From assembly GCF_002154695.1 (NCBI RefSeq), contig NZ_MTAV01000087.1, forward strand, positions 1 through 36,204: a stretch of DNA of 36,204 bases. The letters are read 5' to 3'. Position 1 is the first letter of the stretch; each line of letters begins with the position of its first letter. The position numbers and the translations under genes were made by a program. The DNA is from Nostoc sp. T09 (GTDB lineage Bacteria; Cyanobacteriota; Cyanobacteriia; Cyanobacteriales; Nostocaceae). Shown piece after piece: positions 1 to 36,204 of this stretch. Below the pieces are notes generated by a model, which saw only the letters and a program-made list of their open reading frames with translations, did not search any database and was not told where the DNA came from.

Positions 1-73
1 CTGGTTACGACTTCATCCTTAATGCCTTATCTGTCGCAAACATTTTTTGAATTGGTATTAGATGAATTGCAAG

Positions 74-808
74 CTATAACTGTGCGATTGTTAATCCTGG
101 CTGATGTGTCTCTTCACAACAACAACCCGCAACCCCTTCTGTAGGATGAATCTCACGCAGAGTAAGTACAGACGGCTTGGCAAACAAAGGACAGGAAGGT
201 AATTGCCATTGCACGGTTGAGACATTCAAGTCTTTGATTAACCCAGTTTTGATGTCTAGCACCCAACCATGAATTGTCGGGGCTTTTTTCTCATGGAGGG
301 CTTTGCGCACGATGGAAGTTTGGTAGAGATTCTTAACCTGCGCCAGAACGTTGATTTCTGCCAAGCGATTTAGACGTGCTTCTCTGGTTGGTATGGCATT
401 AATCTCTTCTTGGTTGTGTAAATAAAGTTCCCGAATGGGATTTACCCAGTTATCAATGATTCCGGTGGTGCTTCCTTCTAGCGCTGCTTTAATTCCACCA
501 CATCCGTAGTGTCCACAAACAATAATGTGTTTAACCTGAAGATGGGAAATCGCATAATCTAAAACCGCTAAGAAGTTCATATCTGTTAGCGAAACTTGAT
601 TAGCAATATTGCGATGTACAAATAACTCTCCGGGTTCTGTGCGGGTAAAGCTATTCAGAGGTAAACGACTGTCAGAACAACCTATGTAAAGAAAAGGTGG
701 TTTTTGCCCTTCGGCTAATCTGTCAAAATAGTTCACGTCTAAGGCTAGTTTTTCTGCAACCCAAGACTGATTATTGGTTAGAAGTTCATCAATGGTGTGA
801 TATTTCAT
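74..808 (-). CDS. Beta-class carbonic anhydrase
   Basis: Interconverts CO2 and bicarbonate; probably cytoplasmic, as no signal peptide is visible. The 244-residue protein carries the beta-CA zinc site: CSDSR (Cys44, with the Asp46-Arg48 dyad) and HxxC (His100, Cys103) inside GHYGCGG. The longest open frame begins with TTG at 811; the adjacent ATG at 808 is preferred. The length is somewhat above the usual 200-230 residues because of a C-terminal tail that includes three consecutive cysteines (about residues 229-231) and a nearby His. A link to the carbon-concentrating mechanism is inferred from family and organism; the cmp-like transporter lies about 11 kb away, so this is not an operon link. 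Family assignment is secure, the precise paralogue is not. Confidence 0.95.
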   Translation of the reverse strand: MKYHTIDELLTNNQSWVAEKLALDVNYFDRLAEGQKPPFLYIGCSDSRLPLNSFTRTEPGELFVHRNIANQVSLTDMNFLAVLDYAISHLQVKHIIVCGHYGCGGIKAALEGSTTGIIDNWVNPIRELYLHNQEEINAIPTREARLNRLAEINVLAQVKNLYQTSIVRKALHEKKAPTIHGWVLDIKTGLIKDLNVSTVQWQLPSCPLFAKPSVLTLREIHPTEGVAGCCCEETHQPGLTIAQL

Positions 809-989
809 CAATATATTGTCTTTTATCTCTATCTATCGGTATGCTCTCCATGCATCAAGCTATAGCGCTTTTCGTTTGCATGAATTACCCGCTTTGAAGA
901 CTCAATTATTGTCAAGGCACAACAATTAAGCAGCTTTATAGTGATCTATACAACTGCAAATTGCTATTAGCTTGTTAGTTTTCTCGTGC

Positions 990-1973
990 TTAGGGATATT
1001 CGTGAGAAACAAACGGAACTGCTACTATTTCACCTTCGGTTTCTCCTACTTGCACTTTCAAGCCAACACCGCCCGCTTTGGTGCGAATGTAACCTAGCCC
1101 AAAGTAGCCGTCGACTGTTTCAGTGTAACTGGTGAGTTTGCCAACTTTTTCATCTCCTACTGCGATCGCTGCTCCAACTTCCGCAGGTCCACTCAGACGA
1201 ATTCCCCAAAGGTGTTGTTTTACACCTTTATATGTATTTAACCGGGCAATAGTTTCTTGTCCAATATAACAACCTTTATTAAAGGAAATTGTTTGCCATA
1301 AACCGACTTCTAGAGGATTGTAATCATCTGTTAGTTCCGCATCTGGGGTCGGGCGTCCTTGTAATATTCGCAACAAATTCCAGGCGCGATCGCTCAATTC
1401 TACTGCCCCAGATTCTAAAATTTCGCTCCAAATCCTCTCTTTTTCTGAGACAGGCAAAATTAGGGTATATCCAGGGGAAGCCAAGCCGCTACCTACAGCA
1501 ACAATTACTCCACCGTTGACTAAAACATGATTACCATAGGGTTGACCAATAATTGCCCCAGCGCCTAATTTTTCAATAATGGCATCACTTCCCGAACCGA
1601 TGAGACTTAAGGTTGCGGTTTCATCAGTTACATCGGTCAATAGCACCTTATCAGCAAAAAAGATATAGCGATCTAACCACTGCATGAGAAATTCACGGCG
1701 GTTAGGCGAAACCAATAATAAAACTGCATCCTCTAAAACGTAGGCAGTCACCAAGTCAATCGTGCGGGCGGTGGATGTCACCATCACAGTGTCGCACCCT
1801 TGTCCAGGCTTGAGACTTTGGAAGTCATTAGTACTTTGGTTGTGTAAAAAGCGGAGACGTTCATCATCAGAAACACGGATGCGTCCCCAGTGAGAGCGAT
1901 CGCATACAGCAACCCCTTCTTTTACCGCTTGGATAGCTGCTGCGTCTTTAGCGTCAATTGCAGATGTTGGCAT
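990..1973 (-). CDS. ygfZ: Folate-binding protein YgfZ (GcvT-like)
   Basis: Member of the YgfZ/IbaG-linked aminomethyltransferase-like family, which binds folate and helps assemble or repair Fe-S clusters. The 327-residue protein has the GcvT-type folate-binding fold, and the family signature KGCYIGQE is visible in the C-terminal third; its Cys is the hallmark that separates YgfZ from true glycine-cleavage T protein. The start ATG at 1973 gives MPTSAIDAKD and fits the usual family length. It is read away from the cobalamin gene at 2162, so the 188 bases between them form a divergent promoter region. The C-terminal half ends normally. An alternative label often seen is aminomethyltransferase, but glycine-cleavage neighbours are absent. 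Confidence 0.93.
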   Translation of the reverse strand: MPTSAIDAKDAAAIQAVKEGVAVCDRSHWGRIRVSDDERLRFLHNQSTNDFQSLKPGQGCDTVMVTSTARTIDLVTAYVLEDAVLLLVSPNRREFLMQWLDRYIFFADKVLLTDVTDETATLSLIGSGSDAIIEKLGAGAIIGQPYGNHVLVNGGVIVAVGSGLASPGYTLILPVSEKERIWSEILESGAVELSDRAWNLLRILQGRPTPDAELTDDYNPLEVGLWQTISFNKGCYIGQETIARLNTYKGVKQHLWGIRLSGPAEVGAAIAVGDEKVGKLTSYTETVDGYFGLGYIRTKAGGVGLKVQVGETEGEIVAVPFVSHEYP

Positions 1974-2161
1974 GGTAATGAAGAGTTGCTTAGTTTCAAT
2001 GTTGTCGCATTGGAAATCTTAGCAAATTCAGGTTTGCTGGTTCAACAGTCAATAGTCGTTGGACTCATTACTCCCCCAGAGGAAGTTCAATGCTACTCGT
2101 CTAAATTTGTGGTTTCATTTGAAAGATATCAACTATAGCTATATAAAGTTTTAGAAGTTTT

Positions 2162-3898
2162 ATGATGCCGAAAGTTGCACCTGCTGTAGTGGTACTTGGT
2201 CAAAATAGTGTGGCAGTAGCACGCAAAATCATTAGTGTTCTGCCAGGGGCGACGTTATACGGTTTGGCAGGTCGCACTTGGGAGGTTGATGTCAACTTTA
2301 GCAATTTCGGTGACACACTGCGGGAGTTGTTTGCCCAAGGAAGACCACTGATTGGGATTTGTGCCGCAGGTATTTTAATCAGAACCCTAGCGCCAATGAT
2401 TTCAGATAAACGGCAAGAACCGCCAGTACTAGCTGTAGCTGAGGATGGTAGCGCGGTTGTTCCGCTGTTAGGTGGATTAAGTGGGGTGAATGATTTGGCA
2501 CGCCGCATTGCTGAGGTACTGGATGTCAAAGCTGCAATTACAACTACTGGCGACATCCGCTTTCGCACAGCGCTTTTGTCTCCTCCTCCTGGCTATCATT
2601 TAGCTAACCCAGATGATGCCAAGACATTTATTTCAGATTTGTTAGCTGGGGCGCAGGTGAAACTAGAGGGAACAGCACCTTGGTTGAGTAACAGTCAATT
2701 GCCGATTGACTCTAATGGAAATTTGACGATTAAAATTAGCGATCGCGTGGTTACTCCTACAACCAATTGTCTTGTCTACCATCCAGCAACGATCGCGATC
2801 GCTATCAGTGACATCTCTGGAACTAATGATGAAGTAGTAGCTTCAGTACGACAACTATTAGCAGAAGCGGAACTTGCGCCTGCATCGGTAGCTGGGGTAT
2901 TTGCACCCATCTCTACCGCTGCAAATCCTGCAATCCACGCTGTTGCTAGCGCGTTGGAAGTGCCTACACGTTTTTTCACCCCAAATCAACTAGAAAACCT
3001 GCGATCGCAAGGTTATACCCTTGCCCAAGCCGTAGCTATGGCGGCTACAGGTACATCTGGACAACTAATTTCGACAGCAGAAGCAGAAGTTGCGATCGCT
3101 ATTTCGCCCCAACCAATCGACCCCAGCACCATCGGTCAACCACGCGGGCGATTAGCAGTGATTGGCACGGGGCCGGGTAGTCTAGAGTGGATGTCTCCTG
3201 AAGTCAAAGAAATCCTCAAGTCTGCTACTGATTTGGTAGGTTACACAACTTACTTAAATTTAGTTGGTTCCCTGGCTGAAGGTAAGCAACGGCATGATTC
3301 CGACAATCGAGAAGAAATAGCACGGGCGGAAATGGCGCTGGACTTGGCAGCCGAAGGGCGATATGTGGCTGTGGTATCCTCTGGCGACCCTGGTATTTAT
3401 GCGATGGCGACAGCGATTTTTGAAGTACTCGATCGCCATGCCAAACCAGAATGGGATAGTATCGACATTCATGTAGCACCAGGCATTTCAGCGATGCAAG
3501 CCGCCGCCGCTGCCATTGGCGCACCCTTGGGGCATGACTTCTGTGCTATTTCTCTCTCAGATATTTTGAAGCCTTGGTCAATTATTGAACAACGAATTGC
3601 TGCGGTGGCTGAAGCTGATTTTGCGATCGCTTTCTACAATCCTGTTTCTAAAGAGCGTACTTGGCAACTAACAGAAGCTAGAAATATTTTGCTGCGCTAT
3701 AGAACGCCTGATACCCCAGTAGTGTTAGCACGAAATCTCGGCAGGCCGGGACAGGCTGTTAAGGTGATTACTCTTGAGGAGTTAGCACCAGCAGTAGCAG
3801 ATATGCGAACAATTATTCTTGTTGGTTCCAGCAAGACGCGGACGATTCAGCGCGGCGATGGTAGTATCTCCGTTTACACTCCACGTCGATACGGTTAA
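2162..3898 (+). CDS. cobJ: CbiG-CobJ fusion: cobalt-precorrin-5A hydrolase / precorrin-3B C17-methyltransferase
   Basis: Bifunctional cobalamin (vitamin B12) enzyme for corrin ring contraction. Residues about 1-320 are CbiG-like (N-terminal GICAAGILIRTLAP region, then a CbiG C-terminal domain ending near ATGTSGQLIS). Residues about 328-578 form a SAM-dependent tetrapyrrole methylase: the GTGPGS loop is at 335-340, SSGDPGIYAM near 406-415 and a VAPGISAMQAAAA segment follows. CobJ transfers a methyl group to C17 and contracts the ring; CbiG opens the delta-lactone. Fusion of the two is known in cyanobacteria. Two ATGs lie in tandem at 2162 and 2165 and no clear Shine-Dalgarno is seen, so the exact start is uncertain by one codon. 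No other cob/cbi gene is in the window and I see no B12-box riboswitch upstream. Confidence 0.95.
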   Translation: MMPKVAPAVVVLGQNSVAVARKIISVLPGATLYGLAGRTWEVDVNFSNFGDTLRELFAQGRPLIGICAAGILIRTLAPMISDKRQEPPVLAVAEDGSAVVPLLGGLSGVNDLARRIAEVLDVKAAITTTGDIRFRTALLSPPPGYHLANPDDAKTFISDLLAGAQVKLEGTAPWLSNSQLPIDSNGNLTIKISDRVVTPTTNCLVYHPATIAIAISDISGTNDEVVASVRQLLAEAELAPASVAGVFAPISTAANPAIHAVASALEVPTRFFTPNQLENLRSQGYTLAQAVAMAATGTSGQLISTAEAEVAIAISPQPIDPSTIGQPRGRLAVIGTGPGSLEWMSPEVKEILKSATDLVGYTTYLNLVGSLAEGKQRHDSDNREEIARAEMALDLAAEGRYVAVVSSGDPGIYAMATAIFEVLDRHAKPEWDSIDIHVAPGISAMQAAAAAIGAPLGHDFCAISLSDILKPWSIIEQRIAAVAEADFAIAFYNPVSKERTWQLTEARNILLRYRTPDTPVVLARNLGRPGQAVKVITLEELAPAVADMRTIILVGSSKTRTIQRGDGSISVYTPRRYG

Positions 3899-4083
3899 AA
3901 TCGCAATCATCAAAAAAGGGAATAGGGGTAGGGAAACAGGGAACATATTTCTCTATTTCCTGTTCACTAGAGATTCGCAAAAAATAAATTAACCTATATT
4001 GCAATCCTAAATTATTCTTGAAAAAATCTCTTGCCTATTGCCTCCCTACAAAACTAATTTCATAACTCATATAGGATTGCTAT

Positions 4084-4353
4084 ATGCCTTACGATATTAC
4101 TATGTGCCCCGGACAAAATTGTCCGATCAAACAAGATTGTTACCGTTTTACCGCTGAAATTTTGGGTCGTCAGGATTTTTTTGGAACCGATCCCTATAAT
4201 TTTACGACTAATTCCTGTGAGTATTTTATCAGTAATCGCCCAGATGAAGATAAAATCCGTTTCAAAGCTTATGAAATCTGGCAACAAACAGGCTATCCGG
4301 ATGGCAAGTCTGTGGAACATTGGCTTCAGGCTGAGAAGGAGTTGACAGAGTAA
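4084..4353 (+). CDS. Small DUF2934-type protein with N-terminal Cys cluster
   Basis: An 89-residue protein of unknown function. The C-terminal part (FKAYEIWQQTGYPDGKSVEHW and following LQAE) matches the DUF2934 pattern of aromatic and acidic positions. The N-terminal part holds cysteines in CPGQNCPIKQDC with another Cys near residue 44, which could bind a metal or form disulfides; that is inference. No membrane segment or signal peptide is seen. The start follows a segment, actcatataggattgctat, that resembles a dispersed Nostoc repeat; no good Shine-Dalgarno is visible. It is probably monocistronic, with 88 bases to the next gene. Confidence 0.75.
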   Translation: MPYDITMCPGQNCPIKQDCYRFTAEILGRQDFFGTDPYNFTTNSCEYFISNRPDEDKIRFKAYEIWQQTGYPDGKSVEHWLQAEKELTE

Positions 4354-4441
4354 TAAAAATTACCTTCCTGATGGATATTAGTTTGTACTGTAAGATGAAA
4401 TCGGCTCATTTGAGCAGTCGAAATTCTTCACCTGGAAACCA

Positions 4442-4792
4442 ATGAACAAGTTTATATTTCACTTACTTTCGACTCCTGTACTTATTAGCTCTATCTTGTC
4501 TACAGGAGCCGTAATCAATCAAGCCCAAGCTATAGAGCCAACACCCACAAATACAGATCGTCTATCTTGTATCCGCAATAAACATAAAGTCGGTTTAGTA
4601 TGTGCCAGAGCTTCTGTATTGGAGCAACTTCCTAAATATCAACCAGAAGCGCAACCCTCTCAGGATGGTGTGCCGATGTTAGAATTTAATGACCAAGAAA
4701 GTGATATGGCGATCGCATTATTTGGTTGTGATTGTCCTGCTTGTATAAATTCTTTAAGGAAGATGCAGGGCGCAACGCCGTTAGTTTATTAA
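4442..4792 (+). CDS. Secreted Cys-rich protein of unknown function
   Basis: A 116-residue protein with a likely Sec signal peptide: MNKF start, hydrophobic core about residues 5-22, and a probable cleavage after AQA near residue 30. The mature part has an early pair of cysteines (LSC...LVC) and a late CDCPAC motif followed by INSLRKM. The cysteines suggest disulfides or metal binding in the periplasm; no enzyme family is recognised. A strong rho-independent terminator lies 34 bases downstream, supporting a short independent transcript. The coding frame contains a HIP1 octamer (GCGATCGC near 4712), as do neighbouring genes. Confidence 0.75.
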   Translation: MNKFIFHLLSTPVLISSILSTGAVINQAQAIEPTPTNTDRLSCIRNKHKVGLVCARASVLEQLPKYQPEAQPSQDGVPMLEFNDQESDMAIALFGCDCPACINSLRKMQGATPLVY

Positions 4793-4825
4793 CCTTTTAA
4801 AGTATTTGTTTCTGCTTCGCCGCAA

Positions 4826-4861
4826 AAAACTTCCAAGATTAACGCTTGGAAGTTTTTTTTG
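4826..4861 (+). terminator. Rho-independent terminator
   Basis: Perfect 9-bp stem ACTTCCAAG / CTTGGAAGT (4829-4837 with 4845-4853), 7-base loop, followed by a run of eight T. It ends the transcript of the secreted Cys-rich gene that stops at 4792. Confidence 0.9.
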
Positions 4862-4993
4862 TTATTAGCACAGCTTGAAGTAAAATCGTAGCGTTTTAAA
4901 CAAGCTAAAACTATAACAATTTTTTGCCTTGATAAATGCCTTGGTTTTACGCAATTAGAAACTGTTGTAAAAGCAGTTTAGGGGAATACCATT

Positions 4994-5013
4994 AGTTAAC
5001 CGAGAGGTTAGCT
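4994..5013. repeat. Inverted repeat with GAGA tetraloop
   Basis: AGTTAACC, GAGA, GGTTAGCT: an 8-bp stem (one G-T wobble) closed by a GNRA-type loop. It lies 53 bases beyond the stop of the pentapeptide-repeat gene on the minus strand. No T-tract follows on either strand, so it is not a classical terminator; a 3'-end stem-loop is possible. Confidence 0.35.
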
Positions 5014-5065
5014 TTGCATTAACTAACATACATTTAATAACTAAAATGCCTAACAATTTTCAGTT

Positions 5066-5623
5066 TTAAATCACTGAACAACTACTACCCCAAGTCACCC
5101 ATTTATGCGATATGCCCACTTGCACAATGCTTTCGCCTATCTCTTGTTCGGTGATGCTTGCGCCAGTGAAATCTGCATCAGTGATTTCTGCTTCATCGAG
5201 ATTGCAACTAATCAAATTTGTTTCTCGAAGATTAGCACCTCTTAAATCGGCTCCACTCAGTTCTGCTTCGCTGAGGTTTGCACCAAATAGGTTTGCCATT
5301 GCTAAATTTGCACCCCGCAAATCAGCACGGCTGAGGTTTGTTTTCTCTAAATTAGCTTTGATCATTTCTGCGCCAATCAGGTTTACCTCACTCAAGTTAG
5401 CACTGTTGAGATTGGTACTAGTTAGATCGGCATCAGTCAGGTTTGCTCTAGTTAAGTTAGATTCACTTAAGTTAGCTTCACTTAAGTCGGCTCCACTCAA
5501 GTCAGCATCCGCAAAATTTATCCCACTCAAATCAAGATTAGCAAGGTTAGCCTGATGCAAATTGGCTCCATTAAAATTTTTTTCTCCTGCTGCATATCGA
5601 CTCAGGAGCTTGTTCGAGTCCAT
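5066..5623 (-). CDS. Pentapeptide-repeat protein
   Basis: A 185-residue protein made almost wholly of A(D/N)LXX pentapeptides (for example DLSGADLSEANLSESNL), roughly 25 repeats from about residue 20 to 150. Such repeats fold as a right-handed quadrilateral beta-helix; the biochemical role of most cyanobacterial members is unknown. A non-repeat C-terminal segment ends WVTWGSSCSVI. The ATG at 5623 is chosen because GAGGTGA sits 4 bases upstream; the longer frame would need a TTG at 5638. The opposite strand is also open here, an expected by-product of the repeats. No membrane segment is seen. Confidence 0.92.
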   Translation of the reverse strand: MDSNKLLSRYAAGEKNFNGANLHQANLANLDLSGINFADADLSGADLSEANLSESNLTRANLTDADLTSTNLNSANLSEVNLIGAEMIKANLEKTNLSRADLRGANLAMANLFGANLSEAELSGADLRGANLRETNLISCNLDEAEITDADFTGASITEQEIGESIVQVGISHKWVTWGSSCSVI

Positions 5624-6111
5624 ATTGTCACCTCGCAATGTCTACAGGTAAGTCAAGTCTAGTTGTGAGTTACACTCCACCCAAACCACACCAAAAACAT
5701 TTGGTTGTCTCAGCAACCAAAGTATTAGTTTAGTAAAAACTTTTATTCTTATTGTGCTATGGTTTCAGAAATTATGAATACTTACTTAATCTAAATATAG
5801 GAATTTTGATTAATTATGCACAAGTTGTTACTACCTCTCTGTCATTTAACTAACAATTATTTTTTCTAACATTTTGAAATATCCGATAGTTGAGGAAAAG
5901 GGGGCAGTATGAGATGGAATTATTTAACTCGGAAATTTCATTGATGGGTTAAAGTAATGTAAAGCATTGTCATTTAATAGCTAATTATTGATAATGCGAT
6001 CGCACTTGATAAATTACCGCTCCAGTTTTCCCCAAACAGATGCTTTCTCTACTTAAATCAATCTCAGATATTTTGAGTATTGGTAGCAGTTCTAGGTTTA
6101 CTACTCCAGCC
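5624..6111. other. Gene-free stretch, 488 bases
   Basis: AT-rich gap upstream of the pentapeptide gene. It contains one hairpin, TTGGTTG / CAACCAA (5701-5707 with 5714-5720, six-base loop), 78 bases before the pentapeptide start, and one HIP1 octamer near 5998. No credible gene, repeat array or terminator was seen in the rest. Confidence 0.6.
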
Positions 6112-7074
6112 TTAAGGTTTAATCTCATACCCTAATATCTCCCCAAGCGATCGCTCTATGAGTTGGCTGACTAACTGATTACCTTGTAAGTTAAGGTGAA
6201 TGTGGTCTTGATACAACGCTTTAACGTTTGGGTTTGAGTTGAATATTGGCAACACATCTATATAAGTAATCTGCTGCGCTTTAGTAAAGTCACTCAAACG
6301 TTGACGTGCTTTAATTTCGTAATCGCGGGGGCCTGGTTCACCAATCTCTCGCAATAAGGGAGTCATTACTAACAGAAATTCGCTGTTGCTTACACGAGTT
6401 AGCGCCTGAATTCTGCTGATAGCATCTAAATTGATCCCAACGCGATCGCCTGGTTCATTTTGTACGGCTTGGATTTCGGGAATTGGCTTTTGTTTAATTA
6501 GATAACGTTGCCAAACTTCTACTAAAGCCAGGGAAGGTTTACGATCTGGATAGTTGCGATCGCGTCCCACTGGTAAGGATGTTGGAGCCGTAGCAAACAA
6601 ATCATCAGTATTAATTAATAACACCACTGCCTTGGCTTGGAAATTCCCAAATCGTTGGAGATAGGCTAATTCATTCCTGGGGCCCCAAGAGTTTGCTGAC
6701 GCATTTAATACTTCGGCTTCTTGATATTTACCATTAGTGGCTGAAGCTAAGGAGCGCATCATCAGATTAGAAATTGTATTATCTTGGTCTGTCCACCAGC
6801 CACCATTAGCGATCGAGTCTCCCAGAATTAGCACTCGCAGTGTGGAAGGTGCAGGTGTCTGTGGGATCGGGCTGCTACGCATAGAATACTGATTAATCTC
6901 AATGCGATTTCCAAAACGGTGGGTGTGCTGGTTAGGCGCTAACAAATAACCTATTTGCTCGTCACCAACGTAAATCAGGGGATTGCCAAAGCCAAATAGC
7001 GATCGCAGCCCGATCTCAATTGATACCAATAATCCGATAACTACTGCCAAAACTATGAACAGCGCTAATTTCAC
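6112..7074 (-). CDS. Membrane-anchored SGNH/GDSL-type hydrolase
   Basis: About 320 residues. A hydrophobic N-terminal segment (LALFIVLAVVIGLLVSIEIG) anchors the protein, leaving the hydrolase domain outside the cytoplasm. The catalytic Ser is in the GDS block of LILGDSIANGG, and the C-terminal Asp-His pair is in YQDHIHLNLQGNQL. SGNH enzymes are esterases or acyl/acetyl-transferases; the substrate here is unknown, possibly a cell-surface polysaccharide or lipid. The start is taken as GTG at 7074, since GGAGAG lies 9 bases upstream; a TTG at 7080 would leave only 3 bases. It stands alone on its strand. Confidence 0.85.
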   Translation of the reverse strand: MKLALFIVLAVVIGLLVSIEIGLRSLFGFGNPLIYVGDEQIGYLLAPNQHTHRFGNRIEINQYSMRSSPIPQTPAPSTLRVLILGDSIANGGWWTDQDNTISNLMMRSLASATNGKYQEAEVLNASANSWGPRNELAYLQRFGNFQAKAVVLLINTDDLFATAPTSLPVGRDRNYPDRKPSLALVEVWQRYLIKQKPIPEIQAVQNEPGDRVGINLDAISRIQALTRVSNSEFLLVMTPLLREIGEPGPRDYEIKARQRLSDFTKAQQITYIDVLPIFNSNPNVKALYQDHIHLNLQGNQLVSQLIERSLGEILGYEIKP

Positions 7075-7487
7075 CTGCAACTACTCTCCAATTAATTTCA
7101 GAAAATTAATCGCCAAAAAATAAAGTATTAAATTATACTATTTTATTTTCAGTCCGTAGACTGATTTTTGAGAGTTTTCCGGCTGTTGAGTTTAAATACA
7201 TTTATGCAAGAAAAAATTATATTTTAGTATTTTAAATTACTTTTATTAGCAATAATTTTAGAGATACTTGTGCCCAAGCTCTCACTATACAACCTTGATT
7301 AGCAAGTTAGTTTTATATATTTAGGTATAAAATAATACTTTGTGCCCAGAGATGTAGATAGACATGTTGCTGTCATTGTTGCAAAGCTTAAACAAAATAA
7401 TAATGACGATTTAATACTATCTTTGGACAGAAGGACTACAATCAAAACGGACAAATTAGCACTGTAACAAAGGAGGTTTACAAAGCT
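7075..7487. other. Gene-free stretch, 413 bases
   Basis: Very AT-rich gap between the divergent SGNH and small membrane-protein genes. Apart from the two Shine-Dalgarno sites at its ends I see no gene, repeat or stem-loop. It must hold the promoters of both flanking genes, but no box is clear enough to place. Confidence 0.5.
7084..7089 (-). promoter_or_regulatory. Shine-Dalgarno that decides the SGNH start
   Basis: GGAGAG on the minus strand, 9 bases from the GTG at 7074 and only 3 from the TTG at 7080; it favours the GTG. Confidence 0.5.
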
Positions 7488-7628
7488 ATGTCCGACTTAA
7501 ATCGCGGAATCATGAAATTCGAGGGTGCGGATTCTCCAAAAGTTGTCACTATCTCTACCGTGCTGCTTTTGGGGTCAATAGCTGGTCTGATTATTTGGGC
7601 ATTACAAGCTGCCTATGCGCTAAACTAA
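7488..7628 (+). CDS. Small single-span membrane protein (46 aa)
   Basis: Translates to MSDLNRGIMKFEGADSP followed by one hydrophobic span (about residues 19-43, VVTISTVLLLGSIAGLIIWA) and ends AAYALN. A very strong Shine-Dalgarno (AGGAGG at 7471-7476, 11 bases upstream) supports real translation. The soluble N terminus, single helix and size resemble the small accessory proteins of thylakoid complexes (small Psb, Pet or Ndh subunits), but I cannot assign it to any named one. It is too short for routine gene calling and could be missed. It ends 192 bases before the PlsY-like fusion gene, with heptamer-like repeats between. Confidence 0.8.
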   Translation: MSDLNRGIMKFEGADSPKVVTISTVLLLGSIAGLIIWALQAAYALN

Positions 7629-7758
7629 GGATTAGCTGCTTAGTATTTGGTAAGTTGGCAAGGCACTGGGTAAAATGGCTTCTGCCTGACCCAAGTGTCC
7701 ATTGCCCAACTCTTAAAAAGTGCCCTTGAAAGCATCAATAAAATTTCCGAAAGATTTT

Positions 7759-7819
7759 AGATTTGAGATTTGAGATGCAAGATGCAAAGTGCAAGATAAA
7801 TCTAAAATCCAAAATCCAA
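7759..7819. repeat. Short tandem heptamer-like repeat abutting a start codon
   Basis: Degenerate 7-mers: GATTTGA twice, GATGCAA twice, then AAATCCA units. The array runs to the base before the ATG at 7821, leaving no recognisable Shine-Dalgarno for that gene. Confidence 0.7.
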
Positions 7820-7820
7820 G

Positions 7821-10715
7821 ATGTTTGAACTTTGGGGTGCCTTAACTATTTTAATTGTCTGCCCACTCTTGGGTGCGTTACCGCTGATTAGCTGGATTAC
7901 CTACGCCCTTACAGGAAGGCAATTGACAAAACTCGGTACGGGAAATATCAGTGTGTCAGCCGCTTTTTACCACGGTGGCAAACTGGTAGGGATTCTCGCA
8001 GTCTTATCAGAAGCTTTTAAGGGTATTGCAGCAGTTCTCATTGCCCGTGCTTTCTTTAAAGAAGGTTCAACTTGGGAATTGATTGCCCTGATTGCCTTGG
8101 TAGTAGGTAGATACTCGATTGGCAAGGGAGCAGGCACAACAAATGTCGTCTGGGGATTTTTGGTACACGATCCACTCGTGGCAGGTTTTATAGGTTTTTT
8201 AGCAGCTCTCAGCTTTACAGTTTTGCAATCAAAAAAACTAGTAAAGTTTGGAGTTTTGCTGCTGTTTCCTCTGTTTGTGGCAGTGTTACACATTGAAGAT
8301 TTTCCCAGAATTGTTGCGGCTGTTAGCCTAGCTGGCTTATTAGGTTGGATTTATACAAAAATCCCTGATGATCTCAACCTCCCAGCCCAAGGCGCGAAAG
8401 CGGAATCGAAAGCCATGCTGGAATTATTGGGTGGCGAACTAAAGCTGATCTCTCTAAGCGAAGACTTGGATGAGGCAAAAGTGGGGCATAAAGCAGCTGC
8501 ACTATCTCAACTCAAGCGATGGGGTTACCCAGTGCCTAAAGGGTGGGTACTTGCTCCAAACGACGATGCCGAAGTAGTGAGCGACTTTTTCCAACCCTCA
8601 GAATTATCACCTTTAGTAGTGCGTTCCTCGGCAATTGGGGAAGACTCAGAACAAGCTTCCGCTGCTGGACAGTACGAAACGGTATTGAACGTTACCAGCG
8701 AACAGAAGCTAAAAGAAGCGATCGCTCAAGTTAGAGCTTCTTACGATCAGCCAGCTGCCGTACAATATCGACGTGATCGCGGTTTACCAGACCAAGCAAT
8801 GGCAGTGCTGATTCAACAGCAAGTCCAAAGTGTATATTCGGGCGTAGCTTTCAGTCGCGATCCGATTACTCAACAAGGCGATGCTATTGTGATTGAAGCT
8901 TTACCAGGCAGCGCCAGTCAAGTTGTTTCCGGCAGAATCACCCCAGAACAATATCGGGCTTTTGTTGTTGAGACAGAGAATTTCTCATCTGTGCAATTAG
9001 AGGGTACAGGACGAGTACCACAAGCATTAATCAAACAAGTAGCATTATTAACTCGCCGTCTAGAAAAACGTTACCACGGCATTCCTCAAGATATTGAGTG
9101 GAGTTACGACGGTCAAACGCTTTGGGTATTACAAGCTAGACCTATTACTACCTTATTACCCATCTGGACACGTAAAATCGCTGCCGAAGTCATTCCTGGA
9201 GTGATTCACCCCTTAACTTGGTCGGTGAATCGTCCCTTAACTTGTGGAGTTTGGGGAGAAATTTTTACTATAGGTTTAGGCGATCGCGTTTTAGGGTTAG
9301 ATTTTGCCGAAACTGCCACCTTGCATTATTCAAGAGCATATTTTAATGCATCGCTCTTAGGGCAGATTTTTCTGCGTATGGGTTTACCGCCAGAAAGTTT
9401 AGAATTTTTAACTAGAGGCGATAGCTTAAGTAAGCCACCTTTGCTCTCCACCTTGCGGAGTGTACCAGGATTGCTGCGGTTGGTGCGGCGGGAATTGGAT
9501 TTAGAAACAGACTTTAAGCGAGATTACCGCGAGAAGTTTATTCCTGTGTTGTCACAGTTGGCTCATGAATCGATCAACGATTTAGAACCATCCCAGTTGT
9601 GGAAGAGAATAGAATTAATTTTAGATATACAGCGCCTTGGGACTTACTACAGTATTTTTGCTCCCCTGAGTGCTGCCATCAGACAGGGAATTTTTCGGGT
9701 GAAGGATGGGCAAATTGATAACAGCGTTGCGCCAGAAGTAGCGGTGTTGCGATCGCTAAGTGCTTTAGCGCAAAATGCCAAGCAAGTATTACCCGAATTT
9801 GAACCAGAAAAGGTATTTGAGCAGTTGGAGGAAACTCCCGAAGGCCAAAATATTCTGTACGATTTTAACGAACTGCTTCAGGATTACGGCTATTTAAGTG
9901 AAGTTGGAACTGATATTGCCGTTACCACCTGGAAGGAAGACCCCCAGTATGTCAAACAGTTATTTGTACAGTTAATGCAGGGAAATGAGCCGCAAACAGG
10001 CGGTGTAGACCCGATAAATCAGGTCTTTTCTGGCAAACGAAAACGCGGTAATGTCCAACGACGTGTGGATCTTAAAGGTCGAGTCACCGAGGTTTATTCT
10101 CGACTTTTAGCTGAATTACGTTGGAGTTTTGTCGCTTTAGAACAGATTTGGTTAAAGTCCGGCTTGCTTAAAGAAACTGGGGATATCTTTTTTCTAGAGT
10201 TGGATGAAATTGGCAATCTAGTTGCGGCGGCTGATTCCGAATTTAGTAATCAGTTGCAGAACTTGGTGCAAAAGCGGCGATCGCAATTTGACCAAGACAG
10301 TGAAATCAATCAAGTTCCGCTTTTAGTCTACGGTCATACGCCTCCTCACCCCCTAGCCCCCTCTGTCCTCTACTCTGACCAAGTTATACAAGGTATTCCC
10401 GCCAGTCATGGACAAGCTGAAGGCAGAGTTAAGGTGTTGAGAAATTTACAAAATATACCAGAGATTAATAAAGAGACAATCTTGGTAGTACCTTACACAG
10501 ATTCCGCCTGGGCACCATTACTAGTCAGGGCTGGAGGATTAATTGCTGAGGCAGGAGGCAGACTTTCTCATGGTGCGATCGTTGCCCGTGAATACGGTAT
10601 TCCCGCAATCATGGATGTACGTGGTGCTACCTGGCTGCTGCAAGATGGGCAGAGAGTACGGATAGATGGCTCTAGGGGTATTGTGGAACTGTCGAATGAT
10701 TTAAGACCAGAATGA
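7821..10715 (+). CDS. Fusion: PlsY-like membrane domain + PEP-synthase/rifampicin-phosphotransferase-like dikinase
   Basis: A 964-residue multidomain protein. Residues about 1-185 are hydrophobic and resemble PlsY glycerol-3-phosphate acyltransferase: GALP near 18-21, LGTGNISVSAAF near 38-49, and GKGAGTTN near 101-108 align with the three PlsY motifs, but the GATN part of motif 1-2 is altered, so acyltransfer may be lost. Residues about 215-445 form a PPDK/PEP-synthase-type ATP-binding domain (VGHKAAALSQL; VVRSSAIGEDSEQASAAGQY; DIEWSYDG; LQARPITT). A mainly helical region follows, and residues about 860-960 form the swivelling phosphohistidine domain (GGRLSHGAIVAREYGIPA, His917). The TIM-barrel PEP-binding domain of true PEP synthase is absent, so the order matches rifampicin-phosphotransferase-like enzymes: ATP domain, acceptor domain, His domain. 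The acceptor is unknown. The stop overlaps the next start (ATGA), implying coupling to the cupin gene. Confidence 0.85.
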   Translation: MFELWGALTILIVCPLLGALPLISWITYALTGRQLTKLGTGNISVSAAFYHGGKLVGILAVLSEAFKGIAAVLIARAFFKEGSTWELIALIALVVGRYSIGKGAGTTNVVWGFLVHDPLVAGFIGFLAALSFTVLQSKKLVKFGVLLLFPLFVAVLHIEDFPRIVAAVSLAGLLGWIYTKIPDDLNLPAQGAKAESKAMLELLGGELKLISLSEDLDEAKVGHKAAALSQLKRWGYPVPKGWVLAPNDDAEVVSDFFQPSELSPLVVRSSAIGEDSEQASAAGQYETVLNVTSEQKLKEAIAQVRASYDQPAAVQYRRDRGLPDQAMAVLIQQQVQSVYSGVAFSRDPITQQGDAIVIEALPGSASQVVSGRITPEQYRAFVVETENFSSVQLEGTGRVPQALIKQVALLTRRLEKRYHGIPQDIEWSYDGQTLWVLQARPITTLLPIWTRKIAAEVIPGVIHPLTWSVNRPLTCGVWGEIFTIGLGDRVLGLDFAETATLHYSRAYFNASLLGQIFLRMGLPPESLEFLTRGDSLSKPPLLSTLRSVPGLLRLVRRELDLETDFKRDYREKFIPVLSQLAHESINDLEPSQLWKRIELILDIQRLGTYYSIFAPLSAAIRQGIFRVKDGQIDNSVAPEVAVLRSLSALAQNAKQVLPEFEPEKVFEQLEETPEGQNILYDFNELLQDYGYLSEVGTDIAVTTWKEDPQYVKQLFVQLMQGNEPQTGGVDPINQVFSGKRKRGNVQRRVDLKGRVTEVYSRLLAELRWSFVALEQIWLKSGLLKETGDIFFLELDEIGNLVAAADSEFSNQLQNLVQKRRSQFDQDSEINQVPLLVYGHTPPHPLAPSVLYSDQVIQGIPASHGQAEGRVKVLRNLQNIPEINKETILVVPYTDSAWAPLLVRAGGLIAEAGGRLSHGAIVAREYGIPAIMDVRGATWLLQDGQRVRIDGSRGIVELSNDLRPE

Positions 10716-11059
10716 TTAGCACTTCCCTGAATGATCTACCAGAAGAATCTGTTTCTCACAACCCCGAAATCAAGAAAAAGGTAATGTTGCGGTTTGGGGA
10801 TCTCCCTCACCTGACTAACTTTTCTCAAGCACGTTTTGCTCCCGGACAAAGCGCACCAGCACACGCCCATCAGGATATGGCGGAAGTGTTTTTTGTGGAA
10901 GCAGGTTTGGGGGTAATTCATATTGATGGTAAAGAATATCCTTTACTTCCAGGTAACTGCGTTGCCGTAGAACCGGGAGAAATCCACGAAGTTGTGAATA
11001 GTGGTACAACTGAACTTGTGCTGACCTACTTTGGTTTGCGAGTGGAAAAGCAAGCCTGA
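10712..11059 (+). CDS. Small cupin-domain protein
   Basis: A 115-residue single-domain cupin. Both motifs are seen: PGQSAPAHAHQDMAEVFFV with metal-ligand pattern HxH(x)4E and, later, PGEIHEVVNSG with the second His. Such beta-barrels bind a divalent metal or a small ligand, or sense one. Its ATG overlaps the stop of the PlsY-dikinase fusion by four bases (ATGA), so the two are almost certainly cotranslated; a role in handling or sensing the fusion enzyme's substrate is inference. No signal peptide. Confidence 0.9.
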   Translation: MISTSLNDLPEESVSHNPEIKKKVMLRFGDLPHLTNFSQARFAPGQSAPAHAHQDMAEVFFVEAGLGVIHIDGKEYPLLPGNCVAVEPGEIHEVVNSGTTELVLTYFGLRVEKQA

Positions 11060-11990
11060 TGTAAGGTTCTGGGCTTTTAAATCTCCCGCTTCGTTTTGTT
11101 GGCGAATTAGCAGAGGATTAGGTTAGTCCTTGACCCGAATGACAGCCGTCACCCTCCGGGTACTCTGCGAGAACCCCTATAGGGAACGCCAGTTCGACGG
11201 GACGGAAACCGACACCGCCGACTGGACTTACCATTCTATGGTGCGGCTACTCGAACCTAGACGCGGAGCAGCTTCCCGCAGGGTAGCCAGCCTCCGCAGG
11301 CTCTAGAAATTCAGGCTGTAGGGCAGGGCTTCGTATCATTAGCCCCAGGCTTCTAGCGTGTGGGCGGTGGCTGTTTGAGCGAACTTTTTATCTCAGCATT
11401 TAGGGCTACAATTTGCCTGCTGTATCTTTTGAGAAGTTGGGGATCTGGATGCGGCAAATTTTCACCAATCAAATCGGATTATTATATGCAAACCAAATGT
11501 ATGTGCGCTTATTTATAGATTAAAACAATGATGACTATAAATAATTAGCGAAAGTTAGTCATTTAAATTAAATGCAATCAGTCTAAAAATATGCATTCAT
11601 AGTATGCAAATAATACAATCCATAAATTTAAATTTATATATTAGGAATTTTCGGCGGCATTGGGTCAAATATATATAATTTTACTTATATAACCAATCTA
11701 ATATTTATTTAATATTTCCTAGGTCAGAGTTAACCATTTGCACTTTAAAGCCTGTACACTAATTTTTAACAAGTTAAGTGATGCTTCCGCTGTTCCCCAG
11801 ATTCTAGTCTATTCCTACCCCAAGTTTTGTTGATACATACAGCATTCGTTTTCGCCATTTCTTTTAGAGATGACGAAAATCCTCTTAACTAAAATAGGTC
11901 TGGTTTACCTTTTTAAAGCGTAAGAAAAAATTTTTTCTTGCCTCAATTGTCATAAATATAAAACCTATTTACCACTTTTCAGGAGACACA
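11060..11990. other. Gene-free stretch, 931 bases: GC-rich structured island, then AT-rich upstream region
   Basis: The first part (about 11090-11400) is distinctly GC-richer than its surroundings and holds short palindromes (ACCCCTATAGGG; CCAGT near 11189 with ACTGG near 11220; GCTTCCCGCAGGGTAGCC; GCCTCCGCAGGCT). No open frame is intact. It may be the relic of a mobile element or a dispersed repeat. The rest (11400-11990) is AT-rich and must contain the promoter of the transporter operon; I could not place an NtcA site or a convincing CmpR box. Confidence 0.5.
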
Positions 11991-13373
11991 ATGAAAGGGT
12001 TTTTTAATCAATTTTCTCGCCGTAAGTTTATCTTAACAGTAGGATTATCTGCGAGTGCTGTATTGTTAAAAGGCTGTTTAGGCAATCCCCCTGAAAACCT
12101 CAGCAATGGCGGTGGGACAACACAAGCAGCAGTTAAGCAAGTAGCTAATATTAGCCCCGAACAAACACCAGAAACTACTACAGTTAAGCTAGGATATATC
12201 CCGATTGTAGAAGCAGCACCCCTAATTATTGCTAAAGAAAAAGGCTTTTTTGCTAAGTATGGCATGAGCAATGTTGATCTTTCTAAGCAAGCTTCTTGGG
12301 GTTCAGCAAGAGACAATGTAGAAATTGGTGCTGCTGGTGGTGGTATTGATGGTGGCCAATGGCAAATGCCAATGCCACATTTAATTAGTGAAGGCTTAAT
12401 TACCAAGGGTAATCAAAAAATTCCCATGTATGTTTTGTGTCAATTAATTACTCATGGGAATGGAATTGCGATCGCAAGTAAGCACCAAGGTAAAGGTGTA
12501 AGTCTGCAACTGGCTGGTGCTAAGTCTTTATTTAAAGAACTCAAATCATCCACACCCTTCACCGCTGCATTTACCTTTCCCCATGTCAACCAAGATTTAT
12601 GGATTCGCTACTGGTTAGCAGCAGGTGGTATAGACCCAGATGTAGACGTGAAGTTGCTCACTGTACCTTCGGCGCAAACTGTTGCCAACATGAAGACCGG
12701 AACAATGGATGCATTCAGTACTGGCGACCCCTGGCCTTATCGCCTTGTCAACGAAAAAATTGGCTATGTGGCAGCATTAACCGCAGAGATTTGGAAGAAT
12801 CATCCAGAAGAATACCTGGCTATGCGGTCCGATTGGGTAGACAAACATCCTAAAGCAACCAAAGCGATACTCAAAGGCATCATGGAAGCGCAGCAATGGT
12901 TGGATAATTTTGACAATCGCAAAGAAGCTGCGCAAATTCTCGCAGGTAGAAATTATTTCAATCTTCCTTCAGCAGACATTCTGGCAGAGCCATTTCAAGG
13001 TAAGTATGACATGGGCGATGGTCGCAAAATTGATGATAAATCAATGGCAGCTTACTACTGGAAAGATGGAAAAGGTAGTGTTTCCTATCCCTACAAGAGC
13101 CATGATTTGTGGTTTATTACTGAAAGCGTTCGCTGGGGATTTTTACCCAAAGATTACATTGCCAATAATGCTACGAAAGCTAAAGAACTAATTAATAAAG
13201 TCAACCGCGAAGACATTTGGAAAGAAGCCGCGAAAGAGGCAGGAATTGCTGCGGCTGATATTCCCACAAGTACATCTCGTGGTGTAGAAGAGTTTTTTGA
13301 TGGCACCAAATTTGATCCAGAAAAACCAGAAGAGTATTTGAAGAGTCTCAAAATCAAGAAAGTTAGCTTTTAG
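11991..13373 (+). CDS. cmpA: Bicarbonate (or nitrate) ABC transporter, substrate-binding lipoprotein CmpA/NrtA
   Basis: A 460-residue periplasmic solute-binding protein of the CmpA/NrtA family. The N terminus has a twin-arginine motif (SRRKF), a hydrophobic stretch and a lipobox ending LLKGC (Cys29), so it is a lipid-anchored protein. The family core is clear ([43 protein letters not shown]). At the position where NrtA of Synechocystis carries the nitrate-contacting Lys (HPEK) this protein reads HPEEY, with Glu274, as in CmpA; that favours bicarbonate, although I judge the alignment by eye. AGGAG lies 5 bases before the ATG. First gene of a four-gene operon; the stop codon TAG is the first base triplet of a heptamer repeat. 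Confidence 0.85.
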
Positions 13374-13496
13374 TCAATAGTCAAGGGTTAAGGGACAAGA
13401 GTCATTTGGTATTTATTCCAAGCATAAATACCAAATGACCAATGCCAAATACCAAATGCCAAATACCAAATTACCAATTTAGAGGAGATAACAGTT
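13371..13496. repeat. Short tandem heptamer repeats with 16-bp hairpin between cmpA and cmpB
   Basis: TAGTCAA repeats begin exactly at the cmpA stop. At 13400-13415 and 13423-13438 a perfect 16-bp inverted repeat (GTCATTTGGTATTTAT arm) encloses a seven-base loop; copies of CAAATACCAAATGC-type units follow to about 13479. AGAGGAGA at 13481 then serves cmpB. Confidence 0.85.
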
Positions 13497-13497
13497 T

Positions 13498-14337
13498 ATG
13501 ACACTTGCCCAAAAACGCCCTGTAAGCCCTAGATTTGATAACAGCTTTATATCTCGTCTGCAAAAGCAATTTCCCGATATTATACCCCCTGCGATCGCGA
13601 TCGCTATTTTCCTCGCTTTGTGGCAACTTTTTGCTTTGACCCCTGGCGCAACCTTACCAGGCCCAATACAAGTTATCCAAGACACCTGGATACTAATTTT
13701 CTGGCCCTTTTACGACAAAGGTGGCATAGATAAAGGTCTTTTTTGGCAGATTTGGGCAAGTCTACAACGGGTTGCTATCAGTTATACTTTGGCAGCAATT
13801 GTGGGTATTGGGTTAGGCATTTTAATTGGGGTGAATAGAACTATGTCTAAAGCTTTAGACCCCATCTTTCAGCTATTGCGAACTGTACCACCTTTAGCTT
13901 GGGTGCCAATTTCTTTGGCAGCTTTACGCCAAAATGAACCAGCAGCTTTATTCGTTATCTTCATTACAGCAATTTGGCCGATATTAATTAATACGGCTGT
14001 GGGTGTGACTCAAATTCCCCAAGATTACAATAACGTTGCCAAAGTTCTACAACTTAGCCGCAAAGACTATTTCATAAATATCTTAATTCCGGCGGCGTTA
14101 CCCTACATTTTCACTGGTTTAAGAATTGCAATTGGTTTGGCTTGGTTAGCGATTATCGCCGCAGAAATTGTCATGTCCGGTATTGTCGGTATTGGCTTCT
14201 TTATCTGGGATGCTTATCAAAATAACAACGTCAGTGAAGTAATTTTGGCTCTAGTTTATATCGGCGTTGTCGGTTTGATACTCGATAAACTCATGGCTTG
14301 GCTTCAAAATTTGATTTTGCCAGCAGAACAGAAGTAG
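13498..14337 (+). CDS. cmpB: Bicarbonate/nitrate ABC transporter permease CmpB/NrtB
   Basis: A 279-residue inner-membrane permease of the binding-protein-dependent transport (BPD) family, related to TauC/SsuC/NrtB. Several membrane spans are evident (first at about residues 27-42), and the cytoplasmic coupling loop with the EAA-like pattern lies around VAKVLQLSRKDYFINILIP followed by AALPYIFTGLR. It would form the pore as a homodimer with ATPases CmpC and CmpD. AGAGGAGA is 9 bases before the ATG. The stop TAG is again the first triplet of a heptamer repeat (TAGTCGTTAGTCATTAGTC). Confidence 0.92.
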   Translation: MTLAQKRPVSPRFDNSFISRLQKQFPDIIPPAIAIAIFLALWQLFALTPGATLPGPIQVIQDTWILIFWPFYDKGGIDKGLFWQIWASLQRVAISYTLAAIVGIGLGILIGVNRTMSKALDPIFQLLRTVPPLAWVPISLAALRQNEPAALFVIFITAIWPILINTAVGVTQIPQDYNNVAKVLQLSRKDYFINILIPAALPYIFTGLRIAIGLAWLAIIAAEIVMSGIVGIGFFIWDAYQNNNVSEVILALVYIGVVGLILDKLMAWLQNLILPAEQK

Positions 14338-14452
14338 TCGTTAGTCATTAGTCATTGGTCAATAGTCATTAGTAAAAACATATTGCCAAAGGACAAATGA
14401 CTAAACACCAAGGACAAATAACAAATGCCAAATACCAAAGGACAAATGACAA
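14335..14452. repeat. Short tandem heptamer repeats between cmpB and cmpC
   Basis: TAGTCAT-type units start at the cmpB stop codon (14335) and run to 14372; the second half carries the opposite orientation (CAAATGACTAA, GGACAAATGACAA) and ends at the base before the cmpC ATG. The two orientations can pair (TTAGTCATT at 14341 with AATGACTAA at 14396). AAAGGAC within the last unit is the only Shine-Dalgarno-like sequence for cmpC. Confidence 0.85.
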
Positions 14453-16456
14453 ATGAGCATATTCGTTGCTGTTGACCAAATTGATAAGGTTTTTGAATTA
14501 ACTGGTGGTGGTCAATATATCGCCCTTAAAGGAATTGATTTACAAATTAAAAAAGGTGAGTTCGTTTCTTTAATTGGTCACTCCGGTTGTGGTAAATCCA
14601 CGCTATTAAATATGATTGCTGGGTTGGATTTACCATCTGAAGGTGTAGTTACTTTAGAAGGGCAAAGAATCACCAAACCTGGCCCAGACCGGATGGTAGT
14701 ATTCCAAAATTATTCGCTACTACCTTGGCGGACAGTTAGAGAAAATATTGCCCTGGCTGTAGATTCAGTCATGAAGGGTATGCCCGCTGCGGAACGCCGA
14801 TCTATTGTAGAAAAACATATAGATATGGTGGGTTTGCGTCCCCATGCTGATAAACAGCCAGGAATGTTATCTGGGGGACAAAAACAGCGAGTTGCGATCG
14901 CCCGCGCTTTAGCGATTCGTCCCAAGTTACTCTTGCTAGATGAACCCTTCGGTGCATTAGATGCACTCACAAGAGGCAATTTGCAAGAACAACTCATGCA
15001 AATCTGCGAAGAAAATGAAGTCACGGCGGTAATGGTGACACATGACGTAGATGAAGCAGTGTTGTTATCTGACAGAATCGTCATGTTGACCAATGGCCCC
15101 GAATCTAAAATTGGTGACATCTTAGAAGTAGATATCCCGAGACCCCGCAAGCGCATGGAAGTAGTAGAACATCCCAGCTACTACAGTCTGCGCAGTGAGA
15201 TGATTTACTTCCTCAACCAGCAGAAACGCATCAAGAAAATTCGGGCGCGGAAAACTGCGGCGATTTCCCGTCATGGCTTAGAAAAAGTTAACTTAGAAAT
15301 TGGCTTTTTACCACTCAGCGCCTGCGCCCCCTTGGCCATTGCCAAAGAAAAAGGCTTTTTTGCCAAGCATGGTTTAGATGAAGTCAACTTAGTCAGAGAA
15401 ACCAGCTGGCGCGGTATTGAAGATGGTATTGCTGGTGGTTATTTAGATGCTGCTCAAATGCCTTCGGGTATGCCAATGTGGTTAACATTGGGCGGACATA
15501 AAAACCAACCGCTACCCGTTGTCAGTTCCCTCACCATGACTCGTAACGGTAACGCCATTACCTTGGCAAAACGCTTTTACGACCAAGGTGTACAAAGCTT
15601 ATCAGACTTCAAAAAATATCTCCAACGTACCCGCGAACAAAGGCACACAATGGGGGTAGTCCATCCCGCATCAATGCACAATTTACTGCTGCGTTACTGG
15701 CTAGCGGCTGGAGGAATTGACCCCGATAGCGATGTGGATATGAAGACCATTCCCCCAGCGCAGATGGTAGCCGACTTACAAAATGGCAGTATTGACGGTT
15801 ACTGTGTGGGTGAACCTTGGAACTACCGCGCCGCCATTGAAGGTGTTGGCTTTACCGTTGCTACTGACTTAGAAGTATGGCTAGGACACCCCGGTAAAGT
15901 TCTCGGTGTGCGGGAAGATTGGGCAGAAGCTTACCCCAATACCCACATTGCATTAACTAAAGCCTTACTAGAAGCTTGCGTTTACTGTGCAGATCCCAAA
16001 AATGCTGAGGAAATTAGAAGGATTACAGCCGGGCGAGATTATGTCAGTACAGATATAGAGTATATTCAACTCGAAGATCCCGAAGGCTTGACTTGTGACT
16101 TAGACCATCCACTGCGGGATTACGCCCATCACCAGTTTTATTCTGAGTCTGCAATCAACCGCCCCAGCCGTACCGAACAAATTTGGATCATGAGTCAATT
16201 AGCGCGGTGGGGTGATACTCCCTTCCCCAGAAACTGGGTAGAAGTTGTGGAAAGAGTTTGTCGAGTCCGCGTCTTCAGCACCGCAGCTAGAGAATTAGGT
16301 TTGGATATTAGCTACACTCGCCAACCTATTCAGCTATTTGATGGCACACCGTTTAACGCCGACGATCCAATCGCCTATCTCAACAGTTTAGATATTAAGC
16401 GCGACTTCTCCGTTGCTGAAGTCATCCTCGATGCACCCAGAAGAACAGCAGCCTAG
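14453..16456 (+). CDS. cmpC: Bicarbonate/nitrate ABC transporter ATPase fused to a CmpA-like domain, CmpC/NrtC
   Basis: A 667-residue fusion typical of CmpC/NrtC. Residues 1-260 are an ABC ATPase: Walker A GHSGCGKST (42-50), signature LSGGQ (139-143), Walker B LLLLDEP (159-165), and the H-loop in VTHDVDEA. Residues about 283-655 are a soluble CmpA/NrtA-like binding domain ([46 protein letters not shown]), believed in this family to act as a cytoplasmic regulatory sensor. At the position of Glu274 of the lipoprotein, this domain has Lys (HPGKV), so the two domains may not bind the same ligand. Its start is embedded in a heptamer repeat. Confidence 0.93.
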   Translation: MSIFVAVDQIDKVFELTGGGQYIALKGIDLQIKKGEFVSLIGHSGCGKSTLLNMIAGLDLPSEGVVTLEGQRITKPGPDRMVVFQNYSLLPWRTVRENIALAVDSVMKGMPAAERRSIVEKHIDMVGLRPHADKQPGMLSGGQKQRVAIARALAIRPKLLLLDEPFGALDALTRGNLQEQLMQICEENEVTAVMVTHDVDEAVLLSDRIVMLTNGPESKIGDILEVDIPRPRKRMEVVEHPSYYSLRSEMIYFLNQQKRIKKIRARKTAAISRHGLEKVNLEIGFLPLSACAPLAIAKEKGFFAKHGLDEVNLVRETSWRGIEDGIAGGYLDAAQMPSGMPMWLTLGGHKNQPLPVVSSLTMTRNGNAITLAKRFYDQGVQSLSDFKKYLQRTREQRHTMGVVHPASMHNLLLRYWLAAGGIDPDSDVDMKTIPPAQMVADLQNGSIDGYCVGEPWNYRAAIEGVGFTVATDLEVWLGHPGKVLGVREDWAEAYPNTHIALTKALLEACVYCADPKNAEEIRRITAGRDYVSTDIEYIQLEDPEGLTCDLDHPLRDYAHHQFYSESAINRPSRTEQIWIMSQLARWGDTPFPRNWVEVVERVCRVRVFSTAARELGLDISYTRQPIQLFDGTPFNADDPIAYLNSLDIKRDFSVAEVILDAPRRTAA

Positions 16457-16622
16457 AGAGAATTCAAAATTAGGCTTCTCTGCGAGAGGCTACGCCAACG
16501 ACTTCGCTCAGCCTTCACCGTAAATCTAGTCAAAGAGTTTACTCTGAGCGAAGTCGTTCTCCGAAGGAGTTCCCGTTCCCCGAAGGGGTTGCCGAAGGCT
16601 AGGGTAGGGTCAAAATTCAAAA
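16457..16622. repeat. Palindromic GC-rich dispersed repeat
   Basis: Stacked palindromes of the Nostoc dispersed type: GCTTCTCTGCGAGAGGCTACG, CTCCGAAGGAG, TTCCCCGAAGGGGTTG, and an inverted pair GACTTCGCTCA / TGAGCGAAGTC (16500-16510 with 16543-16553). Lies between cmpC and cmpD with no open frame. Confidence 0.7.
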
Positions 16623-16691
16623 TTATTTTCCCACCGTTTAAACCTTGAGGACATCCTTAGCCTTCATTTTTCCAGACTTGAGAGTCTTTGA

Positions 16692-16830
16692 ACTCCGTTA
16701 ATGAGGCTCATAACTCGGTGAACGAGGCTAATAACTCCGTTAATGAGGCTTAGAACTCCGTTAATGAGGCTAATAACTCCGTTAATGAAGCTCAGAACTC
16801 CGTTAATGAGGCTTAGAACTCCATTAGAGA
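16692..16830. repeat. 21-bp tandem repeat (six units plus a partial one)
   Basis: Units of ACTCCGTTAATGAGGCT plus four variable bases, starting at 16692, 16713, 16734, 16755, 16776 and 16797, then a partial unit from 16818. Because 21 is a multiple of three, both strands read as heptapeptide repeats (LSLINGV-like on the minus strand), which creates false open frames. Confidence 0.92.
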
Positions 16831-16845
16831 ATACCAAAAAGGTAA

Positions 16846-17004
16846 TCACGCTTCTTTTTCTTTCTACCTCTGCGCCTCTGCGCGACGGACACTTTCCTCA
16901 ACGGGGGGAACCCCCGCACGGAAGTATCCTCCTCTGCGTGAAGCTAATTCATCTTTCCACTCAGCAACGCCCTAATTTTCACCCTTCACCCTTCCTAAGT
17001 CGCC
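16846..17004. other. Upstream region of cmpD with further palindromes
   Basis: GC-rich block (CTCTGCGCCTCTGCGCGACG; GGGGGGAACCCCC) followed by CACCCTTCACCCTTCC just before the cmpD start. It contains no gene. No clear Shine-Dalgarno is seen for cmpD. Confidence 0.5.
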
Positions 17005-17856
17005 ATGCAAAACCGCAATTTAAGATTAGCCGAAAGAACACCATTAGCAACTGGAATCAGCAATCGCCAACCTTTCCTAGAGATTAGAGACGTTTCTAAA
17101 GTTTACCCCACAAAAAAAGGCCCCTTCACCGTACTCGACGGCGTTAACCTCAACGTAGAACAAGGCGAGTTTATTTGCGTAATTGGTCACTCTGGCTGCG
17201 GCAAGTCAACCCTGCTGAATATGGTATCGGGTTTTAACTTTCCCACCTCAGGACAAGTGCTGCTAGAAGGACAACCCATCACTAAACCAGGCCCAGACAG
17301 GATGGTTGTCTTCCAAAATTATGCCTTACTCCCCTGGCGCACTGCATTTGACAACATTTACCTAGCTGTTAACGCAGTCTACCCCGAAAAACCAGAAGCT
17401 CAAAAAAGAGCGATCGTCCGCGAACATTTAGCAATGGTGGGACTCGCCGATGCGATGGAAAAGAAACCAATGCAAATGTCTGGTGGTATGAGACAAAGAG
17501 TTTCTATCGCCCGTGCTTTGGCAATTCGTCCCAAAGTTCTGATTTTAGACGAACCTTTTGGGGCATTAGATGCAATTACCAAAGAAGAGTTACAAGAAGA
17601 ATTACTGAAAATTTGGGGTGATAACCGCTGCACAGTGCTGATGATTACCCATGATATTGATGAAGCGCTATTTTTAGCAGACAAATTGGTGATGATGACC
17701 AATGGCCCTCATGCAAAAATTGGTGAAGTCTTGGAAATTCCCTTTTCCCGTCCACGCGATCGCGCCCGCATCATGGAAGATCCACAATATTACAAACTAC
17801 GCAACTATGCCCTAGACTTCCTATTTAACAGATTTGCCCACGACGATGTAGGCTAA
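17005..17856 (+). CDS. cmpD: Bicarbonate/nitrate ABC transporter ATPase CmpD/NrtD
   Basis: A 283-residue ABC ATPase, the second, single-domain nucleotide-binding subunit of the transporter. Walker A GHSGCGKST, Q-loop VFQNYALLPWR, signature MSGGMRQR, Walker B VLILDEPFGALD and H-loop ITHDIDEA are all present. It is close in sequence to the N-terminal ATPase of CmpC, indicating an old duplication. The gene follows cmpC after 548 bases of repeats instead of the usual short gap, so it may depend on its own promoter or receive less read-through. The ATG at 17005 leaves about 20 residues before the ABC domain, as in family members. Confidence 0.92.
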   Translation: MQNRNLRLAERTPLATGISNRQPFLEIRDVSKVYPTKKGPFTVLDGVNLNVEQGEFICVIGHSGCGKSTLLNMVSGFNFPTSGQVLLEGQPITKPGPDRMVVFQNYALLPWRTAFDNIYLAVNAVYPEKPEAQKRAIVREHLAMVGLADAMEKKPMQMSGGMRQRVSIARALAIRPKVLILDEPFGALDAITKEELQEELLKIWGDNRCTVLMITHDIDEALFLADKLVMMTNGPHAKIGEVLEIPFSRPRDRARIMEDPQYYKLRNYALDFLFNRFAHDDVG

Positions 17857-18042
17857 AACGTTCCCTAGAACAACAAAGGTTAGTACTAAGTCAAAAGTAA
17901 AAGGTAAAGTCAAAAACCTGCCTTTTATTTTTGGCTTTTTTCTTTGTTACTGCTTTTACAAATAAATGAATCGGTGCGCCTTACCAAGGATTTGGATATT
18001 GTTTCCTGTTGGGGTGACCAGCTTTAGCTTGAAAGCTAAGTT

Positions 18043-18432
18043 TCAAGCCAGAGTTTGTGGACAGTAACCCAATCCCCTGATAAAAACTTGGCGAAACGCT
18101 TCTATCTCCTGCGTTTCCGGCTGGCCATGAGAAACGACAGCAACCTGGTAGCGATGCATGACATCAATAGGGGACTGTCCGCCAGCCAAACTCCAAAGCG
18201 CTAATTGTACCTGCTTTGGTGGTGAGTACCTAATTCCTAATTCACTTAAGACTGACCTCAAGTCACCATCTTCTTGAGGTGAGACCTGATACTTTAGTCT
18301 GACTTTAACTACCCAACCATCAATTTGATTAATCACAGTGACGAAGCTGATTTTGAGTTGAGGTTTACTCTGTAGGTATTCAATCAACCGTAATGTAAGG
18401 CTGGCATTCGCCAGATAGCACAGGTATTCCAT
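18043..18432 (-). CDS. Conserved-looking protein of unknown function
   Basis: 129 residues from the ATG at 18432 (MEYLCYLANASL); the frame stays open upstream to a TTG at 18480 but no Shine-Dalgarno supports either. The composition is that of a soluble alpha/beta protein, with no signal peptide or membrane span, and it ends GLGYCPQTLA. I do not recognise the family. It is convergent with cmpD, 186 bases away, and stands alone on the minus strand. Confidence 0.6.
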   Translation of the reverse strand: MEYLCYLANASLTLRLIEYLQSKPQLKISFVTVINQIDGWVVKVRLKYQVSPQEDGDLRSVLSELGIRYSPPKQVQLALWSLAGGQSPIDVMHRYQVAVVSHGQPETQEIEAFRQVFIRGLGYCPQTLA

Positions 18433-18679
18433 ATGAGTGCTGCTGAATTGGGTTAGTTCAGTTTGAAGATACAGAAACAATGTGAGGAACTTGTGAGCGA
18501 TCGCCCCTCACCTTTTGCCCTTCATCTTTAACCCCATCCCTCAAAGATTATGGCTGACTTTTTAGGCAACTATCCTATTTGCATGACTTGTTTTATCCAT
18601 AACGCTATATCTTGTGAATTCGCATTTACACCTTTTAGGTTAGCAGTTGTAAATTTTGCGATCGCAAACAAATAACTTT

Positions 18680-19378
18680 TCAATCACAATCACTTCTTAA
18701 ATGCAACATAATAGCTGTCGAGAGTCCATCCCACAGCGGAGTATTAACATCAGCTTTTCTCAATGCTTCTGCTGCCCAGGTATTACAATTTCTCAATATT
18801 GAATAACTGCCCAATGCATCATAAAAGCCAGCATTAGCCGTATGACCATTACCAATACGGATGACTCTACCTTGATTGTTTACTTTAAAAGTAGCTTGAA
18901 TAAATTTTATTAATTCTAAATAATGATTTTTATTAACTTTAATACATTTAACTTCTAAATAATCTGGTATTAATTGATAACCTTGAACATATATGACAGA
19001 AGGAGTTGGTAGAAATAAAGCTCTAAAAGTCGTAGACAATCGTAAATCCGCCACAGATGGCGTTGACATATAAAAATCGCGATCGCCCCAACCAAAACTT
19101 AAATAATTATAATCATTGAAATTCTCTATGCCAATTCTTTCTACAGATATATACTTGTGCCAATCAAAAACATAATTTTTTGTCGGTACTATAATATTAG
19201 AATGAATCCCAGTATTAGAAATACAAATAACCAAATTACAATTTTCTTTTGGCTGATAACCCCATTTCCTAGGGATGAATACACCAATAGCTAATAAAGC
19301 TAGACTAGATAAACACAATCTACAAAAGTGACGCCGACATAAAAAACAGCGAGCCAGTAAATTCTGAGTAAATTTCAT
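18680..19378 (-). CDS. DUF2459 family protein (TIGR02117-like)
   Basis: 232 residues. A basic, Cys-containing N terminus precedes one hydrophobic span (about LCLSSLALLAIGVFIP), so the rest is probably outside the cytoplasm. Family landmarks are seen: NTGIHSNIIVPTKNY, LSFGWGDRDFYMSTP, and NCNTWAAEALRKADVNTPLW near the C terminus. Members were once called urease-associated, but the function is unknown; the conserved His, Asp and Cys resemble a hydrolase site (inference). The ATG at 19378 (MKFTQN) is chosen over the longer frame to 19477 because the upstream part runs into a GC-rich repeat and TTAGGG lies 6 bases before it. Confidence 0.8.
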   Translation of the reverse strand: MKFTQNLLARCFLCRRHFCRLCLSSLALLAIGVFIPRKWGYQPKENCNLVICISNTGIHSNIIVPTKNYVFDWHKYISVERIGIENFNDYNYLSFGWGDRDFYMSTPSVADLRLSTTFRALFLPTPSVIYVQGYQLIPDYLEVKCIKVNKNHYLELIKFIQATFKVNNQGRVIRIGNGHTANAGFYDALGSYSILRNCNTWAAEALRKADVNTPLWDGLSTAIMLHLRSDCD

Positions 19379-19429
19379 AACAGCCCTAACAAGTTTTGTA
19401 ATTAATTTTACACAGCGAAAAGTTATAAG

Positions 19430-19490
19430 GGAGCCGGGTTTCCCGACTTGGGCAGACTGCCGTGGAAACCCCCGCAAGCACGTGGCTTAA
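19430..19490. repeat. Fragment of GC-rich dispersed repeat
   Basis: GGGAGCCGGGTTTCCCGACTTG and GTGGAAACCCCCGCAAGCACG, unlike the AT-rich flanks; typical of Nostoc interspersed palindromes. It artificially extends the DUF2459 open frame. Confidence 0.5.
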
Positions 19491-19554
19491 CTTTTCAAGA
19501 GAGAATGTATAGAGGTTGCTAATTCGATATCTAAAAATATAAAAGGTAATAATC

Positions 19555-20442
19555 ATGAGTCCTCGTGCACTGCTGTTAGTAAATCATCATGCTCGTAAAG
19601 GGAAAAAGAGCCTCACAGAAGCGATTGAATGTTTAAAAAAATCAGGCTTTGATTTGATTGAGGAATCTACAGAACATCCCAACCGCTTGAATGAAATTAT
19701 TCGTCACTACCGAGATCGAGTTGACTTGGTAATTGTTGGCGGTGGTGATGGCACACTCAATGCCGCAGTGGATGCTTTAGTCGATACTCAATTACCTTTA
19801 GGTATCTTACCTTTGGGAACTGCTAACGATTTAGCCAGGACTTTAGGAATTCCCAATTCCTTAACCGAAGCTTGCAAAATTATTGCCACCGGAGAGCAGC
19901 GACGTATTGACTTAGGACGGGTAAATGGCAAGCATTTTTTCAACGTCGCCAGTATGGGACTAAGTGTGAAAATCACTGAGAGACTTACCAAAGAAGTAAA
20001 GCGCCGCTGGGGAGTATTCGCTTACCTCGCCACAGCATTACAAGTAATGTGGGAATCTCGACCCTTTAGCGCCGAAATTCGCATCAACGGTGAATCGATT
20101 CGTGTACGAACGGTACAGATTGCTGTAGGTAATGGTCGCTATTATGGTGGTGGCATGGCAGTTGCTCACGATGCCACAATCGACGATCAAAGACTTGATC
20201 TCTACAGTTTAGAAATTAACAATTGGTGGCAAATCATACCCTTGCTTCCAGCAATGCGACAAGGACGACACATAAAATGGCGCGAAGTCCGTGCCTTTCA
20301 AGGTCAAGAAATGGAAGTTTATACCCGAAAACCACGTCCTATTAATACTGATGGCGAAATAACCACCTATACCCCAGCCCACTTTTACGTTATTCCTAAA
20401 GCTGTAACTGTGTTTGTCCCATCAGAAGGAGCGCAGCTTTAA
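19555..20442 (+). CDS. YegS/DagK-type lipid kinase
   Basis: A 295-residue protein of the diacylglycerol/lipid kinase family, which phosphorylates diacylglycerol or related lipids with ATP at the membrane surface. The nucleotide-binding GGGDGT is at residues 62-67 and GTANDLAR at 88-95; the C-terminal beta-sandwich with YGGGMAVAHDATIDDQRLDLY is also present. AAGG lies a few bases before the ATG. The next gene, exoD, begins 153 bases downstream on the same strand and could be cotranscribed. The true substrate cannot be told from sequence. Confidence 0.92.
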   Translation: MSPRALLLVNHHARKGKKSLTEAIECLKKSGFDLIEESTEHPNRLNEIIRHYRDRVDLVIVGGGDGTLNAAVDALVDTQLPLGILPLGTANDLARTLGIPNSLTEACKIIATGEQRRIDLGRVNGKHFFNVASMGLSVKITERLTKEVKRRWGVFAYLATALQVMWESRPFSAEIRINGESIRVRTVQIAVGNGRYYGGGMAVAHDATIDDQRLDLYSLEINNWWQIIPLLPAMRQGRHIKWREVRAFQGQEMEVYTRKPRPINTDGEITTYTPAHFYVIPKAVTVFVPSEGAQL

Positions 20443-20595
20443 TTTTTAAGTGTTAGATTGGCAAAACAAAACACATTCAAGATAAATAAAATTTGATTTT
20501 TTACGGAATTATTTGTAGAACAAATGTATACATTGATAAAGCGATTTACTTAACTAAAGTTGGGTATTGTGGAAAATCGCCAAGACTCAAGCCAA

Positions 20596-21201
20596 ATGCA
20601 TCTCAGATTTTCTCAAGAAATTAAGTCATTATTGCAAAATTTAGCCGAACAGCCGCTAACCCTAGGAGAGATTCTGGCAAAAACTTCCGAACGGGGCTTT
20701 AGTTTGGTAATAGCATTGTTAGTTTTACCGTTTTTATTTCCTATGCCACCCGGATTAACTGGGCCATTTGGTGCTGCATGCTTGCTGTTATCGACGCAGA
20801 TGGTATTAGGAAGGCGATCGCCTTGGCTACCCAAAAAAATTGCCAACTACAAATTTCCCCGCCGCTTTGCCCAATTATTGCTGCATAACCTGCGACGAGT
20901 TACGAGGATATTAGAAAAAATTGCCCGTCCCCGGTTAGCAAAAATAGCTAATAGTCATTGGGCTTGGCGATTCAATGGGTTTTGTATATCGTGGTTAACC
21001 GTATTACTAATTTCACCAATTCCCTTAACCAATCCCATCCCTACTGTCGGTATTTTACTACTAGCAGTTGCCACGATCGAATCTGACGGTTTATTGATGT
21101 GTATCAGCTATGTAGTTACTGTTTTAATTACAGGACTATTTGGATTTATCGGTTATGCGCTGTGGTTAGCTCCAAGTTTATTGCCATCTATTTTTAAATA
21201 A
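20596..21201 (+). CDS. exoD: ExoD family membrane protein
   Basis: About 201 residues of the exopolysaccharide-synthesis ExoD family. It has a polar N terminus with LTLGEILAKTSERGFSLVIA, then hydrophobic blocks (LVLPFLFPMPPGLTGPFGAA; WLTVLLISPIPLTNP; two more to the C terminus), so an integral membrane protein. ExoD was linked to exopolysaccharide production and alkali sensitivity in rhizobia; the mechanism is unknown. The ATG at 20596 is used, but GTG at 20569 or TTG at 20560 are in frame and none has a convincing Shine-Dalgarno. Confidence 0.85.
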   Translation: MHLRFSQEIKSLLQNLAEQPLTLGEILAKTSERGFSLVIALLVLPFLFPMPPGLTGPFGAACLLLSTQMVLGRRSPWLPKKIANYKFPRRFAQLLLHNLRRVTRILEKIARPRLAKIANSHWAWRFNGFCISWLTVLLISPIPLTNPIPTVGILLLAVATIESDGLLMCISYVVTVLITGLFGFIGYALWLAPSLLPSIFK

Positions 21202-21348
21202 TAAAAGTCCCCAACTTAAAGCTGAGGACGTAATTAAAATTAAGGTGCATCTACCATTTCTATATCCATCAAGATTTTGCGATATCGGGAGGAATTTATC
21301 TAATTACGAAAATTTTATCTTTTAACTTTTGACTTCCGTATCAGGGTA

Positions 21349-22335
21349 CTAGTTCTCCATTGCTTGAAGAACTTTGAGATATAAATTTTCTACTCTCTGA
21401 GTTTGCAGTTCACCAAACGAGGCGTAGTTCTGCAAGCCTGGGGACCCATTAACTTCGATAATAATATAGTCTACCATTGGCTTAGTTATATCGTTTGTAA
21501 TAATATCTACACCTACTAATCTTAAGCCCATATCTTTTGTAATATTAATTGCCAATTTTTGAAAATCGGCATGAATACTTTCTGTTAAATCTATTGCCTC
21601 ACCTCCACTTGATAAATTTGCATTGTCCAAAAGATAGATAATGGTATCTTTTGGTACCACACTGTCAAAAGTTAGTTTTTGCCTTTGTAATTTTTTTTTA
21701 ATTCTAAAATCTTCAAAATCTATAATTTTTCTGCCATTTTTATTCAGTAATAATTGCTTTCTCTGCAAAAGTTCCCAAACACTAGATTTACCATCTCCTA
21801 CTACAAATAAGGGAATTCTTTGGTAGGCAATAATTACCTCTTCATCTAGTACCAAAATCCTGTAGTCATTACCAACATGAAAGCGCTCGACAATGAATCC
21901 TGAGGTTATTTGCAAGATTTTTTTAGCTACTTGATAGTATTCTCGCTTATTATGAACCTTGGTAACTAATCTACCTTGGCTAAGATTCAAGGGTTTGACA
22001 ATTACAGGAAATCCTAGAGCTTTAGCATAATCAAAGCCATCATCTATATTTCTTAATGTGCCTATTTTTTTACATAAGTGCTCATTAAAAAATGTTTTGC
22101 CCTCAGGAACTTTATAGCCAAAATGCTTCAGTAAAAAACTAGAGCAACCTTTATCTTTTGCAATCTCCGCTGCACCGAAACCATTTATGTTGAATTGAGT
22201 AGAGCGAAAAACAGTTTTATTACCGTTTTTAAAAGTAATGTGTCCCACAAAATTACATTCTGGATCTACTAATAGTACTGCTCCTATTTGCTCAACTACT
22301 TTTTGAAGTATTGATATTACAAATGGTGTCTTCAT
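21349..22335 (-). CDS. Stand-alone ATP-grasp ligase, cyanophycin-synthetase-like
   Basis: A 328-residue ATP-grasp protein. The ATP-grasp part shows AKALGFPVIVKPLNLSQGR (Lys of the ATP site), FIVERFHVGNDYRILVLDEE, and late metal-binding residues IIIEVNGSPGLQNY. The segments VVGDGKSSVWELL and ANLSSGGEAIDLTESIH resemble the middle domain of cyanophycin synthetase CphA, yet the Mur-ligase-like domain that CphA carries is missing and the N-terminal ~60 residues are short. It could join an amino acid or small acid to a carboxylate by an acyl-phosphate; the substrate is unknown. The gene is more AT-rich than its neighbours and I see no HIP1 octamer in it, which hints at transfer. It is monocistronic on the minus strand. 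Confidence 0.8.
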   Translation of the reverse strand: MKTPFVISILQKVVEQIGAVLLVDPECNFVGHITFKNGNKTVFRSTQFNINGFGAAEIAKDKGCSSFLLKHFGYKVPEGKTFFNEHLCKKIGTLRNIDDGFDYAKALGFPVIVKPLNLSQGRLVTKVHNKREYYQVAKKILQITSGFIVERFHVGNDYRILVLDEEVIIAYQRIPLFVVGDGKSSVWELLQRKQLLLNKNGRKIIDFEDFRIKKKLQRQKLTFDSVVPKDTIIYLLDNANLSSGGEAIDLTESIHADFQKLAINITKDMGLRLVGVDIITNDITKPMVDYIIIEVNGSPGLQNYASFGELQTQRVENLYLKVLQAMEN

Positions 22336-22923
22336 TTTTATAAAGTCTAGTTTTAAATCTAAATGTACCTACATAAATTTTTGGGCATTGAGAAAAATCA
22401 CACAGGCGTAATGCTGGCGATATTTTCCTTCTTGCTTTGATATTAAGTTGTGGTTTTCTTAATTGCAGAGTAAAAATAGGCTCAATATATATTCAAGTGC
22501 TATGTGCTAAATTGTCAATCCTACAGTTTATTTTAAAACTCTTCATTAAGCGATTTTACATAGCAATTTAGTTCTTTTCAATGCGCTTAACAAAGATATC
22601 TTTGGCTCATCAGGGGACAGACCCATTTTATTGCTTATGTGACGACGACTGTCGGTAGTAGCGCAGGGCCTTGTGCCTGTTCAATGATGCCAAAGTCCCA
22701 TTTTTTACCATGTGATGAGGGGTATCACCCTCGATTTGGCACCAGCATCCTAACAAATACTAGGCGCTAAATATTAGTTTTAACTAACATTTAACACTAA
22801 GTGTTGACAACCCAAAAATAATGTATTAATAAGGGTGCATCAATAACTAAGAGGCGTTAGTAGAACATCCCTGCCAAGAAACTTACTAATGCCTTTGACT
22901 TAACTCCTATGGATATCTAGATC
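22336..22923. other. Gene-free stretch, 588 bases, with a nested stem-loop
   Basis: AT-rich first half, then a GC-richer block about 22610-22750. There TGCCAAA (22688-22694) pairs with TTTGGCA (22735-22741) around an inner hairpin GAGGG / CCCTC (22717-22721 with 22728-22732); CAGGGCCTTGTGCCTG lies just upstream. A TTGACA box is at 22804, after this block and before the small gene at 22924. The structure may be a small RNA or an upstream leader. Confidence 0.5.
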
Positions 22924-23157
22924 ATGCCACAAAATACCGATTACGATTCCACCACAGAAAATCAAGCTAAAGCTTACAAAAAACGTCTTAATGCTTGGGC
23001 CATCAGCCGTCTTGTTCCTAATATGGAACCAGTGATTGTAGCTCGATTTCGCAGTCGTTCTGATGCAGATGGATATTTGAGACACTTACGCCAGGTGATA
23101 CCTAACACTGCCTTCGAGATTATTGTTGATTATCAACGCGATGAAGCTGTAAGCTGA
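22924..23157 (+). CDS. Small conserved-looking soluble protein (77 aa)
   Basis: The protein is hydrophilic with an alpha-beta pattern: a charged helix (NQAKAYKKRLNAWAISRLVP), then VIVARFRSRSDADGYLRHLR and a last strand FEIIVDYQRDE. The second half reads like a small ferredoxin-like sheet-helix unit of the kind that summarises an SPOR-like or translation-associated fold, but I cannot name a family. The ATG at 22924 has no strong Shine-Dalgarno; TTGACA at 22804 may belong to its promoter. It is flanked downstream by repeats. Confidence 0.7.
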   Translation: MPQNTDYDSTTENQAKAYKKRLNAWAISRLVPNMEPVIVARFRSRSDADGYLRHLRQVIPNTAFEIIVDYQRDEAVS

Positions 23158-23820
23158 AGTTTTTATTCATGCAATGTCCTAAAGCATTGATTCAATATTC
23201 ATAGGTATTTTTACACAAAGACAAGAAAGGCAAGGGAGAAAAGGTGAGATAGGTGCTCTCTTGATAGGGTTTGCAACATCCTTCGGGTGACGCTCCTTCT
23301 CCCAAGGGGAGACGCTACGCGAATGTCGCTAACGCCAGTTCCCTACGGTGGGAAACCCGCCTACCCTGCGGGAACGGCTGCGCCGAACAAAACTGGACTC
23401 ACCACTTGCTACCCTGCGGTAAGCCTCCGACGAAAAAGCTGGGAAAATCTTTCGGGTGAAGCTCGTTCCGACGCTTGTACCTCGCTACTGCTAACGATAG
23501 TCGCCTAGGGTGGGAAACCCGCCTACCTTTTGGGAACGGCTGCGCCGAACAGCGCTGGACTCACCACAACGGACTGGCTTCTTTGCAGGCGAATGCGTTA
23601 GTGAGAAACAAGCGTGAGCTTTAGCTAAAGGGAAAGCAAAGAAGAAATCTCTTTAACTACAGGGAACAGGAAAGAGAATTTCCTATTCTCCAATGGAAGC
23701 AAGAGTTCCTCGTTGCCCGTTCCTCTTGTCATAATTGCCTCATGCCCTACTTCTCAAATAATTTGAAGATTACTGAATTGGTGTTTTAGAAAACTGGAAG
23801 GGTAAGTTTTATCTAAGGTG
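23158..23820. repeat. Repeat-filled gap with a duplicated GC-rich dispersed repeat
   Basis: From about 23270 to 23640 the stretch consists of Nostoc-type GC-rich repeats. One block (TGGGAAACCCGCCTACC, then GGGAACGGCTGCGCCGAAC, then CTGGACTCACCAC) is present twice, starting at 23349 and 23511, an offset of 162 bases. Short open frames here are by-products. The rest (23640-23820) shows no gene. Confidence 0.8.
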
Positions 23821-23850
23821 CAAAAAAAGGCGAACACAAAGTTCGCCTTT
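23821..23850 (-). terminator. Rho-independent terminator of the chlL-chlN cluster
   Basis: Read on the minus strand: perfect 10-bp stem AAAGGCGAAC / GTTCGCCTTT with a five-base loop, followed by a T run (A run at 23822-23828 on the plus strand). It lies 41 bases beyond the chlN stop. Confidence 0.92.
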
Positions 23851-23891
23851 ACTCATATGGTGTTATGGTGTTGCTTGATTAAACCCAAATC

Positions 23892-25319
<1,428 letters not shown>

Positions 25320-25447
25320 TTAAAGCGAACAAGGCAGGTGAATATAGGGCAGGTATGTGGGGAAAGAATGATTCTTCCCCCAGATTCCCGTGATGTGGCA
25401 CATAGCACCAGCCAGCAATCCCTAAATTCAACAGGAACGCTAATAAT

Positions 25448-26191
25448 TTAAGCGTTGGGGAAGAGACGGGCAATTTCGGATTCATCAAAAACGCCAGCTG
25501 GCAGTTCTTCCCCTAAAAATTCATTGTTGCCATCACCCTTTTGCAGCGCTGTTTCATCACCCCAGACATCAGATAACACGTCACTAAAAGCGTTCTCGTC
25601 TGTTGAGTTCAGATCCTCAAGCACCTGGTCATCCAGCTTGATTTCTGATGTAGTAGTCGTATCGAAGGAAATCTCACCAAACTCATCTACATCTACACTG
25701 GATGCATTTTGGGACTCATCTTTTGAGTTATGCCCGTTCAGTCCATTTGAGATTTGATGAGCAGCATCCACGATTGTAAATTCTTGAGCAACGGCCGCAT
25801 CCGCAAAACTATTGAGATGAGCATTGCTAGATGTTTCATCTTGGAGGTTGCCATCAATGATAGCTACTGCATCATGCCGATAATTCTCTGAATCTAGCTT
25901 GGGGATATAACGGTTACCCAGAGCAATGTCTGGATCGAAATGTAAATCCAGTACTTCAATTAGGGTATCGGCGTCAGGATTCAGTCTGGAAAAGGGTAGC
26001 ATTAACTGCGCGAGTTTTGGCTCTAACGCATTGACAACTCCCAGGATGAGGTAAGAAGGTGGTCGTTTACCGCCATCAGGGGTATACACTGATTCCACCT
26101 CCATGTGAAGAGTAATCCAGTCACGATTCGTCTGGAAGAACATTAACCACTTTTGCTTTATTGAATCTGTAAAGCTATGAAAGAAAGCCAT
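25448..26191 (-). CDS. DUF5331 family protein between chlL and chlN
   Basis: 247 residues from ATG 26191 (MAFFHSFTDSIKQKW), chosen because AGGATGGGG lies just upstream; the longer frame to 26230 lacks this. The N-terminal ~120 residues form the conserved part (WLMFFQTNRDWITLHMEVES, PPSYLILGVVNALEPKLAQL); the rest is strongly acidic and low in complexity (many Asp, Glu, Ser), ending EIARLFPNA. It is a cyanobacterial family with no known function. Placement between two subunits of the same reductase suggests a role in its assembly, protection from oxygen or regulation, but that is inference from position. No metal-binding cluster is visible. Confidence 0.85.
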   Translation of the reverse strand: MAFFHSFTDSIKQKWLMFFQTNRDWITLHMEVESVYTPDGGKRPPSYLILGVVNALEPKLAQLMLPFSRLNPDADTLIEVLDLHFDPDIALGNRYIPKLDSENYRHDAVAIIDGNLQDETSSNAHLNSFADAAVAQEFTIVDAAHQISNGLNGHNSKDESQNASSVDVDEFGEISFDTTTTSEIKLDDQVLEDLNSTDENAFSDVLSDVWGDETALQKGDGNNEFLGEELPAGVFDESEIARLFPNA

Positions 26192-26222
26192 ATTATTTCC
26201 CCATCCTGAGAATTTAGATGAT

Positions 26223-27089
26223 TTATACAATCATCAAGTCTAATTCCTCTTCCGGATTCCGTACCTGGGGTTTACTCGGATTTAAATAAAAATCTGATAA
26301 TAAAGAGAACAATTCCCGATCTTGGGCATCATTCGGGACAACACCTTCTGGACGCGCCAGAATTTGGTCAGCAATGTTGAGATAGTAATCGCAAACGTAG
26401 TTCAAAGATGGGTCAGATTCTGCCATTTCAAACAAAGTCTTACCTTTAACACGAGAAACGCGGATGTCTTCAATTAAAGGCAGGACTTCCAAAACTGGCA
26501 TTGGTACTGCTTCTATATATTTCTCGATCAAATCACGTTTGGAGGTGCGATTACCAATTAAACCAGCTAGACGTAGTGGGTGAGTCCGTGCTTTTTCTCT
26601 AACTGAAGCCGCAATACGATTGGCAGCAAATAAAGCATCAAAGCCGTTGTCAGTCACAATCATGCAGTAATCTGCATAGTTGAGTGGTGCTGCAAAACCA
26701 CCGCAGACAACGTCACCTAGTACGTCAAAAAGAATTACGTCGTAAACATCAAAGGCATTAAGTTCTTTAAGTAATTTCACGGTTTCGCCAACAACGTAGC
26801 CACCGCATCCGGCACCAGCGGGGGGACCACCTGCCTCAACGCAATCGACACCACCGTAGCCTTTATAAATTACATCTTCTGGCCAGACATCTTCGTAGTG
26901 GTAGTCCTTTTCTTGCAGGGTATCAATAATTGTCGGAATTAAAAATCCTGTGAGGGTAAAGGTACTGTCATGCTTGGGGTCGCAGCCAATTTGCAGCACT
27001 TTCTTACCGCGTTTTGCTAGGGCGACTGAGATGTTACAGCTAGTTGTGGATTTGCCGATTCCACCTTTTCCATACACTGCTAGTTTCAC
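26223..27089 (-). CDS. chlL: Light-independent protochlorophyllide reductase iron-sulfur ATP-binding protein
   Basis: NifH-like electron donor; the homodimer hydrolyses ATP and passes electrons through one 4Fe-4S cluster to ChlN-ChlB. The start is a GTG at 27089, giving 288 residues, the family's standard length, beginning [19 protein letters not shown] lies 9 bases upstream. The open frame continues 19 codons further, but those lack family similarity. P-loop GKGGIGKST is at residues 7-15 and the cluster ligands are Cys95 (AGCGG) and Cys129 (VVCGG). It leads the cluster and lies 31 bases before the DUF5331 start. Confidence 0.98.
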
Positions 27090-27098
27090 TGTTGTTTG

Positions 27099-27103
27099 CC
27101 TCT
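27099..27103 (-). promoter_or_regulatory. Shine-Dalgarno that fixes the chlL GTG start
   Basis: AGAGG on the minus strand, 9 bases before the GTG at 27089. It decides in favour of the 288-residue form over the longer open frame. Confidence 0.7.
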
Positions 27104-27888
27104 TATAGTTTTTTGTCAAACTTGTGGCTGAAACATTTGCCTTCACCTAGCCTGATATGGCGATGCGTGAGGTCTTGTCGTTGTCATTATTGTCCAAATC
27201 ACAAGGAAAATAAAGGGCCTTTAAATATGAAAAATGGCTATATATGACGATTTAAAATTTATTTAATTAATTTAATGATAAAAATTTCATATAAAACTTT
27301 TTATAAGCAATAAATTAGCATTTTTAAAATTTTAAAATTTATTTTTATAAAAAAAGTTACAAAAAACAAAAAGCTTAAATCTAGTTTTTTCAATACTTTT
27401 GATTCGATTAGACGATACTCATATCCGTATATGAGATTGAATCAACCTCTACGTCAGAGGTGAAGATAGAGATTCACTGTCCTACGGTATAAATCCCAAA
27501 AAACTGATCAATAGCAGGTAAAGTGCCAGTTTTTCCTCAACTGTCAAGAATATCTAATTGCTGTTTTTGAGCAAGTGCTTTTTATATGCAACAAATTATT
27601 AAATTTTTAAATATGGGTTTGACCCGATTAAAAAAAATCAACAATAAAGCAATAGTGCGATCGCTAATTAGCTTCGATAGTTACGTGATTTGATTGGAAT
27701 AGCAGTTATCTGCTAATTGAAACCAAATCTGAGTTAGCCGTGACAGTCAGGATACCTAGTGAGATACTCAGATGATTCAGCTTTACTAGTTCTGACCAAC
27801 TCATAATTTGAGTTAATTTATGTAACAAAATTTCCAAAATTTTGATTATTTTTTGTAGCTCGAAACTATCAACCATCAATCAAATGGT

Positions 27889-27893
27889 AGGAG
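27889..27893 (+). promoter_or_regulatory. Shine-Dalgarno of the GG-leader peptide
   Basis: AGGAG, 8 bases before the ATG at 27902. It rules out the in-frame ATG at 27884 and the TTG at 27842 as starts. Confidence 0.7.
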
Positions 27894-27901
27894 TCAAGAG
27901 C

Positions 27902-28117
27902 ATGAAAAAAGAGCTTAATAGTACTGATATTTCTAATTTACCTCCAGTAGAGGAACTTTCTGATGCAGCTCTCTCTAATATCTCTGGCGGTCGCTATAAA
28001 AAACCCTTGAGCCAAACTAGCACAGTGGGTTTATCGACACCAGACGGCGACCCCGTTGACGTTTATGTTGACGGAGTTCGTGTCAATTCGGTCGAAACTG
28101 GATACTATCCTAAGTAG
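27902..28117 (+). CDS. Double-glycine-leader precursor peptide (bacteriocin/RiPP-like), orphan
   Basis: A 71-residue peptide with the layout of a secreted precursor. The leader is about residues 1-30 and ends EELSDAALSNISGG: Gly29-Gly30 with hydrophobic residues at -4 (Ile27), -7 (Leu24) and -12 (Leu19), the pattern cut by C39-peptidase ABC exporters. The predicted core (31-71) starts RYKK, has no Cys, is rich in Thr, Ser, Asp and Val, and ends GYYPK. No modification enzyme, immunity protein or C39 transporter lies nearby, so export would need a protein encoded elsewhere. It could be a bacteriocin, a signalling peptide or a modified peptide. AGGAG supports the start. It converges on the TIGR02450 gene with only 16 bases between stops. 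Confidence 0.8.
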   Translation: MKKELNSTDISNLPPVEELSDAALSNISGGRYKKPLSQTSTVGLSTPDGDPVDVYVDGVRVNSVETGYYPK

Positions 28118-28133
28118 TACCGCACTCGGTAAA

Positions 28134-28388
28134 TCAGGAAACTTCGTCTTCGAGTTGTACTATTTCCTTTAATGGTTGCCAGTCGGCTTGCCACTGAGAG
28201 TTATCTTGTAATAATTTGGCATTGAGCCAGAAACGAACTTTTGGATCGCAAGCCGCAACCATTTCAGCGTAAACCCAATTACCTTGATTTTTGCGGTTGA
28301 CGACTTGGAAATGCCGCCAACCATCTATCTTGTGCTGCGCTGTCCATTTAGAACCTAGAAGATAAGGAAATTTCTGCTTTTTAGCCAT
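28134..28388 (-). CDS. TIGR02450 family small Trp-rich protein
   Basis: 84 residues, matching the TIGR02450 family of short tryptophan-rich proteins found in cyanobacteria and proteobacteria: SKWTAQHKIDGWRHFQVVNR, then AACDPKVRFWLNAKLLQDNS and a WQADWQPL end. Function is unknown. It is soluble and basic at the N terminus. The ATG lies at the edge of a heptamer-type repeat (ACAACAGACAA just upstream), so no standard Shine-Dalgarno is seen. It is convergent with the GG-leader peptide and downstream of purQ on the same strand, with a palindrome in between. Confidence 0.88.
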   Translation of the reverse strand: MAKKQKFPYLLGSKWTAQHKIDGWRHFQVVNRKNQGNWVYAEMVAACDPKVRFWLNAKLLQDNSQWQADWQPLKEIVQLEDEVS

Positions 28389-28415
28389 TTGTCTGTTGTC
28401 ATTTGTTTATTGTTA
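28389..28415. repeat. Short tandem heptamer-like repeat at a start codon
   Basis: Minus-strand reading AACAAATGACAACAGACAA runs into the ATG at 28388. Same family as the repeats before purQ and cmpC. Confidence 0.6.
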
Positions 28416-28495
28416 CCCCTGCTGCTGTGCTAAGGGGTAACCCCATAAACATTCTAGGTAAAAGTTTGACAATGCAATTGCATAGTAAATACTGT

Positions 28496-28519
28496 AGAGA
28501 CGCGAAATTTCGCGTCTCT
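28496..28519. repeat. 24-bp perfect palindrome
   Basis: Two 12-base arms, AGAGACGCGAAA and TTTCGCGTCTCT, with no spacer. It lies 7 bases beyond the purQ stop. No T-tract follows in either direction, so it looks like a dispersed Nostoc palindrome which may still act as a 3'-end stem. Confidence 0.85.
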
Positions 28520-28525
28520 GTAACA

Positions 28526-29203
28526 CTAGGCGATCGCTGCTACCTTCTCCAATAACCCTTGAAACAGCCTCAACCCATCATTACCGCCTAAGATTGGGTC
28601 AGAGGCTCTTTCAGGGTGAGGCATCATGCCCAAAACATTGCCCTGACGGTTACAAATCCCGGCAATGTTGTTCAATGAACCGTTGGGGTTGTCACCTGCA
28701 TAACGGAACACCACTTGTCCGTTATCTTCTAGTTCTACCAGAGTGGCTTTATCAGCATAGAATCGCCCCTCCCCGTGGGCAACAGGCACAGTGATAATTT
28801 CACCAGGTGCGTAAGCTTGCGTCCAAGGCAGATTGGTACGCTCAACTTTGAGAGGAAGGCGATCGCATATAAAATGCAAATCCTGATTCCTAGCCAATAT
28901 CCCTGGCAATAAGCCAGCTTCCGTTAAGACTTGAAAGCCATTGCAAATACCTAAGACAAACTTACCTTTTTGAGCGTGTTCGACAACCTGCTGCATTACT
29001 GGCGAAAATCGTGCGATCGCACCGCAACGTAAATAATCCCCGTAACTAAAGCCACCAGGTATGATAATCACATCCAAATCAGCAATATCAGTCTCTTGAT
29101 GCCAAACCATGCGAGTCGGTTGCTTTAGCAAGTCTCTGGTTACATAAGCAACATCGCGATCGCAATTAGAACCCGGAAAAACTACAACGCCGAATTTTGT
29201 CAT
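28526..29203 (-). CDS. purQ: Phosphoribosylformylglycinamidine synthase subunit PurQ
   Basis: 225-residue glutaminase subunit of FGAM synthase, which with PurS and PurL converts FGAR to FGAM in purine synthesis. The class I glutamine amidotransferase triad is visible: Cys87 in GICNGFQVL, and His196 and Glu198 in MMPHPERA. It releases ammonia from glutamine for PurL. It lies 85 bases after purS on the same strand, and the start ATG is part of a heptamer repeat. purL is not in the window. Confidence 0.97.
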
Positions 29204-29245
29204 TGGTCATTTGTTATTAGTCATTTGTCATTGGTCAAGGGTCAA
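29204..29245. repeat. Short tandem heptamer repeat at the purQ start
   Basis: TGGTCATTTGTTATTAGTC and following TTTGTCATTGGTC units. On the minus strand they read (CA)AATGACtaATAAC... and the last ATGAC contains the purQ start codon itself. Lies between purS and purQ. Confidence 0.85.
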
Positions 29246-29288
29246 AAGGCAGTAGTTAATTGTCCCCCTGCTCCCTAATTCCTATTCT

Positions 29289-29567
29289 CTAAAAGACCCC
29301 TGTCTGTGTTTCGACTTCTATCAATTCAAAGCGATAATTTTCAATTACCGGATTTGCGAGCATTTGGTCACAGATGCGCTCAAGGTCTTGACGTGCTTTA
29401 GCCTCTTGCGTAGAGGTGATCGTCAATTCAATGTACTTACCAATCCGCACCTGTTCAACGTTGTCGTAGCCCATTTGCTTGAGGCCAGATTGTACAGCCA
29501 CACCAGCTGGGTCTAAAACAGAAGGACGAAGTGTCACGAAAATTTTGGCTATATACTTCCTTTGCAT
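29289..29567 (-). CDS. purS: Phosphoribosylformylglycinamidine synthase subunit PurS
   Basis: A 92-residue PurS, the small subunit that bridges PurQ and PurL in the three-part FGAM synthase. The sequence YIAKIFVTLRPSVLDPAGVA is the family's N-terminal strand and PSVLDPAG loop, and VRIGKYIELTI is the second strand. It starts about 145 bases from the divergent Fur-family gene, with which it may share a promoter region. Cotranscription with purQ is likely. Confidence 0.95.
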   Translation of the reverse strand: MQRKYIAKIFVTLRPSVLDPAGVAVQSGLKQMGYDNVEQVRIGKYIELTITSTQEAKARQDLERICDQMLANPVIENYRFELIEVETQTGVF

Positions 29568-29670
29568 AGGCGTTCGCTGAATGCTGCGATCGCTATACTA
29601 TAACTTTCTGTTCCAACTGAGTGAAAATAAGATTACGAAGCGACTACAGTTAATTTATTAGTTAGCCAGT

Positions 29671-29715
29671 ATGACGGCTTCAACCACAGCGGCAAATTTA
29701 AACAATTGTCTATGA
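29671..29715 (+). CDS. Possible upstream peptide overlapping the Fur-family start
   Basis: A 14-codon frame (MTASTTAANLNNCL) whose stop TGA overlaps the Fur-gene ATG as ATGA. No Shine-Dalgarno precedes it, so it may be chance, but the overlap would allow translational coupling. Confidence 0.25.
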   Translation: MTASTTAANLNNCL

Positions 29716-30116
29716 GAGCCATACGTACCCGCAGTCAGGAGAGGATTTTGAATCTGTTGAAAACCATTAAGCAAGGAATTTCCGCACAGGAAATTTACCT
29801 AGAATTACGTAATTGTAATCAGAATATGGGGTTAGCAACAGTTTACCGTTCCTTGGAAGCCTTAAAATTGGAAGGTATGGTACAAATCAGAACTCTGGCG
29901 AATGGTGAAGCCCTTTATAGCCTAGCGCAGCAAGACAGGCACCACCTCACTTGCTTGCAATGTGGAATTTCAATTCCGATTAATCAATGCCCAGTACATA
30001 ACCTGGAAGACCAGTTGCAAGCCAACCATAAATTTAAAATTTTCTACCACACTCTAGAGTTTTTTGGTTTGTGCAACCAATGTCAGAACGATCAGGCTGC
30101 TGAAATTAGTCAATAG
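29712..30116 (+). CDS. zur: Fur-family metal regulator, probably Zur (FurB)
   Basis: 134 residues from ATG 29712 (MRAIRTRSQERIL); a longer frame needs a TTG at 29706. An N-terminal winged helix (about 8-70, GLATVYRSLEALKLEG is the recognition region) is followed by a dimerisation/metal domain. Two CxxC pairs, Cys81-Cys84 (TCLQCG) and Cys121-Cys124 (LCNQCQ), form the structural zinc site; His77-His78 and His113 are likely sensor ligands. The short N terminus and sequence resemble cyanobacterial FurB/Zur more than FurA or PerR, but this is by eye. It would repress zinc uptake genes. The stop TAG falls within a heptamer repeat. Confidence 0.85.
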   Translation: MRAIRTRSQERILNLLKTIKQGISAQEIYLELRNCNQNMGLATVYRSLEALKLEGMVQIRTLANGEALYSLAQQDRHHLTCLQCGISIPINQCPVHNLEDQLQANHKFKIFYHTLEFFGLCNQCQNDQAAEISQ

Positions 30117-30145
30117 TCATTTTTCATTGGTCAAGAGTCATTATT
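30114..30145. repeat. Short tandem heptamer repeat at the Fur-family stop
   Basis: TAGTCATTTTTCATTGGTCA and following AGAGTCATT, starting with the stop codon TAG of the Fur-family gene. Confidence 0.7.
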
Positions 30146-30164
30146 TATTTCTTCCTTGTCCCCT

Positions 30165-30305
30165 ACCTACGGGAATGGCTAGCCTGCGGCAACGCTCGCC
30201 GTAGGATGCCCGTTCGCGTAGCGTCTCCTTTAGGAGAAGGGCTGTAGGGCGATCGCTGAACGAGTAACGCTCGCTGAAAGCGTTCCCGTAGGGTAGGGCG
30301 TTGGA
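30165..30305. repeat. Palindromic GC-rich dispersed repeat
   Basis: Includes CTACGGGAATGGCTAGCC, GCGTAGCGTCTCC, the short hairpin TCTCCT / AGGAGA (30224-30237), a HIP1 octamer and CGTTCCCGTAGGGTAGGGCG. No open frame. Lies between the convergent Fur-family and SPFH genes. Confidence 0.75.
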
Positions 30306-30348
30306 AAGCCTACCAAAAGCGCTGTCTCACCTTGCCGTCTCTTCTCAA

Positions 30349-31329
30349 CTAGACATGCTTATTATTATTGACGCTGGAAATTTCCTGACCTTCTGAGACA
30401 ATAGAGCGTATGCCCTCAAGGGTTGCAGGAATAGTGCGGGGGTCCATAAACATGACCTTGCTGCTATCGCTTTTACCAATTGTCGCGCCCATGTCGAGAT
30501 AACCTAAGGCAAATAGAACTTCTATTGCTTGATGGGCGTCGGGGTTGTTTTTGATTTTTTGAGCAATAATTTCTGCCGACTCAGCAATAGCTTGGGCTTT
30601 GAGAACTTGCTGCTGACGTTCAGCTTGTGCCCTCAGAACAATCGCTTTTTGTTCAGCTTCGGCCTGCAAAATTACGGCTTTCTGACGGGCTTCTGCATCA
30701 AGAATTTGGGCATCAGCTTTACCTCTAGCACTATTAACAGCCGATTCGCGATCGCCTTCCGACGTTAAAATTGATGCCCGTTTGCGCCGTTCTGCTGACA
30801 TCTGTAATTCCATCGATTCCTGCACCGCCTTAGAGGGGATAATATCTCGCAGTTCTACCCGCGTTACTTTCACACCCCAAGGGTCAGTAGCAATGTCCAA
30901 ATCCCGTAATAGAAGTTCATTAATTTGAGAACGAGCGGTAAAGGTTTCATCTAATTCTAGTTGTCCCATTTCCGAGCGGATTTGAGTCAACACCAAATTC
31001 ACCATTGCTGACTGGAGATTTTCTACTTTGTAATAAGCTCTTTCCATATCCATGATCCGCCAGTAAACTACTGCATCAACAGTGATTGAAACGTTGTCAC
31101 GGGTAATGCACTGTTGTGGCGGAATATCTAAGACTTTTTCGCGGATAGTTTGTTTATAAACAATCTTATCGAGGAAAGGAGTAACAAAGTTTAGTCCTGG
31201 CCCTAGTTTTTTGTTATAGCTACCCAATTTTTCAACCAAAGCCTCATCACCTTGATTAATGACTTTCACTGAACCTGCTAAAGCAGAACCTCCAAGTGCC
31301 AAAAACACTAGCAAAAAGAACTGTTCCAT
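30349..31329 (-). CDS. SPFH/band 7 protein, QmcA/paraslipin type
   Basis: A 326-residue stomatin-like membrane protein. One hydrophobic N-terminal segment ([16 protein letters not shown]) is followed by the SPFH domain (residues about 20-190; [19 protein letters not shown] and [13 protein letters not shown] are typical) and a coiled-coil rich in Ala, Glu, Gln and Arg (about 190-255), then an oligomerising tail. Such proteins build ring-like scaffolds in the membrane and help control protein quality. AGGAG lies 7 bases before the ATG. The NfeD-type gene 182 bases upstream on the same strand is its usual partner. Confidence 0.93.
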
Positions 31330-31454
31330 TGTGAATCTCCTAAGTTTTAATATCGAGAGTGAGTAGTAAATGATAAAGATATAGAAGGGAAAGGGATAAG
31401 AAAGACAAGGTAGATCAATAATTCAAAATCCAAATTTCAGAATTATGATTCTTG

Positions 31455-31506
31455 AGTCTTGCCTATTGCCTATTACTTTTTCACCCTTGACCCTTGGCCC
31501 TTGGTT
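31455..31506. repeat. Short tandem heptamer-like repeat after the NfeD stop
   Basis: TTGCCTATTGCCTATTACTT and CCCTTGACCCTTGGCCCTTGG: 7-mers just past the NfeD stop (31512) on the minus strand, separating it from the SPFH gene. Confidence 0.65.
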
Positions 31507-31511
31507 TATAC

Positions 31512-31946
31512 CTAGGAATGCAAAAGGTTTTCTGGCATCACAATCAAGGTGGTGCCTTCTCTGCGAACGATATAAACTCTTTGATGAGGTGCGACGCTGA
31601 GTTTGTCATCATCACATCTTGCTTGCCAAGAATTTCCTTCGTATAGCACCCGCCCTGTTTTCCCAGCAGGAATTTCTGTTAAAGTTTCAGCTGTAATTGC
31701 ATTTTGGATTTTCGAGTTGCGTCGTCGCGGTTGTGACAACCTACGGGAACCCATAACTAGTAATGTGGAAAGCAACAGCCACGCTAAAACTTGCAGCCAT
31801 AAACTCCGCAGAACGAATTGTGACAATAGCGCCACTATAAAAGCGCTAATACCCATCATGAAAGCGACAAAAGCAGACGGCAAGAACAGTTCCATGAAAC
31901 ATAAAACTGCTCCTGCCAAGAGCCAGATTACGGTATAACTTGGCAT
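31512..31946 (-). CDS. NfeD-like short membrane protein (QmcA partner)
   Basis: A 144-residue NfeD1b-type protein: two to four membrane spans (VIWLLAGAVLCFMELFLPSA; FVAFMMGISAFIVALLSQFV; LQVLAWLLLSTLLVMG) and a C-terminal OB-fold (TGRVLYEGNSWQARCDDD, then RVYIVRREGTTLIV). These proteins occur with SPFH proteins and are thought to bind or regulate them. It is the first gene of the pair, in the expected order NfeD then SPFH. The ATG at 31946 has no strong Shine-Dalgarno. Confidence 0.92.
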   Translation of the reverse strand: MPSYTVIWLLAGAVLCFMELFLPSAFVAFMMGISAFIVALLSQFVLRSLWLQVLAWLLLSTLLVMGSRRLSQPRRRNSKIQNAITAETLTEIPAGKTGRVLYEGNSWQARCDDDKLSVAPHQRVYIVRREGTTLIVMPENLLHS

Positions 31947-32155
31947 AGCGCCATCCTAGACACTACATTTATGTAAATCTCTTTCTCCTAACTAGATCCA
32001 CCTATAGGCTGGCTGTTTACGGAAAACCAAATATGGTAGTTTAGCCATCAATTTTGATTAACTTCAGTAACAACTTGTAGCTAGAGGTACACGAATCCAG
32101 TCTATTCTAGCCTTCAAGTATTTGACAGCTATATTTAATTGAAATTCACGAGTTT

Positions 32156-34075
32156 ATGATTTCTACTCAACAGATAATTTATTGCATCAATCCAGACTGT
32201 ACAAATCCAATTAATTCCTTAGGGAGTCGTGTTTGTACCAATTGTCAAACTTCTTTAGTTCATCGCTATCTGTGGGCAACTGGCTCATCAGCAGCGAAAA
32301 TTCCACCAGGAACAACGGTGGCAAATAGGTATGAGGTAATTAGGCATCAAGTTTGGTTGGATACACAACCTGGGCTACTACCTGACATACCTGAAGAATT
32401 GCCAAAGGAAGTGATTCCTTATTTACGCTTGTATTATGAGCGATTGCACCTGCCTCAAGCTTATGGGTATGTTCGCTCTTTTGAGGGAAGTGGCGATGAT
32501 ATTCTCTTGCTGGAAAACGTACCGATCGCACAGACTGGAAATATCTACCCAGCGATCGCTAATGCCTGGGAACAAGCAACGGCGGTTAGACAGGTTTACT
32601 GGCTATGGCAGATTCTTCAACTTTGGCAACCTTTATTAGAACAGGGAGTTGCTAGCAGTTTACTCATGTCGAACAACCTGCGGGTGCAAGGTTGGTGTGT
32701 GCGTCTGTTGGAACTTCACCAGACAACAGAAAGCTTACCTAGTTTGCAAGATTTGGGCCAATCTTGGCAGCCGTTGGTAGCATCTGCCAAAGCACCGATA
32801 GCCCAAAGGTTACAGAATATAGTCAAACAGATGGGCACAACTCAAGTTGAGTTTGAGGCAATTTCAACTCAACTCAATGCCTTGTTACTTTCATCTGCGG
32901 CAGAATTGCCATTAAATCTGGAAGTATCAGGTGCAACCGATACTGGGACAGTAATGACGCGAAATGAAGACGCTTGCTTCCCTGCTAACTCTGATGACCG
33001 AAAAGACTCACTAGTACCACACTTATCAATTGTTTGCGATGGTATTGGCGGACATCAAGGCGGTGAAGTAGCTAGTCAATTAGCAATACAGTCCGTAAAA
33101 TTGCAGATTCGTGCTTTATTTGCAGAGTTAGCAGCGCAAACTGAACTGATAACGCCAGATTTGTGGGAAGAACAACTAGAAGCTAGCTTGCGGGTAGTAA
33201 ATAACGTGATTTGTGCCAGTAATGACGCACAAAATCGCCAAGGTAGAGAACGTATGGCTACAACTTTGGTGATGGCATTACAAGTGCCACAACGAGTGCA
33301 GGCAAACTCTGCTAAAGGATCAGCAACTACCCATGAACTTTACCTGGCTAGTGTCGGTGATAGCCGTGCTTATTGGATTACTCGTAATTATTGTCAGCTA
33401 CTGACAGTAGATGATGATGTAACGGCGCGGGAAGTTCGCTACGCCCGCAATCTCTATCGTCAAGCCTTGATGCGGCCAGATGCAACTGCACTAACTCAAG
33501 CATTGGGAACAAGAGATGCGGAATCTTTGCGGATTGGGATCAGGCGGTTCATTTTAGAAGAAGATGGCATATTGTTGCTGTGTTCCGATGGCTTAAGCGA
33601 CAATAACTGGGTGGAACAATCATGGCAGAATTACGCACTTGCCGCGTTAAATAGACAACTAGATATAGAAGATGCAGTGCATCGTTGGATTAACTTTGCA
33701 AATCAGAAAAATGGTCATGATAATACATCGCTGGTTATGACTCTGTGCAACGTTTCGCGAGAATACTTCGTCTCCTTAACTTATGCACAGCCGCAAGTAG
33801 AAATTATCGCAGCGGAAACAACAGAAGATTTCTCCTTGGCGGAAAGTAGTGTGCCATTATTACTAGATTTAGACATTACAGAAGAACCTACCCCAACTGA
33901 GGTCAAACAACCAAGCCGAGGTAGATCTCTAGTGCTGCTTGGAGGATTATTATTACTTTTAGGTGGTACAACTTTGGGATTATTGGTTTGGTGGCAACTT
34001 CAGCCGCAAACATTCCAGCAACTGTGTCGCCAACTTCCACCAGGATTGCAGCAGCTATGTTCGCAGCAAAAGTAA
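32156..34075 (+). CDS. Membrane-anchored PP2C Ser/Thr phosphatase with zinc ribbon and pseudokinase-like region
   Basis: A 639-residue multidomain protein. A zinc ribbon is at Cys10, Cys15, Cys27 and Cys30. Residues about 48-190 resemble a decayed Ser/Thr kinase fold (PPGTTVANRYEVI start; ILLLENVPI hinge-like; WQILQLWQPLLEQGVASSLL like the catalytic-loop helix) but no VAIK Lys, HRD or DFG is seen. Residues about 255-515 are a PP2C phosphatase: RNEDACF (269-275), DGIGGHQGGE (295-304), SVGDSRAYW, LCSDGLSDN and GHDNTSLV supply the metal-binding Asp residues. One membrane span near 591-613 anchors the C terminus. Dephosphorylation of phospho-Ser/Thr at the membrane is predicted; the substrate is unknown. 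Confidence 0.9.
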   Translation: MISTQQIIYCINPDCTNPINSLGSRVCTNCQTSLVHRYLWATGSSAAKIPPGTTVANRYEVIRHQVWLDTQPGLLPDIPEELPKEVIPYLRLYYERLHLPQAYGYVRSFEGSGDDILLLENVPIAQTGNIYPAIANAWEQATAVRQVYWLWQILQLWQPLLEQGVASSLLMSNNLRVQGWCVRLLELHQTTESLPSLQDLGQSWQPLVASAKAPIAQRLQNIVKQMGTTQVEFEAISTQLNALLLSSAAELPLNLEVSGATDTGTVMTRNEDACFPANSDDRKDSLVPHLSIVCDGIGGHQGGEVASQLAIQSVKLQIRALFAELAAQTELITPDLWEEQLEASLRVVNNVICASNDAQNRQGRERMATTLVMALQVPQRVQANSAKGSATTHELYLASVGDSRAYWITRNYCQLLTVDDDVTAREVRYARNLYRQALMRPDATALTQALGTRDAESLRIGIRRFILEEDGILLLCSDGLSDNNWVEQSWQNYALAALNRQLDIEDAVHRWINFANQKNGHDNTSLVMTLCNVSREYFVSLTYAQPQVEIIAAETTEDFSLAESSVPLLLDLDITEEPTPTEVKQPSRGRSLVLLGGLLLLLGGTTLGLLVWWQLQPQTFQQLCRQLPPGLQQLCSQQK

Positions 34076-34617
34076 CTAGCAGGATTTTGCTCACTCCCAA
34101 CTCTAACGACTCATTTTTGCGCCTTAATCAGCAATTCTAGTCGCCATAGTATCTGGAAATAGAATATCTATCTTGTTGTAGAATTAAACTTGGCGTTAAA
34201 GCGCCCATTCAGAGCTAAAGCGGGTTTTCCTTGCCCGTGAGGCCGCTCATCCTCAACAAAAGCGCCTCTGAGACACCGATGAGAGTGGACAAGTGCACTA
34301 AGGAGGCAATAAAGGTGTGAATTTCTCACCCACCAGATGCCACCTAAGTAATCCCTGTTTTTAGCAAGCTCATTGTGAGAGTTTGTATAACTGTGGGAGG
34401 ATGAAAAGTTAACTAAAAATAAAACGATTAGACCTCTTGCTAAAGCACTAGGCGACTATTATTTAATGTCGCTCATTGACCAACAACAAAGCCTGCATGG
34501 GCAGGCTTTGTTCGTATAGCAGTTACGGACGCATTCAACAGCCAGTCTGTACATATGAGATGCGAAGCGTGACTGTTGCAAGCAGTCTATTTTTCAAAAA
34601 AGCAAGTTCAGTGAGGG
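34076..34617. other. Gene-free stretch, about 540 bases, with clustered stem-loops
   Basis: Several short hairpins follow each other between 34190 and 34330: GGCG / CGCC (34192-34205), GCGG...CCGC with inner CGGG / CCCG (34220-34246), GCCTC / GAGGC (34264-34268 with 34303-34307) enclosing AGTG / CACT, and GGTGTGA...CTCACC (34314-34330). A perfect terminator-like hairpin follows at 34485. The block looks like a structured RNA or a leader of ftrV, but I cannot name a family. Open frames near 34476-34697 are not credible. Confidence 0.45.
34485..34512 (+). terminator. Terminator-like hairpin upstream of ftrV
   Basis: Perfect 12-bp stem AACAAAGCCTGC / GCAGGCTTTGTT with loop ATGG. The run of T is weak (TTTGTTCGT), so it may be an attenuator, the end of an upstream small RNA or a processing site. 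Confidence 0.6.
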
Positions 34618-34668
34618 ATGGCTGTGGAGATTGTTGTGGAAAAGGAAAAGCTAGGTGTAAATGTTGTT

Positions 34669-34890
34669 ATGAAAGTTGGCGATCGCGTCCGTGTTAAAGA
34701 TTCGGTAGTAGTTTACCATCATCCTGAACATCGCGGTCAGGCTTTTGATCTCAAAGGTGCAGAAGGCGAAGTCGTAGCTATTGTTACCCAATGGCAAGGT
34801 AGGCCTGTAAGCGCTAATCTGCCGTTATTAGTCCAGTTTAGTAAAAAATTTAAAGCTCATCTCCGTGACAATGAGTTAGAAATCATCTAA
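34669..34890 (+). CDS. ftrV: Ferredoxin-thioredoxin reductase variable chain
   Basis: 73 residues from ATG 34669 (MKVGDRVRVK), the usual length for the cyanobacterial variable (A) subunit. It forms an SH3-like barrel that stabilises the catalytic chain FtrC, which passes electrons from photosystem I-reduced ferredoxin to thioredoxin; the variable chain has no redox centre. Family landmarks VYHHPEHRGQAFDLKG, TQWQGRPVSANLPLLVQF and the DNELEII end are clear. The frame extends 17 codons upstream to ATG 34618, but neither start has a convincing Shine-Dalgarno. ftrC is not in the window. It converges on the 73-residue gene that ends at 34896. Confidence 0.93.
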   Translation: MKVGDRVRVKDSVVVYHHPEHRGQAFDLKGAEGEVVAIVTQWQGRPVSANLPLLVQFSKKFKAHLRDNELEII

Positions 34891-34895
34891 ATACT

Positions 34896-35117
34896 TCAAG
34901 AGCGGCGAAACCAGCGCATAATATTCAGTTCGCCGCGCATTTTTTCTAGCTCTTGACGGTGGCGTATTGCTGTTGTGTAGTACCACTCACAATGTTGCCG
35001 AAATTCTGAGCGCGCCCTAACTTCATGATAGAACTGGTGGGTTGTTTGGTAACTGGCAAAGCCTTCTTCAACTTCGCTGGGAGTTGCAGGGATAATATAA
35101 GGTAAATTTTTAGACAT
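34896..35117 (-). CDS. Small charged protein of unknown function (73 aa)
   Basis: MSKNLPYIIPATPSEVEEGF then a largely helical, charged segment with many Arg, Glu, His and Trp (FRQHCEWYYTTAIRHRQELE) ending MRWFRRS. I do not recognise a family. The composition and the intact frame converging on ftrV with 5 bases between stops suggest a real gene. No signal peptide or membrane span. No strong Shine-Dalgarno is seen. Confidence 0.65.
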   Translation of the reverse strand: MSKNLPYIIPATPSEVEEGFASYQTTHQFYHEVRARSEFRQHCEWYYTTAIRHRQELEKMRGELNIMRWFRRS

Positions 35118-35237
35118 AATGTCAGGGAGTGCTGAGTCCTGAGAAATTTAAAAATCAAAACTCTGTGACTACTGAAATTATAGCGATTGAAAATTAAAGT
35201 TCTAAAACTAAGGTTACTACTACCACTGAGCACTTTG

Positions 35238-36029
35238 TTATAGCCAACCACGCAAGCTATAGATAAAAAGACCAAGGTACTCTTTTAAAGCGCTAGTAAA
35301 CTGGTCTAATTCATTGCTATTAGGTAACAAATTCAATATGGCAGCTTTCGGACTGCTGCCAAGTTCTTGCATTTCACCTTGGCTAACAAGAAAATCGGTA
35401 GGGGCAGGAATAGCCTCAATTCCTTGATGCTGAAAAATTTTGAGCGATCGCGGCATATGCATTGCCGAAGTCACCAACAATATGCGGCGAATGTTACGAG
35501 ACTGTAAAATTTTCTTGACATTTACAGCATTTTGATGACTGTTGAAAGAATCAGGTTCTTGGACAATCGCCTCAGAGGGTATACCAAGAGAGGTGAGAAT
35601 ATCTGCCATATCTGCCGACTCTGGGGCACCACGTCCACGCCAATCGATTCTACCGCCACTCAGGATAATTAGAGGTGCTTTTTGTTGGCGATAGAGTTGA
35701 GCGCCATAAATTACGCGATCACCTTGTTCGCTTAAATCGGCACTCGGTCGAGGCCAAAAAGCTGATTTAGTAGCACCACCCAAAACTACAATGGCTTCTG
35801 CATTAGGTATTTGGCTAGTTGCAGTATTTTGCCATTCTAGCGATCGCACGAGCCAGTGAGAAACCCAAGCATTACTGCAAAATAGCAATAAAATTAGTGC
35901 TACAGCTATTGCAATGGCTGCCGTGCGCGGCCGTTTCCATAAAGTTATCAATGCCACTACCAAACAGATAGAGGCTAATCCCAACGGGTAAAAAAACAGC
36001 GGGAGTAACTTAGAAAGATATAAAAACAT
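35238..36029 (-). CDS. YdcF/ElyC-like DUF218 membrane protein
   Basis: 263 residues. Two N-terminal membrane spans (about 8-30, FFYPLGLASICLVVALITLW; and 36-52) are followed by a DUF218 domain: AIVVLGGATKSA, ILSGGRIDWRGRG, NSHQNAVNV and LVTSAMHMPRS are the conserved blocks with likely active-site Asp, Glu and His. ElyC and SanA in this family affect envelope biogenesis and vancomycin sensitivity; an enzymatic activity is not established. It is monocistronic as far as visible and no strong Shine-Dalgarno is seen before ATG 36029. The right-hand 175 bases of the window hold no gene. Confidence 0.85.
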   Translation of the reverse strand: MFLYLSKLLPLFFYPLGLASICLVVALITLWKRPRTAAIAIAVALILLLFCSNAWVSHWLVRSLEWQNTATSQIPNAEAIVVLGGATKSAFWPRPSADLSEQGDRVIYGAQLYRQQKAPLIILSGGRIDWRGRGAPESADMADILTSLGIPSEAIVQEPDSFNSHQNAVNVKKILQSRNIRRILLVTSAMHMPRSLKIFQHQGIEAIPAPTDFLVSQGEMQELGSSPKAAILNLLPNSNELDQFTSALKEYLGLFIYSLRGWL

Positions 36030-36204
36030 AGCTGGGGATTGGGCATTAGGGATTAGTGGCTAGGAATAAGGAAAACAAAGTAAGCAAGGCAACATTATTT
36101 AGAGAAGTGTCTCCCTGCTCCCCTGCTTTTTACACTAGTCCCTAATATAGGACTCATATTTGATTTTTGAAAAAAACTCAGTACAGTTTTATTCCTTCTT
36201 CCCT

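What the first reader, a model, noticed from the sequence alone, without database searches (positions are those of the whole stretch)
27902..28117. Orphan double-glycine-leader precursor peptide beside the chlL-chlN cluster
The 71-residue peptide has a textbook GG leader (hydrophobic -4, -7, -12 positions) and a 41-residue Cys-free core ending GYYPK. No processing, modification or immunity gene lies near it, so it must be exported by a distant machine. It could be a bacteriocin, a quorum or developmental signal, or a modified peptide of a type not yet described.
Basis: partly seen in the sequence, partly recalled or inferred. Interest (0 to 1): 0.7.

Follow-up and report, generated by a model that had tools for sequence, protein, structure and literature searches.

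The report
Orphan secreted peptide shared across phyla
A small stand-alone gene in a cyanobacterium encodes a peptide with an export tag, and its mature part is closely kept in soil bacteria of a different phylum, which suggests an exported peptide with a preserved job outside the cell.

Summary
Window 27902-28117(+) encodes a 71-aa peptide with ATG, AGGAG, a Gly-Gly leader and a 41-aa core. The motif alone is weak evidence (0.46 such ORFs per randomised window); homologues settle it. I found 22 members: this one, Nostoc sp. 106C, a Pleurocapsales strain and 19 betaproteobacteria (three named Paraburkholderia, one MAG, 15 unnamed Burkholderiaceae). Between phyla the core is better kept than the leader. 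No Pfam or NCBIfam family reaches its cut-off over the window peptide's core. In 20 of 21 carrier genomes searched no C39 exporter lies near the gene; the MAG is unclear. In the window the gene sits in an insert of about 0.4 kb that the same chlL-TIGR02450 gap lacks in all 7 congeners. In betaproteobacteria the orphan shares its leader type and a sigma54-type site (18 of 19) with GG peptides at cNMP-C39 ABC exporter loci (24 of 43; 0.4 expected), and 17 of 18 carriers have a C39 exporter of that length. Most likely it is an orphan cargo of a long-type peptidase exporter, cut after GG and released; a signal or matrix role fits better than a bacteriocin. Export is inferred; which of the genome's eight exporters serves it is unresolved.

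The parts
27736..28126 (+). insert (about 365-391 bp) absent from the same chlL-TIGR02450 gap of Nostoc sp. 106C, where 32 nt stand instead
   Evidence: blastn of window 27100-28400 against 7 congeners; alignment
27835..27901 (+). upstream stretch similar to that of the Nostoc sp. 106C copy, which lies at another locus; presumed promoter and 5' leader
   Evidence: 68% over 277 columns from 27835 on; 75% over 27835-27991
27889..27893 (+). AGGAG ribosome-binding site
   Evidence: sequence; GGAG in 18 of 18 homologues printed
27902..27991 (+). double-glycine leader, residues 1-30
27992..28114 (+). core peptide, 41 residues, with the cross-phylum block DGDPVDVYVDGVRVNSVETG
28115..28117 (+). stop codon

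Best explanation
An orphan cargo peptide of a peptidase-containing ABC exporter. It is made as a 71-aa precursor; the leader is recognised in trans by a C39 peptidase ABC transporter encoded elsewhere, cut after Gly30, and the 41-residue core is released through HlyD and an outer-membrane channel. The likeliest exporter kind is the long type with an N-terminal cNMP-binding domain, HlyD and a PpiC rotamase, of which this genome has two. Outside the cell the core acts on a target common to distant bacteria, more likely as a signal or a surface/matrix peptide than as a bacteriocin. Shown: the coding gene, the leader, the family, the orphan state, the exporters, the insert. Inferred: cleavage, export, which exporter, and function.
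For: Leader over the bacteriocin_sig cut-off. GG at the same place in 22 of 22 members, with 8 invariant columns. Core pN below leader pN against betaproteobacterial members in 18 of 19 pairs for the window gene, 18 of 19 for Nostoc 106C and 14 of 19 for the Pleurocapsales one. The own genome has 8 strong C39 matches, two in frames over 1000 aa; both of those have cNMP, C39, transmembrane and ATPase domains with HlyD and PpiC beside them. One Paraburkholderia locus read has the same set plus an outer-membrane efflux protein (L099). 17 of 18 betaproteobacterial carriers searched have a strong C39 in a 1019-1049 aa frame, against 21 of 60 sampled non-carriers (16 of 23 at 7 Mb or more, Fisher p 0.014; not corrected for relatedness). 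TGGCAY-N7-GC stands 69-94 nt before the orphan's ATG in 18 of 19 betaproteobacteria (background 0.026 per 300 nt), and within 30-150 nt upstream of 24 of 43 exporter-linked GG peptides with the same leader type (about 0.4 expected). On the 5.3-kb MAG contig the C-terminal end of an ABC ATPase, 53% like the own genome's long-type exporter and cut by the contig end, lies 4.4 kb from the peptide. Precedent for non-bacteriocin GG peptides in cyanobacteria: EbfG/PteB (PMC4997328, passages).
Against: The sigma54-type link is betaproteobacterial only; the window and the two other cyanobacterial members have no such site, and the motif was fixed after looking at those upstreams, though the test is on other genes. 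Exporter loci of 4 of 5 non-carriers show the same sites before GG peptides, so the regulon does not depend on the orphan. Within cyanobacteria the core is not better kept than the leader: WIN/LEGE 06147 pN 0.38 in both, WIN/Nostoc 106C core 0.40 against leader 0.22. In the window genome the leader is as close to peptides beside short-type exporters (C59 score 37, C71 36) as to a long-type one (C72 36). The MAG carrier had no C39 match at E<=1e-10. No expression, cleavage or export data. Only 3 cyanobacterial carriers were found, so it is no general cyanobacterial function.
Confidence: 0.68

Rival explanations
1. A class II (unmodified) bacteriocin exported in trans.
For: Leader models hit are bacteriocin families: bacteriocin_sig and PF10439 in 8 of 22 members each at E<=0.1.
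Against: No immunity family among the window proteins searched; no ORF cluster shared by more than 5 of 20 homologous loci. The core is kept between phyla, whereas Wang et al. [quoted passage not shown]
Confidence: 0.17
2. A modified peptide (RiPP): Ser/Thr of the core dehydrated by the HopA1/APH pair encoded beside the genome's two long-type exporters, or ligated by an ATP-grasp enzyme.
For: HopA1 (PF17914) and APH kinase genes lie at both long-type exporter loci of the own genome, the enzyme pair of class V lanthipeptides (recalled; class V papers seen in a listing only). GRASP_targ_2 is hit weakly in 6 of 22 members at E<=0.1; an ATP-grasp gene lies 5.6 kb away.
Against: No Cys in this core, so no lanthionine ring. 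tblastn with the HopA1, APH and window ATP-grasp proteins found nothing at E<=1e-3 in 44 loci (20 homologue neighbourhoods, L041 and 23 betaproteobacterial exporter-region loci). The window ATP-grasp is cyanophycin-synthetase-like with three genes between it and the peptide.
Confidence: 0.12
3. Not exported: a small intracellular protein whose GG motif is incidental, or a decaying inserted gene.
For: The motif alone is expected 0.46 times per random window; the gene is absent from the same site in 7 of 7 congeners.
Against: GG kept in 22 of 22 members with a leader type shared with exporter-linked peptides in betaproteobacteria; synonymous change far exceeds amino-acid change.
Confidence: 0.1

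Closest known systems
EbfG1-4 / PteB of Synechococcus elongatus (PMC4997328, passages)
   Same: small cyanobacterial GG-motif proteins whose secretion needs a C39 transporter; role in biofilm development
   Different: by the paper mature EbfG1-4 have no homologues in other cyanobacteria and are one four-gene transcript; this one is a single gene with a cross-phylum core
Cyanobacterial bacteriocin precursors of Wang et al. 2011 (PMC3140520, passages)
   Same: GG precursors; long-type CAP_ED-C39 ABC exporter with HlyD and rotamase (groups I, II, VI)
   Different: precursors were sought within 20 kb of exporter clusters, so orphans like this fell outside; their cores are little conserved
HetC of Nostoc PCC 7120 (PMC10986499, passages)
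   Same: cNMP-C39-ABC exporter kind whose substrate is unknown and may be encoded elsewhere
   Different: this family was found in only 2 of 8 congeners, too rare for a general HetC substrate
TIGR01847 bacteriocin_sig / PF10439 Bacteriocin_IIc
   Same: leader signature
   Different: the window peptide's core reaches no model's cut-off

Membership tests
Double-glycine-leader (C39-processed) precursor peptides | leader ending in GG with hydrophobic -4, -7, -12 | tested here: met
Double-glycine-leader (C39-processed) precursor peptides | C39 peptidase exporter in the same genome | tested here: met
   8 strong matches in G000
Double-glycine-leader (C39-processed) precursor peptides | exporter gene adjacent | tested here: not met
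   no C39 match on the window contig; in 19 other carriers none near the gene, the only one on the same contig being 323 kb off (G797); MAG unclear
Double-glycine-leader (C39-processed) precursor peptides | cleavage after GG and export | not testable with these tools
   needs biochemistry
Class II bacteriocin | immunity gene and killing activity | tested here: inconclusive
   no immunity family seen; activity not testable
Class V lanthipeptide | HopA1-like and kinase-like enzymes beside the precursor, Cys for rings | tested here: not met
   enzymes lie elsewhere in the genome; no Cys in the core
Graspetide precursor TIGR04497 | model score above cut-off | tested here: not met
   13 bits against 32
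HetC substrate | co-occurs with hetC in heterocyst formers | tested here: inconclusive
   family in 2 of 118 relatives and 2 of 8 congeners; hetC itself was not mapped

The most novel reading that the evidence does not exclude
A horizontally travelling one-gene secreted peptide that plugs into resident long-type C39 exporters of cyanobacteria and Burkholderiaceae and keeps its core across phyla because its extracellular receptor or partner is common to both: an inter-phylum peptide signal without its own exporter, receptor or immunity gene.
Probability: 0.2. Interest if true: 0.8.

Novelty: new variant of a known kind. Interest (0 to 1): 0.5.

Why it matters
GG peptides are usually found by looking beside their exporters, and their cores diverge fast. 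A family that is nearly always an orphan, keeps its core across phyla and has a mappable sigma54-type site in one of them points to a part of the secreted peptidome that cluster-based mining misses. It gives the long-type (HetC-like) exporters concrete candidate substrates to test.

Tried and rejected
tblastn of the window peptide in plasmids and phages: no match; of one betaproteobacterial member in plasmids: no match. Viral contigs with A3: 201 pattern matches, none confirmed. PDB profile search: nothing below E 0.8. FliN is hit in 1 of 22 members, 13.6 bits against 84, rejected. Two AlphaFold2 runs gave mean pLDDT 59.6 and 62.8 with short strands in the core; too weak to use, so I made no fold search. 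Naming the exporter by leader similarity failed. A first sigma54 regex, one base off, found nothing in 21 loci and the window; the corrected one is. Repeats at the insert: no direct repeat, one short palindrome. Of the order-wide hits (4 of 388 genomes), G237, G396 and the second G301 hit match only the leader part and were left out of the family. The class-wide search found only the own genome (1 of 388) but scored at most 15 candidates a genome; one search scored at most 14. The species-wide scan needs strict peptide patterns and misses variants such as DPVGVYV, so carriers are undercounted. In one search, 6 of 13 exporter loci gave a wrong longest ORF; their long-type label rests on frame length. 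In one search no peptide was found in L164 and L181, and L165, L166 and L169 had peptides without a site. In a recheck the own long-type exporter hits ABC proteins in 8 of 21 homologue loci; seven are 25-38% matches (one, L093, over 525 residues but with no C39 match on its contig), the eighth is the MAG fragment.

Full report
Observation. The 71-aa ORF is at 27902-28117 on the plus strand with an ATG, AGGAG and a canonical GG leader. The leader scores 16.8 bits on TIGR01847 (cut-off 15.7); over the core only sub-threshold FliN/FliMN_C matches appear. The leader pattern alone is not significant: mean 0.46 such ORFs per randomised window.

Family. Of 118 relatives 2 carry it, counting the own genome; of 388 genomes of the order one further genome bears the core, the other hits being leader-only. 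A pattern-based scan of 84,980 species genomes with a three-row profile confirmed 6 loci: Nostoc sp. 106C, Pleurocapsales LEGE 06147, three Paraburkholderia and one betaproteobacterial MAG. The betaproteobacterial members have a different but still GG-type leader and the same core. A Burkholderiaceae sample gave 16 of 398 genomes, one match each at E<=1e-8; one of them is P. monticola again. Counting each genome once, there are 22 members, the rows of A5; two rows (L091, L092) are identical peptides from two genomes. Invariant columns are L19, G29, G30, D48, G49, V54, G58, V64; near-invariant are D12, K33, L44, P51, Y55, V56, D57, N62, S63, G67. Among 22 members the families hit at E<=0.1 are mostly leader-type (bacteriocin_sig 8, TIGR04149 8, PF10439 8, GRASP_targ_2 6); for members other than the window's I saw no cut-offs or positions.

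Selection. Against the 19 betaproteobacterial members the window gene has mean pS 0.92 and pN 0.54 in the leader, 0.81 and 0.39 in the core; core pN is lower in 18 of 19 pairs (18 of 19 for Nostoc 106C, 14 of 19 for LEGE 06147). Among 18 Burkholderiaceae sequences the ratio of mean pN to mean pS is 0.42 in the core and 0.50 in the leader. Within cyanobacteria this does not hold: WIN/LEGE 06147 pN is 0.38 in both parts, and WIN/Nostoc 106C is 0.40 in the core against 0.22 in the leader. So it is a coding gene under constraint, and the core advantage is a between-phyla result.

Orphan and possibly mobile. The window is a whole contig without a C39 match. In the 20 other carrier genomes searched, no C39 match lies near the gene; the only one on the same contig is 323 kb away in G797, and the MAG has none; the genome of L041 was not held. 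ORFs of 80 aa or more in 20 homologous neighbourhoods, compared all against all, give no cluster found in more than five loci (greedy ORF calls, not a trained gene finder). The MAG is a possible exception: its 5,262-base contig ends inside the C-terminal part of an ABC ATPase 53% like the own genome's long-type exporter, 4.4 kb from the peptide, with a cNMP-binding protein next to the peptide; whether that transporter has a C39 domain cannot be told. In the chlL-TIGR02450 gap, Nostoc sp. 106C matches the window in pieces up to 27735 and again from 28127 (flanks 88 and 94%), with 32 nt between; the six other congeners show no match to the segment either. Nostoc sp. 106C has its own copy elsewhere beside a DUF928 gene, and the DNA likeness begins 67 nt before the ATG. 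Gain at this site is the simpler reading; loss in the congeners is not excluded.

Exporters. The own genome has 11 C39 matches, 8 strong: two in frames over 1000 aa and six in frames of 716-758 aa. The two long ones have cNMP-binding, C39, transmembrane and ATPase domains, with HlyD and PpiC rotamase genes next to them. L099 of Paraburkholderia sp. C35 has an outer-membrane efflux protein, FHA protein, HlyD, PpiC and a cNMP-C39 ABC protein in a row behind a GG peptide. Of 18 betaproteobacterial carriers searched, 17 have a strong C39 in a frame of 1019-1049 aa; of 60 non-carriers sampled, 21 have one over 1000 aa (20 of 32 at 6 Mb or more, 16 of 23 at 7 Mb or more). The size-matched contrast is modest and not corrected for relatedness.

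Regulation. Upstream of the betaproteobacterial orphans lies TGGCAY-N7-GC, starting 69-94 nt before the ATG, in 18 of 19; the last has AGGCAC-N7-GC at 71. The background in the same loci, these sites included, is 0.026 per 300 nt (0.14 for the looser form). It has the -24/-12 GG-N10-GC form of RpoN sites (recalled); a P. phymatum study used GGCACG-N4-TTGC (PMC5979394, passages). With the motif fixed, GG peptides at exporter loci of 17 carriers and 5 non-carriers have it 30-150 nt upstream in 24 of 43 (19 of 34 in carriers, 5 of 9 in non-carriers) where about 0.4 are expected, mostly before the first gene of a row (three of its 23 loci, L098-L100, had already been looked at with this motif). 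The leaders are of one type (M-x-x-L-x-I-x-D-L ... L-D-x-x-x-M-x-x-[IV]-x-G-G); the peptide search required it, while one search had found such leaders independently with the A3 profile. So in these bacteria the orphan appears to belong to the regulon and leader class of the long-type exporter. Related genomes are not independent, and I saw no transcript data. The cyanobacterial members lack the site, as expected if cyanobacteria have no sigma54 (recalled).

Mechanism. In-trans export with C39 cleavage is the best account. The function is open. Core conservation across phyla, no recognised immunity gene and single copies speak for a signal or surface role; EbfG/PteB shows that GG peptides of cyanobacteria can serve biofilm formation (PMC4997328, passages). 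HetC, the same exporter kind, has no known substrate, and its authors leave open that it is encoded elsewhere (PMC10986499, passages); this family is too rare to be its general substrate.

In print. Searches of the held library for double-glycine with Paraburkholderia (0 papers), for three of Burkholderia, double-glycine, peptidase C39 and cyclic nucleotide-binding (1 paper, an Azoarcus study, passages read, not about this), for three of sigma54, Burkholderia, bacteriocin and double-glycine (45 papers, 8 listed, none about this by title and start of abstract), and on cyanobacterial GG proteins showed no description of the family. The library lacks most subscription papers, so this is weak evidence of novelty.

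Noticed in passing
L024 16951-19266 and L025 14901-17217 (own genome, contigs C229 and C72): Both long-type C39 exporter loci carry a HopA1-like gene and an APH-type kinase gene side by side, the enzyme pair of class V lanthipeptides (recalled), with GG peptides beside the C72 one.
   Followed up: partly
L098-L100, L162, L163, L167, L177, L180 (Burkholderiaceae): Exporter loci with several GG peptides and sigma54-type sites before the first one. In L099 also a Ser/Thr kinase, an FHA protein and a caspase/sulfatase-modifying-factor-like protein; the other loci were hardly annotated.
   Followed up: partly
L095 918-1553 and 5050-5259 (betaproteobacterial MAG): cNMP-binding protein beside the peptide and the cut C-terminal end of an ABC ATPase like the long-type exporter at the contig end.
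   Followed up: partly
window 21349-22335 (-): Stand-alone ATP-grasp protein resembling part of cyanophycin synthetase.
   Followed up: no
L102 9222-9500 (Nostoc sp. 106C): GG peptide with a Cys-rich tail beside a LanM-type protein (DUF4135 + LANC_like) and a short-type C39 exporter; its core begins MMKEPL, like MMKSPL of the orphan in the same genome.
   Followed up: no
L032 719-1734 (own genome, contig C104): Three tandem GG peptides with near-identical leaders and similar cores near a contig end.
   Followed up: no
L024 5124-5516: A HetP-like protein (recalled; no Pfam match) upstream of a long-type exporter.
   Followed up: no
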